This document shows, one piece after another, positions 1 to 64,000 of a DNA stretch of 64,000 nucleotides (the stretch's first letter is position 1; each line of letters begins with the position of its first letter). This DNA comes from Veillonella seminalis (GTDB taxonomy: Bacteria; Bacillota; Negativicutes; Veillonellales; Veillonellaceae): positions 62,001 to 126,000 of the forward strand of contig NZ_RQUZ01000005.1 in the NCBI RefSeq assembly GCF_003992065.1. Direction: 5' to 3'. The position numbers and the translations under genes are program-made. The notes under the pieces are model-generated. The model did no database searches. It was given only the letters and a program-made list of their open reading frames with translations, and was not told the DNA's origin.

Positions 1-2
1 CG

Positions 3-686
3 GAAGATGAGATCGAAAAACGCGTTAAAGAGTTATTGGAGTTTGTAAACTTACCGGACCGAGCCAATGCGTATCCGACACAATTATCGGGCGGTCAGAA
101 GCAACGTGTCGGGATTGCCCGTGCGCTGGCTACCAATCCGTCAATCTTACTTTGCGATGAAGCAACCAGTGCGTTGGATCCGGAAACAATGGAAGCCATC
201 TTGAAGTTGTTAAAACGAATCAACAAAGAATTTAACATTACCATTTTATTGGTAACGCACGAAATAAACGTAATTCAGAAAATTTGTAATCGGGTAGCCG
301 TCATGGAACATGGTTGTGTTGTTGAAACGGGCACGGTGCTCGATGTATTCAGTCATCAGACCCAAAGTATGACCAAACGTTTTGTGCAGACGGTTATTCC
401 GGAACGTATTCCGGATAATATCGTAGCTCAGCTAAAAGCCGAAACAAGACCATATGAGTTGGTGAAGTTACGCTTTTTAGGTGACATGGTGACTAAAAAT
501 GTTATTTACGAAGTGAATCATAAATTTAATGTTGAAACCAATATCGTTTTTGCATCGGTTAATCAGTTACAGGATTCTGCATTGGGGATTTTTATTTTAC
601 AGATAACCGGGGCTCCCGAAGAAATTGGGGCAACTAAAAAATATATGTGTGACGCAGGACTTGAATGTGAGGTGATTACATTATGA
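3..686 (+). CDS. metN: Methionine ABC transporter ATP-binding protein MetN (5' partial)
   Basis: ATPase subunit of the D/L-methionine importer, working on the cytoplasmic face of MetI. The reading frame is open to the left edge, so the N terminus with the Walker A motif lies outside the window. Visible in order are the ABC signature LSGGQKQR, Walker B ending CDEATSALDP, and the switch histidine in LLVTHE. A C-terminal NIL domain of about 75 residues follows; in this family it binds methionine and inhibits transport allosterically. The TTG at 36 is internal, not the start. The stop overlaps the metI start by 4 bases, so the two are translationally coupled. Confidence 0.95.
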   Translation, partial: EDEIEKRVKELLEFVNLPDRANAYPTQLSGGQKQRVGIARALATNPSILLCDEATSALDPETMEAILKLLKRINKEFNITILLVTHEINVIQKICNRVAVMEHGCVVETGTVLDVFSHQTQSMTKRFVQTVIPERIPDNIVAQLKAETRPYELVKLRFLGDMVTKNVIYEVNHKFNVETNIVFASVNQLQDSALGIFILQITGAPEEIGATKKYMCDAGLECEVITL

Positions 687-1345
687 TGCCTGATTTGGGA
701 GTACCTAATGAACAGATTATCTTGGCGGCTCAAGAAACCTTGTATATGGTATTTGTGTCGCTCATAATCGGATCCATTATCGGTCTTATCTTAGCCGTCA
801 TCTTAGTTTTGATAAATAAGGACGGTATTCTAAGAAATAATTATGTGTTTGCTGTTGTTAATACGATAGTGAACGTTATTCGCAGTGTGCCTTTTATCAT
901 TTTGATGGTATTTATCTTGCCGTTAACGAAATTGTTAATCGGCACCCGTATCGGTACGACGGCCGCGTTAGTTCCGCTCGTTATTTTTATTGCACCGTAT
1001 TTAACGCGTTTATTTGAAAATTCGTTACTCAATGTAGACAAGGGGATTATCGAAGCCGCACAAGCCATGGGTGCTTCAAACTTTGAGCTTGTTTGGTATT
1101 TTATTTTGCCGGAAGCAAAAGCATCCTTAATTTTATCGGTTACGACCGGGACAATCGGTCTTATCGGAGCTACGGCGATGGCCGGGGCTATCGGTGCCGG
1201 CGGGGTTGGTGATTTGGCGCTTACTTACGGGTATGAACGCTTAAATTTCCCACTCATGTTGTTTCCTGTAGTTGTGCTTGTTATTTTTGTTCAGATTATT
1301 CAAACTGTGGGTAATCATTTCGCATTTAAGATGCGTAATCGTTGA
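683..1345 (+). CDS. metI: Methionine ABC transporter permease MetI
   Basis: Inner-membrane permease of the MetNIQ importer, 220 residues, the usual length. It has about five hydrophobic spans and the cytoplasmic coupling loop (EAA motif) EAAQAMGAS near residue 122, which docks on MetN. Its ATG overlaps the metN stop, and the next gene is the matching binding lipoprotein, so this is one operon metN-metI-metQ. The family assignment is firm. The substrate (methionine) rests on the NIL domain of the ATPase and on the neighbouring MetQ. Confidence 0.95.
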   Translation: MMPDLGVPNEQIILAAQETLYMVFVSLIIGSIIGLILAVILVLINKDGILRNNYVFAVVNTIVNVIRSVPFIILMVFILPLTKLLIGTRIGTTAALVPLVIFIAPYLTRLFENSLLNVDKGIIEAAQAMGASNFELVWYFILPEAKASLILSVTTGTIGLIGATAMAGAIGAGGVGDLALTYGYERLNFPLMLFPVVVLVIFVQIIQTVGNHFAFKMRNR

Positions 1346-1365
1346 GAAAAGAAAGCAGGGGTATT

Positions 1366-2196
1366 ATGAATTTAAAACGTTTTAAGAAAATTGGTGTGTT
1401 GTTGGCGGCCACTGTATTAGGCGCCGTATTATTAGCCGGTTGCGGTAATGATTCCTCATCGGCAGACAAAAAAGATTTGGTATTCAGTAAATCGCAGGGC
1501 CCTTATTCGGAGCTTTTTGAACAAGCTGTTAAACCAATTATGGAAAAGAAAGGGTATAAAATTACAGCTCGTGACATGTCCGACTTGTTTCAGGCCGACG
1601 TAGCCTTAAATGACGGGGAAGTTGACTTCAACGTTGAACAGCATACGGCGTACATGGACAACTTCAATAAAAAACAAAACGGTCATTTGGTAGCTTTGAC
1701 TCCGATTCCGACTGTACCGGCCGGTATTTATCCTGGCTCCAAAACTCAGTTGAGCCAAGTGGCCGACGGCGATAGCATTGCTGTTCCGAATGATGCTTCC
1801 AATACGGCTCGTGCGTATGCTTTGCTCCAAAAAGCAGGTCTTATCAAGCTTGATCCTAATAAAGATTTAGCTACGGTAACCAAAGCCGATATTATCGAAA
1901 ATCCGCATCATCTTAATTTTGTAGAAATGAAATCCTTAACGATTCCGTCCGTTCGTACCGACTTTGCGTACATTGTAATTACTGGCGCTATCGTATATAA
2001 TGCCAAGATTGATCCTTCCACTGCTTTGATGAAAGAAGATATTTTACCATACTTGCTCTTACAGCTTGTTGTATTGGACAAAAACAAAGATACCCAGTGG
2101 GCTAAAGATTTGAAAGATGCGTACAATTCTCCTGAATTCAAAGAATACATGAAGACACATAATAACGGTTTATGGTACGTGCCCGAAAACAAATAA
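1366..2196 (+). CDS. metQ: Methionine-binding lipoprotein MetQ (NlpA family)
   Basis: Extracytoplasmic substrate-binding lipoprotein delivering methionine to MetI. It is 276 residues from the ATG at 1366, which has AGCAGGGG a few bases upstream. An upstream in-frame TTG at 1342 lies in the metI end and would put charged residues before the signal peptide. The N terminus is a lipoprotein signal: basic residues, a hydrophobic run, then the lipobox LAGC with the cysteine near residue 27. The body matches the NlpA/MetQ family (for example FSKSQGPYSELF and the VPNDASNTARAYALLQ stretch). It is followed by a strong terminator, so it is the last gene of the operon. Confidence 0.95.
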   Translation: MNLKRFKKIGVLLAATVLGAVLLAGCGNDSSSADKKDLVFSKSQGPYSELFEQAVKPIMEKKGYKITARDMSDLFQADVALNDGEVDFNVEQHTAYMDNFNKKQNGHLVALTPIPTVPAGIYPGSKTQLSQVADGDSIAVPNDASNTARAYALLQKAGLIKLDPNKDLATVTKADIIENPHHLNFVEMKSLTIPSVRTDFAYIVITGAIVYNAKIDPSTALMKEDILPYLLLQLVVLDKNKDTQWAKDLKDAYNSPEFKEYMKTHNNGLWYVPENK

Positions 2197-2231
2197 AAAG
2201 TCATAATTACACAATGAAAATTGTCGAATAG

Positions 2232-2275
2232 AATAATAATGACCCTTTCAGTTGAGAGGGTTATTATTATTTTTA
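2232..2275 (+). terminator. Rho-independent terminator after metQ
   Basis: A 15-bp stem (one G-U pair) has left arm AATAATAATGACCCT and right arm AGGGTTATTATTATT. Its right arm ends in a T-rich tract. It closes the metNIQ operon. The flanking A/T symmetry could also let it work weakly from the other strand, but no gene points at it from the right. Confidence 0.9.
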
Positions 2276-2401
2276 AAGCTTAATTACCTTGGATCCTGTA
2301 CCGGGTATTTTCAGTTGAAACAGATGTTTTGAAAATATGTATATATTTAGTCATACTTAGGTATATAATATGTAAAAAGCTTATGACTTCAATTGTATAT
2401 T

Positions 2402-2431
2402 TTGGTTTTTTTAGAAACTTTGTGATATAAT
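2402..2431 (+). promoter_or_regulatory. Candidate sigma-A promoter of secA
   Basis: TTGGTT at 2402-2407 and a perfect TATAAT at 2426-2431 are separated by 18 bp. They lie about 50 bases before the secA start. A second TATAAT at 2364-2369 lacks a convincing -35 box. The rest of the 2276-2481 gap shows no ORF with a ribosome binding site. Confidence 0.55.
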
Positions 2432-2481
2432 TAATTGAATATGTATATAAGAGAATATACAGACCTAAGGAGTTGAGATAT

Positions 2482-4926
2482 TTGTTTGATTTTATACAAC
2501 GATTAATTGGTAATAACAGTGCACGCGAGATTAAAAAAATGCGTACCATCGTGGACGAAATTAATGGCTTGGAGCCAAGTTTTAGCAGTTTGAGCGACAG
2601 TTCGTTGGCTGCAAAAACACAGGAGTTTAAGAAACGCTTAGCTGACGGTGAAACATTGGATGATATTTTACCGGAAGCTTTTGCGGTTGTTCGTGAAGCT
2701 TCGAAGCGCGTGCTCGGCATGCGCCATTTTGATGTGCAACTTATCGGCGGTATTACTTTGCATCGCGGTAATATTGCAGAAATGCGTACCGGTGAAGGTA
2801 AAACTTTGGTGGCTACATTGCCGGTTTATTTGAACGCATTAACCGGTAAAGGCGTACATGTTGTTACGGTCAATGATTATTTGGCTAAGCGTGACAGCGA
2901 GTGGATGGGTAAATTATATCGGGCTCTTGGCTTAAGCGTTGGTCTTATTGTAGCCAATCTCGATTATAACCAACGTAAATTGGCCTATGCTTCTGATATT
3001 ACGTATGGTACTAACAATGAATTCGGTTTTGACTATTTGCGTGATAACATGGTTATCCATGCAGAGCAGATGGTACAGCGGCCATTGAATTATGCAATTG
3101 TCGATGAAGTTGACTCCATCCTCATCGATGAAGCACGTACACCGCTCATCATTTCCGGTCCGGGGGAACGCTCCACGGACAGCTATTATACGTTAGCCAA
3201 GGTAGTACCGCAATTGGTAGCCGGCGAAGATTATACGATTGATGAAAAGCAAAAAACTATTGCACCTACGGAATCGGGGATTGCAAAGGTCGAAAAAATG
3301 CTTAAAATCGAAAACTTATATGATTCGGCTAACTTGGAATTGAATCACTTGTTAAATGCTTCGTTGCGTGCGTATGCTATGATGCATCGTGACAAAGATT
3401 ATGTAGTAAAAGACGGTCAGGTTGTTATTGTCGATGAATTTACCGGCCGTTTGATGTTCGGCCGTCGTTATTCTGATGGCTTGCATCAAGCTATCGAAGC
3501 TAAGGAAGGTCTCAAAGTTGAACGCGAAAGTCAGACTTTGGCATCCATTACCTTCCAGAACTATTTCCGTATGTATGATAAATTAGCCGGTATGACAGGT
3601 ACAGCTAAGACGGAAGAACAGGAATTTAACAACATTTACGGTTTGGAAGTATATGAAATTCCGCCAAATCGTCCGTTGTTACGTAAAGATTTGCCTGATT
3701 TAATTTTCAAAACTAAGAAGGCTAAATATAAGGCGGTTGTTAAAGATGTAGTAGAACGCCATAAGAAAGGACAACCTGTATTGGTAGGTACTACTTCGAT
3801 TACACAATCCGAACAATTGAGTGACATGCTTCTTAAGAGCGGAGTGCCACACAATGTATTGAATGCCAAACATCATGAAAAAGAAGCGGAAATTGTAGCC
3901 AATGCCGGTCAACGCGGTATGGTAACTATCGCTACCAATATGGCCGGTCGCGGTACGGATATTTCCTTAGGTGAAGGCGTGGCAGAACTTGGTGGTCTCC
4001 ATATCTTGGGTACAGAACGTCATGAAAGCCGCCGTATCGACAATCAGTTGCGCGGTCGTTCCGGTCGTCAAGGCGATCCGGGCTCCAGTCAGTTTTTCTT
4101 ATCCTTGGAAGACGACTTGATGCGTATTTTCGGTGCCGATAATATTTCCGGCATGATGGACAAACTCGGCATGGAAGAGGATGAACCGATTGAACATTCC
4201 TTGATTACCAAATCCATTGAACGAGCTCAGAAGAAGGTAGAAAATCATAACTTCAATATTCGTAAATATATCTTGGAATATGACGATGTTATGAACCAGC
4301 AGCGTGAAGTATTATATGACCAACGCCGCAAAATTTTGGGCAATGATTCTTTGCGTGATACCATTATGGAAATGGTTGATTCATTAGCAATTAAAGCTAT
4401 GAATCAATATGCCGATGAAAAATTATATCCGGAAGAATGGGATTATGAAGGTCTATTGAAACATTTAGAGCTTTTCTTCTTAGAACCGGGACAGCTTACA
4501 GTGGCTGAAATGGAAGATTTGGGCCGCGGTGAATTGCAAGAACGATTACTTGATATTGCGCATGAAGAATATAATAAACGAGAACAGCTTATTGGTGAAG
4601 CCAATATGCGTGAACTCGAAAAAGCAGTAATGCTTAAAGTTGTGGATAGCAAATGGATGGAACATCTTGATTCGATGGATATGTTGCGTGAAGGTATCGG
4701 CCTTCGTGCATACGGTCAGAAAAATCCGCTTGTTGAATACAAATTTGAAGCTTATGATATGTTTGAAGCTATGATTGAAGCCATTCAGGAAGATACGATT
4801 ATGTATCTCTATCGCATTCGTATTGAATTGAATGACAATGTGATTGAAGAAGAATCAGCTGCCGATCCCCTGGCCAATGCGCAAACCCATCATGATGATG
4901 TGTTGGAACCACAAAATGTAGATTAG
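2482..4926 (+). CDS. secA: Preprotein translocase ATPase SecA
   Basis: Motor ATPase that pushes unfolded preproteins through SecYEG. The start is taken as TTG 2482: AAGGAG at 2467-2472 lies 9 bases upstream, whereas the in-frame TTG at 2473 abuts it. This gives 814 residues beginning [12 protein letters not shown]. Visible are Walker A (GEGKT near residue 103), the DEVDS box near 207, the preprotein cross-linking region, and the C-terminal helicase half with GRGTDIS and [11 protein letters not shown]. The usual C-terminal CxCx8C[HC] zinc motif for SecB or lipid contact is absent; the protein ends in an acidic tail. It lies just upstream of prfB, separated by a hairpin. Confidence 0.97.
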
Positions 4927-4931
4927 AAAAC

Positions 4932-4983
4932 GCAGAATGGTTCGTCGCCGGGAGATATTTCGGCACGGCCATTTTCTGCTTTT
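4932..4983 (+). terminator. Imperfect terminator-like hairpin between secA and prfB
   Basis: Nested complementary blocks GCAGAA/TTCTGC, TGG/CCA, CGT/ACG and CCG/CGG with small internal loops form one long hairpin. It is followed by TTTT at 4980-4983. The T tract is short, so it may terminate only partly and let secA transcripts read into prfB. Confidence 0.6.
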
Positions 4984-5013
4984 GGTAAGAAATATTAGAA
5001 AGAGGTGAATAGA

Positions 5014-6121
5014 TTGTTAGAGGATTTAAAAGGCCCTATTGACAATTTAGAGGAGCGAATTTATGGAATGAGGGATTCACTTTAACATCGCTCAGAAGGA
5101 AGATCGTATATTTACGTTAGATGTTAAAATGAGTGACCCCGAGTTTTGGAATGATCCCGATTCGGCAAAAGAAATATCTCAAGAAGCAACTCAGCTTAAA
5201 GATGCGGTAGAAGGCTATAAAGCGTTGGTCAGCGAAATTGAAGACTTAAAGCTTATGCTGGAAATGGCTATTGATGAGCAGGATGTTTCTATGGAATCGG
5301 AACTCAAGACTTCGGTAGAGCATATTACGGAAGAAGTGGAACGGCGTGAAGTATTACTCCTCTTAAGCGGTGAGTATGATACAAATAACGCGATTTTAAC
5401 ATTCCACGCCGGTGCGGGCGGTACAGAAGCTCAAGACTGGGTATCCATGTTGATTCGTATGTATTTGCGTTGGGCGGAACAGCACGGTTTTGCCATTACT
5501 ATGATGGATGAACAACCGGGCGATGAAGCCGGTATTAAAAGCGCTACATTCCTTATTAAGGGTGAAAATGCCTTCGGGTATTTGAAGTCTGAAAAAGGGG
5601 TACATCGTCTGGTCCGTATTTCTCCGTTTGATGCGAATGCAAGACGTCATACATCCTTTGCGGCGGTTGATGTTATGCCGGAAATTGACGATACGGTAGA
5701 TATTCATCTTGATATGAAGGATGTACGTGTCGATACGTATCGTGCCAGCGGTGCCGGCGGTCAGCATATTAATAAAACCGATTCGGCTATCCGTATGACG
5801 CATATTCCAACCGGTGTCGTAGTACAATGTCAGAGCGAACGTTCTCAAATTCAGAACCGTGAACAGGCTTTGAAATTATTACGAGCCAAATTGTTTGAGT
5901 TGGAATTGGAAAAGCAAGCTGAGTTAAAAGAAAAAATCGGCGGTACCTATCAAGCTATTGAATGGGGCAGTCAAATTCGTTCCTATGTATTCCATCCGTA
6001 TAATTTGGTCAAAGATCATCGTACCGGTGTGGAAACGGGGAATATTCAGTCCGTTATGGACGGTAATTTAGATGCCTTTATGGAAGGTTATTTGAAAAAA
6101 GAAGCTAATTTGAAAATATAG
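5014..6121 (+). CDS. prfB: Peptide chain release factor 2, programmed +1 frameshift
   Basis: RF2 terminates translation at UGA and UAA. The gene is in two frames. The first 23 codons run from TTG 5014 (AGAGGTG just upstream) to CTT at 5080-5082, followed by TAA at 5083-5085. Reading resumes in the +1 frame at AAC 5084 and runs to the TAG at 6119-6121, giving about 368 residues, normal for RF2. The slip site is CTT TAA C, with the SD-like AGGGA at 5071-5075 placed as in other bacteria. The stop is UAA rather than the common UGA. The SPF tripeptide that reads the stop codon is near residue 202 and the catalytic GGQ near 247. The downstream envelope genes follow at 15 bases. Confidence 0.95.
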
Positions 6122-6136
6122 GAGACGATTACACAG

Positions 6137-6826
6137 ATGAAAAAGTTTATCGCCTTTTTGGTTATTGTCATAGTAGCTGTGGTAGTAGCGGCACAATTCT
6201 TTTTGCCGGGCTTTGTGGCAAACAAACTGGAACGAGAAATCAGTAATAAATTACATCCGGAAACTATTTCGTTACGCATTGAATCTTCACCGGCTATTGC
6301 CATGGTTGGCGGTCGTGTTGATCTTATGCGCGGTGTCTTAGAAAATGTTAAATTGGGCAACTTGAATTTTGCCGATGTTCATATGGACGTAAATAATTTA
6401 GAATTCAGCCCGGTTGCTTTATTTATGAATCAAACCATGGAAATTCAGCAGATGGGTAAGGGTGAAATCGAAGGTACGGTAACGTCTGCCGATTTAAAAA
6501 CCTTTATGGAACAAGCTGTCAAAGGTTTATCTATTAAAGATGTTGTGATTAATTCCGACGGTATTGAAGTTATCGGTTCCGTAGATATGGGCTTTGTCAG
6601 AGGCACTGCGAATATTAAAGGCAAATTGGAAATTAAAAACAATGCACTCGTATTTTCACCGCAGCGCTTTGAAATTAACGGTGCCGGCATCGGTGGCTTG
6701 AATGCCTCTGTATTAAAACAAATTACTGTTTATGACTTTGCGGAATTCCCAATTCCTGTGAAAGCCGATCGCATTGAAACAGAAAATGGAGAACTTCATT
6801 TGTTTGTCAATCCGATAAGTAAGTAA
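6137..6826 (+). CDS. DUF2993 (LmeA-like) envelope protein
   Basis: 229 residues. An N-terminal hydrophobic segment of about 20 residues (after MKKF) is a signal anchor or signal peptide. No lipobox cysteine is seen, so export without lipidation is likely. The remainder is a beta-rich DUF2993 domain. The only member of this family I know to be characterised is mycobacterial LmeA, a periplasmic protein affecting lipomannan; that does not transfer directly here. It starts 15 bases after prfB and 13 bases before the DUF5693 gene, so it probably belongs to the prfB-DUF5693-csaB transcript. An envelope lipid or polymer role is inference. Confidence 0.75.
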   Translation: MKKFIAFLVIVIVAVVVAAQFFLPGFVANKLEREISNKLHPETISLRIESSPAIAMVGGRVDLMRGVLENVKLGNLNFADVHMDVNNLEFSPVALFMNQTMEIQQMGKGEIEGTVTSADLKTFMEQAVKGLSIKDVVINSDGIEVIGSVDMGFVRGTANIKGKLEIKNNALVFSPQRFEINGAGIGGLNASVLKQITVYDFAEFPIPVKADRIETENGELHLFVNPISK

Positions 6827-6839
6827 GAAAGGTGTTACT

Positions 6840-8882
6840 GTGAAGGAAACTAATAGAAAAGAGAGAAAACATTCTTTAGTCCTTATTGCGATTATTATTA
6901 TCGGTTTGTTGGCCGGATTATTTCTGGTACAACAGCGTCATGCTGTGGAGCAAGCACAGAATCAGATTGAAAATATAGTCGACTATGATGCTGTATTGAG
7001 AGCTTCTTCGTTTGAAAAAAGAAGTACTGAGGATGCCCTTAAAGCTTTGAAAGAAGCGGGTGTTACAGGGATGGCCATTTATGACAGAACCCTTGCCAAA
7101 GCACGTGATGCCGGTGAAGTTTTGGTGTATCCCGGTGAAGAAGCATTTATTCTTCAATTCTACGGTCCTCAACCTCAGCCGGGTTACACATATATAGTAG
7201 CGGATCCGGGTAAAGAAGGTTACTTCAAAGAAATTCACGAAGATTTGGTACAACGTTTAGGTAAGGACAAAGTAGGCGTTATGTATTCGAATCGCGGCCC
7301 TGTATTGGCATTGGCACAGCCATACGAGGCGCTGATGGATATGAATTTAAGCATCTCACGTTTACAAGCTGAAGAAGTAAGTCGCCAGGGTTTTGATGTT
7401 ATTGTACGACCTACTAATTTTAAGCAGGTGACGAAAGAAAATGTAGATCTTGTGTTTAGTCGCTTAGACGGTATTCCCAATATAACAGGCATGGTTTTTG
7501 TTGGTAAAGAGGCCCTTGGCTATCCTAATTATATCGGCCTTACTAATGAATATTTGCATAATTTGCGTATTCCGATTGTAGGGATTGAAGCCGTAAACCA
7601 GTTACAGTATGAAAATCAGGTCGGGTTTAATAATGACTTGGCTGTAGCCGATGAATACAGTGTAGGACGCTTGTATACGATTGCTAAGGATGAATTCAAA
7701 AAATTACCGCCTGAAGAAGTATCGCAGCGTTTTTATATCAGTGATATTGAACGTAATATTCGTTTCAATTTATTGCCGATTTACGAAGAAGGCGTTGACA
7801 ATCAAACGGCCTTGGAATCAAGCATTACTTATATGAAGTCGCTCAAAGAAAAACTTGAAGATCGCGGCTTTACCTTTGGCAGAGCTTCTGTGTATCCGCC
7901 ATACTCGCCAAGTCCTATAGCTGTTGTGTTGACTATGGCCGGAGCAGTAGCGCTCTTTACGTTTATGGTTAATTTATTCTTGCCTATGCGTACGCATCGT
8001 CAGCTGGTATTAAACTTTACCTTGCTTTTGATTACGGTTGTATTGTATACGGTAACCGGCGGTACCTTAATTACGCAGATTTGGGCATTAAGTACAGCCA
8101 TAGCGGCTCCGGTAGTGGCAATCATACTTATTATGGATTGCTGGCTTCGTCGGGCTGCAGGTCCTAAAGTGGGACCATGGCGTGCCACTTTGGATGCAGG
8201 CATTTATCTTGTCGGTGCGGCTCTGATCGCCGCTATCGGCGGTATCTTAATCGCCGCTATGCTTGGCAATACACGTTTCTTTATGGAATTTGCCTTATTC
8301 CGAGGCGTTAAGTTGGTATTCGTGGCACCAATCATATTAACAGTTATCGCCTATATGCAACGATTTCCGCTTTGGCAGGGACGAACTGTTGATTCTTGGC
8401 CTGAATGTCGTGACTTCATGAAATCTTTCTTAATCTTGGATGTTAAGATTTATATGATTATTGTGTTTGGTCTCTTAGGTATGGTTGCTTGGGTCTTCGT
8501 AGGACGCAGCGGTCATACGGCGGGAGTTCCGGTGCCCGGCTTTGAAATTGCTTTGCGTCGTTTCTTAGAGAACACATTGTATGCACGTCCGCGTGAAAAA
8601 GAATTTTTAATCGGTCATCCGGCTTTGATGTTGGCTTCCTTTGCACTCTTACGTCGCTGGCCGATGGTCTTACATTTTGTGTTTACTATTGCCGGCGTTA
8701 TCGGTATTGGTTCTTTGGTAGAAACTTTCTGTCATTTACGAACACCTGTTATGATGTCGATTGCCCGCGGTTATGACGGCCTTTGGTTGGGCTTGATTTT
8801 CGGCGTTCTGGCAATTTTAGTATTCCGCTTTTTAGCCTACATTATTTCTTGGGCACAAAAACGGGAGGTAGCCAATGACTAG
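6840..8882 (+). CDS. DUF5693 family multi-pass membrane protein
   Basis: 680 residues from GTG 6840, with AAGAAAGGTG just upstream. There is one N-terminal span (about residues 15-33), then a large extracytoplasmic domain to about residue 350, then a run of roughly eight to ten hydrophobic helices to the end. No catalytic motif is recognised. I recall DUF5693 proteins lying immediately before csaB in related bacteria. Here its end overlaps csaB by 8 bases, which supports a joint role in making or exporting a pyruvylated envelope polymer. That role is inference. Membrane topology is read only from hydrophobicity. Confidence 0.8.
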   Translation: MKETNRKERKHSLVLIAIIIIGLLAGLFLVQQRHAVEQAQNQIENIVDYDAVLRASSFEKRSTEDALKALKEAGVTGMAIYDRTLAKARDAGEVLVYPGEEAFILQFYGPQPQPGYTYIVADPGKEGYFKEIHEDLVQRLGKDKVGVMYSNRGPVLALAQPYEALMDMNLSISRLQAEEVSRQGFDVIVRPTNFKQVTKENVDLVFSRLDGIPNITGMVFVGKEALGYPNYIGLTNEYLHNLRIPIVGIEAVNQLQYENQVGFNNDLAVADEYSVGRLYTIAKDEFKKLPPEEVSQRFYISDIERNIRFNLLPIYEEGVDNQTALESSITYMKSLKEKLEDRGFTFGRASVYPPYSPSPIAVVLTMAGAVALFTFMVNLFLPMRTHRQLVLNFTLLLITVVLYTVTGGTLITQIWALSTAIAAPVVAIILIMDCWLRRAAGPKVGPWRATLDAGIYLVGAALIAAIGGILIAAMLGNTRFFMEFALFRGVKLVFVAPIILTVIAYMQRFPLWQGRTVDSWPECRDFMKSFLILDVKIYMIIVFGLLGMVAWVFVGRSGHTAGVPVPGFEIALRRFLENTLYARPREKEFLIGHPALMLASFALLRRWPMVLHFVFTIAGVIGIGSLVETFCHLRTPVMMSIARGYDGLWLGLIFGVLAILVFRFLAYIISWAQKREVAND

Positions 8883-9969
8883 ACTTGTTATCTCCGGTTA
8901 TTACGGGTTCGGGAATGCAGGTGATGAAGCCATGTTGGCCGCCATTTTGGAGGCTATTCTGGAAGTAGTACCGGATGCGGATATTACCGTTATTTCCGGA
9001 AATCCGGCACATACCGCAGCGAATCACGGCGTAAAGGCCATCGGACGTTTTGATATGTTCGGTATTTTAAATGCCATTGGTCGTTGTGATTTACTGATCA
9101 GCGGTGGTGGCAGTTTATTGCAGGATGTAACGAGTAAACGTAGCTTATATTATTATTTAAGTATTATTACGTTGGCAACCAGCTTCGGCAAGCGGGTTAT
9201 GCTCTATGCACAGGGCATCGGTCCGTTGCGTCGTAAGCGCGCCCGCCAGATTGTCGGTCAGGTTTTGAATAAGGTGACTATGATTACGGTTCGGGACGAG
9301 CGTTCTAAAGCAGAATTACTCGACATGGGTGTAACCAAAGTGCCGATTCAGGTGACTGCCGACGCAGTTCTTGCCATGCATCCTGTTGATAAAACTATCG
9401 GCAAACGATTGCTCAAACCGTATCAGTTATCCGGTGTACGTTATCGGGTAGGGGTGTCGGTTCGCAATTGGAAGCATTCTGTAGCATATCGCAATGAACT
9501 GGCTAAAGCATTAGATCGCTTACACGAGGAGTTGGGAGCCCAAGTAGTCTTTATTCCGATGCAGCATCCGGCGGATACGCAAGAGGCTTTGGCTATTAAG
9601 AGTTTAATGAAAAGCGAGCCGGTGGTACTGGAGCGCATGTACAACACAACAGAGCTTCTTTCGTTGGAAGGCTGTATGGATGTTTTAATTGGCGTTCGTT
9701 TACATGCTTTGGTGTTTGCGTCCTTAATGGAGAAGCCGGTTGTAGGAATTTCGTATGATCCTAAGATTACTAATTTCTTACATATGATCGGTCAAGAGCC
9801 GGTAGGAACTTTAGACGAAGTAAGCAGTGATACCATCTATGAATCAACGGCAAGTTTCCTTGAAAACTCCGCGTTACAGCAACAGGTGGTACAACGCATT
9901 GTTAAGCTTCGTGAGGAATCTCTTAAAAACGCTCATATTGCTTTATCCTTGCTGGATACGCCTAAATAA
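8875..9969 (+). CDS. csaB: Polysaccharide pyruvyl transferase CsaB
   Basis: 364 residues, cytoplasmic. The family adds a pyruvate ketal from phosphoenolpyruvate to a cell-wall sugar; in Bacillus this creates the ligand for SLH domains. The N terminus has SGYYGFGNAGDEAML, typical of CsaB/WcaK proteins, followed by the SGGGSLLQD motif near residue 75. The C-terminal half carries GVRLHALVFASL and an SYDPKI segment, as in other CsaB proteins. It overlaps the DUF5693 gene by 8 bases. In Negativicutes, SLH-bearing outer-membrane proteins are known to bind polyamine-modified peptidoglycan, so the acceptor of this enzyme is an open question. Confidence 0.9.
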   Translation: MTRLVISGYYGFGNAGDEAMLAAILEAILEVVPDADITVISGNPAHTAANHGVKAIGRFDMFGILNAIGRCDLLISGGGSLLQDVTSKRSLYYYLSIITLATSFGKRVMLYAQGIGPLRRKRARQIVGQVLNKVTMITVRDERSKAELLDMGVTKVPIQVTADAVLAMHPVDKTIGKRLLKPYQLSGVRYRVGVSVRNWKHSVAYRNELAKALDRLHEELGAQVVFIPMQHPADTQEALAIKSLMKSEPVVLERMYNTTELLSLEGCMDVLIGVRLHALVFASLMEKPVVGISYDPKITNFLHMIGQEPVGTLDEVSSDTIYESTASFLENSALQQQVVQRIVKLREESLKNAHIALSLLDTPK

Positions 9970-9981
9970 AAGTCTAATATA

Positions 9982-10005
9982 GAAGCCGTAGCTGTGCTAT
10001 GCTTC
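9982..10005 (+). other. Hairpin without T tract downstream of csaB
   Basis: GAAGC and TAGC pair with GCTA and GCTTC around a TGT loop, a 9-bp stem with a small internal loop. No run of T follows, so it is not a standard terminator. It may be an mRNA end or processing structure. Confidence 0.35.
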
Positions 10006-10048
10006 GGGCAATACTGGCAATTACTGTGTTAAAGGTTTACAATAATAA

Positions 10049-10078
10049 TTGTTTTATATCGATTATTTCGTTTAGAAT
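10049..10078 (+). promoter_or_regulatory. Candidate promoter of the transketolase genes
   Basis: TTGTTT at 10049-10054 and TAGAAT at 10073-10078 are spaced by 18 bp, in an A/T-rich gap about 50 bases before the first transketolase ORF. Neither box is perfect. Confidence 0.4.
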
Positions 10079-10124
10079 ATAAAATCTGCGTTACTTATTT
10101 TCCTAAAAGGAATGGAGGGTCTTT

Positions 10125-10958
10125 ATGACAACATTAACAGCTGAGCAGAAGTCGTTGGTTCAAGAAAAGGCGACTGCAATTCGCGTAAGCATTCTCAAAG
10201 CCGTAACCGCCGCTAAATCGGGTCATCCGGGTGGTTCTTTATCCATTGCGGACCTCATGGCGTTATTGTATTACGTAGAAATGAATGTGGATCCGAAGAA
10301 TCCTAAAGACGGTAATCGTGACCGCTTTGTATTATCAAAAGGTCATGCGGCACCGGCCTTATACGCTACTTTAGCTGAAAAAGGATTTTTTGACAAAGCT
10401 GAATTGGAAAATTTGCGTAAAATTGATTGCATGTTACAAGGCCATCCCGATATGAAACATACACCGGGCGTTGATATGTCCACCGGCTCTTTGGGTCAAG
10501 GCATCAGTGCGGCTTGCGGCATGGCGTTGGCCGGTCGTATTGATAAAAAAGACTATCGCGTATTTGCCGTTCTCGGTGACGGTGAATTGGAAGAAGGTCA
10601 GGTTTGGGAAGCCGCTATGTTTGCCGGTTTCTATAAACTTAACAATCTTACTGCTTTTATCGATTTCAACGGTCTTCAAATTGACGGCGACATTCGTGAA
10701 GTAATGTCTCCATTACCGATCGCACCTAAATTTGAAGCATTCAACTGGAATGTAATTGAAGTTAACGGCCATGACCTTGATGAATTACATAATGCCATTG
10801 AAGCAGCTAAAGCTTGTACCGATAAACCGACGGCTGTTGTTATGAACACCGTTAAAGGTAAGGGCATTAAGGAAATGGAAGGCCAGGCCGGTTGGCACGG
10901 TAAAGCACCGTCCGCTGAAGAATATGAAAAATTCGTAGCCGAATTGTTGGAGGTGTAA
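10125..10958 (+). CDS. Transketolase, N-terminal (thiamine-binding) subunit
   Basis: 277 residues. Transketolase moves two-carbon units between sugar phosphates in the non-oxidative pentose phosphate pathway. This is the N-terminal half of a split enzyme: GHPGGS near residue 32, SKGHAAPALYA, and the thiamine diphosphate motif starting GDGELEEGQ near 151 and ending in the N of the DFNGLQIDG stretch. The pyrimidine-binding half is encoded by the next gene, one base after the stop. The split form is common in Firmicutes and archaea, so this is not a broken gene. AGGAATGGAGG precedes the ATG. Confidence 0.95.
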   Translation: MTTLTAEQKSLVQEKATAIRVSILKAVTAAKSGHPGGSLSIADLMALLYYVEMNVDPKNPKDGNRDRFVLSKGHAAPALYATLAEKGFFDKAELENLRKIDCMLQGHPDMKHTPGVDMSTGSLGQGISAACGMALAGRIDKKDYRVFAVLGDGELEEGQVWEAAMFAGFYKLNNLTAFIDFNGLQIDGDIREVMSPLPIAPKFEAFNWNVIEVNGHDLDELHNAIEAAKACTDKPTAVVMNTVKGKGIKEMEGQAGWHGKAPSAEEYEKFVAELLEV

Positions 10959-10959
10959 G

Positions 10960-11892
10960 ATGGGTAAAGCAACACGTGAAGCATATGGTAATGCCTTGGT
11001 GGCTGTTGGTGCCGCTAATAAAAATATAGTCGTATTGGATGCGGATTTATCTAAATCCACTAAAACGGATAACTTTAAAAAAGCCTATCCGGATCGTTTC
11101 TTTAACGTTGGGATTGCGGAACAGAATTTAATCAGCGTCGGAGCCGGTTTGGCAGCGGCCGGTAAAATTCCGTTCGTATCTTCATTCTCTATGTTTGCTA
11201 CAGGCCGTGCTTTTGAACAAGTGCGTAATGCTGTATGTTATCCTAAATTAAATGTAAAAATTTGTGCCACTCATGCCGGTATTACCGTTGGCGAAGACGG
11301 TGCGACTCACCAAAGTCTTGAAGATATTGCCTGCATGCGTGCCATTCCTAATTTGAAGGTTGTAGTTCCTGCCGATGAAGCTGAAACAACAGCCGTTATC
11401 AAATGGGCAGCTGATTATGAAGGCCCTGTATATGTACGTTTAGGCCGTGCCGGTGTTGATGATGTGACACCGGAAGGTTATGAATTTACACCGGGTAAAG
11501 CTGCACAATTGGTTGAAGGTACTGATGTTACCATCATTGCTTGCGGGGCTTTGGTAGGTCCTGCTGTGCAGGCTGCTAAATTATTGGCTGAACAAAATGT
11601 TAAAGCTCGCGTATTAAACATGGCCTCCATCAAACCGATTGATGCAGATGCTATCGTTAAAGCGGCCAAAGAAACCGGTGCTATTGTAACGGCTGAAGAA
11701 CATAATATTTATGGCGGTTTAGGTGCTGCCGTAGCCGAAGTAGTAACAGAATTCGCACCTGTACCTGTTATTCGTATAGGCACTAAAGATACATTCGGTG
11801 AATCCGGTACACCTAAAGAGTTGATGGCCAAATACGGCCTTACTGCTGAAGATATCGTGAGTGCTGCAAAAACAGCAATTGAACGAAAATAG
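10960..11892 (+). CDS. Transketolase, C-terminal subunit
   Basis: 310 residues, the partner of the preceding subunit in a heteromeric transketolase. It holds the pyrimidine-binding domain with the glutamate that activates thiamine (NVGIAEQN near residue 50), the stretch beginning HAGITVGEDGATHQ, and the C-terminal transketolase domain ending in DTFGESGTPKEL. It starts one base after the first subunit ends and has GGAGGTG as its ribosome binding site, so the two are co-translated. It ends in TAG, one of several genes here showing that UAG is a normal stop in this genome. Confidence 0.95.
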   Translation: MGKATREAYGNALVAVGAANKNIVVLDADLSKSTKTDNFKKAYPDRFFNVGIAEQNLISVGAGLAAAGKIPFVSSFSMFATGRAFEQVRNAVCYPKLNVKICATHAGITVGEDGATHQSLEDIACMRAIPNLKVVVPADEAETTAVIKWAADYEGPVYVRLGRAGVDDVTPEGYEFTPGKAAQLVEGTDVTIIACGALVGPAVQAAKLLAEQNVKARVLNMASIKPIDADAIVKAAKETGAIVTAEEHNIYGGLGAAVAEVVTEFAPVPVIRIGTKDTFGESGTPKELMAKYGLTAEDIVSAAKTAIERK

Positions 11893-11908
11893 TAAAGGAA
11901 GTTAATCA

Positions 11909-12595
11909 ATGATTCAATTTAACCATGTCAACAAAGTGTACGACAATGGCTCGCTGGCTTTGGATGACGTAACTATACATATTGAGAAGGGTGAGTTTGT
12001 ACTTATCTGTGGTCCTAGTGGGGCTGGGAAATCCACGTTTATCAAACTATTATCACATGAAGTAGTACCTGATTCGGGAACCGTTATCGTAAATGACATG
12101 GAAGTATCTCATTTGAAGAAACGGAAAATTCCGTATTTACGTCGCCGTTTAGGCATCGTATTCCAGGATTTCCGCCTTTTACCGAATAAAACGGTAGCGG
12201 AAAATATCGCCTTTGCTCTTGAAGTAATTGAAGAAAAACCGAGTGTTATTAAAGAACGGGTTGCCTCCGTACTCGATATGGTCGGGCTAGGCCATAAGGC
12301 TAATGATTTACCGCAGGATTTGAGTGGCGGTGAACAACAGCGTGTCGCCATTGCCCGTGCCATCGTTAACAAACCGTTAGTGCTTATTGCCGACGAACCG
12401 ACTGGTAACTTGGACCCTAATACCAGTAAGGGTATTGTTGAGTTGTTCAAAACGATTAATAATTCGGGCACAACCATTGTTATGGTAACGCATGACATGG
12501 AAATGGTTAAATATTTAAATAAGCGGGTTATTGCATTGGAAGATGGCCGCGTAATCAGTGATAGAATGCGAGGTGCTGAATTCAATGAAGCTTAG
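11909..12595 (+). CDS. ftsE: Cell division ATP-binding protein FtsE
   Basis: 228-residue ABC ATPase that, with FtsX, switches on a peptidoglycan hydrolase at the septum. Walker A GPSGAGKST lies near residue 35, the signature LSGGEQQR near 139, and Walker B with ADEPTGNLDP near 161. The switch histidine is in MVTHD. It overlaps ftsX by 11 bases. The M23 hydrolase two genes downstream is the expected target of the complex. The gap to the transketolase genes is only 16 bases, so they may share a transcript. Confidence 0.95.
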   Translation: MIQFNHVNKVYDNGSLALDDVTIHIEKGEFVLICGPSGAGKSTFIKLLSHEVVPDSGTVIVNDMEVSHLKKRKIPYLRRRLGIVFQDFRLLPNKTVAENIAFALEVIEEKPSVIKERVASVLDMVGLGHKANDLPQDLSGGEQQRVAIARAIVNKPLVLIADEPTGNLDPNTSKGIVELFKTINNSGTTIVMVTHDMEMVKYLNKRVIALEDGRVISDRMRGAEFNEA

Positions 12596-13472
12596 AACGT
12601 TCAGATACTTTGTGAAAGAGGCGCTCAAGTCTATGAGCCGCAACGGTCTCATGACGTTAGCGTCAATTTCCACAGTAGCATTATCTTTATTTATTCTGGG
12701 TGTATTTACTACCGGCGTTGTTAATCTTAACAACTTGGCTTCCAATTTGGAAAGTCAGGTAGAAATCAGTATTTACATGAAAGATGGTTTGACTACCAAT
12801 CAGGTTATGGAAGTAGGTAAGAAGTTAAAAGCCTTGCCTGATATCAAGAAAATCGAGTTCGTCAATAAGGACGAAGCCATGAAGCGTTTTAAAGAACGTC
12901 TTGGCGATCAACAAGGTTTGGTAGCCGCTTTGGATGGTAATAATCCGTTGCCGTCTGCTTATGTGATTACATTTGAAAACCCGGAAGAAGTTAAAAATAC
13001 GGCTAAATTAGTAGCTACGTTCCCTGAAGTGGAAAGTGCTCATTATGGGCAGGATGTAATTGAACAAATCTTCAAAATGACGCAAGTTATTCGTATCGGT
13101 GGTATTGCTTTAATTGCGTTCTTGGCAGGGGCAACCTTGTTTATTATCTCCAATACGATTCGACTTACCGTATTCGCGCGTCGTAAAGAAATCGGTATCA
13201 TGAAATATGTAGGGGCCACTAACTGGTTTATTCGTTGGCCGTTCCTCATTGAAGGTATGTTACTCGGTTTTATCGGCGGGGCGATTGCGACGGCCTGTGT
13301 TTGGGAATTTTATCATTTCATTACACTTGAAGTGGAAAACTCCTTAGCCTTTTTACCGTTGGTTCCTATGTTCCCGTTCTTCTATGACTTAAGCGCTATT
13401 TTATTAGGCGTCGGTGTATTGGTAGGGGCAATCGGTTCCACTATTTCGTTGAAACAGTATATGAAGGTATAA
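12585..13472 (+). CDS. ftsX: Cell division permease-like protein FtsX
   Basis: 295 residues from ATG 12585, with GAGGTG 8 bases upstream; the in-frame GTG at 12558 lies well inside ftsE and lacks a good site. Four hydrophobic spans are seen: one near the N terminus, then after the extracytoplasmic domain (about residues 45-165) three more. This is the FtsX/MacB permease layout. The family transmits ATP-driven movement of FtsE to an extracytoplasmic hydrolase. The gene starts inside ftsE and is followed after 13 bases by the M23 protein. Confidence 0.95.
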   Translation: MKLRTFRYFVKEALKSMSRNGLMTLASISTVALSLFILGVFTTGVVNLNNLASNLESQVEISIYMKDGLTTNQVMEVGKKLKALPDIKKIEFVNKDEAMKRFKERLGDQQGLVAALDGNNPLPSAYVITFENPEEVKNTAKLVATFPEVESAHYGQDVIEQIFKMTQVIRIGGIALIAFLAGATLFIISNTIRLTVFARRKEIGIMKYVGATNWFIRWPFLIEGMLLGFIGGAIATACVWEFYHFITLEVENSLAFLPLVPMFPFFYDLSAILLGVGVLVGAIGSTISLKQYMKV

Positions 13473-13485
13473 GAGAAGGGTTGGT

Positions 13486-14682
13486 ATGGCAAATAATAAA
13501 TTATCCATGCGCATTGCGGCCGTTCTTTTAAGTACCACCATGTTAGCATCCGTACCGCTTACGACCATTTATGCCGAAGACGAGGATTTAAATAATCAGC
13601 TCAGCGGCATTCAACAGCAGATGGAAGAAGCAGGCAATAAAAAAGCCAATGCGGAAGTTACGATTACGAATGTGTCTGAACAATTACATCAGATTCAGGT
13701 GGAATTGGATCAGGCCACGGCTAATCTGAAAAACTACGAACAGCAGCGTATGGCTGTAGAAAATGAAATTGTTAAAAATGAAAAATTATTAGCAGAGGCA
13801 CAGGCCCGCTTGTCTAAACGGGAAGGTGTTTTCAATAAACGTGTTCGTGATATTTATATTAACGGCCGTCTCAGCTATTTGGAAGTTATTATCGGAGCAA
13901 AAGATTTCAGCGATTTTGCCAATCGAGTAGAAATGTTGAAACGTATTATTGATGCCGATATTAAACTAATCAGCAGTATTAAGACGGAACGTGAAGAAAT
14001 TTCACAACGTAAGGCTACCTTGGAAGCGGATCGTGCTAAAGTTGTAGAGCTTGAAAATAAAGCACGTGAAGCACAAGCGGTTATTCAGAAGAAGAAAGAC
14101 GAACAGTCAGCAATCTTAGCACAGGCTCAAAATGATAAAGCCGTAGCGGAACAGATGCAGGCTGATTTACAGGCATCATCCGATGCAATTCGTGCTATGT
14201 TGCAACAACGTGCCGCTGAAAGAGCAGCCGCTGCGGCAGCAGCTGCACAAGCCGCTCAATCAAGCGGTGGCGGCAGTGATTACACGTATGTACAGGGCAC
14301 AGGCCAATTGGCTTGGCCGGTATCCGGTGTTATTACGTCTGGTTTCGGTTGGCGTGAACATCCTATTTTCGGTCGTCAAATTTTTCACTCCGGTATTGAT
14401 ATCGGGGTTGATGAAGGTACGCCGGTACATGCGGCCGACTCCGGTACGGTTGTATATTCCGGTTGGATGGACGGTTACGGTTATGCCGTTGTTATCGACC
14501 ATGGTAATGGTATTTCTACTTTATGTGCTCATAACTCCGACCTCGCTGTTTCGGAAGGTCAATCCGTAAGTAAAGGTACTGTTATTGCTTATGCAGGCAG
14601 TACGGGTAACGCTACGGGACCTCACGTTCACTTTGAAGTCCGTGTAAACGGTGATCCTGTAAATCCGTTAGGGTATTTATAA
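13486..14682 (+). CDS. Murein hydrolase with coiled coil and M23 domain (EnvC/PcsB-like)
   Basis: 398 residues. A signal peptide (about 1-31, ending after TIYA) is followed by a long coiled coil (about 32-250) and an Ala-rich linker. The C-terminal LytM/M23 domain (about 285-398) has HSGIDIG and HVHFEV providing zinc ligands. These are intact, so unlike E. coli EnvC, whose LytM is inactive, this could itself cut peptidoglycan cross-links. The coiled coil is the part that binds FtsX in related systems. The position right after ftsEX supports that role. Which peptide bond it cuts cannot be read from the sequence. Confidence 0.9.
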   Translation: MANNKLSMRIAAVLLSTTMLASVPLTTIYAEDEDLNNQLSGIQQQMEEAGNKKANAEVTITNVSEQLHQIQVELDQATANLKNYEQQRMAVENEIVKNEKLLAEAQARLSKREGVFNKRVRDIYINGRLSYLEVIIGAKDFSDFANRVEMLKRIIDADIKLISSIKTEREEISQRKATLEADRAKVVELENKAREAQAVIQKKKDEQSAILAQAQNDKAVAEQMQADLQASSDAIRAMLQQRAAERAAAAAAAAQAAQSSGGGSDYTYVQGTGQLAWPVSGVITSGFGWREHPIFGRQIFHSGIDIGVDEGTPVHAADSGTVVYSGWMDGYGYAVVIDHGNGISTLCAHNSDLAVSEGQSVSKGTVIAYAGSTGNATGPHVHFEVRVNGDPVNPLGYL

Positions 14683-14683
14683 G

Positions 14684-15850
14684 ATGAGCAGAGACTTTTT
14701 CAAACGGTGGTTGCCGGATTCCCTGTGGTCCGGCATCCGATTTGCCGTTAAATTTACACTGGCGGGCATCGTTTTTATGTGGCTCGTATTTTGGTATATT
14801 TCAGGGTCTCCGGTAGGAGCCGTAAAATTTTTCTTTACTTATTTTGTAGCCAGCCATTTTTATATGGATCCGGTGTCAAAAGCTTCTTTATTTGAAGGTT
14901 CTTTGGACGGCATGATTGATTCATTGGGAGAACCACATAGTCAGTATCTTAATGAAAAAGAATACAACGATATTTACATGCAAACATCGGGCAGTTACAG
15001 CGGTGTCGGCATAGTACTCGGTCAGGATAAAGAAGGTATCATGAAAGTAGCTACTGCCATTGAAGGGCAACCGGCTGCCGAGGCGGGGATTAAATCCGGC
15101 GACATTATTGTAGAGATTGATGGTGTGAATACATCCACTTTATCGATGGAAGAAGCGTCGAAGATGATTCGCGGTGAAGAAGGAACCACAGTCGTTCTTA
15201 CAGTGATGCGTGATAATGAAATAAAGGATTATACTATCACACGTAAACAAATTACGTTACCTACAGTTAAGGGCAAAATGTTGGAAGATCATATCGGCTA
15301 TATCCGAATCAGCCAATTTGCAGAGCCTACAGGTCCTGATTTTGCCAAAACATATAAGGAATTAAAAGATCAAGGCATGACGAAACTTGTGCTTGATTTG
15401 CGCGATAACCCGGGCGGTTTATTGACAACGGCTCAGGAAGTGGCCAATTATATTTTACCGGCCGGTCCTATTGTTACGATTCAGGATCGTTCCGGACAGG
15501 TAGAGTCGTATGACTCTGAAGGATTAGAGCCTGCCATTCCGATGGTTGTGCTTATTAACCAAGGATCTGCCAGTGCATCGGAAATTATTGCCGGTGCGGT
15601 GCAGGATGAAAAGGTTGGTACCATCGTAGGTATCAATAGCTATGGTAAAGGGACAGTTCAGACTATTTTGGGCGTACCGGGCAATGAAGGTATTAAGATT
15701 ACCATTGCCAAATACCATACACCGAATGACAGGGTAATTGACGGCATCGGCATCAAACCTGATGTGGAAGTGGAATTACCTGACAATGCCAAGAGTGAAA
15801 GTGATGATACACAATTGCAGAAAGCATTGGAAATTTTAAAGACAAAATAA
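14684..15850 (+). CDS. S41 C-terminal processing serine protease (CtpA/CtpB type)
   Basis: 388 residues. It has one N-terminal membrane span (about residues 24-42), then a PDZ domain (SGVGIVLG onwards) and the S41 core. The catalytic Ser is in GSASASE (near residue 297) and the Lys in SYGKGTVQ (near 321), both present. It acts outside the cytoplasmic membrane. It starts one base after the M23 hydrolase stops. In other bacteria such proteases trim or degrade murein hydrolases or their activators, so it may control the FtsEX-linked hydrolase; that is inference. Confidence 0.93.
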   Translation: MSRDFFKRWLPDSLWSGIRFAVKFTLAGIVFMWLVFWYISGSPVGAVKFFFTYFVASHFYMDPVSKASLFEGSLDGMIDSLGEPHSQYLNEKEYNDIYMQTSGSYSGVGIVLGQDKEGIMKVATAIEGQPAAEAGIKSGDIIVEIDGVNTSTLSMEEASKMIRGEEGTTVVLTVMRDNEIKDYTITRKQITLPTVKGKMLEDHIGYIRISQFAEPTGPDFAKTYKELKDQGMTKLVLDLRDNPGGLLTTAQEVANYILPAGPIVTIQDRSGQVESYDSEGLEPAIPMVVLINQGSASASEIIAGAVQDEKVGTIVGINSYGKGTVQTILGVPGNEGIKITIAKYHTPNDRVIDGIGIKPDVEVELPDNAKSESDDTQLQKALEILKTK

Positions 15851-15856
15851 TAGTGA

Positions 15857-15882
15857 GGCGGTAGCTGATTTGAGTTACCGCC
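15857..15882 (+). other. Hairpin between the protease gene and obgE
   Basis: GGCGGTAGCT pairs with AGTTACCGCC (10 bp, one G-U) around a 6-base loop. The following sequence is not T-rich, so full termination is doubtful. It may protect or process the mRNA between ctp and obgE. Confidence 0.5.
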
Positions 15883-15911
15883 CATATTACTATCAGTAAA
15901 GGATGAAAACT

Positions 15912-17186
15912 ATGTTTATCGATCGTGCACGAATTTTTGTGAAAGCCGGTGACGGCGGCAACGGGATGAGTAGTTTCCGACGCGAAAAGTATGTTCCTAA
16001 CGGCGGCCCTAACGGCGGCGATGGCGGTAAAGGAGCGGACATCATTTTAAAAGCGGACAGAAATATCAATACTCTCGTTGATTTCAGATATAAGAGACAG
16101 TTTAAAGGACCGGCCGGTGAAGGCGGTCAGAGCAGTAATAAATACGGCCGTGGTGCCGATAATATGATTATTCCCGTACCGTTGGGTACGACTGTAAAAG
16201 ACGAAGAAAGCGGTAAATTAATGGCTGACCTTGTCGAAGACGGTCAGACCTATGTGGTGGCCAAAGGCGGTCGCGGCGGTCGCGGCAATGCTCATTTCCA
16301 TACCAGTGCCAATCGTGCGCCTACATTTGCCGAAAAAGGCGAACCGGGTGAAGAACGTTGGTTGCAATTGGAACTTAAAGTATTGGCCGATGTAGGTTTA
16401 TTGGGATATCCGAGCGTGGGTAAATCCAGTATTATTCGTAAAGTATCTTCTGCCAAACCGGAAGTGGCGGCCTATCACTTTACCACATTGACTCCGGTAC
16501 TCGGCGTTGTGTCGGTAGCGGAAGGTCAAAGCTTTGTTATGGCCGATATTCCGGGACTTATTGAAGGGGCCAGTGAAGGGGTAGGCCTTGGTCATTCCTT
16601 CTTACGCCATGTGGAACGAAGCAATATCTTAATACATGTTCTTGATGTGTCGGGCATGGAAGGACGTGATCCGATTGAGGATTTCCATACCATTAACAAA
16701 GAACTTGCCAAATACAGCGAAAAATTAAGCAAAAAGCCTCAATTAATTGCTTTGAATAAGATTGATATGTTACAAGATGAAGAAACATTGCCACGCGTTA
16801 CCAAGTATTTTAAAGATCAAGGTTATGAAGTATTTCCTGTTAATGCTTTGACCGGTGAAGGTTTACCGGATTTGGTAAATCGTGCTTGGTATTATGTTGA
16901 AAACTATGTACCGGAACCGGAAGCGGTGGATGATACCGTAATTTACGAAGCAAAACCGGATACGGACTTTACGATTACGCGTGGCGACGATGCATCGTTT
17001 ATTATCAGTGGTGCCCGTATTGAAAAATTAGTAGCTATGACTAATTTGGAAGACGAACAAGGGTTACGACGTTTTCAGAAAATTTGGTCCTATATGGATT
17101 TGGACCGTCGTTTAAAAGAACGTGGCTGTAAGGACGGCGATGAAGTGGTAATCGGTGAACAACGTTTTACATTCCACGATTTATAA
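15912..17186 (+). CDS. obgE: GTPase ObgE/CgtA
   Basis: Ribosome-associated GTPase involved in 50S assembly and the stringent response. Start chosen at ATG 15912: AAAGGA ends at 15902, 9 bases away, and the product begins MFIDRARIFVKAGDGGNG like other Obg proteins. The ATG at 15903 would directly abut that site. It is 424 residues: the glycine-rich Obg fold (1-158), a G domain with GYPSVGKSS and DIPGLIEGA, and a C-terminal OCT domain (about 345-424). The OCT domain is present in Firmicute Obg and absent from E. coli. Confidence 0.96.
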   Translation: MFIDRARIFVKAGDGGNGMSSFRREKYVPNGGPNGGDGGKGADIILKADRNINTLVDFRYKRQFKGPAGEGGQSSNKYGRGADNMIIPVPLGTTVKDEESGKLMADLVEDGQTYVVAKGGRGGRGNAHFHTSANRAPTFAEKGEPGEERWLQLELKVLADVGLLGYPSVGKSSIIRKVSSAKPEVAAYHFTTLTPVLGVVSVAEGQSFVMADIPGLIEGASEGVGLGHSFLRHVERSNILIHVLDVSGMEGRDPIEDFHTINKELAKYSEKLSKKPQLIALNKIDMLQDEETLPRVTKYFKDQGYEVFPVNALTGEGLPDLVNRAWYYVENYVPEPEAVDDTVIYEAKPDTDFTITRGDDASFIISGARIEKLVAMTNLEDEQGLRRFQKIWSYMDLDRRLKERGCKDGDEVVIGEQRFTFHDL

Positions 17187-17204
17187 GGAAGGATTGGGTA
17201 GACT

Positions 17205-17492
17205 ATGACTGGTAAACAAAAACGATTTTTGCGTGCATTAGCCAGTACTATGCCGGCTGTAGTTATGATTGGTAAAGGCGGTTTGGAAGATGCTGTTATC
17301 GACAGTGCACGTGCGGCCATTACGGCACGTGAGTTGATTAAGGTAAAAGTATTGAATAATGCGCCTGTTGATCCTGAAGAAACGTTTGAAGAATTGGCCG
17401 ATATGCTTGGTGCCGAGTTGGTACAGGTTATCGGACACAATGGTGTTTTATATAAAGCTAAAAAAGACCCCAAAATCATATTGCCGCGTTAG
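17205..17492 (+). CDS. yhbY: YhbY-family CRM-domain RNA-binding protein
   Basis: 95 residues, a single CRM domain: N-terminal KQKRFLRALA, the GKGG loop (IGKGGLEDAV) and a C-terminal VQVIGHNGVLYK strand. The family binds pre-50S ribosomal particles. It follows obgE by 18 bases, so two ribosome-assembly factors are paired; a short hairpin separates it from proB. Confidence 0.92.
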   Translation: MTGKQKRFLRALASTMPAVVMIGKGGLEDAVIDSARAAITARELIKVKVLNNAPVDPEETFEELADMLGAELVQVIGHNGVLYKAKKDPKIILPR

Positions 17493-17532
17493 TCAGCTGA
17501 ATTAATCGCATAATGCATTAGTTTTGCTGACT
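17491..17532 (+). other. Hairpin between yhbY and proB
   Basis: AGTCAGC and AATTAAT pair with ATTAGTT and GCTGACT around a 10-base loop, with a 2-base internal loop. Only TTA follows the stem, so it is a weak terminator at best. It overlaps the yhbY stop. Confidence 0.4.
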
Positions 17533-17577
17533 TATAGGAATGTTAATCCGGTAATTTGATGATGAGGAGATATAACT

Positions 17578-18744
17578 ATGAGCGAAAGAGAGTCTATTGA
17601 TAATAATACAGTGAATCGGAATTCCCGTGAATTATTGACTAAGGCTAAACGTATTGTGGTCAAAGTGGGAACCAGTACGTTAACGTATGATACGGGTCGA
17701 TTAAATTTGCGACGTATTGAAGCCATTGTTAAACAATTGGCTGATCTGGCGAATCAGGGCAAGGAAATTATTTTGGTCAGCTCCGGTGCGGTAGGTGCCG
17801 GTTTGGCCCCCTTGGGATTCAAAGAAAAACCGAAAGATCTTGTTATGAAACAGGCCGCTGCCTCCGTAGGGCAAGGGGTTTTGCTTCACATGTATGAAAA
17901 GCTTTTCAGAGAATACGGTCATACGGTAGGTCAAATTTTGTTAACTCGTGAAGACAGCACGAATCGCTCGCGTTATATCAACTTGCGCAATACATTATAT
18001 GCGCTGATTTCTTTAGGCGTTATACCTATCCTTAATGAAAATGATGTAGTATCCATTGATGAATTTAAAATCGGTGACAACGATACTTTATCGGCTATTA
18101 TTGCCAGTACGGTGGAAGCTGATTTATTGATTATCTTATCAGATATTGAAGGATTATATACGGCTAATCCGCAAACGAATCCTGATGCGGAATTAATCAG
18201 TGAAGTGGAGGCCATTACGCCTCATATTTATGAAATATCCGGCGGTGCCGGTACTGCGCGCGGTACAGGCGGCATGTATACTAAAATTGAAGCAGCCAAT
18301 ATTGCCGTTAATTCCGGGGTTCATATGGTGGTAGCATCCGGTGCTCATAATGACTCCATTGAAGTTATCGCGGCCGGCGGATTACGCGGTACCCATTTTG
18401 TGGCACGTGATACGAAGCCGCATATGAAAAAACGCTGGATGGCCTTCGGTACCAGACTTAAAGGGTCTGTTTCAGTTGATGCGGGTTGTGCCAATGCTTT
18501 GTTGAAAAAAGGGTCCAGCCTGTTACCGGTTGGTATCATCGGTGTGAGCGGTAATTTCCAAGAAGGTGAAACAATCAGTATCCTATTTAACGGTGAAGAA
18601 ATCGCCCGTGGTATGGTGAACTTCTCGTCACAGGATATTGAACAGATTAAAGGTTGTAATTCTCACGAAATCATCAAACGCCTTCAGGTAGAGAATGCTC
18701 ACACGGAAGTAATACACCGTGACAATTTAGTAATCCTCAGATAG
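17578..18744 (+). CDS. proB: Glutamate 5-kinase ProB
   Basis: First step of proline synthesis: ATP-dependent phosphorylation of glutamate to gamma-glutamyl phosphate. It is 388 residues, with an amino-acid kinase domain (KVGTSTLT near residue 31, VSSGAVGAG near 64, GTGGMYTKI near 223) and a C-terminal PUA domain (about 295-388). There is a poorly conserved N-terminal extension of about 20 residues before TKAKRIVVKVG. The ATG at 17578 has GAGGAGAT upstream, so the extension appears real. proA follows after 10 bases. Confidence 0.95.
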   Translation: MSERESIDNNTVNRNSRELLTKAKRIVVKVGTSTLTYDTGRLNLRRIEAIVKQLADLANQGKEIILVSSGAVGAGLAPLGFKEKPKDLVMKQAAASVGQGVLLHMYEKLFREYGHTVGQILLTREDSTNRSRYINLRNTLYALISLGVIPILNENDVVSIDEFKIGDNDTLSAIIASTVEADLLIILSDIEGLYTANPQTNPDAELISEVEAITPHIYEISGGAGTARGTGGMYTKIEAANIAVNSGVHMVVASGAHNDSIEVIAAGGLRGTHFVARDTKPHMKKRWMAFGTRLKGSVSVDAGCANALLKKGSSLLPVGIIGVSGNFQEGETISILFNGEEIARGMVNFSSQDIEQIKGCNSHEIIKRLQVENAHTEVIHRDNLVILR

Positions 18745-18754
18745 GAGTCTTAGT

Positions 18755-20014
18755 ATGACAGAGTATGCAACATATTTCGAAACTATGGGCCGTAAAGCTC
18801 GTGTGGCTTCGACCGCTATGCAATTAGCCGATACGGCTGCAAAAAATACATTATTACTTACCGTAGCCGATGTATTGGAATCACATATTCCGGCCATTTT
18901 AGAGGCCAATGATTTTGATATGAGCCAAGCCGGCCAATATAATTTGCCGAAAATTATGTATGACCGTTTACGCCTTACGAAAGAGCGTATCGAACAGATG
19001 GCTCTCGGTGTTCGCCAACTTGTTGACTTGCCAGATCCTATCGGAGAAGTTATGGAATCTTCTACGCGCCCGAACGGCATGAAAATTTCAAAAGTACGGG
19101 TACCGATGGGTGTTATTGCCATGTTTTACGAGGCAAGACCAAATGTAACGGTAGATGCGGCTGCCTTATGCATGAAAACGGGCAATGCCGTTATTCTGAG
19201 AGGCGGTAAAGAGGCATTTCACACTAATGAATGTTTGGTTAATTTACTGCGTGATGCTTTATCGGCAGTTAACTTGCCGGCTGATGCGGTACAGTTAGTG
19301 ACTATAACCGATCGGGCAGCTGTGTCGGATTTGTTGCGGCAAAGAGAATATATCGATGTGGTAATACCTCGCGGCGGTGCCGGACTTATTAAACGCATTG
19401 TAGAAGAAAGCCGTATTCCTGTTATTGAAACAGGCAGCGGTGTAGTTCATGTGTATGTGGATAAGGATTGTGATGAATCAAAGATTGTTCCGATTGTCAT
19501 TAATGCAAAAGTACAACGGCCATCGGTTTGCAATTCGGCGGAAACTTTGCTTATTCACGAAGCGGTAGCACCTAAATTATTACCGGTTATTGCTAAGGCG
19601 TTGACGGATAATCATGTGGAAATACGTGGCGATGATGCCTCTCGTACTATTGTTGAAAATATCAACGCAGCAGACGACACTGCATGGGCTACGGAATATA
19701 ATGATTTAATTATGAATGTAAAAGTTGTGCCTTCGGCTGAAGCCGCTATTGCACATATTAATCATTTTGGAACTAAACATTCGGAATGTATTATTACTGA
19801 AAATAAAGAGACTGCTCAAGCCTTTTTACAGCAGGTGGATGCTTCTACGGTGTATGTAAATGTCTCGACTCGATTTACGGATGGATTCGAGTTCGGGTTG
19901 GGTGCCGAAATCGGAATCAGTACTCAGAAATTACACGCCCGCGGACCTATGGGGCTTTTGGCACTGACTTCGTATAAATATTATGTGCAGGGAGATGGCC
20001 AAATTCGTTCATGA
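18755..20014 (+). CDS. proA: Gamma-glutamyl phosphate reductase ProA
   Basis: Second step of proline synthesis, NADPH-dependent reduction to glutamate-5-semialdehyde. It is 419 residues, the normal length, with the aldehyde dehydrogenase fold: MFYEARPNVTVD, the VIPRGGAGLI segment, and the catalytic cysteine in PSVCNSAETLL near residue 255. Its stop overlaps the next small ORF (ATGA at 20011-20014). No proC is seen in the window. Confidence 0.96.
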   Translation: MTEYATYFETMGRKARVASTAMQLADTAAKNTLLLTVADVLESHIPAILEANDFDMSQAGQYNLPKIMYDRLRLTKERIEQMALGVRQLVDLPDPIGEVMESSTRPNGMKISKVRVPMGVIAMFYEARPNVTVDAAALCMKTGNAVILRGGKEAFHTNECLVNLLRDALSAVNLPADAVQLVTITDRAAVSDLLRQREYIDVVIPRGGAGLIKRIVEESRIPVIETGSGVVHVYVDKDCDESKIVPIVINAKVQRPSVCNSAETLLIHEAVAPKLLPVIAKALTDNHVEIRGDDASRTIVENINAADDTAWATEYNDLIMNVKVVPSAEAAIAHINHFGTKHSECIITENKETAQAFLQQVDASTVYVNVSTRFTDGFEFGLGAEIGISTQKLHARGPMGLLALTSYKYYVQGDGQIRS

Positions 20015-20157
20015 AACAGTGGTTACGCATTATACGAGCCTATGGTTCGTATATAAAAACACCGAAAGGACGCTATGAATGGCAATCCTATATTAAAGCT
20101 TTAATATTGTGGCTTGTATTATCATTATTGGTTATGGGGATATTGTACTGCTTATGA
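20011..20157 (+). CDS. Small membrane protein, 48 residues, between proA and nadD
   Basis: An ORF of 48 codons exactly filling the proA-nadD gap. Its ATG overlaps the proA stop (ATGA 20011-20014) and its TGA overlaps the nadD ATG (ATGA 20154-20157). The first 29 residues are basic and aromatic (starts MKQWLRIIRAYGSY; five Tyr, three Lys and three Arg, two Trp). The last 19 form a hydrophobic helix, so it is a likely single-span membrane peptide with its basic N terminus in the cytoplasm. No homologue is recognised. Translational coupling at both ends is the main evidence that it is real. GGGAGATGG lies at 19990-19997 with a longer than usual spacing. Confidence 0.6.
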   Translation: MKQWLRIIRAYGSYIKTPKGRYEWQSYIKALILWLVLSLLVMGILYCL

Positions 20158-20765
20158 AACTTACAGGAAGAATCGGCATCATCGGAGGTACTTTTAATCC
20201 TATTCATCTGGGACACCTGATGATTGCCGAAATGGCACAGGAAACCTATGAATTGGATCGCGTAATTTTTGTACCGGCGTATCATCCGCCTCATAAGCAT
20301 GACGACGTTATCGATGCGCAATACCGATATGAAATGACGGCGGCGGCTGTCATGGATAATCCTAAATTTACAATTTCGGATGTTGAATTTAAAAGGGAAG
20401 GCCCATCCTATACGGTGGATACCATAAAATATTTCCGCTCACAATACGGTGAAGATAAGGAATACTATTTCATAGCCGGTACCGATACGATTCAAGACCT
20501 GCCGAATTGGAAATACATTCATGAGCTGCTCAGCTTGTGTCATTTTATCGGAGCCGTTCGACCTGACGGTTCGGCGGCAATCGAAAAAATTATCGAATAC
20601 TTTGGCGATTTGGGCCGTGAGCGAATCCATTTGTTGGAAGTGCCGCTCATGCAACTGTCAGCCACTGATTTACGTCAGCGTTTGCGTACTAAACGCAGTG
20701 TTCGGTACATGATTCCTAAAGCCGTAGTTCAATATATTGCACAGCATGATATTTATAAAAAGTGA
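20154..20765 (+). CDS. nadD: Nicotinate-nucleotide adenylyltransferase NadD
   Basis: Makes nicotinic acid adenine dinucleotide in NAD synthesis. It is 203 residues from ATG 20154, which gives the normal start (MKLTGRIGIIGGTFNPIHLG). The in-frame ATG at 20109 would add 15 residues coming from the overlapping small membrane ORF. The nucleotidyltransferase motif GGTFNPIHLGH is near residue 10, and the second motif is SATDLRQRL near 170. yqeK follows after 13 bases, the common nadD-yqeK order of Firmicutes. Confidence 0.95.
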   Translation: MKLTGRIGIIGGTFNPIHLGHLMIAEMAQETYELDRVIFVPAYHPPHKHDDVIDAQYRYEMTAAAVMDNPKFTISDVEFKREGPSYTVDTIKYFRSQYGEDKEYYFIAGTDTIQDLPNWKYIHELLSLCHFIGAVRPDGSAAIEKIIEYFGDLGRERIHLLEVPLMQLSATDLRQRLRTKRSVRYMIPKAVVQYIAQHDIYKK

Positions 20766-20778
20766 GGCAAAAAATAGT

Positions 20779-21348
20779 ATGTTTGAAGAAATTATTAATG
20801 ATTTACAGCAACGACTCAGTCCTAAACGATTTGCACATACCTTGGGTGTTGCTCGAGCTGCAGTCGGCTTAGCTCAACGTTATGGGGCTGAGCCGGAAGA
20901 GGCTTATATTGCAGGGCTTTTACATGACTGTGCTAAAGAGGTTCCTTTGTCTGAGATGCAACGGTTGGTAGATGAGGCGGACATCAAAGTAGATATGGAT
21001 ATGTACGTTAACGGTGCTTTATTGCATGGCGTAAGCGGTGCCGTAATGGCTCATCAACGTTATGGCGTTATTGACGGTTATATCTTGGATGCTATCCGTT
21101 ATCACACAACAGGCCGGGTAGGTATGACAACGCTGGATAAAATTATTTTTCTCGCTGACTATGTGGAAGAGACGCGTAATTTTCCGGGGGTAGATTATCT
21201 GCGTAAAGTTGCTTTGGAAGATTTAGATAAAGCTGTTTTAGCCGGTTATGATACGACAATTCGTCATTTATTGGATCAGGGATTAAGTATTTATTTTAAA
21301 ACAATTCTGGGCCGTAACGATATGGTGCGGCGTATTCATAATCGATAG
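20779..21348 (+). CDS. yqeK: HD-domain diadenosine tetraphosphatase YqeK
   Basis: 189 residues from ATG 20779; the 14 upstream in-frame codons lie in the nadD end. HD-domain hydrolase with the H...HD...D metal ligands: HTLGVARAA near residue 18, LLHDCAKEV near 48, and a later YHTTGRVGM. The family was shown to hydrolyse Ap4A symmetrically to ADP. It sits between nadD and an LCP gene, followed by rsfS, a conserved order. Confidence 0.92.
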   Translation: MFEEIINDLQQRLSPKRFAHTLGVARAAVGLAQRYGAEPEEAYIAGLLHDCAKEVPLSEMQRLVDEADIKVDMDMYVNGALLHGVSGAVMAHQRYGVIDGYILDAIRYHTTGRVGMTTLDKIIFLADYVEETRNFPGVDYLRKVALEDLDKAVLAGYDTTIRHLLDQGLSIYFKTILGRNDMVRRIHNR

Positions 21349-21360
21349 GATGCGTGCAGT

Positions 21361-22431
21361 ATGGAAGAAGAAGTGCGTAAAAGACCGAAACGGCGTGTAA
21401 GAAAAAAACAGAAGGTTCGCTGGGGTCGGGTCATAATTGCTTTAGTAGTACTCGTTGTCTTACTGGGCGGCATCGGATTTGGTATATGGCGCGGCTATCA
21501 GGCGGCCGTAGGCTATTTCAGCGGTTCTGCCGACTCAGCGGCAACTACAACAACGGCTGATGTGGCACCGCCTTCGCAGCCTAATCAGGTAACGACGGTA
21601 CCGCTGGAACAAAAATCATTGGATAAGCCGATTTATATTTTACTCGTAGGTAAAGACAGCAATAATCCGGCACAGGGGGATGCTCTCTTTTTACTGTCGG
21701 TTAATGAGCAACAGAAAAATATTGATGTAATCGGTATTCCGTCTAATACGAAAATAGACAGTCGTGATAAAAAATCAGTAGCTATGATTAATACCATGTA
21801 CAGTTCCGGTAATATCGAACTTACCAAAGCGGTTGTAGAAGATTTATTCCATATTCCTATTCCGTATTATGTGGTCGTAGATGAAGCGGCGTTCAAAAAC
21901 ACGCTTGATATGCTTGGCTCGCAGGATATGTATGTAGAGAAAGAAATGGTTCATATTGATGGTACGACCGATAGAGCGGACGTCAATTTGGCCCGTGGCT
22001 ATCAAACACTGGATGCGGATAAAGCTTATCAATATGTACGCTTCGTAGATGCCGATAAAAATGCTTTCAGTCGTACGCAACGACAGGAACGTTTTTTGAA
22101 GCAATTACTGGGCTCACAGGAAGATACGTTTACGATTTCCCGTATGTGGCATATTTGGCGACTCTGGAGTCATTATGACACCAACATCAGCACCGGTGAT
22201 GCGATTAAATTGGTTATGGATCTGGGCAGACTCAATAATACTCATATTCAGTATTATATTTTACCGGGAACCAAAGAAACGATTAACGGTGAAATTTTTT
22301 GGAACTATGATCCGGTTGAAGCTCAACAATTGTTGGGTATTACCTTAGGTAATGCACCGATTGAAGGAAACAGTGACGGGACTACCGATGATTCTAAAAA
22401 TACGACAAACGGTAAGGGCAAAGAGGGTTAA
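21361..22431 (+). CDS. LytR-CpsA-Psr (LCP) family protein, divergent active site
   Basis: 356 residues: a strongly basic cytoplasmic N terminus, one membrane span (about residues 24-47), a Thr/Ala linker, then an extracytoplasmic LCP domain (about 85-285) and a polar tail. LCP enzymes transfer lipid-linked glycopolymers to peptidoglycan. The second half keeps the conserved YVRF....SRTQRQ arginine cluster. In the first half the usual RSDT and IPRDT motifs read QGDA and IPSNT, so the conserved arginines there are missing. The position between yqeK and rsfS matches LCP genes of other Firmicutes. Activity is uncertain. Confidence 0.8.
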   Translation: MEEEVRKRPKRRVRKKQKVRWGRVIIALVVLVVLLGGIGFGIWRGYQAAVGYFSGSADSAATTTTADVAPPSQPNQVTTVPLEQKSLDKPIYILLVGKDSNNPAQGDALFLLSVNEQQKNIDVIGIPSNTKIDSRDKKSVAMINTMYSSGNIELTKAVVEDLFHIPIPYYVVVDEAAFKNTLDMLGSQDMYVEKEMVHIDGTTDRADVNLARGYQTLDADKAYQYVRFVDADKNAFSRTQRQERFLKQLLGSQEDTFTISRMWHIWRLWSHYDTNISTGDAIKLVMDLGRLNNTHIQYYILPGTKETINGEIFWNYDPVEAQQLLGITLGNAPIEGNSDGTTDDSKNTTNGKGKEG

Positions 22432-22555
22432 TTATTAAGTAATTTATGATTACCGACAACTATTAAAGATTGAGCCCGTTACAGTTGGTTGTGAAATATA
22501 TTGTATTTAATTTTTTATAGTTTATTGTTGGCGATGATTATAAAAAGGAGATTTC

Positions 22556-22918
22556 ATGAAAGAGAAACAAGAAATTAAAGACGTGGCATTAGCATTGGCA
22601 CAAGCAGGTTTTGACAAAAAAGGCACAGACATTGCCATTTTGGATTTGGAAGGTTTATCCAGTTTAGCGGATTATTTTTTATTGGTAAGTGCTTCCAACG
22701 TAAAACAGGCACAGAGTATTGCCGATGAAATTGAAGATAAGGGAGCTGAAGTAGGTGCTACCGTGTTGCATCGTGAAGGCTATCACGAAGGCGAATGGAT
22801 TTTGCTTGATTTCGGCGATATTATCTGTCATGTCTTCGGCGGTCAGAAAACACGTTCTTTCTATGGTTTGGAACAGTTGTGGAATGATGCGGCTCGCGTA
22901 GAATTTACAGGGGCTTAA
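22556..22918 (+). CDS. rsfS: Ribosomal silencing factor RsfS
   Basis: 120 residues. RsfS binds ribosomal protein uL14 on the 50S subunit and blocks subunit joining in slow growth. It matches the family along its length: the DIAILDLEGLSSLADYFLL stretch, the H-R-E-G segment (VLHREGYHEGEWILLDFGD) and the end with FYGLEQLW. AAAAAGGAG precedes the ATG. The 124-base gap upstream is A/T-rich and holds no ORF. The next gene starts two bases after the stop. Confidence 0.95.
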   Translation: MKEKQEIKDVALALAQAGFDKKGTDIAILDLEGLSSLADYFLLVSASNVKQAQSIADEIEDKGAEVGATVLHREGYHEGEWILLDFGDIICHVFGGQKTRSFYGLEQLWNDAARVEFTGA

Positions 22919-22919
22919 T

Positions 22920-23900
22920 ATGGCAACACAATTATCTGAAAATACGTTAGCCACGCTTAAGGTATTGCGCCAAAGTGACCAGGGTTCTTTTTTGGACGGC
23001 GGTACGGGCAATACGAATGATGATATTTTACTCCACAAGGATCAGCAAACGTCACCGGTTGCCATCGGTGACGAAGTACCTGTATTTTTGTACAAGGATC
23101 CGAAAGGTCGTTTGACGGCCAGTATGCGTTTACCGGCAATTAAAGAAGGTCAAATCGGCTATGTGGAAGTTATTAATAAAACCCAATTCGGTGTTTTCGT
23201 CGAAGTGGGTACCGAACGCGGTATATTCATGCCGCATGCGGAAATGCGCGGTCGCCCACAATTGGGTGAAAAAGTCTGGGTTCATCTCTATACGGATAAA
23301 TCCGGTCGTTTGGCCGTTTCCATGGATGTGGATGATGCCATGCGCCGTGCAGCCAAACCGGCTACAGAGGCTAAGGTGGGGCAAATTGTAAGAGGCGCGA
23401 TCTATAACTTCACGTCCGACGGAGCGTTTTTTATAACGCCTGAACGATGGATTGCATTCATTCATAACAGTGAAATGACGCACCATTTAAAAGTGGGCGA
23501 ATTAATCAAAGCCCGTGTGACTTTTAAGCGTGATGACGGACGTATCAATGTATCTATGCGTCCGGTAAAAGAAACGGCTTTGACGGTTGACGGTGAGGCT
23601 TTATTGGCGTATTTATTGCAACGTAACGGTCGAATGCCTTATAGTGATAAATCATCGTCTGATATTATTAAAGCTAAATTCGGGTTTAGTAAAGCAGCCT
23701 TTAAACGTGCTGTAGGCCATTTAATGAAAGAAGGCAAAGTTATTCAGGAAGATGGCTGGACTCTATTGACTGAAACGGGTAAAACAGCGGCGACGGAACT
23801 TGTAGAACGTAAGGCGAACGGTGAAACAACCACGGATGTGTTGGCAACCGATGATGCCGAGACAAGTAATGAAACCAAGCCGGAAACTCGTGAGGTTTAG
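22920..23900 (+). CDS. cvfB: S1-domain RNA-binding protein CvfB/YitL
   Basis: 326 residues. CvfB-type proteins carry several S1-like RNA-binding domains followed by a winged helix. Here a first S1-like segment (about 1-60), a canonical S1 domain (EGQIGYVEVINKTQFGVFVE, about 78-140), a third (VGQIVRGAIYNFTSDGAFF, about 155-215) and a winged helix (about 230-285, AYLLQRNGRMPY onwards) can be seen. An acidic Thr-rich tail of about 30 residues follows. The gene is one base after rsfS and is closed by a terminator. Confidence 0.88.
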   Translation: MATQLSENTLATLKVLRQSDQGSFLDGGTGNTNDDILLHKDQQTSPVAIGDEVPVFLYKDPKGRLTASMRLPAIKEGQIGYVEVINKTQFGVFVEVGTERGIFMPHAEMRGRPQLGEKVWVHLYTDKSGRLAVSMDVDDAMRRAAKPATEAKVGQIVRGAIYNFTSDGAFFITPERWIAFIHNSEMTHHLKVGELIKARVTFKRDDGRINVSMRPVKETALTVDGEALLAYLLQRNGRMPYSDKSSSDIIKAKFGFSKAAFKRAVGHLMKEGKVIQEDGWTLLTETGKTAATELVERKANGETTTDVLATDDAETSNETKPETREV

Positions 23901-23911
23901 TACGGCAAAAT

Positions 23912-23941
23912 AGAAGGCGTAATCAGATTACGCCTTTCTTT
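23912..23941 (+). terminator. Terminator after cvfB
   Basis: AAGGCGTAA at 23914-23922 pairs with TTACGCCTT at 23928-23936 around a 5-base loop, followed by a T-rich stretch (TCTTTG). It ends the nadD-to-cvfB gene run. Confidence 0.75.
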
Positions 23942-23979
23942 GCATTTACCGACTTATTGAATTTGAGGGTTGATTACTT

Positions 23980-25329
23980 ATGAAAATTATTGTGGTAGGC
24001 GCCGGTAAGGTAGGCTATTCGGTAGCTCAGCGCCTCGTGCAAGATGAACATGATGTGTATATAATTGAAAAATCCGCCGAGCGAATCCGTAATTTGGAAA
24101 ACAGCTTGGATGTAAGTTTAGTACAGGGGAACGGCAGCAGTCTGCAATTGCTTAAAGAAATCGGCATGGAAGATGTGGGCATGCTCATTGCGGTAACCGA
24201 CTCCGATGAAGTTAATATGCTGGCCTGTTCGGTAGCAAAAATCGGCGGTATTCCGCGTACGATTGCTCGTGTTCGCGACAATGACTATTTAAAAGAAGAA
24301 AACCGTGAGCTGCAGGAACAATTGGGGGTTGATTTATTTATTAATCCCGAAATGGTATCGGCTCAAGAAATCGTGCAGGTTCTGCAGACCCCGGCAGCCC
24401 TTGATGTAGAAGATTTTGCCAGTGGTGCGGTTCGTCTTATGGAATTTAAAATGCATGAAGATGTTCCGTATCTGGGGCAGCGTTTGCGTGATATCACATT
24501 TCCGGAAGGTGTTATTATCGTAGGCATTTTACGTAACGGCGAAATGATTATTCCACATGGTGAAAGCCGTTTGTTAATGATGGATAAGGTGTTCTTCTTA
24601 GGGGCTCGCGATGCTATCTTAAAAGTAGCTGAAGAATTCCACGAAGTAGATATGATGGAGCAGACCAAGCGAATTTTGCTTGTCGGAGCCGGTCTGATTG
24701 GCCGAAATTTAGCCGTGTTGCTTGATCGTGCCGGTTATATGGTTAAAATCATTGAAAAGGACATTGAGCGCTGTGAATATTTGGCGACTTTGGTAGAAAA
24801 TGCCATGGTTATCAATGGTGACGGTACTGACATGGATTTGTTGGAGGCGGAAGAAATTTCCGATTGTGACGCCATTATTTGCCTCACCGATGATGATAAA
24901 CTGAATTTATTGGTTGCCTTATTAGGCAAGCATTTGGGCGTACCTAAAACCATCGTACGTGTCGGTCGTCCCGAATATATCGTGCTCATGGAACAGGTGG
25001 GTATTGATATCGTATTTTCACCTCGTCTTTTGACATCCGGGGAAATTTTGCGTATGGTTCGTCGCGGTGAAAATGTTGTCAGCATTTCTACTTTTGAAGG
25101 TTCCAAAGCGGAAGCCGTTGAAGTGGTGCTCAGTCCGGTATCGCCATTAGTAGGTTGTGCTTTAAAAGATTTAAAATTGCCGGGCAAAGCCCTGGTCGGT
25201 GCTGTTGTACGCGATGGCTCAACCATCGTGCCAACCGGTAATACGGTATTGTATGCCAGTGATCATATTGTCTTCTTTACCTTGCCTTATCATGTTAATA
25301 AATTATTAACGTATTTGAAGCCGGATTAA
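23980..25329 (+). CDS. trkA: Trk potassium uptake regulator TrkA
   Basis: 449 residues, the cytoplasmic NAD(H)/nucleotide-binding gating subunit of the Trk potassium channel. It has two tandem RCK modules. The first begins VVGAGKVGYSVA with an RCK_C about 140-220. The second begins LVGAGLIGRNLA near residue 230 and ends with another RCK_C. This is the full-length double form, not the short KtrA form. trkH follows after 12 bases, so the two subunits form an operon. Confidence 0.95.
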   Translation: MKIIVVGAGKVGYSVAQRLVQDEHDVYIIEKSAERIRNLENSLDVSLVQGNGSSLQLLKEIGMEDVGMLIAVTDSDEVNMLACSVAKIGGIPRTIARVRDNDYLKEENRELQEQLGVDLFINPEMVSAQEIVQVLQTPAALDVEDFASGAVRLMEFKMHEDVPYLGQRLRDITFPEGVIIVGILRNGEMIIPHGESRLLMMDKVFFLGARDAILKVAEEFHEVDMMEQTKRILLVGAGLIGRNLAVLLDRAGYMVKIIEKDIERCEYLATLVENAMVINGDGTDMDLLEAEEISDCDAIICLTDDDKLNLLVALLGKHLGVPKTIVRVGRPEYIVLMEQVGIDIVFSPRLLTSGEILRMVRRGENVVSISTFEGSKAEAVEVVLSPVSPLVGCALKDLKLPGKALVGAVVRDGSTIVPTGNTVLYASDHIVFFTLPYHVNKLLTYLKPD

Positions 25330-25341
25330 TCGAGGTGTCAT

Positions 25342-26850
25342 ATGCGTATACAGATTGTTATGCGATTAGTGGGGCAATTGATCCTCATTGTTGCAGGAAT
25401 TATGTTGGTTCCGTTTGTTTACGGGCTAACTGTGGGTGAGTCATATTTTTCATTTGTGGCAGCTTCACTTATGGCAGCTGTAACCGGCGGTTTACTGTAT
25501 TATTACGGGCAGCCGAGTACAACTTATAGTTTAAGAGATGGTTTCTTGACAGTCAGTTCCATCTGGATTTTTGTATCATTTTTCGCTTCCTTGCCGTTTT
25601 ATTTTGGTGGTGTTTTACCTAATTTTATAGATGCTTTATTTGAATCTGTTTCGGGTATAACCGCTACCGGTGCTTCCGTTGTTGAAGATGTGGACAGTTT
25701 GTCGCAAAGTTTTGTGCTTTGGCGCAGTTTAACCCATTGGCTTGGTGGCATGGGGATTGTTGTCTTGGTATTGGCCTTTCTTAAAAACTTAGGTGCCGAT
25801 TCGGCGCATTTGTTCAATGCGGAGGCTTCCGTTCCGAGACCGGGTATAGTAATGCCGCGTATTCGTTCCATGGCATTTAAATTATGGACTATTTATTTAT
25901 TATTTACGGCCGTTTGCTTTGTGGCTTTATGCTTGGCAGGTATGTCGTATTTTGATGCCATCAACATGACGTTTACCACTATCGCTACGGGCGGTTATAC
26001 ACCAAATACCGGTGTTGTCGATATTTATACCGAAAACTGGCCGATCCGTTGGATTTTAATCTTTTTCATGGTTTTGGCGGGCGGTAATTTTACTGTATAT
26101 TATGCTGTATTCCAACGCGGTCTTAAAGCAGTTTGGCAGGATTTTGAGTACCGCATGTATTTGCTTATATTGTTAACCGGCGCTCTTATTGTTATGTATG
26201 CGTTGTACATGTCCGATAATTTTACCTTAAGTGCATCTTTTAATCGGGCTGTATTTATGATCGTATCCATGCAAACGGGCTCCGGTTTGGTGCTCGGTAA
26301 TTATGATGTGTGGTCACCGCTCGCTCAGATGATGTTGTTTATGTCAACTTTCTTCGGCGGTTGCAGTGGTTCCACGACCGGCGGTATCAAGGTTATCCGC
26401 ATCATTATTTTAATAAAAAGCAGTATTATTTATTTGCGCAAGGCTATTCATCCCGATATGGTTCAAAACATTACGATTAATGGTAAATCAATGCCTCAGA
26501 AATGGGTCCAAATGACACAGCAATTCTTTTTCTTATATATGACGGTGTTTGCCATTTCTGCATTGGGGATTTCAGCCACAGGCCTCAGTTTCGGTGAGTC
26601 ATTGCAGTGTGTAGCGGGAATTTTGGGAAACGTAGGCCTGGCCTTCGGTTCTTTGGGACCTGAAGGGTCTTTTGGCGTACTTCATCCGGTAGCTAAATTC
26701 ATCTGCGTGCTCGATATGTTATTGGGCCGTTTAGAATTGTTTACATTATTGGTATTGCTGCATCCTGATTTTTGGCAGGGTTACTTCCTTAAACGTCGTA
26801 AACGTTCGTATAAGGTATGGCAGCCTGTAGGTACGCATCGTCGCTTATAG
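25342..26850 (+). CDS. trkH: Trk potassium channel subunit TrkH
   Basis: 502 residues, membrane-embedded. It contains four pore-loop repeats with selectivity-filter glycines, for example SGITATGASV near residue 105, TTIATGGYT near 215, and the later MQTGSGLV and GNVGLAFGSLGPEG segments. There are about ten hydrophobic helices. It pairs with the TrkA directly upstream. The 109 bases after it hold no recognisable terminator or ORF. Confidence 0.95.
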   Translation: MRIQIVMRLVGQLILIVAGIMLVPFVYGLTVGESYFSFVAASLMAAVTGGLLYYYGQPSTTYSLRDGFLTVSSIWIFVSFFASLPFYFGGVLPNFIDALFESVSGITATGASVVEDVDSLSQSFVLWRSLTHWLGGMGIVVLVLAFLKNLGADSAHLFNAEASVPRPGIVMPRIRSMAFKLWTIYLLFTAVCFVALCLAGMSYFDAINMTFTTIATGGYTPNTGVVDIYTENWPIRWILIFFMVLAGGNFTVYYAVFQRGLKAVWQDFEYRMYLLILLTGALIVMYALYMSDNFTLSASFNRAVFMIVSMQTGSGLVLGNYDVWSPLAQMMLFMSTFFGGCSGSTTGGIKVIRIIILIKSSIIYLRKAIHPDMVQNITINGKSMPQKWVQMTQQFFFLYMTVFAISALGISATGLSFGESLQCVAGILGNVGLAFGSLGPEGSFGVLHPVAKFICVLDMLLGRLELFTLLVLLHPDFWQGYFLKRRKRSYKVWQPVGTHRRL

Positions 26851-26959
26851 GCTGTGTATCGGTTGTTTAAGTTTTTGGTTACGTCGAGTGTAAGATATTC
26901 GGAATAATCGGGCAGAGTATTTAATTACTTCGGAAGCTGGGAATGAGCAGGAGGACTTT

Positions 26960-27562
26960 ATGGAAATTTTGAAACAGCCTTTAGGTTTATATAAGGCAAA
27001 TTGCTATGTTTTAAAAGAGGCCGGTCAGGCACTTGTCATTGATCCCGGCTTTCATGCTCATAAAGTCCTCGACATGGTAGGGAATGCGGATCTCCAAGCC
27101 GTAGTACTCACACATGGCCATTGCGATCATGTGTGCGCTGTCGATGGTATTCTGAAGGAACGGCCGGTGCCGCTATATATGCATCCCGGCGATGATGAAC
27201 TGCTTCATGCCAAACGAAGGATGCCCTCAGCGTATAAAGGTCTCTTCCAATCGCCTTATTTGCCTTTAAAGGAGGGGAAATTGCAGCTGGGGATATTTGA
27301 CCTTTATATTCATGAAACGCCCGGACACAGCAAAGGAAGCGTTATTGTACAATGGGGGAACCATTTGTTTACCGGTGACACTTTGTTTAAAAACTACATT
27401 GGGGCAACCAACAACTATAACGGAGATGAAGAAGTATTGCAAAAGTCATTGCGTCGCATCATGACTTGGGATCAAAATTTGATTATACATCCCGGTCATG
27501 CCGACGATACTACCTTGAAAGATGAATTGGAACATAATCCGTTTTTACAGCCGCTTAAATAA
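26960..27562 (+). CDS. Metallo-beta-lactamase fold hydrolase (glyoxalase II-like)
   Basis: 200 residues, cytoplasmic. The zinc-binding motif THGHCDHV is near residue 51. The other ligands follow in order: HETPGHSKGS near 115, FTGDTLF near 134 and a histidine in HPGHADDT near 178. This matches the small glyoxalase II-like family of Firmicutes, in which GD in FTGDTLF supplies the bridging aspartate. The substrate is unknown; a thioesterase role is only a family suggestion. GCAGGAGG precedes the ATG. Confidence 0.85.
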   Translation: MEILKQPLGLYKANCYVLKEAGQALVIDPGFHAHKVLDMVGNADLQAVVLTHGHCDHVCAVDGILKERPVPLYMHPGDDELLHAKRRMPSAYKGLFQSPYLPLKEGKLQLGIFDLYIHETPGHSKGSVIVQWGNHLFTGDTLFKNYIGATNNYNGDEEVLQKSLRRIMTWDQNLIIHPGHADDTTLKDELEHNPFLQPLK

Positions 27563-27698
27563 TTTAATTAAATTGAAATAAAATATTAAATTTATACTAG
27601 ACAAAGTACTCTTAAAAATGGTAGAATAATTTTCGTTGCTAAGGGCGGCGAAAGTAATGATACAGTCAAAAGTATGTAAAAACTTTTCAAAAAGTTGC

Positions 27699-27727
27699 TT
27701 GACAATTGTTACTGAAACCCCTATAAT
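27699..27727 (+). promoter_or_regulatory. Near-consensus promoter of the tRNA cluster
   Basis: TTGACA at 27699-27704 and TATAAT at 27722-27727 are both perfect, with an ideal 17-bp spacer. The first tRNA starts 17 bases after the -10 box. This is the strongest promoter in the window. The preceding 27563-27698 stretch holds a weaker TAGACA/TAGAAT pair (27598-27627) and no supported gene. Confidence 0.93.
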
Positions 27728-27744
27728 AACAAAGTAACGTATAC

Positions 27745-27820
27745 GGCCCCGTGGTGTAGCGGTTAACATGTCGCCCTGTCACGGCGAAGATCGTCAGTTC
27801 AAATCTGATCGGGGTCGCCA
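27745..27820 (+). tRNA. tRNA-Asp (GTC)
   Basis: 76-nt cloverleaf. Acceptor GGCCCCG pairs with CGGGGTC (one G-U), the anticodon arm has CTGTCAC with anticodon GTC, a T arm with TTCAAAT is present, and the 3' CCA is encoded. First gene of a five-tRNA run. Confidence 0.95.
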
Positions 27821-27825
27821 CGTTC

Positions 27826-27901
27826 GCCCCGGTAGCTCAGTCGGTAGAGCAAAGGACTGAAAATCCTTGTGTCGACAGTTCGATTCTGTCCTGGGGCACC
27901 A
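27826..27901 (+). tRNA. tRNA-Phe (GAA)
   Basis: 76-nt cloverleaf with acceptor GCCCCGG, D arm AGCTCAGTCGG, anticodon loop CTGAAAA (GAA), T loop TTCGATT and encoded CCA. It lies 5 bases after tRNA-Asp. Confidence 0.96.
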
Positions 27902-27906
27902 TGTAT

Positions 27907-27981
27907 GCGGAAATAGCTCAGTGGTAGAGCACCGCCTTGCCAAGGCGGGGGTCGCGAGTTCGAATCTCGTTTTCCGCTCCA
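27907..27981 (+). tRNA. tRNA-Gly (GCC)
   Basis: 75-nt cloverleaf with acceptor GCGGAAA pairing TTTCCGC, anticodon loop TTGCCAA (GCC) in a GC-rich stem, T loop TTCGAAT and encoded CCA. Confidence 0.96.
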
Positions 27982-27988
27982 TTTATTT

Positions 27989-28063
<75 letters not shown>

Positions 28064-28078
28064 TATTTTTCCACCCAT

Positions 28079-28167
28079 GCCGGGGTGGCGGAACAGGCAG
28101 ACGCAACGGACTTAAAATCCGTCGGTTGGAGACAACCGTACCGGTTCGATTCCGGTCCTCGGCACCA
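28079..28167 (+). tRNA. tRNA-Leu (TAA)
   Basis: 89-nt class II tRNA with a long variable arm (CGGTTGG..CAACCG), acceptor GCCGGGG, anticodon loop CTTAAAA (TAA), T loop TTCGATT and encoded CCA. Last gene of the cluster. Confidence 0.96.
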
Positions 28168-28170
28168 TTT

Positions 28171-28201
28171 AGACTGAATGAAAATTCAGTCTATTTTTTT
28201 T
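28171..28201 (+). terminator. Terminator of the tRNA cluster
   Basis: A 9-bp perfect stem, AGACTGAAT and ATTCAGTCT, around a GAAA tetraloop, followed by eight T at 28194-28201. It lies 3 bases after tRNA-Leu. Confidence 0.95.
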
Positions 28202-28311
28202 GAAATAAAGAAGGACTTTTTTCCTCCTATAGCGAACTATATACGTAGAGTAATTAATCATGTATATTTTGGTACAGATAATACTATGCTATAGCTAAAG
28301 GAGGATTTCGT

Positions 28312-28764
28312 ATGAACTTTGAACTTCGTGATGGTCATGAGTATATTGATGAGGTAAAAAAACTATTTGTCGATTATGTACGTTCCTTAGGTGTTGCTGC
28401 CAATGTGAAAGAATTTGAAGGCTTGGAAGAAAAATATAAAGGCGATCGTGAAGCTTTATATATCGCCTTCGTAGATGATGTACCGGCAGGTTGTGTAGCC
28501 TTACGTCATGTTAATTATGAAACGGCCGAAATGAAACGTCTTTATGTACGCCCTGAATTTCGCCGTACAGGCCTTGGTATGAATATTGCCCACATTCTTG
28601 TCGAAGAAGCAAAAGAAAAAGGCTATAAAACGCTTTTATTGGATTCTTTGCCAAGCATGGAAAGCGCTAAAGAATTATATAAAGCTTTAGGCTTTAAGAG
28701 CACTGACCGCAATGTGAAAAAAACGGTTCGCACAGTCGTACATCTTTCTTTACCATTAGTTTAA
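28312..28764 (+). CDS. GNAT family N-acetyltransferase
   Basis: 150 residues. GNAT fold with the acetyl-CoA motif A loop RRTGLGMNIA near residue 84 after strand MKRLYVRPEF, and motif B with LLLDSLPSM and the LYKALGFKS end. The acceptor is unknown. It is a single gene with AAAGGAGG upstream, set between the tRNA terminator and a shared terminator with the minus-strand gene that follows. Confidence 0.9.
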   Translation: MNFELRDGHEYIDEVKKLFVDYVRSLGVAANVKEFEGLEEKYKGDREALYIAFVDDVPAGCVALRHVNYETAEMKRLYVRPEFRRTGLGMNIAHILVEEAKEKGYKTLLLDSLPSMESAKELYKALGFKSTDRNVKKTVRTVVHLSLPLV

Positions 28765-28796
28765 TCATATACCGACTAAAAATATTAACGCATATT

Positions 28797-28831
28797 AAAA
28801 GCGAGTCCACCTTTTGGCGGACTCGCTTTTT
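28797..28831. terminator. Bidirectional terminator between converging genes
   Basis: AAAAGCGAGTCC and GGACTCGCTTTT pair around a short inner CC/GG and a TTTT loop. It is flanked by A on the left and T on the right, so it serves both the plus-strand acetyltransferase and the minus-strand gene. Confidence 0.92.
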
Positions 28832-28856
28832 GCATGTATTTTTGATTTTTTTATCG

Positions 28857-30683
28857 TTACGGTGCTGCTGCTTCAGGGTCATTGGTCAATGGTTCCTGAC
28901 CTAAGAGGGTCGTCAGGTTGTACTTGTTGAAACGATAGTTAGGATTTGAGAAATCTCTTGTCCTATCATATCGGTTGGTAGGTGCCTGTAAGATACCGGA
29001 TATTAAGTCGTAGAGTAAATCATTAGTGAAATATTTTTTCTCGTGGTCACGGAGAATAGATGTTGTTTCGGGGTAGGCTGACTCATATGAAGGCGACAGA
29101 TACACCCATAAAGGAATGCGAGCCATATCGAAGTCGAATATATCCGGATTATGGGAGTAATTAAGACTTTCACCGTGATCGGAGAAATAGATCATAGCTT
29201 GTAAATTCAGATGATCTTTGGCGTAGGTATAAATCTGTTGCAATACCCAGTCCGTATAGAGTTGGCTGTTGGCATAAGCTTCTTTGCCTTTTGGTACATC
29301 GCCGACTTTCCATTTACTGAATTCATGCGGATAGCGGTCGTTATAGTAAATATGACTGCCCATGATATGAATGACGATAAAGTTATTTTTATAAGGCTCT
29401 ACTTGTTGCAGGAGCGGTAAAATAACGCCGTCATATTTATCGGAGAACATATAGGCTTCGTGAGCCCATAACGGTCTGTCAGCCGTCTTGGCAATTAAGG
29501 AGATGGCGGTATCATATTCACCGTAGACGCCTTGATTACTAAACCAGCTGGTATAATAGCCGGCCTTTTTGGCTACGTCCAAGATATTGGCTGAGTCCAA
29601 GAACGGCTTATCATCGTATTGATTTCGTTCCGTTAAAGCACGTTCCAGGGTAGGTACCGTTTGTACATAGGAGGAATACGCATTGCGGAAGAAAATAAAG
29701 TCGGGATTATTGGCGGCCATATCGCTTTGCCAAGGGGTGTCATCATATGGGAAGTTCGGATTATATACTTTCATATAATTACGCGATGCCGATTCGCCGA
29801 TAACAAGAATGATGGTCCCCGGTGCTTTTTGAGCGGCGGTTTGATCAGTTTCAAGTTTTAAATCTTTGTAGATTTCGTGATGTTTATCACTGTATTGTTG
29901 TAGCTCCTTCATATACGTAGCTACATCGTTCCAATTTTTAACAATGTCGGTATGCATAAAGCCAAACGGCAGGTAGCCGACACATGCAAGACAAACTACA
30001 CTGAGGGCGCCTAAGCGGAATTTTGATATAACCTGACGGCGCGCCAAGAGGCTCATTCCCTGATTGGCCCAATAGTAAAAGACAAAAAGAAGTATATTGC
30101 CGAGACCGATACCGATTAAGCCGGCTACTCCGGCCGAACTTTTTAAAAAGCCGAAGGCTTCTTCGGGATTAGTTTGATAGAGAGCCATTAAGGTTGCCGG
30201 CGTCAAACAATGCCAAGTGTTAATGTAATATCCGATTTGAATCAATGGTATCAGTGAAAGTAACCATTGCAACAAGGCAAAGAGAACACTTAAAGATCGT
30301 CGGTACGGCAAATGGTATACCATGAAATAATGGAGCAAGCTGAGTCCGAAAAATAGTAAGGTACCGAATAGAAAATCCGGGAAAAATTCGTAAAAATAAA
30401 AAGGCTTAGTATATGACCAATGATAGAGTAACGGGTAGGTCAATGCCCAAGCAACGCCTACGAGGCCGTGGCCCAAAAAGGCGTGATGCCATAAAGTACT
30501 GCGCATTAACTGCTGGAAGAGTGCGAGCCCAAACAGCAAAGGGAGACTCAATAAGAGTACATCATCCCAGGCGAAACCCAGGGTAATGGGTTCGTAGATA
30601 AAATAAAAAGCGGCAAAAATGAGGACACACCACAAGATTGCTTGAACGATGGCATTGCGCCACCATGATATAAGAGATTTCAT
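28857..30683 (-). CDS. Phosphoethanolamine transferase (EptA/sulfatase family)
   Basis: 608 residues. About five or six hydrophobic helices fill the first 250 residues, then an extracytoplasmic alkaline-phosphatase-fold domain. Metal and catalytic motifs are IGESASRNY, the nucleophile Thr region in SSYVQTVPT, MGSHIYYNDRYP, and FSDHGESL. This is the pattern of enzymes that move phosphoethanolamine from phosphatidylethanolamine to lipid A, LPS core or other glycans. It fits a bacterium with an outer membrane. The exact acceptor is not readable. It is one of only two minus-strand genes, alone between a converging gene and scpA. AGGAAATGTGCT precedes the ATG. Confidence 0.85.
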   Translation of the reverse strand: MKSLISWWRNAIVQAILWCVLIFAAFYFIYEPITLGFAWDDVLLLSLPLLFGLALFQQLMRSTLWHHAFLGHGLVGVAWALTYPLLYHWSYTKPFYFYEFFPDFLFGTLLFFGLSLLHYFMVYHLPYRRSLSVLFALLQWLLSLIPLIQIGYYINTWHCLTPATLMALYQTNPEEAFGFLKSSAGVAGLIGIGLGNILLFVFYYWANQGMSLLARRQVISKFRLGALSVVCLACVGYLPFGFMHTDIVKNWNDVATYMKELQQYSDKHHEIYKDLKLETDQTAAQKAPGTIILVIGESASRNYMKVYNPNFPYDDTPWQSDMAANNPDFIFFRNAYSSYVQTVPTLERALTERNQYDDKPFLDSANILDVAKKAGYYTSWFSNQGVYGEYDTAISLIAKTADRPLWAHEAYMFSDKYDGVILPLLQQVEPYKNNFIVIHIMGSHIYYNDRYPHEFSKWKVGDVPKGKEAYANSQLYTDWVLQQIYTYAKDHLNLQAMIYFSDHGESLNYSHNPDIFDFDMARIPLWVYLSPSYESAYPETTSILRDHEKKYFTNDLLYDLISGILQAPTNRYDRTRDFSNPNYRFNKYNLTTLLGQEPLTNDPEAAAP

Positions 30684-30777
30684 AGCACATTTCCTTCGTA
30701 ATATAATATCATCAATACGATAGCAGAATTGCCGTAAAAATACAAGATGTAATATGTCTTTTTACCTACTTTTACGG

Positions 30778-30807
30778 TTGTTAAATATTAATTTTCTATG
30801 ATACAAT
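30778..30807 (+). promoter_or_regulatory. Candidate promoter upstream of scpA
   Basis: TTGTTA at 30778-30783 and TACAAT at 30802-30807, 18-bp spacer. A transcript from here would start near 30814 and run through the hairpin at 30838-30870 before reaching scpA. Confidence 0.45.
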
Positions 30808-30837
30808 TAAAAAAAGGTTATCGAGACTTCGTGACGA

Positions 30838-30870
30838 CAAATAAGAGGGGCGTATAACCCCTCTTATTTG
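30838..30870 (+). terminator. Terminator-like hairpin in the scpA leader
   Basis: A perfect 13-bp stem, CAAATAAGAGGGG and CCCCTCTTATTTG, around a 7-base loop, followed by TTT. It lies between the candidate promoter and the scpA ribosome binding site, so it could attenuate scpA transcription, or stop transcription entering from upstream. The U tract is short. Confidence 0.6.
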
Positions 30871-30896
30871 TTTGGCCGAACCGGTGAGGAGATATG

Positions 30897-31634
30897 ATGA
30901 AACCCTATGAGTATAAGTTGGCTGTTTTTGAAGGGCCTTTGGATTTATTACTCCATTTAATAGAAAAACATAAAATAGATATTTACGATATTCCCATTGT
31001 GGAAATTACGTCGCAATATATGGCTCAGCTGGAAGAATGGCAAACTTTTGATATTCATTACAGCAGTGAATTTCTGGTTATGGCGGCCACATTATTACAG
31101 ATTAAATCGCGTATGTTGTTGCCACGTAATGCGCCTCTTAATCCGGAAGAGGAAGAAGATCCGCGTGACGAATTAGTGGCTAATTTGCTTGAGTATAAGC
31201 AAATTAAAGAGTTGACGGAAGCTTTGACAGAGATGTCAGAGGCGAGCAGTCAAAGTTTCAGCCGTCCTGATTCGCTCAGCCAATGGGGGCAGGAAACGGT
31301 ATTCCGTTTTGATATTGCAGAATTATACAATTTATTTAAAACCTGTTGTGAACGAGCGGAGGAAACGGTTCCGGAACCGCCTAAAGTAAAGGTGGAAAAA
31401 GAAGCCTACAGCTTGGAAGATATGATTGACTCTTTGCTTTTAAGAGCCAAACAACAACGCCGTTTCAGTTTTGTTTCCTTGTTAAACGAGGTGACAGTAA
31501 GAGCAGCCAAGGTAACTATGTTTATCGCAGTTTTGGAACTTCTTAAACGGCAAATTTTTACTATTTTTACAGTGACAGAAGGACCAAATGACGGATCGCT
31601 TAAAGACGTTACATTGGTCAGTGAAATTATTTAG
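30897..31634 (+). CDS. scpA: Segregation and condensation protein ScpA
   Basis: Kleisin subunit bridging the two heads of the SMC condensin, acting in chromosome segregation. It is 245 residues from ATG 30897 (AGGAG ends 5 bases before); ATG 30894 is an alternative adding one Met. The N-terminal helical domain has FEGPLDLLLHLIEKHKIDIY, the family hallmark. The middle is acidic and the C-terminal winged helix begins near RRFSFVSLL. scpB follows after a 123-base gap, which is longer than usual for this pair and holds only A/T-rich sequence. Confidence 0.95.
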   Translation: MKPYEYKLAVFEGPLDLLLHLIEKHKIDIYDIPIVEITSQYMAQLEEWQTFDIHYSSEFLVMAATLLQIKSRMLLPRNAPLNPEEEEDPRDELVANLLEYKQIKELTEALTEMSEASSQSFSRPDSLSQWGQETVFRFDIAELYNLFKTCCERAEETVPEPPKVKVEKEAYSLEDMIDSLLLRAKQQRRFSFVSLLNEVTVRAAKVTMFIAVLELLKRQIFTIFTVTEGPNDGSLKDVTLVSEII

Positions 31635-31757
31635 CAGGATATAAGATTGTTCGGCACGGTTTATTTTGTTGCTAAAGTCAGGCACATAAATCTATGCCTA
31701 AGCATATTATATCGATACTTAGTATGAGAAAGTGTTTAGAAAGGTGAGTAAGTACAT

Positions 31758-32372
31758 ATGACAGATGTGAATCAGCCAAGCGATACTTCGCTGCTCGCCC
31801 ATTTGGAAGCAATTCTTTTTTCAGCTGCCAAACCGGTTCCCATTGCCTTACTTGGTGAATTGTTTGATTGCACAACAGAAACGGTTGAGTCCTTACTGGA
31901 AGAATACGGGGCTCAATTAATAGAAGCTAAACGCGGTTTACGTTTGAAGGTAAGCGGCGTCGGCGCGGAGCTTGTCAGTGCATCGGAGAGCAGTGAGTAT
32001 GTGAGTAAAATCCGGCAACGAGAAGACCGTTTGTCGCAGGCCGCTATGGAAACATTGGCAGTTATTGCGTTTAAACAGCCGGTTACCAAGAGTGAAATTG
32101 AAGAAGTGCGTGGCGTCAATTGTGAAAAAGTATTAAAACATTTGATCAGCCGGGATTTAGTTATGGAATTGGGGCGCAAAGAAAGCATAGGTCGTCCTGT
32201 ATTATATGGTACAACCGATACGTTTTTGCGTAGTGTCGGTATAGAATCGGTGGAAACTTTGAAACAGGAAGTAGCGACTGATAACAGTATGACAGTTGCT
32301 GTTGAAAAGAATGAGACTGTTGAGCGTATTGAAGCTCAAGAGAACGTGGAAACCGATGAGAGCGTGGAGTAA
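31758..32372 (+). CDS. scpB: Segregation and condensation protein ScpB
   Basis: 204 residues. Partner of ScpA and SMC. It has two winged-helix domains: the first from HLEAILFSAAKPVPIALL, the second from METLAVIAFKQPVTKSEIEEVRG, with the GRPVLYGTT ending. An acidic Glu/Val-rich tail of about 35 residues follows. AGAAAGGTGAG precedes the ATG. The next gene starts 16 bases on. Confidence 0.94.
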   Translation: MTDVNQPSDTSLLAHLEAILFSAAKPVPIALLGELFDCTTETVESLLEEYGAQLIEAKRGLRLKVSGVGAELVSASESSEYVSKIRQREDRLSQAAMETLAVIAFKQPVTKSEIEEVRGVNCEKVLKHLISRDLVMELGRKESIGRPVLYGTTDTFLRSVGIESVETLKQEVATDNSMTVAVEKNETVERIEAQENVETDESVE

Positions 32373-32388
32373 GGGAAAGGAGCAGACT

Positions 32389-33243
32389 ATGGAACTCGAA
32401 CGTTTGCAAAAATATATTAGTCGTTGCGGTTATGCATCACGACGTAAAGCGGAAGAACTGATTGTAGCCGGTAAAGTGCAGGTTAACGGTCGTCAGGTCA
32501 CCGAATTGGGGATTAAAATCAATCCTGCCGTAGACCGTGTTAAAATTGACGGTCAACGCATTGAACCTCAAGAATTGGAATATTATATTTTTAATAAACC
32601 GAAAGGGAGCATTACTTCGGTAGGCGACCCGCAGGGACGGGCCACGGTTATGGATTACTTGAAAGATATTAAGAATCGTGTGTATCCGGTAGGGCGTTTG
32701 GACTATAATACGGAAGGGCTCTTGTTATTTACTAATGACGGTGCTTTGGCTCAGGCATTAATGCATCCGTCCCAAGGCGTGACTAAGACATATGAAGTTA
32801 AATTAAAAGGTCGTGTTCTTGATGAACATTTAGAAGCACTCAGCACAGGTGTAACCTTGGAAGATGGTCCTACTTCGCCGGCTGAAATCGTAGATTACGG
32901 TTTTGATGTCAAGACAAATACAACCCTTGTGGAAGTTACGATTCATGAAGGTCGTAATCGTCAGGTACGCCGTATGTTTGAGCATTTTAAATACAGTGTT
33001 TATAACTTGAAACGCATTGCCTACGGCGGACTTACTTTAACAGGTTTAAAACGCGGTGCCTACCGTAAACTTACGGGCGAAGAGCTTCGCCAGTTAAAGG
33101 CCCTTTGTAAATTGCCGTTCGGTAAAACTTCATCGGATGGTACCGGTGGTCGACGAATGCCGGCCAAAGATAATAAAAAACAATTTGGTCGCAATGGTGT
33201 GGTACGCGGTGCTAAACGTCGCAGCGGCGGAGGTAGACCATGA
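32389..33243 (+). CDS. rluB: Ribosomal large-subunit pseudouridine synthase B (RluB/RsuA family)
   Basis: 284 residues from ATG 32389 (AAAGGAGC upstream); the longer in-frame start at 32296 lies inside scpB. An N-terminal S4 RNA-binding domain starts LERLQKYISRCGYASRR, followed by the synthase domain with the catalytic Asp in VGRLDYNTEGLLLFTNDG. A basic Gly/Arg-rich tail of about 40 residues follows. The likely target is a 23S rRNA uridine, as in other RluB proteins beside scpAB. The stop overlaps the next ATG (ATGA). Confidence 0.92.
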   Translation: MELERLQKYISRCGYASRRKAEELIVAGKVQVNGRQVTELGIKINPAVDRVKIDGQRIEPQELEYYIFNKPKGSITSVGDPQGRATVMDYLKDIKNRVYPVGRLDYNTEGLLLFTNDGALAQALMHPSQGVTKTYEVKLKGRVLDEHLEALSTGVTLEDGPTSPAEIVDYGFDVKTNTTLVEVTIHEGRNRQVRRMFEHFKYSVYNLKRIAYGGLTLTGLKRGAYRKLTGEELRQLKALCKLPFGKTSSDGTGGRRMPAKDNKKQFGRNGVVRGAKRRSGGGRP

Positions 33244-34496
33244 AACACATTATCGTAGTAGGTGCCGGCGCAGCCGGCCTTATGGCGGCCACGATTGCAG
33301 CTCGTGAAGGGGCAAAAGTAACATTGCTTGAAAAAATGAATATGATCGGCAAAAAAATGGGCATTACCGGTAAAGGTCGTTGCAATATTACCAATGATGC
33401 ACCTATCAATGATTTTATTGCCAAGACACCGGGCAACGGTAAATTCCTCATGAGTGCTTATCAACAGTTTGATAATCGAGACTTGCTCGATTTATTGCAT
33501 GATTGGAAGCTGGCAACCAAAGTGGAACGGGGCGGCCGTGTATTTCCCGTATCTGATTCGGCTCTTGAAGTGCGAGATATGTTTATGCGAGTTTTTAAAG
33601 GGTACGGCGGGACACTCCATTTAAATGAAGCAGTAAAACGGATTTTAGTTAAGGATAACTGCGTACAAGGCGTTGTTACCGATAAAGAAACCTATTATGG
33701 CGATGCCGTTATTTTAGCTACCGGCGGTTTATCGTATCCGCTGACCGGCTCTACCGGTGACGGCTATGCCATGGCCGAAGAGGTGGGCCATACGGTGACG
33801 GATTTACGTCCGTCATTGGTACCTTTGGAGACGAAAGAAGCATGGGTTAAAGATTTAATGGGCCTCAGTCTGCGCAATGTAGAATTATCCGTCGTTGCTA
33901 AGGACAAAGTACAGGCTAAGCAATTCGGCGAAATGATGTTTACTCATTTTGGTATTACCGGTCCGATTGTACTCTCTTTGAGCCATACGGTAGGCAAACT
34001 GATGAAGAAAAAGAATATGGGTGCCATACAATTGGAGATTAACTTAAAACAGGCATTGACGATGGAACAACTGGATCAGCGGATTCAAAGGGATTTTGTT
34101 ACATATTCTAAAAAACAATTGGCAAATGGGTTAAAAGACCTCTTACCACAACGTCTGATTCCTGTTATTATAGAGTTGGCGAAACTTGAACCGGATAAAT
34201 TTATTAATCAAGTCAGTCGTGAAGAACGTCAGCGGTTAGTACATGTGTTACAGCATATGCCGCTTACATTTAAACAAATGCGTCCCATTGCGGAGGCGAT
34301 TGTAACGGCCGGGGGGATTTCGGTTAAAGAGTTTGTACCAAAAACAATGGAGTCAAAGGTTATTAAAGGACTTTATGGAGCCGGTGAAGTATTGGATATC
34401 GATGCATTTACCGGAGGGTATAATCTGCAAGCAGCTTTTGCAACCGGTTATGTAGCGGCACGTCATGCCGTACTCGGTGATGAAGCTGAGCAGTAA
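33240..34496 (+). CDS. NAD(P)/FAD-dependent oxidoreductase (HI0933/BaiN-RdsA family)
   Basis: 418 residues, flavoprotein. The dinucleotide-binding motif VGAGAAGLMAA is at the N terminus, followed by GITGKGRCNITN and ATGGLSYPLTGSTGDGYA, typical of the HI0933 family. A C-terminal FAD motif GEVLDIDAFTGGYNLQAA lies near residue 385. Substrate is unknown; members have been tied to bile-acid reduction and to RNA methylation-linked hydroxylation, which does not settle the function here. It overlaps rluB by 4 bases. Confidence 0.88.
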   Translation: MKHIIVVGAGAAGLMAATIAAREGAKVTLLEKMNMIGKKMGITGKGRCNITNDAPINDFIAKTPGNGKFLMSAYQQFDNRDLLDLLHDWKLATKVERGGRVFPVSDSALEVRDMFMRVFKGYGGTLHLNEAVKRILVKDNCVQGVVTDKETYYGDAVILATGGLSYPLTGSTGDGYAMAEEVGHTVTDLRPSLVPLETKEAWVKDLMGLSLRNVELSVVAKDKVQAKQFGEMMFTHFGITGPIVLSLSHTVGKLMKKKNMGAIQLEINLKQALTMEQLDQRIQRDFVTYSKKQLANGLKDLLPQRLIPVIIELAKLEPDKFINQVSREERQRLVHVLQHMPLTFKQMRPIAEAIVTAGGISVKEFVPKTMESKVIKGLYGAGEVLDIDAFTGGYNLQAAFATGYVAARHAVLGDEAEQ

Positions 34497-34515
34497 TATG
34501 GAGAGGAGTTTTTTG

Positions 34516-35190
34516 ATGAGTAAACAGCGTATTGCGGTAGCTGTTGACGGTCCTGCCGGGGCCGGTAAAAGTAGTATTTCTAAGACGGTAGCCAAACAAT
34601 TGGGCTATTTATATATTGATACGGGTGCAATGTATCGGGCAGTTACCTGGGCTGTTTTGGAGGCGGGTATAAATCCTGCCGATGAAAAGGCCGTTACGGA
34701 ATTATTATCTAAATTAACATTACGAATGGAACCGACTGCTGATGCATTTAATATATTTGTTAATGGTCAGGATGTGACGGGACTTATTCGCAGTCAGGCT
34801 GTAAATGGGGCCGTATCACAGATTGCGGCCATTAAAGCGGTGCGTGAATTTTTAGTAGCTCAACAACGGGCTATGGCCGGTGCAGGGGGTGTTATTTTAG
34901 ACGGCCGTGATATCGGGTCGGTGGTTTTGCCGAATGCGGAATTAAAAATTTATTTGACCGCATCTGTAGAAGCTCGTGCCAAACGTCGTTGGTTGGAAAC
35001 GCCGGATAAAGAATCTGTGTCATTGGAAGACATTAAAAAAAGCGTTATGGCTCGCGATGAAATGGATACGAATCGTAAAGAATCACCTCTTGTATGTGTA
35101 CCTGAAGCGATTGTTATCAATTCTGATAATTTATCTTTTGATGAAACCGCTGCTCGTATGGTACAATTGATTACGGCAACAGAAAAGTAA
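34516..35190 (+). CDS. cmk: Cytidylate kinase
   Basis: 224 residues from ATG 34516 with GAGAGGAG upstream; the in-frame ATG at 34465 lies in the preceding gene. Phosphorylates CMP and dCMP with ATP. The P-loop GPAGAGKSS is near residue 14, then YIDTGAMYRAVT, and the DGRDIGSVVLPNA region. It heads the conserved cmk-plsC-ispH/S1 order. Confidence 0.96.
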   Translation: MSKQRIAVAVDGPAGAGKSSISKTVAKQLGYLYIDTGAMYRAVTWAVLEAGINPADEKAVTELLSKLTLRMEPTADAFNIFVNGQDVTGLIRSQAVNGAVSQIAAIKAVREFLVAQQRAMAGAGGVILDGRDIGSVVLPNAELKIYLTASVEARAKRRWLETPDKESVSLEDIKKSVMARDEMDTNRKESPLVCVPEAIVINSDNLSFDETAARMVQLITATEK

Positions 35191-35204
35191 AGGAGAGCGT
35201 ATTC

Positions 35205-35822
35205 ATGGATAAATTTTCAGAATGCTTATGGCGCTCGGCTTTTGAAGTCGTATACGGTTGGATCTATAAAGCAGATGTGGTGGGTCGCGAGAATTTCCCG
35301 AAAGAAGGACCGGTCATTGTAGCTCCTAATCATAAGAGCAATAATGATCCCTGTATTGTGGGACGTGCTTTACCGAGACATGTAAGTTTTATGGCCAAAG
35401 AGGAATTATTTAAAAATCCGATTTCCAACTTCTTTTGCCGTTGGTTGGGTGCGTTTCCGCTAAAGCGTGGCGGCGTTGATAAAATTGCTATTCGTCATGC
35501 TATGGGCTTATTGAAGAATAACTTGGTACTCGGAATTTTTCCGGAAGGAACACGTCAAAAGAAAGATAATACTTTGGGCCGTTTTCATGACGGTGTAGCT
35601 TCTATGGCGTTAAGAACCGGGGTGCCGGTGGTACCGGTCGCTATCATGGGCTCTTATCAGATGAAGCGCGGACAAGTCGCGGCCGTTATCGGTAAGCCGA
35701 TTCCCGTAGCAAAAGCAAAACCTACGACCGAAGCAATTGCCGAATTGAATGAAAAAGTCAGAGTGGCATTACAAGGTCTTATGGATGATTATCGGGCAGC
35801 CCATCCGGATTTTAAACGATAA
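35205..35822 (+). CDS. plsC: 1-acyl-sn-glycerol-3-phosphate acyltransferase PlsC
   Basis: 205 residues, membrane-associated. Adds the second acyl chain in phosphatidic acid synthesis. The acyltransferase motif I is NHKSNNDP (HX4D form) near residue 44; motif III is FPEGTRQ near 113, with VPVVPVAIMG near the end. It lies 14 bases after cmk and 10 before the IspH fusion. plsY and gpsA downstream supply its substrates. Confidence 0.93.
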   Translation: MDKFSECLWRSAFEVVYGWIYKADVVGRENFPKEGPVIVAPNHKSNNDPCIVGRALPRHVSFMAKEELFKNPISNFFCRWLGAFPLKRGGVDKIAIRHAMGLLKNNLVLGIFPEGTRQKKDNTLGRFHDGVASMALRTGVPVVPVAIMGSYQMKRGQVAAVIGKPIPVAKAKPTTEAIAELNEKVRVALQGLMDDYRAAHPDFKR

Positions 35823-35832
35823 GGAGTCAAGC

Positions 35833-37728
35833 GTGGAAATACGTATTGCAGAAAATTGCGGTTTTTGTTATGGTGTAAAAAGGGCTGTTAATATGGCTCA
35901 GAAAACATCAGATCAATTGGAACGGAGTTACACTTTAGGTCCTATCATTCACAATCCGCAAGTGGTTTCCAATTTGGAAGAACACGGCGTGTATGCAGTG
36001 GATTCGCTGGAAGAAATTCCAAGTGGCACGGTCATTATTCGTTCCCATGGTGTGGGACCGGCTGTGTATGATGAAGCGACCGATAAAGGACTCAAAGTGG
36101 TGGACGCAACATGTCCCCATGTAAAAAAAGCCCAACAAGATGCAAAATCGGTTATTGACTCGGGAATGTCGCTTGTTATTTTGGGCGAAAAAAAGCATCC
36201 TGAGGTAATTAGCATTAATTTATGGGCTCAAAATAAAGGCATAGTTATAGAATCTGAAGAAGAAGCTAAAATTCTGCCTTTCGTGGAAAATAGGGGCGTA
36301 GTTGTACAAACTACCTTTTCACAATTTAAATTTCAAAGTATAATAGATATATTAGAGGAAAAAACTCGAAATCTAAAGGTTTTCAAAACGATTTGCACAG
36401 CTACTCAAGAACGTCAAAATTCGGCGGTAGAACTCGCAAAAACGGTGGACCTTATGATTGTGGTAGGCGGTAAAAACAGCGGCAACACAAACAGATTAGC
36501 AGAGGTCTGTCGTGACGTTGGATGTACAACTTACCATATAGAGACCGCTACTGAATTAGAAATGGCTTGGTTTACCAATGTCCAAACGGTAGGGGTTACA
36601 GCCGGTGCATCGACACCCGACTGGATAATTAAGGAGGTCATTGACACAATGAATGAATTTGAACAATTGTTAGCTAACGAAGCTGACTGGGCAGAAGACT
36701 TTAAGAAAGGCACTGTAGTAGAAGGTACTGTTGTATCCGTAGAAGACGACAAAGCATACGTTTCTTTCGGTTACAAAACAGAAGCAACCTTGAATCGTAC
36801 TGAAATCGCTTATCCGGCACCTGCCTCTGCTAAAGACGTGCTCAAAGAAGGCGATCAGATTAAAGCCGTTATTATGAACCACATCAAGGAAGACAATCCT
36901 ATCTACTTGTCCATCACTCGTTTGGCTAAAGACGAAGATTGGCAGTATGTACAGGAAGCTCAGGAAAAAGACGAACCAATCATCTGTAAAGGTGTTGACG
37001 CTATTCCTGCAGGTCTTGTTGTAACTGTTAAATCCCTTCGTGGTTTTATTCCACTTTCCCAAGGGGATGTACACTTCGTTAAATCTCTCGATAGCTTAGT
37101 GGGTACTGAATTTGAAGCTAAGGTATTGGAAATCGACGAAAAGAAAAACCGTTTGGTTCTTTCCCGTCGTGCTGTATTGGAAGTAGCTCGCCAGGCTAAA
37201 TTGGAAGAAGCCTTGAAAAACATTAATGTTGGCGATAACTATAAAGGTATTGTTCGCAAAATCATGCCTTATGGTGCTTTCGTTGATATCGGCGGTATTG
37301 AAGGTTTACTTCACATTTCCGACATTTCTTGGCACAAAATCAAACGCGTTGAAGACGTATTGTCCGTAGGCCAGGAAATCGAAGTTAAATTGCAATCCTT
37401 CGATGCGGAAAGCAATAAACTTTCCTTGTCCTTGAAAGCATTAACTAAGAGCCCATGGGATGTTGCCGAAGAAACTATTAAAGTTGGCGACGTTCTTACC
37501 GGTAAAGTTGTTCGTTTGGTAGCTTACGGTGCATTCGTAGCTGTTAACGATGACATCCAGGGTTTACTTCACATTTCTCAGATCACTAAACAGCGTAATG
37601 CTAAAGTAGAAGACTACTTAACTCGTGGTAAAGAAGTAGAAGTTAAAGTTATTTCTCTTAACAAAGATGAAAAGAAACTTGGCCTTGCTTTGACTGAGTT
37701 AATGGAACCTGTTGCAACAGCTGAATAA
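35833..37728 (+). CDS. ispH: IspH - ribosomal protein S1 fusion
   Basis: 631 residues from GTG 35833 (AAGGAGTC upstream). Residues 1 to about 275 are 4-hydroxy-3-methylbut-2-enyl diphosphate reductase, the last step of the MEP isoprenoid pathway. The three cluster cysteines are in GFCYGV, ATCPHV and the TICTAT segment, and TQERQ follows. Residues from about 280 hold four S1 RNA-binding domains, e.g. KGTVVEGTVVSVEDDKAYVS and YKGIVRKIMPYGAFVDIGG. Such fusions are known in Clostridia and Negativicutes, so it is not a sequencing artefact. An independent S1 gene is not in the window. The in-frame start at 35749 overlaps plsC and is rejected. Confidence 0.95.
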   Translation: MEIRIAENCGFCYGVKRAVNMAQKTSDQLERSYTLGPIIHNPQVVSNLEEHGVYAVDSLEEIPSGTVIIRSHGVGPAVYDEATDKGLKVVDATCPHVKKAQQDAKSVIDSGMSLVILGEKKHPEVISINLWAQNKGIVIESEEEAKILPFVENRGVVVQTTFSQFKFQSIIDILEEKTRNLKVFKTICTATQERQNSAVELAKTVDLMIVVGGKNSGNTNRLAEVCRDVGCTTYHIETATELEMAWFTNVQTVGVTAGASTPDWIIKEVIDTMNEFEQLLANEADWAEDFKKGTVVEGTVVSVEDDKAYVSFGYKTEATLNRTEIAYPAPASAKDVLKEGDQIKAVIMNHIKEDNPIYLSITRLAKDEDWQYVQEAQEKDEPIICKGVDAIPAGLVVTVKSLRGFIPLSQGDVHFVKSLDSLVGTEFEAKVLEIDEKKNRLVLSRRAVLEVARQAKLEEALKNINVGDNYKGIVRKIMPYGAFVDIGGIEGLLHISDISWHKIKRVEDVLSVGQEIEVKLQSFDAESNKLSLSLKALTKSPWDVAEETIKVGDVLTGKVVRLVAYGAFVAVNDDIQGLLHISQITKQRNAKVEDYLTRGKEVEVKVISLNKDEKKLGLALTELMEPVATAE

Positions 37729-37757
37729 TTGTAACCAATAGCGCGTAGCGCTTATAT

Positions 37758-37797
37758 AAGGAGCTATAGAGGGCCCGGCCCTTTATAGCTCCTTTTG
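37758..37797 (+). terminator. Terminator after the IspH-S1 gene
   Basis: A 16-bp stem (one G-U pair), AAGGAGCTATAGAGGG and CCCTTTATAGCTCCTT, around a 5-base loop. It ends in TTTT and then A/T-rich DNA. Confidence 0.88.
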
Positions 37798-37876
37798 AAT
37801 TATCTCTTCTTTATGGATTGCTATATATGTGTTACAATATAGTGTGATAATTTATGTAAAAAATTGAGGTGACAAT

Positions 37877-39211
37877 ATGGCAAAACCATTAGTAGCAGTG
37901 GTAGGGCGTCCTAATGTGGGAAAATCTACATTGTTTAACGCCATAGTTAATAAACGAATTTCCATTGTTGAAGATATTCCGGGCGTAACGCGCGATAGAA
38001 TTTATTTTGATGCCGAATGGCTTAACCGTGAATTTACCATGATTGATACGGGCGGGATTGAATTTATTACCGCCGACAGCCATGTGATACCTAAAATGAT
38101 GCGTTTACAGGCACAGCTTGCCATTGAAGAAGCGGATGTTATTTTATTCGTTGTAGACGGTAAACAGGGTATTGTACCGGCCGACGAAGAAGTGGCCAAT
38201 ATTTTACGTGCCAGCGGCAAACCTGTATTATTGGTAGTTAATAAAATTGATAGCGTAAACCAGGAAGCCAATATTTATGAATTTTATAATTTAGGTATCG
38301 GTGATCCGATTGGGATTTCAGCTAAAAACTTAATGAATTTGGGCGACTTATTGGATGATGTGGTTAAACATTTCCCTGATTCGGCTCAAGCGGAAGATGA
38401 AGAAGATACCATTCACGTGGCTTTAATCGGTCGTCCTAATGTAGGCAAATCATCATTAACGAATGCCTTATTGGGTCAGGATCGTGTTATCGTCAGTGAT
38501 GTAGCCGGTACGACCCGTGACTCCATCGATACGCATTGGAATCATGACGGTCAGAAATTTGTGCTTATCGATACGGCCGGTATGCGTCGTAAGGCGAAAA
38601 TTGATGCACCGGTAGAACGTTACAGTATTGTTCGTTCTTTGCGTTCCGTAGATAGAGCCGATATTGTTGTACTTGTATTGGACGGTGTAGACGGCGTTAC
38701 GGAGCAGGATAAAAAAATTGCCGGTTATGCTCATGAAGCCGGTAAAGGGATTATCATCGTAGTTAACAAATGGGACCTTGTTGAAAAAGATGATAAAACG
38801 ACCATTCGTTATACGGAAGATATTTACGATGAAATGGGTTTCTTGCGTTATGCACCGATTCTTTTTGCCTCTGCATTGACTAAACAGCGTATTCATCGTT
38901 TGGCGGATTTAATTAAATTTGTTTCGGAACAGCAACATATGCGCATTTCTACAAGTGTATTGAATCAAGTATTGTCCGATGCGCAGAATGTCAATCCGGT
39001 ACCTTCACGCAGCGGGCGTTTACCGAAGATTTATTATATGACGCAGGCATCGGTAAAACCGCCTACATTCATTTTATTCGTTAATGAACCTGAATTAATC
39101 CATTTCTCCTATATGCGTTTCTTGGAAAATCGTCTCCGTGAATCCTTCGGTTTTGAAGGTACGCCGATTCGTTTGATTCTCCGTGGCAAGAAGGGAAATG
39201 ATGACGAATAA
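37877..39211 (+). CDS. der: GTPase Der (EngA)
   Basis: 444 residues with two tandem GTPase domains: GRPNVGKST near residue 10 and GRPNVGKSS near 183, each with its DTGG or DTAGM switch motif and NKID/NKWD. A C-terminal KH-like domain (about 355-444) follows. Der works in 50S subunit maturation. The TAA stop shares its last base with the plsY ATG, so the two are coupled. Confidence 0.96.
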   Translation: MAKPLVAVVGRPNVGKSTLFNAIVNKRISIVEDIPGVTRDRIYFDAEWLNREFTMIDTGGIEFITADSHVIPKMMRLQAQLAIEEADVILFVVDGKQGIVPADEEVANILRASGKPVLLVVNKIDSVNQEANIYEFYNLGIGDPIGISAKNLMNLGDLLDDVVKHFPDSAQAEDEEDTIHVALIGRPNVGKSSLTNALLGQDRVIVSDVAGTTRDSIDTHWNHDGQKFVLIDTAGMRRKAKIDAPVERYSIVRSLRSVDRADIVVLVLDGVDGVTEQDKKIAGYAHEAGKGIIIVVNKWDLVEKDDKTTIRYTEDIYDEMGFLRYAPILFASALTKQRIHRLADLIKFVSEQQHMRISTSVLNQVLSDAQNVNPVPSRSGRLPKIYYMTQASVKPPTFILFVNEPELIHFSYMRFLENRLRESFGFEGTPIRLILRGKKGNDDE

Positions 39212-39813
39212 TGGATACGATGACTATAATAGGATTAGCAATTGTTGCTTATTTATTGGGGTCCATTCCCAGCGGTTTAATTATCGGTAAGTTATTTTTT
39301 AATACCGATGTACGCTTATATGGCAGTAAAAATATCGGTGCCACCAACACGTATCGTGTATTGGGCTGGAAAGCGGCATTACCGGTTTTTCTATGTGATG
39401 CCGGTAAAGGCATGGCCGGTGTGGCAGTTTTCGCTCCGGAGCCGAATTTGATGCTATTGGGCGGTATTCTGGCTATGGTCGGTCATAACTGGTCTGTTTT
39501 CCTTGGCTTTAAAGGGGGGCGCGGCGTAGCTACCGGTCTTGGTGTATTGATATTTTTGGTACCTTTAATTTCGGCTATTTGCTTTGCAACTTGGGCCGTT
39601 ATCGTGTACTTTACTAAATATGTATCCTTAGGTTCTATCGTGGGCGCCGCATTGGTACCGATTTTGATGATTGTATTCGGTGAACCGTTGTGGTATATCG
39701 TATTCGGTACGGTGGCTGCGTTGTTTGTAATATTACGCCATCGTGAAAATATTATGCGTCTTTTGCGCGGCAAAGAGTTAAAAGTAGAGCGGACGGAGCG
39801 TGATGATTCGTAA
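39211..39813 (+). CDS. plsY: Acyl-phosphate:glycerol-3-phosphate acyltransferase PlsY
   Basis: 200 residues, integral membrane protein with about five spans. Uses acyl phosphate to make lysophosphatidic acid. Motifs: GSIPSGLIIGKLFF near residue 17, GSKNIGATNTYRVLG near 42, and GHNWSVFLGFKGGRGVATG near 91. Both ends overlap neighbours by one base (der, gpsA). Confidence 0.95.
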   Translation: MDTMTIIGLAIVAYLLGSIPSGLIIGKLFFNTDVRLYGSKNIGATNTYRVLGWKAALPVFLCDAGKGMAGVAVFAPEPNLMLLGGILAMVGHNWSVFLGFKGGRGVATGLGVLIFLVPLISAICFATWAVIVYFTKYVSLGSIVGAALVPILMIVFGEPLWYIVFGTVAALFVILRHRENIMRLLRGKELKVERTERDDS

Positions 39814-40814
39814 TGAAAATCGGAATTATTGGATCCGGCAGTTGGGGCACCGCTTTAGCTTGTAAGAGTGCACAGGCAGGCAATGAAGCTTGGCTTTATT
39901 GCCGTCGCGAGGAACAGGCTGAGCGATTGAAAGCGGATCGTGAGAATAAAGAATACTTATCCGGTGTAAGCTTGCCGGACAATTTAAATATCAGCCATGA
40001 ATTGGCTAAGGCAGCCGGTAAGAGTAATATTATTTTAATTGTGACGCCTTCAATTTATGTGCGTGATACTTTGGTAAACTTAAAACCTTATGTAACAGCT
40101 GATACAACCGTAGTTATTTGTTCAAAAGGGATTGAGCGCCAAACCGGTAAGCGGTTGTCGGAGGTGGCCAATGAAGAAATCGGTGGGATTACACAGAAAT
40201 TGGCCATTTTGTCGGGACCTAATCATGCGGAAGAAATCGGTCGAGATTTGCCGGCAACGACAGTTGTAGCCGCTAAATCGTTGGCTACTGCGGAAGAGGT
40301 GCAAAAAGCATTGAGCACCGGTAATTTCCGCGTGTATGTGAATGAAGATATGACGGGCGTTGAGCTGGCGGCTACTACAAAAAATATTATCGCTTTAGCT
40401 GCCGGTATTGCGGATGGTATGGCATTAGGTGATAATTGTAAATCAGCTCTTTTGACACGCGGTCTCCATGAGATGACTAAATTCGGCGTAGCCATGGGAG
40501 CACGTCGTGAAACTTATGCGGGGCTCGCCGGTATGGGCGATTTGATTGCCACATGTATGAGTCGCCACAGTCGCAATCGGGCGGCCGGTCAAAAACTGGC
40601 AGCCGGTGAAACGATGGATTATATTATCAATCATTCCAACATGGTGGTAGAAGGTTTTTTTGCCGTAAAGACAGTCTATGAGATTGCGAAAGCCAAGACC
40701 TTGGATCTGCCGATTACCAGTGCTTTATATGAAGTGTTGTACCATCAGAAAGCACCGCAAACAGCGCTTATGGAACTGATGGGACGTAACTTGAAAGATG
40801 AAATGTTCTTATAA
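39813..40814 (+). CDS. gpsA: Glycerol-3-phosphate dehydrogenase GpsA
   Basis: 333 residues, cytoplasmic. Reduces dihydroxyacetone phosphate to sn-glycerol-3-phosphate, the acceptor for PlsY. The NAD(P) motif GSGSWGTALA is at residue 7, SGPNHAEEIG near 132, and the catalytic lysine region is in TTKNIIALAAGIADG near 188. The gap to rsmD is 81 bases and has a TATAAT at 40859 but no clear -35 box. Confidence 0.96.
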   Translation: MKIGIIGSGSWGTALACKSAQAGNEAWLYCRREEQAERLKADRENKEYLSGVSLPDNLNISHELAKAAGKSNIILIVTPSIYVRDTLVNLKPYVTADTTVVICSKGIERQTGKRLSEVANEEIGGITQKLAILSGPNHAEEIGRDLPATTVVAAKSLATAEEVQKALSTGNFRVYVNEDMTGVELAATTKNIIALAAGIADGMALGDNCKSALLTRGLHEMTKFGVAMGARRETYAGLAGMGDLIATCMSRHSRNRAAGQKLAAGETMDYIINHSNMVVEGFFAVKTVYEIAKAKTLDLPITSALYEVLYHQKAPQTALMELMGRNLKDEMFL

Positions 40815-40895
40815 TAATTTTCAAAAGGAATGTACTTTTATTTTGGAACATAATATACTATAATTAAGAGACAAGTGTAGGCTAAAGAGGAATGT

Positions 40896-41450
40896 ATGAG
40901 AATTATTGCAGGACGAGCTAAGGGCCATACATTAAAGGCTCCGAAAGGGATGAGTACGAGACCCACACAGGATCGTGTGAGAGAAAGTATTTTTAATGTA
41001 TTGTCTAATTACGGTCTGATTGAAACGACGGTACTTGATTTGTTTTCCGGTACAGGCGCTTTCGGATTGGAAGCCGTCAGCCGCGGTGCCTCACTGGCTG
41101 TTTGCGTTGATAAGAGGACAGCTCGAATTATTAAAGCAAATACCGAGCATTGTCATATGGAAGACGCGGTTGAAGTAATACCAACATCAATAGAAACGGC
41201 GGCTAAGCAATTAGCAGGTCGTCAGTTTGATTATATTTTTGCGGATCCGCCATATGAAGTGGATTTGGTAGCTGCCACAATGACGGTTGTCGTCAATCAG
41301 CAATTACTAAAAGAAAATGGAATGCTTATTGTGGAGCATCATGAGAACGAACCGCTTGTGTTGCCGGATGGTTGGAGCCTTGTGAGGGAACAACGTTTCG
41401 GTTATACAAAGGTATCGTATTGTGTACCCTATGAGCTTGAAAGGAGCTAG
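40896..41450 (+). CDS. rsmD: 16S rRNA (guanine966-N2)-methyltransferase RsmD
   Basis: 184 residues. SAM-dependent methyltransferase: the SAM loop is DLFSGTGAFGLEA near residue 49, and the catalytic motif is ADPPYE near 116. N-terminal RPTQDRVRESIFN is typical of RsmD. coaD follows after 6 bases, the usual Firmicute pair. Confidence 0.93.
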   Translation: MRIIAGRAKGHTLKAPKGMSTRPTQDRVRESIFNVLSNYGLIETTVLDLFSGTGAFGLEAVSRGASLAVCVDKRTARIIKANTEHCHMEDAVEVIPTSIETAAKQLAGRQFDYIFADPPYEVDLVAATMTVVVNQQLLKENGMLIVEHHENEPLVLPDGWSLVREQRFGYTKVSYCVPYELERS

Positions 41451-41456
41451 TGTATA

Positions 41457-41948
41457 GTGCGTATAGGCATTTGCCCGGGGAGTTTTGACCCCGTGACAAA
41501 CGGTCATGTGGATATTTTTGAACGAGCGAGTAAGCTTGTAGACAAATTGATTGTAGCGGTTTTAACAAATCCGAATAAACATAATTTATTCACGCAGGAA
41601 GAGCGTGTTGAATTGATAAAAGCCTCTGTGGCTCATATACCGAATGTTGAGGTTGATGATGGTGCCTCCGGTTTATTGATTGATTATGCGAAATCTAAGA
41701 ATAGCTTTATGATTATTCGCGGTTTACGAGCACTCAGTGATTTTGAATATGAATTCCAACGTGCTTTGTTCTCAAAGTATTTGGATGATGATATTGAGAC
41801 CGTTTTTATAATGACGAATAATAAGTATTCATTTGTCAGTTCCACGGGAATTCGCGAATTGGCGCGATTCCAAGGTCGTCTTGACGGCTTGGTTCCTGAA
41901 ACAGTTAAAAAAGCGTTAGAAGCAAAATTTGCGGATCGTAGTGAATAG
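41457..41948 (+). CDS. coaD: Pantetheine-phosphate adenylyltransferase CoaD
   Basis: 163 residues from GTG 41457, with AAGGAG 11 bases upstream. Makes dephospho-CoA. Motifs: PGSFDPVTNGH at residue 7, RGLRALSDFEYE near 88, and the SSTGIREL motif near 127. The usual serine-rich ISSTxxRE motif is conserved in form. Coupled with rsmD, and followed 20 bases later by a small coiled-coil protein gene. Confidence 0.95.
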   Translation: MRIGICPGSFDPVTNGHVDIFERASKLVDKLIVAVLTNPNKHNLFTQEERVELIKASVAHIPNVEVDDGASGLLIDYAKSKNSFMIIRGLRALSDFEYEFQRALFSKYLDDDIETVFIMTNNKYSFVSSTGIRELARFQGRLDGLVPETVKKALEAKFADRSE

Positions 41949-41968
41949 TTCTAATAGGAGTGGCGAGA

Positions 41969-42421
41969 ATGAAAACAGAAAAACTTTTAGAAGATTTGGA
42001 AAATTTGATTGAAACCAGTGGTCGCATTCCTATGACCACCAAACGTGTCATTGAAGAAGAAGAAGTAATGCGTGTGTTGGACGCCATTAACGAATCTTTG
42101 CCGTTGGAATTGGAAGAATCCCGCCGAATTATGGCTGAAAAAGATAAAATTTTGGCAGATGCACAGCGTCAGGCTGATACTTTGATTGCGCAAGCTAAAG
42201 ATTATATTGCAAAATTAACGGAAGAAAGTGAACTTGTTAAACAAGCTCAGACTCAGGCTAACCAGATTATTACTTTGGCTAACCAGTCTTCCGAAGAATT
42301 AAAAAACAGTTCTATTCAATATGCCAGCGATGTAATGCGCTATATTGAAAACAATTTGGAAAAAACTTTGGAAAGCTTACGTCAGAATCGTGAAAGTTTG
42401 AAACAATCCAATCGAGAATAA
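41969..42421 (+). CDS. Small coiled-coil protein (V-ATPase subunit-like)
   Basis: 150 residues from ATG 41969 (AGGAG ends 8 bases before; the in-frame GTG 41960 overlaps that site). Charged and helical throughout, with no membrane span or signal. It has a heptad-like coiled coil about residues 40-145 with a run of Gln/Ala/Ser near 90-120. Such proteins are often labelled ATPase or ATP synthase subunit B-like on weak similarity. It lies after coaD and just before a terminator. No function can be assigned. Confidence 0.75.
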   Translation: MKTEKLLEDLENLIETSGRIPMTTKRVIEEEEVMRVLDAINESLPLELEESRRIMAEKDKILADAQRQADTLIAQAKDYIAKLTEESELVKQAQTQANQIITLANQSSEELKNSSIQYASDVMRYIENNLEKTLESLRQNRESLKQSNRE

Positions 42422-42455
42422 TTTTAAGGTTCGCATAACCGTATGACAAATAAAG

Positions 42456-42518
42456 AAGCTCTCAGGAAGCATCCTTGCTATACTTGGTATAGGGGATTTC
42501 CTGAGAGCTTTTTTAATT
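42456..42518. terminator. Terminator between coiled-coil gene and rqcH
   Basis: A 13-bp stem, AAGCTCTCAGGAA and TTCCTGAGAGCTT, with a 29-base loop, followed by T. Flanking A and T runs make it likely to serve both converging genes. Confidence 0.85.
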
Positions 42519-42581
42519 TTATGATATGAGTATTATTAAGACAATAAAAATTGACTAAAAATTAAAATTACAATTCAAAGC

Positions 42582-44330
42582 TTATTCATACAATTTAGTA
42601 GCTTCGTTCAGTACCGGTTCTTTTGGGTCGATGACAGCCGTTTTCTGATTAGTATAAATAACGAAACCTAACGGTGAGGCCGGCGGTTTTTTAATAAATT
42701 TAACCGGCGTATAGTCGACGGCCACTTTGGATGATTCACGTGCACGACTGAAATAAGCGGCGTAGCGGGCGGCCAGGGTGAGCATTTCGTCAGTCGGCGT
42801 CCCGTTTTCAGGCCGGAGAATAACATGGCTGCCTTGAACCTGTAAGGTATGGAACCACATGTCATCCGGTTTGGCAAAGCGGTGGGTTAAATATTCATTT
42901 TGCTGATTGTTGCGGCCGATAAAAATTTCGCCGCCATCGATAGGAAAGCGCATGAAATTATGTTTTGGCGCTTTATAGCTGACGGGCTTTTTAGATTTCT
43001 TGAGCAGTCCGGCTTGTTCGCATTCATTATAGATTTCCTGAACCGTTTCTTTATTATCGGCAATTGTAAGGCTGTATAGAACGGACTGAAGATAATCAAT
43101 ACGGCGTCCACTTTGTTCCAATTGATATAAACCGCTTTGTTTGCGATTTTTTAATTTGGTATAGAGTTTGTAATAATTTTGGGCGTTTTCTACAACAGTT
43201 AATTCAGGCACGAGAGGAATCGTAATCGGTTCCACCGGATTGACCAGAATATTATCCAAGGTAATGTTCGGTTCGTATTGGGTGTCGCGATAGGCATTAA
43301 TCATCAATAAATCGCCATAGGCCTTGTATTCATCGGCTTTAGAACTGTCATTCAGCTCTTCTTCGATTTTACTGTGGCGCAGTTCTTCTTTTTTGATAGC
43401 TTGCTGTAAGGCACGTTCCAGTTCATGGGTAGTTGTATTAATACAGCCCTGTTTGACAACAGCTACTTCAAGGGGGTTTGAAACGGAATCATAGGCAGCC
43501 GTAAGTTCACCGCCCTGCACCAATAAATAGGTGAGCGGGACGGGACTGTAAAACTTTTTATGATTTGAATTTTCGTATTCAAAGAGTTTGGTGCTTTCGT
43601 TGATTGCTTGTTTCAAATCATTTAAAGCAGCCGCCAGTTTTTTGATTTGTTCCGGCGAAAGCGTTTCGAAGTCTGTTTTTTCGGTTACTTCAGCTTTAAA
43701 GCAAACTTCTTTTAAAAGGGCGGGACCGAAGCCGTTAAAAATGCGGCGGATTGTTTCGGCTACCGTGCCTTGACCGAAATTCCTGAGAAGCTCCTTAATT
43801 TCAGTACCGTTAAATTCGAAAAGGCTGCCTCGTTCACTGTTAGGCGGTAATTCATAGGTTAACTTCGGGGCAATGGAGCGCTCTCGGTTCATAAGCGGTG
43901 TTACATGAATGAGTGCCTCCAAGATTTGTCCGTCTTGCACAAAAATGCAGTTGGAATATTTACCCATCAGTTCAATGTAAATGCGATTGGAAATGAGCGA
44001 TCCGTCCAAGGCCAGCTTATCCGCGTTGATGCGCAAGATGCGGTCCCCGTTAAGCTGTTTTACAGCTGTAATACGAGCACCTTCCAAATGTTTACGTAAA
44101 AACATGCAGAGTGCAGTCGGTTCTTTCGGTAAATCCGTAATGCCGTGACTGAGATAGCAAGCCGGTAAATTGCCGGCCGTAATAACTAAATCTTTGTTAC
44201 CTGTATGAGTATTAACTTTTAATACAATCGTTGTTTTATCTATTTGTAAGAGCCGTTGAATTTGACCGGTTACCAACTGATCGGAAAGTTCTCGTGTCAA
44301 AACGGCCATCGTTAAACCATCTAAATTCAT
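42582..44330 (-). CDS. rqcH: Rqc2 homologue RqcH (NFACT family)
   Basis: 582 residues; the ATG at 44330 has AAAGGAGTACTTT before it, and the upstream in-frame start at 44351 does not. RqcH adds alanine tails to nascent chains on stalled 50S subunits. NFACT-N domain (about 1-170, DGLTMAVLTREL start), helix-hairpin-helix, coiled coil (about 280-430), and a C-terminal NFACT-R domain with DDMWFHTLQVQGSHVILR near residue 495. Older databases call it a fibronectin-binding protein, which is misleading. Confidence 0.93.
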   Translation of the reverse strand: MNLDGLTMAVLTRELSDQLVTGQIQRLLQIDKTTIVLKVNTHTGNKDLVITAGNLPACYLSHGITDLPKEPTALCMFLRKHLEGARITAVKQLNGDRILRINADKLALDGSLISNRIYIELMGKYSNCIFVQDGQILEALIHVTPLMNRERSIAPKLTYELPPNSERGSLFEFNGTEIKELLRNFGQGTVAETIRRIFNGFGPALLKEVCFKAEVTEKTDFETLSPEQIKKLAAALNDLKQAINESTKLFEYENSNHKKFYSPVPLTYLLVQGGELTAAYDSVSNPLEVAVVKQGCINTTTHELERALQQAIKKEELRHSKIEEELNDSSKADEYKAYGDLLMINAYRDTQYEPNITLDNILVNPVEPITIPLVPELTVVENAQNYYKLYTKLKNRKQSGLYQLEQSGRRIDYLQSVLYSLTIADNKETVQEIYNECEQAGLLKKSKKPVSYKAPKHNFMRFPIDGGEIFIGRNNQQNEYLTHRFAKPDDMWFHTLQVQGSHVILRPENGTPTDEMLTLAARYAAYFSRARESSKVAVDYTPVKFIKKPPASPLGFVIYTNQKTAVIDPKEPVLNEATKLYE

Positions 44331-44394
44331 AAAGTACTCCTTTACTAACATACTTATTATTTTAGTATATCACATTTATGTCCTATTTGAGTGC

Positions 44395-44423
44395 TTTACC
44401 CTATAGGGCTAACATGTTAAAAT
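44395..44423 (+). promoter_or_regulatory. Candidate promoter of yicC
   Basis: TTTACC at 44395-44400 and TAAAAT at 44418-44423 with a 17-bp spacer, in the 163-base gap between rqcH and yicC. Moderate match only. Confidence 0.3.
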
Positions 44424-44493
44424 GTAAACAAATAGAAAATAATCTAAAAATAAGGAAAATTGACGAAAATTAAAGGAAAGGACCTATTTTATT

Positions 44494-45375
44494 ATGAACA
44501 GCATGACGGGCTTTGGTCGCGGCATTGCCGCTGATGAGTCGTTACAGATTATGGTAGAAATAAAAAGTGTGAATTCAAGATTTTTGGATTTGCACATCAA
44601 TCTGCCATCAACATTAAATTTTTTTGAAAACGAATTGCGCCGTCAGATTAAAGCCGTGTTGCAACGAGGTAAAGTAGAAGTCAATATTTCATTGCGAAAT
44701 ACACGTGATCGGGAGAAAGTATTTACCGTAAATGATTCATTGGCATTGCAGATCAGAGAGTTTTTAGTGTCTAACGGTTTTGCTCAGGATATAAAAAAAG
44801 TGCCTTTACGTGATATGATGACCGTTTCGTCTGACTGGCTGCTTTTGGAAGATGTACCGTTTGAAGAGGCTAATTTGCAGGCAACGGCTACAAAAGCATT
44901 ACAGGATGCCTTAGCCGGAGTTGCGGCGATGCGGGCAGCGGAAGGTGAGCATTTACGCCGGGAAATTGAAGGGCGTATTGATATTTTGACGGATGTACTC
45001 AGCGAGGTAGACGCCAATAAGACGGCTGCCGTTAAAAAATACGAAACACGATTGCAGCAGCGAATCGAAAATACCTTGGCAAAAACTGATTTGGATATCA
45101 ACATGGATCGATTTTTGCAGGAAGTAGCCATTATGAGTGACAAAACAGATATTACAGAAGAAATTGTACGTTTTGGCTCACATGTGGTACAATTAAAAGA
45201 CACACTCAAAGAGAATCAACCGATTGGTCGTAAATTAGATTTCTTGCTACAGGAAATGAATCGTGAAGTTAACACGATGGGATCAAAAGGATCTGATTTA
45301 GAAATCACTGACCGCGTTGTAATATTGAAATGTGAATTAGAGAAAATCAGAGAGCAAATTCAAAATATAGAGTAG
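44494..45375 (+). CDS. yicC: YicC-family endoribonuclease
   Basis: 293 residues. N-terminal YicC_N (MNSMTGFGRG start, EIKSVNSRFLDL) and C-terminal DUF1732 domain (EMNREVNTMGSKGSDLEI). Members are RNases. In Firmicutes the gene often heads the yicC-remA-gmk-rpoZ run, as here. AAAGGAAAGG precedes the ATG. Confidence 0.92.
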   Translation: MNSMTGFGRGIAADESLQIMVEIKSVNSRFLDLHINLPSTLNFFENELRRQIKAVLQRGKVEVNISLRNTRDREKVFTVNDSLALQIREFLVSNGFAQDIKKVPLRDMMTVSSDWLLLEDVPFEEANLQATATKALQDALAGVAAMRAAEGEHLRREIEGRIDILTDVLSEVDANKTAAVKKYETRLQQRIENTLAKTDLDINMDRFLQEVAIMSDKTDITEEIVRFGSHVVQLKDTLKENQPIGRKLDFLLQEMNREVNTMGSKGSDLEITDRVVILKCELEKIREQIQNIE

Positions 45376-45400
45376 GTTGTAGAGTAAGGAGTCACTAAGT

Positions 45401-45667
45401 ATGAATACAAAACTTTTAAACATCGGGTTTGGTAATATGGTTTCAGCGAATCGTCTTATTGCGATTATCAGTCCTGAATCGGCTCCTATTAAGCGAATGA
45501 TTCAAGATGCTCGTGAAAAGAGCGTACTCGTTGATGCTACCTATGGTCGTAAGACTCGTGCCGTTCTTGTAATGGACAGCGGTCAAATCGTTTTATCCGC
45601 TATCCAACCGGAAACTGTGGCACATCGTATCGTACAGGCTACACCGTCTGAAACAACGGAAGCGTAG
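45401..45667 (+). CDS. remA: RemA-type DNA-binding regulator (DUF370)
   Basis: 88 residues. In Bacillus, RemA activates biofilm matrix genes as an oligomeric DNA-binding protein. The family signatures are present: [17 protein letters not shown] and the [17 protein letters not shown] region. In this genus the targets are unknown. It is 25 bases after yicC and 8 before gmk. Confidence 0.9.
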
Positions 45668-45675
45668 GTGTTATT

Positions 45676-46302
45676 ATGTCGGATAGAGGAATCCTAATAG
45701 TCTTATCCGGCCCTTCGGGTGCGGGTAAAGGCACCATTTGTGCGGCGCTTCGTCAGCAGATGCCTAATCTTGTATACTCTGTATCGATGACAACACGTGC
45801 GCCCCGCGTTGGTGAAGAAGAAGGGGTCAGCTACTTTTTTAGGGATAAAGAAGAGTTCCAACGTCTTATTAAAGAAGATGCGTTTTTAGAATATGCACAG
45901 GTATATGATAACTTTTACGGTACACCGAAACAACATGTAATGGACCTGTTGGCAGAAGGTAAAAGTGTTATTTTGGAAATTGATATTCAAGGTGCCATGC
46001 AAGTTAAAGAGCGTTTCAGCGAAGCTGTGTTCATTTATATCGTACCGCCTTCACTTGATATATTATCCAATCGTTTGCGCGACCGCGGTACCGATGCGGC
46101 CGATGTAATCGATAAACGCCTCTCAAAGGCCAGCTCGGAATTGGCTTTGGCTCATCGCTATGACTATATTGTAGTGAATGATGTATTGCCTGATGCTGTA
46201 GAAAAAGTCGCTTCTATTTTACGGGCGGAAGCTTGTAAAATTAAACGTAATAAAGAAAAAATTCAGTACATTTACAAACAATATGGTGGGAAGAAGGAGT
46301 AA
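45676..46302 (+). CDS. gmk: Guanylate kinase
   Basis: 208 residues. ATP + GMP to ADP + GDP. P-loop SGPSGAGKGT near residue 12; GMP-binding TTRAPRVGEEEGVSY near 36; ILEIDIQGAMQVK near 97. A standard length enzyme. rpoZ follows after 6 bases. Confidence 0.96.
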   Translation: MSDRGILIVLSGPSGAGKGTICAALRQQMPNLVYSVSMTTRAPRVGEEEGVSYFFRDKEEFQRLIKEDAFLEYAQVYDNFYGTPKQHVMDLLAEGKSVILEIDIQGAMQVKERFSEAVFIYIVPPSLDILSNRLRDRGTDAADVIDKRLSKASSELALAHRYDYIVVNDVLPDAVEKVASILRAEACKIKRNKEKIQYIYKQYGGKKE

Positions 46303-46308
46303 TTCATT

Positions 46309-46521
46309 ATGATGGTAAAACCTTTACTTAAGGATTTGGAAAAACATGTAGACAGTAAATATACGTTGGTTACATTGGCCGCTAAACGTGCTCGTGAACT
46401 TACTGACGGTGACCAAGCTTTAGTGACCGGTCTTGATACTGATAAACCGGTATCAGTGGCACTTCATGAAATTGCGGAAGATAAAATCGGCTTTACTCGC
46501 ACTAAAGACGGTATTAAATAA
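46309..46521 (+). CDS. rpoZ: RNA polymerase omega subunit
   Basis: 70 residues, with AAGAAGGAG 9 bases upstream of the first ATG (46309; a second ATG follows at once). Helps assemble beta-prime into RNA polymerase. The KYTLVTLAAKRARELTDG block is the omega hallmark. It sits between gmk and coaBC in the standard order. Confidence 0.92.
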   Translation: MMVKPLLKDLEKHVDSKYTLVTLAAKRARELTDGDQALVTGLDTDKPVSVALHEIAEDKIGFTRTKDGIK

Positions 46522-46547
46522 ATCTTTAATTCCAACAGGGGCAGAGG

Positions 46548-47729
46548 ATGAAAAATAAACACATAATTGTAGGCGTGTCGGGCGGTATCGCAGCTTATAA
46601 GGCTGTGGAAGTCGTTAGCCGATTACGCAAATTAGGGGCGGAAGTTAAAGTTGTCATGACGGAAAACGCCACTAAATTTGTATCGCCTATGACATTTGGC
46701 GAAATCAGCGGTCATCCGGTGGCCGTTAAAATGTTTGAAGATGTGCATGATTGGAATGTAGAACATATTGCCTTGGCTACTTGGGCTGATGCTTATGTAG
46801 TAGCGCCGGTTACAGCGAATGTAATCGGTAAATTGGCGTCCGGCATTGCTGATGATATGTTAACTACGCAGTTAATGGCGACTAAAGCGCCTATCTTTTT
46901 ATGTCCGGCTATGAATACGAATATGTATGAAAACCCGATAACGCAACGGAATATGAACACTTTGCGCGAATTGGGAATGAATATTTTAGAAGCCGACAGC
47001 GGCCATCTTGCTTGCGGCGTAGTCGGTAAAGGTCGTTTGCCGGAACCGGCTAAAATTGTGGAATGGTTGTCTTTCCATATGATGAAAAATGATGTATTGG
47101 CCGATAAGACTGTTATCGTAACAGCCGGCGGTACGCAGGAAGCCATCGATCCGGTTCGTTATATCGGTAATCGGTCCAGCGGTAAAATGGGCTATGCCAT
47201 TGCCGAACAGGTGGCTTTGGCAGGGGCACGTACAATTCTAATATCGGCACCAAGCTCTTTGCCGGTACCGTACGGCGTGGAATTTGTGCCTGTTGACTCG
47301 GCTCGTGATATGGAAGAGGCGGTTAACAGTCGCTATGAAAACTGTGATGCCGTGATTATGGCTGCGGCCGTAGCAGATTTCCGTGTTGAAAATATGGCGG
47401 ACACTAAAATCAAGAAAATGGATAAATTGGAGCTTACACTCGTTAAAAATCCGGATATCTTGAAAGGCCTGGGTGCGAATAAAACTCATCAAAAGCTTAT
47501 CGGCTTTGCGGCGGAAACACAAAATGTCATTGAATACGGCAAGTCTAAGGTACTTAACAAAAATCTTGATATGCTTGTAGCTAATGATGTAAGCAAACAG
47601 AACGCAGGCTTTAATGTGGATACGAATGAAGTTACCTTCATTTATCCGGGCGGTCAAATTGTGCAATTGCCACTTATGACAAAAAGTGATGTCGCTAAGC
47701 GAATTATTTTAGCCTTGGCAGAATTGTAA
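46548..47729 (+). CDS. coaBC: Phosphopantothenoylcysteine synthetase/decarboxylase CoaBC (Dfp)
   Basis: 393 residues, bifunctional. N-terminal CoaC flavin-dependent decarboxylase: GVSGGIAAYK near residue 8, the flavin and active-site block with PVTANVIGKLASGIADD near 85, and PAMNTNMY near 123. C-terminal CoaB synthetase: AGGTQEAIDPVRYI near 195 and NRSSGKMG near 209. With CoaD upstream, two coenzyme A genes are in this window. The metK promoter overlaps its last codons. Confidence 0.96.
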   Translation: MKNKHIIVGVSGGIAAYKAVEVVSRLRKLGAEVKVVMTENATKFVSPMTFGEISGHPVAVKMFEDVHDWNVEHIALATWADAYVVAPVTANVIGKLASGIADDMLTTQLMATKAPIFLCPAMNTNMYENPITQRNMNTLRELGMNILEADSGHLACGVVGKGRLPEPAKIVEWLSFHMMKNDVLADKTVIVTAGGTQEAIDPVRYIGNRSSGKMGYAIAEQVALAGARTILISAPSSLPVPYGVEFVPVDSARDMEEAVNSRYENCDAVIMAAAVADFRVENMADTKIKKMDKLELTLVKNPDILKGLGANKTHQKLIGFAAETQNVIEYGKSKVLNKNLDMLVANDVSKQNAGFNVDTNEVTFIYPGGQIVQLPLMTKSDVAKRIILALAEL

Positions 47730-47743
47730 TTCCATAGTATAAT
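47715..47743 (+). promoter_or_regulatory. Promoter of metK
   Basis: TTGGCA at 47715-47720 and a perfect TATAAT at 47738-47743 with a 17-bp spacer, overlapping the end of coaBC. Transcription should begin near 47750. A small inverted repeat, GTGATA/TATCAC (47750-47766), sits at that point. The transcript then enters the riboswitch. Confidence 0.75.
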
Positions 47744-47790
47744 AAATTAGTGATATAAACTATCACAATTAAATTAATAGTAATTTTTGT

Positions 47791-47924
47791 CTCATCAAGA
47801 GTAGTGGAGGGAAAGGCCCTGTGAAGCTACAGCAACCATTCGTTTGAAAAGGTGCTAAGTCCGACGGTATATGCCGAAAGATGGGGTTTGATTCCTCGTC
47901 GCTTGGCTGATGAGGAATTTTTTT
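47791..47924 (+). promoter_or_regulatory. SAM-I (S-box) riboswitch with terminator
   Basis: SAM-binding leader of metK. P1 is CTCATC (47791-47796) with GATGGG (47880-47885). The S-box core is present: AAGAGTAGTGGAGGGAAAGG, GAAGCTACAGCAACC, and GGTGCTAAGTCC. The expression platform is a terminator, ATTCCTCGTC (47891-47900) with GATGAGGAAT (47909-47918), and T at 47918-47924. In the standard mechanism SAM binding stabilises P1, allows the terminator and switches metK off. The metK start is 18 bases further on. Confidence 0.96.
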
Positions 47925-47941
47925 ATGGAGGTAAAGGGTAA

Positions 47942-49132
47942 ATGGCTGAAAAACATGTATTTTTCACATCTGAATCCGTAACGGAAGGTCATCCTGATAA
48001 AATTGCTGACCAAATTTCAGACGCCGTGCTTGATGCGATTATTGCACAAGATCCTACGGCGCATGTTGCGTGTGAAACACTTGTAACCACAGGTCAAGTT
48101 CATGTAGTGGGTGAAATTTCCACTAACTGTTATGTAGATATTAATCATATTGTTCGTGAAACTATTCGTGAAATCGGGTACACTCGTGCCAAATACGGTT
48201 TTGACTGCGATACTTGCGGTGTTAATGTAGCTATCGACGAACAATCCGCCGATATTGCTATGGGCGTTGACGACGCATTGGAAACTCGTGAAGGTGGCGC
48301 TGATAAATTCGATAAAATCGGTGCCGGTGACCAAGGTATGATGTTCGGTTACGCAACTAACGAAACTGAAGAATTCATGCCTATGCCAATTGCTTTGGCT
48401 CATCGTTTGTCTCGCCAATTAACTAAAGTTCGTAAAGACGGCACTTTACCTTACCTTCGTCCGGACGGTAAAACTCAGGTTACTGTTGAATATGTTGACG
48501 GCGTGCCTAAACGTATTGAAACAATCGTTATCTCCACACAACACGGTCCTGAAGTATCCCGTAAACAAATCGAAGCAGACCTTAAAGAATTGGTTATTAA
48601 ACCGGTATTGCCTGAAGGTTTTGTTGATGAAAACACTAAATTCTTCATCAACCCGACCGGTCGTTTCGTAATCGGCGGTCCTCAAGGTGACGCAGGTTTA
48701 ACAGGTCGTAAGATCATCGTTGATACTTATGGCGGTATGGCTCGTCATGGGGGCGGTGCATTCTCCGGTAAGGATCCTACAAAAGTTGACCGCAGTGCGG
48801 CTTATGCAGCTCGTTATGTAGCTAAAAATATTGTAGCAGCCGGTCTTGCCGATAAATGTGAAATTCAGATTGCTTATGCTATCGGCGTAGCTAAACCTGT
48901 TTCCATCATGGTAGAAACTTTCGGTACCGGTAAAATCTCCGAACAGCAAATCGGCGAACTCGTTAAGAAACATTTCGACCTTCGTCCGGCCGGCATTATC
49001 GAAATGCTTGACCTTCTCCGCCCAATCTATCATCAGACAGCGGCTTACGGTCATTTCGGTCGTACCGATGTTGATTTGCCTTGGGAACAAACTGACAAAG
49101 CTGATGTTCTTCGCAAAGAAGCCGGTTTATAA
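47942..49132 (+). CDS. metK: S-adenosylmethionine synthetase MetK
   Basis: 396 residues, cytoplasmic. Makes SAM from methionine and ATP. Motifs: [19 protein letters not shown] near residue 16, [12 protein letters not shown] near 127, and [16 protein letters not shown] near 270. Its level is set by the SAM-I riboswitch just upstream. The methionine importer at the start of the window supplies the substrate. Codons are more biased toward C-ending forms than in neighbours, as expected for a highly expressed gene. Confidence 0.97.
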
Positions 49133-49216
49133 TTAAATAATTTGAAGTTTAACAGACTGTAATTAAATAGCTTGAGTTTAAACAACTGAAATTAAATGTT
49201 TTAAATTTAATTTCAG
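49130..49216 (+). repeat. Three degenerate 28-30-bp tandem repeats downstream of metK
   Basis: Units at 49130-49159, 49160-49188 and 49189-49216 each begin (T)AATTAAAT and end ACTG or TCAG, with a similar middle (TTTGAAGTTT, CTTGAGTTTA, TTTTAAATTT). The first starts at the metK stop. The terminator follows. Confidence 0.55.
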
Positions 49217-49227
49217 AACGTATAGAG

Positions 49228-49263
49228 CAGAGACTATATCTTTGATATAGTCTCTGTTTTTTT
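49228..49263 (+). terminator. Terminator after metK
   Basis: A 13-bp perfect stem, CAGAGACTATATC and GATATAGTCTCTG, with a TTT loop and a run of seven T (49257-49263). Confidence 0.95.
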
Positions 49264-49343
49264 ATTGAGTAAAGAATTTTATAGGGGCGTAGCTGTCATT
49301 CTTATTCAATTTGTTAAATATTACGTATTTGACAGATGGATGA

Positions 49344-49374
49344 TTGACCGTTATAGCAATATTTGTAGTATAAT
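49344..49374 (+). promoter_or_regulatory. Candidate promoter of the malolactic enzyme gene
   Basis: TTGACC at 49344-49349 and a perfect TATAAT at 49369-49374. The 19-bp spacer is long. Transcription would start near 49381. The rest of the 49264-49514 gap holds an inverted repeat and a long untranslated leader but no ORF. Confidence 0.55.
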
Positions 49375-49387
49375 TAAATGAGAGAAT

Positions 49388-49417
49388 TTCAAATATATCA
49401 ATATAAATATATTTGAA
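49388..49417. promoter_or_regulatory. Perfect inverted repeat in the malolactic gene leader
   Basis: Arms TTCAAATATAT and ATATATTTGAA (11 bp, no mismatch) with an 8-base spacer, starting about 8 bases after the expected transcription start. It looks like a repressor operator or an mRNA leader hairpin. No T run follows, so it is not a terminator. Confidence 0.55.
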
Positions 49418-49514
49418 TATAAAATTTGTTTATCATTTATCGGCAGTCATAACACACTGATAGCGTATGTAATTTTTTATATGTGAATTTTGGTAATTCT
49501 AAAGGAGGATTTCT

Positions 49515-51188
49515 ATGAAAAATGCATATGATATTATCAATGACCCTTTTTTGAATAAAGGGACGGCATTCAGTGCTGAAGAACGAGAACTTTTTAAATT
49601 GAAAGGTATGATTCCCGATAAGATTCAAACCATTGAAGAACAAGCACAGCAAGCCTATAAAGCTATGTCCGTTAAAACGACAGATGTAGATAAGCGTCAC
49701 TTCCTTATGAAATTATTCAGCCATAATCGTACCTTGTTCTACTATTTGTTCAGCCAACATATTGAAGAGTTTATGCCAATTGTGTATGACCCATGTATTG
49801 CCGATACGATTCGCAATTACAGCGAATACTATACGACACCACAAAACTCTGCCTTCTTATCTATTGATAATCCTGAAAACATAGAAGATGCTTTGAAGAA
49901 TGCCGCCTATGGTCGTGATATTAATTTAATCGTTGTTACCGATGCGGAAGCTATTTTGGGTATCGGTGACTAGGGCCTTAACGGCGTTGCCATTTCCATC
50001 GGTAAATTGATGGTGTATACAGCCGCGGCCGGGCTGGATCCTCAGCGTGTATTGCCGGTAGTGCTCGATGTGGGCACCAATCGTCAGGAATTATTGGACG
50101 ATCCTTTATATTTAGGCAATAAACATAAACGTGTTGCCGGTGAAGAATACTATAAATTTGTAGATCAGTTTGTACAAACGGTTGAAAAATTATTCCCTAA
50201 TTTATACCTTCATTTTGAAGACTTCGGTCGTGATAATGCCGCCAATATTTTAAATGCGTATAAAGACAAATACCCTGTTTTCAATGACGATATTGAAGGT
50301 ACCGGTATTATTTCCTTAGCCGGTATCTTGGGTGGTTTAAAAATTTCCGGGGAAAAATTAAAAGACCAAGTGTATATGTGCTTTGGTGCCGGTACAGCCG
50401 GTTGCGGTATTGCTAATCGCGTATTGCAAGAATATGTGGATCAAGGTGTACCTCGTGAAGAAGCTATCAAAAAATTCTACTTGGTGGATAAGCAGGGCCT
50501 TTTATTCGATGATATGGATGATTTAACACCGGAACAAAAACCGTTTGCCCGTAAACGCAGCGAATTGGAAACTAATGAGTATGTTAAAGCTTCCTTAGGT
50601 GGTGATACGAAGAAGTTAACTACTCTTGAAGAATGTGTTAAAGCGATTCATCCGACTATTTTAGTGGGTACGTCTACTAAGAGCGGTGCATTTAGTGAAG
50701 TTGTTGTCAAAGAAATGGCAGCACATACGGCTCGTCCTATTATATTCCCATTAAGTAATCCGACAGAACTTGCGGAAGCAACGGCAGAACAGCTTATTAC
50801 TTGGACTGATGGGAAAGCTTTGGTAGCGACGGGAATTCCGGCTCAACCGGTTACTTATAAGGGAGTTACCTATGACATCGGTCAGGCTAATAACGCTTTG
50901 ATTTATCCGGGGCTTGGACTTGGTGACATTGCAGCCGGTGCTAAGCTATTGACCGACCAAATGATTTCGAAAGCGGCTCATTCGTTAGGTGGGATTATTG
51001 ATGTTGCAAAACCGGGTGCGGCCACAATTCCACCGGTTTCCAAATTAACCGAATTTTCTGAAACAATTGCTATTGCCGTGGCTAATGAAGCTGTGGATCA
51101 GAAGTTGGCGAAAATTTCTAAAGAAGAAGTACCTAGTGCAGTGAAATCCATTAAATGGGTTCCTGAGTATAAAGATTTAACTAAATAA
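49515..51188 (+). pseudogene. Malolactic enzyme / NAD-malic enzyme, interrupted by in-frame TAG
   Basis: 558 codons in one frame apart from a TAG at 49971-49973. The 152 codons before it and the remainder to 51188 belong to one protein. The N-terminal part (DPFLNKGTAF, FYYLFSQHIEEFMP, VVTDAEAILGIGD) and the rest ([57 protein letters not shown]) match the malolactic enzyme family along its length of about 540-560 residues. The stop falls in GIGD*G, where the family has W or Q, so one base change explains it. UAG is an ordinary stop elsewhere here. The second part has ATG 50007 but no ribosome binding site. A pseudogene, a read error or readthrough all remain possible. Confidence 0.85.
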
Positions 51189-51218
51189 GTTGATTTTGCA
51201 GTAAGGAATGATGATTAA

Positions 51219-51271
51219 ATTCCCTCCGCGAGCTTTTAGCGTATGTCATAGTTCGAGGAGGGAATATTTTT
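51219..51271 (+). terminator. Terminator after the malolactic enzyme gene
   Basis: ATTCCCTCC at 51219-51227 pairs with GGAGGGAAT at 51257-51265, with a further CGA/TCG inside a large loop, followed by a T run at 51267-51272. Confidence 0.8.
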
Positions 51272-51326
51272 TCGCGGTCTATGCTAAAAATACACATTAT
51301 TTATGAGTTAATGAAGGAGTCCTTTA

Positions 51327-51355
51327 TTTAAAAATATCGAAAAAAATGGTATAAT
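51327..51355 (+). promoter_or_regulatory. Candidate promoter of priA
   Basis: TTTAAA at 51327-51332 and TATAAT at 51350-51355, with a 17-bp spacer and an extended -10 (TGG before TATAAT). It lies 26 bases before the priA ATG. Confidence 0.55.
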
Positions 51356-51381
51356 AAAAAACACTGCAAAGGAGGGATAGT

Positions 51382-53562
51382 ATGCGTGTAGCAGAGGTTA
51401 TTATTAATCGTCCGACTAAAAAAATGAATAGTCCGTTCAGCTATGCCGTACCGGAACATTTGGGAACAATTGAACCGGGCACACGTGTGGCTGTCCCTTT
51501 GGGGCGTACTCGTGAAGAAGGCATTTTGGTAGGCTATCGTGAACTTGAAGAAGTACCGACATATCAACTTAAACCGATACAGGCGGTTCTCGATAAGAAA
51601 CCGTGGTTTACACCGGAAATGCTGGCGACGGCTAAGCGCCTCAGTGAATATTATTTGTGCTCTTTGTCGGAAGCACTCAGTTTATTTACTATTGATAAAA
51701 AACAGTTAAAGAGTTATGAACGACCTAAAGAACAATGGCTGTCGGCGGAACCGTGGTTTAATCCGGAACATATTCCGCCAAAACGCAAACGCCAGCGTGA
51801 ATTGGGATTTTATTTACAAGAATTGGGAACCGCTTCAGTTCACAGTTTGCAAAAAGACGGTTTTGCCTTACCGGTAATCAAACAGGTTATGACCTATGAA
51901 GGTATAACGGTGGAAGAACGCTACAGCAAGACCAAGACAAAGTTTGATGCTTATCAGGTTAAAGATTTGCCTTTGACCGAAGAACAGACAATCTGTTATG
52001 AACCAATTCGGGAAGCTGTTAATAATAACGTGGCGCAAACATTTTTGCTTCATGGGGTTACGGGTAGCGGTAAGACACAAGTCTATATGAAGGTAGCCAA
52101 AGATTGTTTGGCCAAAGATCGTATAACCATTGTGTTGGTTCCTGAAATTATGCTGACCAATCAGATTGTTATGCGTTTCGTGGAAGCATTCGGTGATGAA
52201 GTGGTGGTATTTCACAGTAAACTTACCATCAGTGAACGGTATAATAATTGGGAACGCTTGCGACGTAAGGACAGCCATATTATAATCGGTGCCCGTTCTG
52301 CTGTATTTGCACCGACCGATGACATCGGGTTAATCATTGTCGACGAAGAACATGATACTTCCTATAAACAGGAAGATATGGTGCGTTACCATGCCCGTAA
52401 GGTGGCGCAGTGGCGCTCTCATGCCAATCATTGTCCGCTGATTTTAGGTTCGGCAACGCCATCGATTGAATCGTACTACCTGGCAAAACAAGGGCAATAT
52501 ACCTTGTTGGAGTTAAAACATCGAATTTTTCATCAACCTTTGCCCAAGGTACAGATCATCGACATGAAAGAAGAGATGATATACGGCAATTACTCGGTGT
52601 TTTCAGGCGCTATGATCCATTTGATTCGGCAGACTTTGGCTAATAAAGAGCAAATGATTATGCTCCTCAATCGGCGCGGTTTCAGTACCTTTGTTATGTG
52701 TCGTGATTGTGGCGAGCCTGTTAAATGCCCGCATTGTGATATTGCCATGGTGTATCATCGGGAAGGTGAAGCACTTCGTTGTCATTATTGTGAGCATCAT
52801 GAACCGGTGCCTAAGGTGTGTCCTAAATGCGGCAGTCTTAAGATTAAATTTTTCGGTTCTGGCACGCAGAAGGTAGAAGAAGAATTACAACGTAACTTTC
52901 CGAAGGCACGTATTGCCCGGCTTGATCAAGATATGACGGCCAAAAAAGGCAATGGTGAACAGATTCTTAATGATTTCGGTGCCGGCCGTTATGATATCTT
53001 ACTGGGTACTCAAATGGTGGCTAAGGGTCATGATTTTAAAGGGGTTACGGCTGTCGGTGTTTTAACCGCTGATTCGGTACTTAATATTCCTTTATACAGT
53101 GCGTCGGAACGCACTTTCGATTTATTGACGCAGGTGGCGGGGCGAGCCGGTCGCAGCACCGGTAAAGGTCAGGTAGTAATTCAGACCTATAATCCGTTAC
53201 ATTATGCTATAATAAAGAGTAAGGCTCATGATTATGTGGGCTTTTACGAAGAAGAAATAAAAGCTCGTGAGCTGTTGAGGTATCCACCCCTTGGCTCAAT
53301 GATGCATTTTCGCATTCAACATAAGGATGAGGCAAAGGCCATGGCCATTGCCGAGCGCATTGTTGAAGCACTTGAACCGTATGCTGTACCGGGGGAACTT
53401 GATGTAATGGGACCTTATCAAGAAGGGATTAAGAAGGTTCGCGATTTATATCGAGTAGCGATTATGGTACGGGGGGATAATTTAGAGGCAATTAAACAGT
53501 TTATATATACATCGTGGATCTTTACACAAGAGGGACTGCAGATTGATGTGGATCCCGTATAA
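51382..53562 (+). CDS. priA: Primosomal replication-restart helicase PriA
   Basis: 726 residues. Restarts stalled forks by loading the replicative helicase. N-terminal DNA-binding domain; Walker A GVTGSGKTQVYM near residue 225; DEEH near 318; and a zinc-binding cluster with eight cysteines, CRDCGEPVKCPHC and CHYC...CPKC (about 440-485), inside the helicase domain. The C-terminal helicase half has GTQMVAKGHDF. It starts the priA-def-fmt-rsmB-rlmN run. Confidence 0.96.
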   Translation: MRVAEVIINRPTKKMNSPFSYAVPEHLGTIEPGTRVAVPLGRTREEGILVGYRELEEVPTYQLKPIQAVLDKKPWFTPEMLATAKRLSEYYLCSLSEALSLFTIDKKQLKSYERPKEQWLSAEPWFNPEHIPPKRKRQRELGFYLQELGTASVHSLQKDGFALPVIKQVMTYEGITVEERYSKTKTKFDAYQVKDLPLTEEQTICYEPIREAVNNNVAQTFLLHGVTGSGKTQVYMKVAKDCLAKDRITIVLVPEIMLTNQIVMRFVEAFGDEVVVFHSKLTISERYNNWERLRRKDSHIIIGARSAVFAPTDDIGLIIVDEEHDTSYKQEDMVRYHARKVAQWRSHANHCPLILGSATPSIESYYLAKQGQYTLLELKHRIFHQPLPKVQIIDMKEEMIYGNYSVFSGAMIHLIRQTLANKEQMIMLLNRRGFSTFVMCRDCGEPVKCPHCDIAMVYHREGEALRCHYCEHHEPVPKVCPKCGSLKIKFFGSGTQKVEEELQRNFPKARIARLDQDMTAKKGNGEQILNDFGAGRYDILLGTQMVAKGHDFKGVTAVGVLTADSVLNIPLYSASERTFDLLTQVAGRAGRSTGKGQVVIQTYNPLHYAIIKSKAHDYVGFYEEEIKARELLRYPPLGSMMHFRIQHKDEAKAMAIAERIVEALEPYAVPGELDVMGPYQEGIKKVRDLYRVAIMVRGDNLEAIKQFIYTSWIFTQEGLQIDVDPV

Positions 53563-53574
53563 ATAGGAGGCAAT

Positions 53575-54102
53575 ATGGCAGTATTGGAAATCGTTAAGGC
53601 AGGTCATCCTGTGTTGAAACAGGTTGCTCAACCTGTAGAATTTGTTAATAAAAAGATGCGTCAATTGTTGGACGATATGGCGGAAACTATGCGCGTATCC
53701 GACGGTGTCGGTTTGGCGGCACCACAGGTTAACGTATCGCAGCGTATTATCGTAGTAGATGACGGTACGGGTTTACAGGAATTCATCAATCCGGTAATTG
53801 TTAAAGCAGATGGTGAACAAATCGGTTTGGAAGGTTGTTTGAGCGTACCGGGTTATTATGGCGATGTAAAACGTTATCAGGACATCGAAGTTCATTATAT
53901 TGATCGTCACAATAAGAAGAAAAAATTGAAAGCCGAAGGTTTCTTGGCACGTATTATTCAACATGAAATCGATCATTTGGACGGTATTTTATTTATTGAA
54001 AAAGTTGAGGCAGCATATCGTGTAAAAGATGAAAATGCCGAGGCTATGGAGGAAGCGGCAGCCGATGTGAATAAAACTGTCGGTGAAGCAGCACAAGCGT
54101 AG
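53575..54102 (+). CDS. def: Peptide deformylase
   Basis: 175 residues. Removes the formyl group from new proteins. The three active-site motifs are present: GVGLAAPQV near residue 43, EGCLSVPG near 87, and QHEIDHLDG near 129, the metal ligands being C and the two H. The C-terminal 25 residues are an acidic, Ala-rich extension. It lies 12 bases after priA; fmt follows. Confidence 0.96.
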   Translation: MAVLEIVKAGHPVLKQVAQPVEFVNKKMRQLLDDMAETMRVSDGVGLAAPQVNVSQRIIVVDDGTGLQEFINPVIVKADGEQIGLEGCLSVPGYYGDVKRYQDIEVHYIDRHNKKKKLKAEGFLARIIQHEIDHLDGILFIEKVEAAYRVKDENAEAMEEAAADVNKTVGEAAQA

Positions 54103-54111
54103 GAGGTTTTC

Positions 54112-55077
54112 ATGAATTCATTACGAGTTGTATTTATGGGGACACCTGATTTTGCCGTACCTACGTTAGAGGCTTTGATTAAGGGCCCTCATGAAGTAGT
54201 GGATGTCTTTTGTCAGCCTGATAAACAAAAAGGACGCGGTAAGAAGGTACAAATGCCACCGGTTAAGGAGTGTGCTTTAGCAGCAGAACTTACTGTATAT
54301 CAGCCGGAAACGTTACGTGATGAGGCGACGGAAACGCTTCTTCGTTCGTTGGCTCCGGATGTAATTATTGTAGTGGCTTACGGTAAGATTTTACCGCCTT
54401 GGCTCATTCGTTTGCCGAAATACGGCTGTATTAATGTACATGCCTCATTGTTGCCTAAATATCGCGGGGCGGCGCCGATTCATTGGGCCATATTAAACGG
54501 TGATACCCATACGGGGGTGACTATCATGCAAATGGATGACGGTCTTGATACGGGTGATATTTTGGATGTAGTAAAAACCGACATTAAAGACGGCGAAACG
54601 ACAGGTGAATTATTTGATCGTTTAGCTGTCATGGGCGGTGAAGTGATCAATGAAATTTTGGCTAAAGCAGAAGCCGGTGAATTACAGCCGGTAGCGCAAG
54701 ATGATGACAAAGCTTCGCATACTACGAAAATCACTAAAGAAATGGGCGCTATTGATTGGCAAAACAGCGCTGTTAATTTGGTCAATCAGATTCGAGGTCT
54801 CAATCCGGCACCCGGTTGCTTTACGTTTTTAGACGGCAAGCGTCTTAAAATTTGGCAGGCAAAGGCTTTGAACGAAGCTGACATGAAGGGGGAAAACTTG
54901 TCGTTAAATACGGCGGCAGGTACAATTTTAGCGGTAGGCGAACAAGATTTTACGGTTGCTACCGGTGAGGGAGCATTACGAGTTTTTGAAGTTCAGCCGG
55001 ATAATAAGAAACGCATGACGGCTGGCGATTTTTGTCGTGGTCACCAAGTAAAGGCAGGACTCATTTTCAATGCGTAA
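54112..55077 (+). CDS. fmt: Methionyl-tRNA formyltransferase
   Basis: 321 residues. Formylates initiator Met-tRNA using 10-formyltetrahydrofolate. FMGTPDFAVPTLEAL at the N terminus, NVHASLLPKYRGAAPIHWAI near residue 108, and a C-terminal domain. The def-fmt pair handles the formyl group at both ends. It overlaps the DUF116 gene by 8 bases. Confidence 0.96.
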   Translation: MNSLRVVFMGTPDFAVPTLEALIKGPHEVVDVFCQPDKQKGRGKKVQMPPVKECALAAELTVYQPETLRDEATETLLRSLAPDVIIVVAYGKILPPWLIRLPKYGCINVHASLLPKYRGAAPIHWAILNGDTHTGVTIMQMDDGLDTGDILDVVKTDIKDGETTGELFDRLAVMGGEVINEILAKAEAGELQPVAQDDDKASHTTKITKEMGAIDWQNSAVNLVNQIRGLNPAPGCFTFLDGKRLKIWQAKALNEADMKGENLSLNTAAGTILAVGEQDFTVATGEGALRVFEVQPDNKKRMTAGDFCRGHQVKAGLIFNA

Positions 55078-55852
55078 TCAAGAACAAAATGAACATCCCG
55101 TATTGGGACGTTACCCTTTATATTTTAAATTGACCTTTGCTGTGTTTGCCGCTATTACGCTCATTTGGGCTGCTCTGGCCTATTTATTATGGCCCGGCTT
55201 ACACCGCTTGGGATTGCCCATTGCATATGGTGTGGAAGTACTTCTCGGTATTTTCCCGTTACTTTGCTGGATTATGTGGGGCAGTATGCTCTTGGCATCA
55301 ACCAATCACTGGCGGATTCATCCTATTTGGCTCCGCATCAGTAATCGTTGGTTATATGCTTTTTTTCCGTTGGTAATATTGGCGGGCAAAACAGTAGGGG
55401 CCTCCAAGGATAAGGTCAGTCAATCTTTGATTGATTTAATCAATCATTTGGTAGAATTAAATCTCTATAAAGTACCGGCCGATCGTTTGCTTTTGCTCAC
55501 ACCGCATTGTTTGCAAAAGAGCGACTGTGTTCATAAAGTGACTACCGATGTACACAACTGCAAGCGTTGCGGTCGTTGTCAGGTAGGTACTTTATTGGAT
55601 ATTGCAGATACCTACGGTTGTAAATTTGTGGTAGTAACGGGCGGTACACTGGCTCGTTTGATGATAAAAAATATTCGACCGAAAGCCATTGTCGCCATTG
55701 CGTGTGAACGAGATTTGGTGAGCGGTATGAATGATGTATTTCCGATTCCCGTAGTCGGCGTGCTCAATGAACGCCCTTGCGGTCCATGTTGCAATACACG
55801 GGTTGATACGGATCGGATTAAAGAAGTTATGGAGAAATTAATCAATGGATAA
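55070..55852 (+). CDS. DUF116 family membrane protein, cysteine-rich
   Basis: 260 residues. Two hydrophobic spans (about residues 20-42 and 51-74) and perhaps a third (101-116), then a cytoplasmic DUF116 domain. That domain carries many cysteines in clusters: HCLQKSDC, NCKRCGRC, one in ACERD, and RPCGPCC. Cluster spacing suggests an iron-sulfur centre or a zinc site; this is inference. Function is unknown. It overlaps fmt by 8 bases and rsmB by 8 bases, a position I recall as recurring in Clostridia and Negativicutes. Confidence 0.82.
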   Translation: MRNQEQNEHPVLGRYPLYFKLTFAVFAAITLIWAALAYLLWPGLHRLGLPIAYGVEVLLGIFPLLCWIMWGSMLLASTNHWRIHPIWLRISNRWLYAFFPLVILAGKTVGASKDKVSQSLIDLINHLVELNLYKVPADRLLLLTPHCLQKSDCVHKVTTDVHNCKRCGRCQVGTLLDIADTYGCKFVVVTGGTLARLMIKNIRPKAIVAIACERDLVSGMNDVFPIPVVGVLNERPCGPCCNTRVDTDRIKEVMEKLING

Positions 55853-57194
55853 AGGAACAGCACAAGTTAATATTCGCCGTCTGGCGGTGCAAGCTTTATT
55901 GCAGATTAATCGTGACGGCGCTTATGCCAATATCGTGTTGCAACAGATGCTGACTGAGCATAAGTTAAGCGATATTGATCGCCGTTTTTTCACGGAACTT
56001 GTATACGGTGTTGTACGACGCCGCAATTATTTGGATGCTATCATTGCGGCTTTGGCAAAACGGCCGCTTCGTAAGTTATCGTCTATTGTTGTAGAAATAT
56101 TACGTTTAGGGCTGTATCAGCTTATTTATATGGATAAGGTGCCGGACAGTGCGGCGGTTAATGAAAGTGTAAAATTGGCTAAAAAAATGGCTCGCGGCTT
56201 GGATGGTTTTGTAAATGGTGTGCTTCGCAACTTTTTGCGGAATCGTGACAGCTACAGCATTGATGAACTGGCTAAGAATGAAGTGGAACGACTGGCCTAT
56301 ATTTATAATCAGCCGGTTTGGTTGTTGGATCTTTGGCTTAAAACATACGGCGAGACCGAGACAATCGGACTTTGTACGTGGTTTAATGAACGGCCTCGTT
56401 TGACGGCTCGTATCAATACATTAAAAACTTCGGTTGCCGACGGTATGTCGGCTCTTGAAAAAGCCGGCTGGCTAGCGGAAGCTACCGGTAAATTGCCGGA
56501 AGCCGTACACATTACCCATCATACGGGTTCGCTCGAAAGTGCACCAATCGTTAAAGCTGGTTTGATTACCTTTACCGATGAAGCATCTATGGCGGTGGCT
56601 TATGTGGTGGATCCCAAACCGGGCGAGAAAGTGCTCGACTGCTGTGCCGCACCTGGCGGTAAAACTATGCATTTAGCGGCTCGCATGAATAATGAAGGCC
56701 AGATAGTGGCTGATGATATTCATGAGCATAAATTGGGCCTTATGGAAGCTAATGCAAAACGCTTAGGGGTGACGATTGCGGATTTTAATCTGCAGGATGC
56801 TACCAAATTGCCGCAAACGTGGTACAATCAATTTGACAAGGTATTAGTTGATGCCCCTTGTTCGGGACTCGGCATTTTACAACGCAAGCTTGATATGCGT
56901 TGGCATAAAACGCCGGAGTCTTTGACCGAATTGCCAAAGTTGCAGCAACAGATTATTGAAACTGCCGCTAAGACGGTTAAACCCGGCGGTGTATTGGTAT
57001 ATTCTACCTGCACTATTAATCGGGCTGAAAATGAAGGTGTTGTTGAAGCATTTTTGAAAGCGAATGACAACTTTGAATTGGAGGATGCTTCTTCCTTTTT
57101 GCCGTTTGAAACGGAAGGCCCTATGGTTACTTTATGGCCCCATCGTGATGAGATGGACGGGTTTTTCATTGCCCGTTTGCGCAAAGCTTTATAA
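55845..57194 (+). CDS. rsmB: 16S rRNA (cytosine967-C5)-methyltransferase RsmB
   Basis: 449 residues. N-terminal NusB-like domain (about 10-150, FFTELVYGVVRR), then a SAM-binding RsmB/Nop fold with CCAAPGGKTMHLA near residue 265, and DAPCSGLGILQRK near 335. The two catalytic cysteines are in the PCSGLG and STCTI segments. It overlaps DUF116 by 8 bases. The gap after it, 165 bases, is A/T-rich with no ORF. Confidence 0.95.
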   Translation: MDKGTAQVNIRRLAVQALLQINRDGAYANIVLQQMLTEHKLSDIDRRFFTELVYGVVRRRNYLDAIIAALAKRPLRKLSSIVVEILRLGLYQLIYMDKVPDSAAVNESVKLAKKMARGLDGFVNGVLRNFLRNRDSYSIDELAKNEVERLAYIYNQPVWLLDLWLKTYGETETIGLCTWFNERPRLTARINTLKTSVADGMSALEKAGWLAEATGKLPEAVHITHHTGSLESAPIVKAGLITFTDEASMAVAYVVDPKPGEKVLDCCAAPGGKTMHLAARMNNEGQIVADDIHEHKLGLMEANAKRLGVTIADFNLQDATKLPQTWYNQFDKVLVDAPCSGLGILQRKLDMRWHKTPESLTELPKLQQQIIETAAKTVKPGGVLVYSTCTINRAENEGVVEAFLKANDNFELEDASSFLPFETEGPMVTLWPHRDEMDGFFIARLRKAL

Positions 57195-57359
57195 AAAATT
57201 TACTTGAAATTTATAGATTTTAAAAGGACTTTATAGGGAATATAGCTAATATATATATGATACGGGTTTATTTCGTATTTTATATTGGTAACTCTATAGA
57301 CTTCGACTCATTTTGTTGAAACTTCAAAATTATTGATTTCATCGAATAAGGATAAAACT

Positions 57360-58400
57360 ATGATAGAATTATTAGGTAAGAACCTGACCGAACTGCAGGC
57401 TGTTATTACGGAGGCAAAATTTCCTCGTTTTAGAGCCAAGCAAATAATGGATTATATATATAAGCGCTACATATTTGACTTTGATGCCATGCAACAATTG
57501 CCCGGTGATTTGCGCGAGTGGTTAAAAGCCAATTGCGTTATCTCCGTTCCTAAAGTAATTACAGAGAAAACGGCACCGGACGGCTTAACTAAGAAACTGT
57601 TATTGGAAATGGCTGACGGCAATCGTGTAGAAACAGTACTTATGAAGCAGCAGTACGGCAATTCCGTATGCGTGTCCTCGCAAGTAGGCTGTGCCATGGG
57701 CTGTATTTTCTGTGCTTCTACGACCGATGGTTTATATCGCAATTTGGAAACTCATGAAATTGTGGCTCAAGTGTTATTATTCGGTGCTCTTTTAAAAGAA
57801 CGTATCCATTCAATTGTGGTTATGGGTGCCGGCGAACCGCTTCAGAATTATACGAACACAATTAATGCATTACGTTTGTTACATGAAAAAGAAGCGTTTG
57901 ATATCGGTTATCGCCGTATGACGTTATCTACTTGCGGTGTAGTTGAAAATATTTATCTCTTGGCTGATGAAGGAATTCCGATTACCTTGGCCTTGAGTTT
58001 ACATGCACCGAATGATACGATTCGACGTGAAATTATGCCGATTGGCGCACATTATGCTTTGGCTGATGTATTGGCGGCGGTCAAAACCTATTATGAAAAA
58101 ACAGATCGTCGTGTAACATTTGAATATATTTTGATTGACGGTGTTAATTCATCGATTGATAATGCTCATGAATTGGGAGCTTTGGTTAAATCGTTCCCGA
58201 ATTGTAATGTCAATTTAATTCCTGTTAACGGTAATGAACATATTAAGTTATTTAAACCTTCCCGTCGTCAGACGGAAGCGTTTAGAAACATCGTCGCATC
58301 GTACGGAGTATCCGTAACGGTGCGCAAAGAGATGGGCGATGCTATTCAAGCCGCTTGCGGCCAGTTGAAAATCCAACAGGCTAAAAAAGAAGCGGAGTAA
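57360..58400 (+). CDS. rlmN: 23S rRNA/tRNA adenine-C2 methyltransferase RlmN
   Basis: 346 residues from ATG 57360 (AAGGA 7 bases upstream; the in-frame start at 57333 has no such site). Radical SAM enzyme methylating A2503 of 23S rRNA and A37 of some tRNAs. The 4Fe-4S motif is CAMGCIFC near residue 107, and the catalytic cysteines are those of TLSTCGV and of AACGQL near the end. GMGEPL in this family reads GAGEPL here (residue 158). Confidence 0.95.
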   Translation: MIELLGKNLTELQAVITEAKFPRFRAKQIMDYIYKRYIFDFDAMQQLPGDLREWLKANCVISVPKVITEKTAPDGLTKKLLLEMADGNRVETVLMKQQYGNSVCVSSQVGCAMGCIFCASTTDGLYRNLETHEIVAQVLLFGALLKERIHSIVVMGAGEPLQNYTNTINALRLLHEKEAFDIGYRRMTLSTCGVVENIYLLADEGIPITLALSLHAPNDTIRREIMPIGAHYALADVLAAVKTYYEKTDRRVTFEYILIDGVNSSIDNAHELGALVKSFPNCNVNLIPVNGNEHIKLFKPSRRQTEAFRNIVASYGVSVTVRKEMGDAIQAACGQLKIQQAKKEAE

Positions 58401-58426
58401 TAGGCATCACATGCAAAGGAGGCCCT

Positions 58427-59128
58427 ATGAAGAGTATAGGCATGAGTAAAATCGGTTTGGTGCGACAACGCAACGAAGATCGGTTTTATATTGGAGATTC
58501 CTTTTGTATTGTCACTGACGGTATGGGTGGCTACAAAGGCGGCGAAATTGCCAGTACCATGGTAGTTGATACGCTGGCTGCCGATATGCAGCGTTGGCAA
58601 GATGTATCGGCTGATGCATTGCGCCAAGCTGTAGCAAAAGCAAATATGGCTGTCTATGATTGGGTGAAAACAACACCCGCTCTGGAAGGCATGGGGACGA
58701 CCGCTGTTGTCGCATATGTGACAGGTTCCGATTTATATTGGGCCAATGTAGGGGATAGCCGTCTATATGTTTTTCACGAGGATCGACTGACTCAAATCAG
58801 TACAGACCATTCCATGGTTCAAGCTTTATATGAAGCCGGTGAATTAAAAGCGGATGATATGTTACAGCATCCGCAACGCAATGTATTGACCCGTGCCGTC
58901 GGTGTGGGTCCCGTTGTCGATATTGATGCCGGTGTATATAAAGTAATGCCGGGTGACAGAATACTACTGTGTTCTGACGGTCTCACCGGTTATATTGAGC
59001 AAGCTGTCATCGAAGAGGCCTTTCGTAAGGAAGCGAAAGACGAACGCTTGATTGAAGATTTGATGACCTTGGTTTACGATCAAGGAGCTCGCGATAATGT
59101 AACCATAGTTATTGGTACCATTGACTAG
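58427..59128 (+). CDS. stp: PP2C-type Ser/Thr protein phosphatase (Stp/PrpC)
   Basis: 233 residues, cytoplasmic, the usual length. Metal-ligand motifs are RNEDRF near residue 15, TDGMGGYKGG near 28, GDSRLYVF near 107, SDGLTGYI near 187, and RDNVTIV at the end. It reverses phosphorylation by the kinase encoded 15 bases downstream. Confidence 0.95.
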   Translation: MKSIGMSKIGLVRQRNEDRFYIGDSFCIVTDGMGGYKGGEIASTMVVDTLAADMQRWQDVSADALRQAVAKANMAVYDWVKTTPALEGMGTTAVVAYVTGSDLYWANVGDSRLYVFHEDRLTQISTDHSMVQALYEAGELKADDMLQHPQRNVLTRAVGVGPVVDIDAGVYKVMPGDRILLCSDGLTGYIEQAVIEEAFRKEAKDERLIEDLMTLVYDQGARDNVTIVIGTID

Positions 59129-59143
59129 GAAAGAGGTGAGATC

Positions 59144-61078
59144 ATGAAAGAAACGGCAACTAAGTTACAAGGATTAATTCTTGATAATCGCTATAAAATT
59201 ATATCCAAAATCGGTGTCGGCGGTATGGCTGATGTTTTCAAAGGTGAAGACACTCTATTAGGCCGACCGGTGGCGGTAAAAATATTACATTCCAATTTTG
59301 CCGGAGATGACGATTTTGTGGCACGTTTTAAACGTGAGGCACAAGCGGCCGGTAAATTGAGTCATCCAAACATTGTCAGTATGTACGATGTAGGTTTTGA
59401 CCAAGGCTATCACTATATTGTGATGGAGTACATCGAAGGGGAAACCTTAAAAGAATATATTACGCGTCATGAACGCTTATCTATTGATAATGCGGTAAAA
59501 TTTACTATCGCTATTGCCGAAGGTCTTGAACACGCCCATGCCATGGGAATCGTGCATTGTGATATTAAACCGCATAATGTGCTCATTACCAAACAAGGAC
59601 GCATTAAAGTGACCGACTTTGGTATCGCTCGTGCTATGAATGCGGGTACCACCATGATGTATACGAATTCGATTATGGGCTCCGCTCACTATTTATCGCC
59701 GGAACAGGCCAGCGGTAAACCGGTTAACGGCAGTACCGATATTTATTCGTTAGGAGCGGTTCTCTATGAAATGCTCACCGGTCGTGTACCGTATGAAGGG
59801 GAAACACCAATCAGTGTAGCATTGAAACATGTTCGTGAACGTTTGATTCCGCCGACGCGTTATAATCCGAGTATTCCGACTTTATTGGAAGCGGCTGTAA
59901 TTAAAGCACTCGCGAAACGACCGGAAGACCGCTTCAGCAATATTACGGAAATGATTGCGGCGCTGCGTATGTCGCAAGGTTTTGTCAACAGCAACAGCGG
60001 TCGTCGGGCTCCGCATGATTTCGGTACCCAGGTAATGACACCGGTACCGGAAACATCATATGGTGAACCTGATGAAGAGGACGAAGTATATTACGGTGGG
60101 GAAACCCAGCCGGAAGGTTGGATGGCTAAACTCAGCCGTTTACCGCAAAAATATATTTTGTTAGGTGCTTTTATCGTTTTCTTATTGGCTTTCGTGTGGG
60201 CCTTCTTGAGCTTCGGTAATTTCTGGAGTAATGCAACCGTAGATGTACCGAATGTCGTGGGCAAACAGGTAATCGTGGCTAAGCATATTTTGGAAGATAA
60301 TCATCTCCGTGTTTCTGTAAGTGAAGTATCCAATCCGGACGTGCCAGCAGGCCAAGTTATTTCACAGAGTCCCGAAGCCAATGAACAGGTTAAGGAACAA
60401 CGAACCGTTCATTTGGTGGTAAGTAAAGGTGTGGGCGACATTACCATGCCGGACATTACAGGTATGACGCTCGATCAGGCTCGTACAAGACTTAAGAGTT
60501 TAGGCTTGGTTATCGGTAAGATAACAACAGCATCCGATGACAGTAAAGAAGATGGTGTTATTTTGATGCAATCACCTCCGGGCGATTCCAAAGTAACTAA
60601 GGGTGCCACCGTTGATGTAACGGTAAACCGTGTGAAGAGTAAGAAAGTGGAATTACCTAATTTGGTAGGTATGACCGTTAAAGACGCGAAAGACGCATTG
60701 ACTTCGCTCGGTCTTAATGTAGGGGCTATCAGCGGTGCCGGTGACGATACGGCTGTTATTACTCAACAAAGTCCTGAAGCAGGCAGTTCTCTTGATGCCA
60801 ATACATCGGTTGCGTTGACGGCGGAAGCTAAGAAAACAACACCGGCTTCCAATAACTCCGGTAACAATGTAACTAAAGGTACAGTTGATATTACGGTGCC
60901 GTCAGGTAAAGCTAACCAGGCGGTTCGAATTGTTGTCAGTGATGACAGCGGATCCCGTACGGTATTTGACGGTACTGCACAGCCGGGTGAACGTATTGTT
61001 AAAGATGTATCAGGTACGGGCCGAGTACAGATTCAAGTATATTTAAACGGTGCATTAGTACAAGATCAAACATTATAG
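59144..61078 (+). CDS. prkC: PASTA-domain Ser/Thr kinase PrkC/StkP type
   Basis: 644 residues. Cytoplasmic kinase domain (1 to about 275): catalytic Lys46 in VAVKIL, Asp140 in HCDIKPHN (an HCD rather than HRD form), DFG at 158-160. One membrane span (about 336-358), then three PASTA repeats starting near residues 367, 433 and 502 (each with V/MPD or PN start), and a C-terminal beta-rich domain of about 65 residues. PASTA domains bind muropeptide or lipid II fragments, so the kinase senses the wall. The stop is TAG. Confidence 0.95.
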   Translation: MKETATKLQGLILDNRYKIISKIGVGGMADVFKGEDTLLGRPVAVKILHSNFAGDDDFVARFKREAQAAGKLSHPNIVSMYDVGFDQGYHYIVMEYIEGETLKEYITRHERLSIDNAVKFTIAIAEGLEHAHAMGIVHCDIKPHNVLITKQGRIKVTDFGIARAMNAGTTMMYTNSIMGSAHYLSPEQASGKPVNGSTDIYSLGAVLYEMLTGRVPYEGETPISVALKHVRERLIPPTRYNPSIPTLLEAAVIKALAKRPEDRFSNITEMIAALRMSQGFVNSNSGRRAPHDFGTQVMTPVPETSYGEPDEEDEVYYGGETQPEGWMAKLSRLPQKYILLGAFIVFLLAFVWAFLSFGNFWSNATVDVPNVVGKQVIVAKHILEDNHLRVSVSEVSNPDVPAGQVISQSPEANEQVKEQRTVHLVVSKGVGDITMPDITGMTLDQARTRLKSLGLVIGKITTASDDSKEDGVILMQSPPGDSKVTKGATVDVTVNRVKSKKVELPNLVGMTVKDAKDALTSLGLNVGAISGAGDDTAVITQQSPEAGSSLDANTSVALTAEAKKTTPASNNSGNNVTKGTVDITVPSGKANQAVRIVVSDDSGSRTVFDGTAQPGERIVKDVSGTGRVQIQVYLNGALVQDQTL

Positions 61079-61085
61079 GAGGAAT

Positions 61086-61946
61086 ATGAAAACAGGCATT
61101 GTAATAAAAAATATGAATGGTTATTTTTACGTACAAGATGAACATGGTGAGATTCACGAATGTAAGGTGCGCGGTCGTTTAAAACAGGGGCGCTATTCTT
61201 TGCTGGTGGGCGATCGCGTAAGTTTTGACCCGGCCGGAACAATTGAAGCCATTATGACGCGCCATAATCAGCTGAAACGACCTCATGTGGCGAATCTTGA
61301 TCAGGTTATTTTGGTAGTAGCGGCTCATGAGCCGGATATTAACGAATTATTGCTTAATAAATTAATCATTATGATTGAACATGCCGATATTCCTTTAGTA
61401 CTTTGTATTAATAAATGTGACCTTCGTGATGAGAACATCGCTTCATTGGCAGAGATATATCGCCAAATCGGCTATACGGTCATTGAAACATCGACTCGAA
61501 CCGGTGAGGGGCTCGACATACTGCGAGAACAACTGCATCATAAGGTCAGTGCCTTTGCCGGTCCGTCCGGTGTAGGTAAAAGCAGTCTTTTAAATGCGAT
61601 TGAACCGTCCTTCGCTTTTCAAACCGGTGAGGTAAGTGATAAAATAAAAAGAGGACGTCATACCACACGACATGCATCGCTGTACAGTTTGGATGATGAC
61701 TCCTTTATTATGGATACACCCGGATTTAGTGCCATTGATTTCAGTGAGATTTCCGAGGAACGATTGCCATCGCTTTATCCGGAATTTTTAGCGGCTGAAT
61801 CAGGTTGTAAGTTCAGTCCCTGCTATCATGAGCATGAACCTGTATGCGGCGTTAAGGATGCCGTAGCAGATGGTCGGATAAGGACGGGGCGCTATGAATC
61901 GTATTTAGTCATTCGCGAAGAAATTCGCAGTCAAAGGAAATGGTGA
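61086..61946 (+). CDS. rsgA: Ribosome small-subunit GTPase RsgA
   Basis: 286 residues. Circularly permuted GTPase that checks maturation of the 30S subunit. N-terminal OB fold, G4 INKCD near residue 108, then G1 GPSGVGKSS near 159, G3 DTPGF near 212, and a C-terminal zinc site with the C-H-C pattern CKFSPC, YHEHEP and VCGV. It follows prkC at 7 bases. Confidence 0.95.
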   Translation: MKTGIVIKNMNGYFYVQDEHGEIHECKVRGRLKQGRYSLLVGDRVSFDPAGTIEAIMTRHNQLKRPHVANLDQVILVVAAHEPDINELLLNKLIIMIEHADIPLVLCINKCDLRDENIASLAEIYRQIGYTVIETSTRTGEGLDILREQLHHKVSAFAGPSGVGKSSLLNAIEPSFAFQTGEVSDKIKRGRHTTRHASLYSLDDDSFIMDTPGFSAIDFSEISEERLPSLYPEFLAAESGCKFSPCYHEHEPVCGVKDAVADGRIRTGRYESYLVIREEIRSQRKW

Positions 61947-61950
61947 AATT

Positions 61951-62598
61951 ATGGTAAAGATTGCCCCTTCTATGTTGTCCGCAGATTTTGCGCGCTTGCA
62001 GGAAGAAATTAAAAGTATTGAATTAAATGGTGGCGATTTATTACATATCGATATTATGGACGGTCATTTTGTGCCTAATCTTACTTTTGGTGCGCCGGTA
62101 ATTAAAGCGTTGCGCAAACATACCGTTTTGCCGTTTGATGTGCATTTAATGGTAACGAATCCGGAAGATTATGTAAAAACATTCGCCGATATCGGTACAG
62201 AATATTTTACGTTTCATGCAGAAGCGACACCGCACATGCATCGCTTGGTGCAAGAAATCAAAGCCAATGGCATGAAGGCCGGTATTTCGTTGAATCCGTC
62301 TACACCGGTAGCTATGCTTGAGGATATTGCTGCTGATTTGGATATGATTCTAATTATGAGTGTTAATCCGGGCTTTGGCGGTCAATCTTTCATTCCTCAT
62401 TCCATTCGCAAGGTAAAAAAAGCGAAAGCTTTACTTGCTTATTATGAAAATACAAAGGCTGTCGTGGAAGTTGACGGCGGTGTAAACTTAGAAACGGCTC
62501 CACTCGTGCGTGAAGCGGGCGCTGATATTTTAGTGGCCGGTTCAGCTGTATTTGGTGCGAATGATCGCAGCGAAATGATTCGCTCTTTGCGAGGTTAA
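61951..62598 (+). CDS. rpe: Ribulose-phosphate 3-epimerase
   Basis: 215 residues, TIM barrel. Pentose phosphate enzyme. IAPSMLSADFA at the N terminus, HIDIMDGHFVPNLTFG near 32, MSVNPGFGGQSFIP near 140, and VDGGVN near 175. With the split transketolase upstream, the window has two pentose phosphate steps. Starts 4 bases after rsgA. Confidence 0.96.
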   Translation: MVKIAPSMLSADFARLQEEIKSIELNGGDLLHIDIMDGHFVPNLTFGAPVIKALRKHTVLPFDVHLMVTNPEDYVKTFADIGTEYFTFHAEATPHMHRLVQEIKANGMKAGISLNPSTPVAMLEDIAADLDMILIMSVNPGFGGQSFIPHSIRKVKKAKALLAYYENTKAVVEVDGGVNLETAPLVREAGADILVAGSAVFGANDRSEMIRSLRG

Positions 62599-62602
62599 TT
62601 GT

Positions 62603-62634
62603 AAAGCTCCTGCTTGTCAGGAGCTTTTTCTTTG
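62603..62634 (+). terminator. Terminator after rpe
   Basis: A 10-bp stem, AAAGCTCCTG and CAGGAGCTTT, with a 5-base loop and a T-rich tail (TTTTTCTTTG). Confidence 0.9.
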
Positions 62635-62710
62635 AAATTAGTGAAGAGAAAACATTGCTATAGAAATAAAACTCATTTATAGTCTTGTTTGAGCGAGGAT
62701 ATAACAAAGC

Positions 62711-63073
62711 ATGAAATTGGGAACAGATATTATTGAAATAGAACGAATCGAGACAGCTGTAGCAAAAAAGGCATTTGCCAAACGTGTCTTTACAACTCAC
62801 GAGCTTTCCTATGCGATAAGTCGGGGAAAACAAAGAGCGGCTTCGCTGGCCGGTATATATGCGGCTAAAGAGGCCTTTGTAAAGGCTTTGGGAATCGGCT
62901 TTCGCCAAGGAACATTCCAGGATATTGAGGTTTGTCGCGATGATTTGGGAGCTCCCTTTATACGTTTAAGCGGTGTTTTCAACGATATATTTCGTAAGGG
63001 AGGCTTTACAACGATTGAAGTATCAATCAGTCATTGCCGCCTTTATGCGGTTGCTACCGTAATTTTAGCATAG
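62711..63073 (+). CDS. acpS: Holo-[acyl-carrier-protein] synthase AcpS
   Basis: 120 residues. Moves 4'-phosphopantetheine from CoA to acyl carrier protein. Motifs: GTDIIEIERIE at residue 4 and AAKEAFVKALG near 56. Follows rpe after 112 bases including its terminator. The next gene, nnr, lies in the same direction, a common pairing. Confidence 0.94.
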   Translation: MKLGTDIIEIERIETAVAKKAFAKRVFTTHELSYAISRGKQRAASLAGIYAAKEAFVKALGIGFRQGTFQDIEVCRDDLGAPFIRLSGVFNDIFRKGGFTTIEVSISHCRLYAVATVILA

Positions 63074-63194
63074 TATAGTATCACTTAATTGTGGTGGCAG
63101 ATAGTGTTTTAACCCGTTTATAGTAAGCGGTGTTATAGACTGTCGGTTATATAACAGACCGGCAAACTTTTATTTTATGTAGAAAGGAGCTACT

Positions 63195-64000
63195 ATGCGT
63201 ATCTTAGCGAAGGATGAAGCTAAATTCATCGATCAATGGGCAGTTGAAAAAGGCGGTTTGCCATTAGCGGTTTTGATGGAAAATGCCGGACGCGGTGTGG
63301 CAGAAGCCATCGTGGAAGCCTTTGAAGAATTGGATGAGCCTTTGGAGATTGTCATTGTTGCCGGCAAAGGCAATAATGGCGCCGACGGATTGGTGGCCGC
63401 TCGTCATTTAGAAGAATGGGGCCATGAAGTTCGTATTGTCATCCCTGATGAGGGTGAAGGTTCTGAACTCTTTGAAGAGCAAATGGCTGCTATTGAAGCT
63501 TTGGAAATCCCTGTTTTGACAATTGATGACGGTGATGTTTTTGAAACGGCTGACGTTATTGTCGACGGCTTGGTAGGTACCGGTTTAACCGGCGAATTAT
63601 GTGATTCCGTTATGGAAATTTTGGATCGTATAGATGCTCATGTGGAAACGTATCCTGATACGTTAATGGTAGCCATTGATGTACCTTCCGGTATGAACAG
63701 CAATACCGGTGAGGTAGCCAACGGGACTGTGGCTATGGATATTACGGTAACTTTTGGGGCTCCGAAAATCGGCATGTTATTATACCCGGCTTGCGCTTAT
63801 TGTGGGAAAATTGCTGTAAAAGGTCTTGGTTTTTCATGGGAAATGGCTTTATTAGATGATGACAATAAACAGTATCCGACTGAATTGATTACACCGGATC
63901 TTGTCACCGCCTTATTGCCGGAACGTGAAGAAACGGCACATAAGGGAACAAACGGGCATACCCTAATTATTGGCGGTTCCGATGGCATGATAGGGGCACC
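63195..64000 (+). CDS. nnr: Bifunctional NAD(P)H-hydrate repair enzyme Nnr (3' partial)
   Basis: 268 codons are visible from ATG 63195 (AAAGGAG 8 bases upstream) to the right edge with no stop. N-terminal YjeF_N epimerase domain: LMENAGRGVAEA near residue 28, and the AGKGNNGADG loop near 58. The C-terminal ADP-dependent NAD(P)H-hydrate dehydratase domain is only begun (HKGTNGHTLIIGGSDG near the edge). The protein repairs damaged hydrated NADH and NADPH. Confidence 0.92.
   Translation, partial: MRILAKDEAKFIDQWAVEKGGLPLAVLMENAGRGVAEAIVEAFEELDEPLEIVIVAGKGNNGADGLVAARHLEEWGHEVRIVIPDEGEGSELFEEQMAAIEALEIPVLTIDDGDVFETADVIVDGLVGTGLTGELCDSVMEILDRIDAHVETYPDTLMVAIDVPSGMNSNTGEVANGTVAMDITVTFGAPKIGMLLYPACAYCGKIAVKGLGFSWEMALLDDDNKQYPTELITPDLVTALLPEREETAHKGTNGHTLIIGGSDGMIGA

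Follow-up and report, generated by a model that had tools for sequence, protein, structure and literature searches.

A probable very recent nonsense allele of an optional malolactic enzyme gene in a Veillonella genome

The malolactic enzyme gene of a genome of the Veillonella ratti group is interrupted by a single in-frame TAG, and with a probability of about 0.8 this gene, an optional one, has very recently become a nonsense allele or pseudogene. The coordinates of the gene, its signals and its neighbours are collected in Table 1 and refer to the window, the whole 64,000-nucleotide stretch of DNA that was analysed. According to this reading, part of this Veillonella group has an optional malolactic gene flanked by metK and priA, and in this genome the gene would very recently have undergone one G-to-A transition that turned the conserved Trp153 codon into UAG. 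Translation would then halt within the malic enzyme N-terminal domain, 152 residues into the protein, and no active enzyme would result.

Table 1. Positions of the interrupted malolactic enzyme gene, its parts, its signals and its neighbours in the window.
Feature	Position	Strand	Basis
metK, left neighbour; adjoins priA in relatives without the malolactic gene	47942..49132	+	
Promoter-like region, TTGACC and a conserved TATAAT stretch; GTATAATTAAA also in both sisters	49344..49372	+	consensus match only
Ribosome-binding site AGGAGG, conserved in both sisters	49504..49509	+	sequence, sister comparison
Malolactic enzyme gene, mleS-like, with one TAG inside; probable nonsense pseudogene or allele	49515..51188	+	frame, NF041582 and PF00390/PF03949 matches
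N-terminal fragment (152 aa) with the beginning of the malic N-domain, PF00390 positions 3-83	49515..49970	+	domain match
In-frame TAG, codon 153; Trp codon in close relatives	49971..49973	+	comparison with homologues
Downstream part, 404 codons; remainder of PF00390 and entire PF03949	49974..51185	+	domain match
Terminator-like 3' hairpin ATTCCCTCC...GGAGGGAAT with a T run after it; conserved in the sisters	51217..51261	+	sequence, sister comparison
priA, right neighbour	51382..53562	+	

The frame has 558 codons with the terminal TAA counted, and the TAG is its sole internal stop. Read through, it scores 926 bits against NF041582, the malolactic enzyme model with a curated cut-off of 850, and the halves alone score 235 and 672 bits. 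The halves are collinear on the profile (positions 1-147 and 149-536), and no frameshift was found in the frame from their matches or from that of the read-through frame. Hence, the initial annotation was exact in describing a complete malolactic frame with a single TAG and no other lesion. It mistook the GIGD*G sequence at the stop for a nucleotide-binding motif: the stop is at profile position 84 of 182 in PF00390, the malic enzyme N-terminal domain, and the NAD-binding domain PF03949 begins about 107 residues after the TAG. Both domains are complete, in order, and collinear across the TAG. MleS (NF041582), a group of NAD-dependent malic enzymes, has the same domains in the same order as the read-through frame. 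Unlike MleS, the Veillonella gene is not one uninterrupted frame but is broken at codon 153, and it has metK on one side and priA on the other, without an adjacent malate permease or regulator. The gene is a broken member of NF041582, not a working one. As judged from the family, the intact enzyme is predicted to use bound NAD and Mn in converting malate to lactate. The gene is single-copy, with no second malolactic gene in its own genome, and no start codon preceded by a ribosome-binding site occurs within 40 codons after the TAG. The product would be truncated.

We then inspected the codon at position 153 in homologues. It is a Trp codon (TGG) in about 40 distinct homologues read. The sisters V. 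ratti and Veillonella sp. KGMB01456 carry an intact, syntenic malolactic gene with TGG at this codon, sharing 86% DNA identity and about 95% protein identity with the interrupted gene. TGG is also found in homologues from Megasphaera (67-68% identity), lactic acid bacteria (about 58-65%), oral Veillonella, Hoylesella, and Streptomyces. Gln (CAA) occurs only in two distant marine MAGs among the homologues fetched, and solved structures show Trp (6urf) or Gln (6ags, E. coli-type MaeA) at the homologous position. A search of 300 Negativicutes genomes gave 33 strong matches, only one of which, this gene, has an internal stop. TGG is present in all 27 Negativicutes genes from this search that were read base by base, five of which, as judged by identical identities, are also among the fetched homologues. 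All the relatives checked carry a sense codon here. The stop is therefore derived and private, as in a nonsense pseudogene. At the sequence level, the TAG is one G-to-A transition away from the sisters' TGG. Separately, the malolactic gene of Paucilactobacillus nenjiangensis (L019:5560-7173) has two stops in the aligned frame at other positions, which may reflect an independent loss or a frameshifted end.

The malolactic gene is absent from four of the seven genomes of the genus. In three of these four (G001, G002, and G006), the metK-side and priA-side matches are just 75-90 bases apart at the same place. Within the rest of the family, only 2 of 21 genomes have the gene. Hence, the malolactic gene is optional and dispensable in part of this Veillonella group, and its loss is cheap. 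Around the interrupted gene, the signals remain conserved. Promoter-like matches near the gene showed no excess over shuffles in the scan, so it is conservation that carries the promoter call; the 3' hairpin has no entry in the signal scan of the region. Transcription is probably still intact, with the stop as the sole lesion. The initial annotation stated that the loss would remove malate-to-lactate conversion. This is a fair inference as far as the direct conversion is concerned, which would be lost, but a weaker malic-enzyme-domain match is present in every Veillonellaceae genome searched, including this one (G000 C1:240318-241139), so that the ability to use malate at all need not disappear. 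In the part of the literature naming Veillonella together with malolactic enzyme that was covered, nothing concerned this gene.

Selection on the gene was assessed by comparison with the two sisters. The dN/dS against them is 0.030-0.033, similar on the two flanks of the stop (0.038 and 0.030), and the sisters themselves differ with a dN/dS of 0.043. The low values leave no relaxed phase visible on this branch, and this is probably because the lesion is too recent to show one. With half of the dS of 0.88 assigned to this branch and about 1280 non-synonymous sites, a rough clock gives P=0.03 for a neutral tail of 2% of the branch and P=0.003 for 3%; the clock is valid only if the stop abolished selection, and alone it leaves a tolerated stop possible. 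Taken together, the optional gene, its conserved signals, the dN/dS of about 0.03, and the private TAG argue for a very recent nonsense mutation, and the very recent decay considered in the initial annotation is favoured. Young nonsense pseudogenes and polymorphisms of bacteria likewise have a single private stop, an otherwise intact frame, and a low dN/dS, and no notable difference separates them from the Veillonella gene (PMC7918605). Bacterial genes with in-frame stops and dN/dS below 1 have been reported, and such stops tend not to persist beyond the scale of a polymorphism within populations (Belinky et al., 2021, PMC7918605). The TAG may be a strain polymorphism.

The same genes with in-frame stops and dN/dS below 1 would also fit functional readthrough, in which near-cognate decoding of UAG yields enough full-length enzyme and the gene stays under selection. 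The lack of decay around the stop fits equally well a stop made tolerable by low-level readthrough, and as the site accepts Trp or Gln, the residues commonly inserted at UAG could give an active enzyme. We nevertheless regard functional readthrough as quite unlikely. The TAG is private, and both release factors, RF1 (554 bits; cut-off 423) and RF2, are intact. UAG terminates 247 of the 1463 ORFs of 200 codons or more, essential genes among these. No tRNA with a CUA anticodon was found among the 42 tRNA genes predicted by ARAGORN in the whole draft, from which four expected tRNAs are missing. These are tRNA-Trp, tRNA-Ile(GAU), tRNA-Ala(UGC), and tRNA-Arg(ACG), absent from the readable draft, in which contigs C22-C26 are all N. 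The 100 bases from the TAG onward fold no better than shuffles (z 0.50), so no stable structure was found after the stop. Programmed readthrough and reassignment share one feature with this gene, a single in-frame UAG flanked by coding sequence, and differ from it in that here the stop is unconserved, RF1 is present, and neither a dedicated tRNA nor a downstream structure was found. There is no positive evidence for programmed readthrough or recoding. The initial annotation had offered stop readthrough as an alternative that a TAG conserved in many related genomes would support; with the stop in 1 of the 33 class matches, this alternative is unsupported. Code reassignment of UAG, in which RF1 is lost and UAG no longer terminates, was rejected on the intact RF1 and the general use of UAG as a stop. 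In the window, UAG is the normal stop of secA, prfB, trkH, and prkC, as the initial annotation rightly held against reassignment.

The genome was also surveyed for other nonsense lesions, on the basis of coding statistics and family matches in this genome alone. A scan for stops flanked by coding sequence without a nearby restart returned 17 places, several of which are gene pairs or noise. Clear isolated stops occur in three genes, encoding a MetN-type ABC ATPase, a nitroreductase, and a metallo-hydrolase, where relatives have Gln, Trp, and Trp, respectively. The MetN-type gene (genome C5:61601-62683; window 1-683) has one TAG at the conserved Gln of the Q-loop; the TAG lies at C5:61928, 73 bases ahead of the window start, the ORF at 36-686 is the downstream part, and relatives at 93% identity are intact. 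The nitroreductase-family gene (L107:17989-18654, minus strand) and the gene for a hydrolase of metallo-beta-lactamase fold (L093:12106-12900, minus strand) each have a single TAG. At the trp locus (L091:531-1421, plus strand), the N-terminal part of trpE contains an in-frame TGA and is fused in-frame to a piece of trpD; the decayed operon suggests that tryptophan synthesis has been lost. A fragment of the Ser/Thr transporter gene stp (L178:3690-4421, minus strand) has an in-frame TAG, lacks the C-terminal part, and lies upstream of a frame resembling pyruvate:ferredoxin oxidoreductase. Two trimeric autotransporter-like (YadA-domain) genes contain an in-frame TAG (L128:11819) and an in-frame TAA (L188:7873), which could be misassembled repeats or real lesions. 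The places from the scan also include adhesin-like genes and an IS1182 transposase. The fresh nonsense lesions and the decayed trp locus are what ordinary gene loss would be expected to leave, and the genome is shedding genes by this ordinary route.

These lesions bear on two other explanations. The first is an assembly or base-call error, the gene being intact in the organism. The genome is a 2.25-Mb draft in 26 contigs, and the stop is the only lesion of the gene, one transition from the codon of the relatives, both of which fit an error. However, the draft is 99.86% complete with 0.03% contamination, and drafts of such quality rarely contain stray substitutions in the consensus. At least three more genes that relatives have intact carry isolated stops of the same kind, and many errors would be needed to explain these, while ordinary decay predicts them. 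We therefore consider an error improbable, and the mutation is likely to be real in the organism.

The second is genome-wide amber suppression, in which a mutated tRNA would read UAG as Gln or Trp and TAG would accumulate at Trp and Gln codons. The isolated TAGs do fall at Trp codons (malolactic enzyme, nitroreductase, metallo-hydrolase) or at a Gln codon (MetN Q-loop), and the tRNA-Trp gene is missing from the assembly. The UAG usage and the intact RF1 described above oppose suppression, and interruptions by TAA and TGA occur too. TAG accounts for about 6 of 10 plausible lesions, compared with about 44% predicted from G:C-to-A:T transitions (14783 of 33589 target codons); an excess of TAG among the lesions was considered and found unconvincing. 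Only the series of Trp codons turned into TAG hints at anything unusual, and it lies within chance. The loci examined in G001, a relative with a better assembly, included one tRNA-Trp gene; if this gene is single here too, it must read UGG, and a single and essential tRNA-Trp cannot become a suppressor. Suppression across the genome is thus highly improbable. We give hardly any credence to its specific form, an amber suppressor in a tRNA gene absent from the draft, by which full-length protein would still be made from several genes, including this one, that have UAG in place of a Trp or Gln codon.

A very recent nonsense mutation in an optional gene remains our preferred reading of the malolactic stop, which gives no evidence of unusual decoding. 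For annotation, a pathway call made from the two gene fragments would wrongly grant the strain malolactic fermentation. For the biology of the group, the gene would show how the loss of an optional fermentation gene begins in a Veillonella, documented against two sister genomes.
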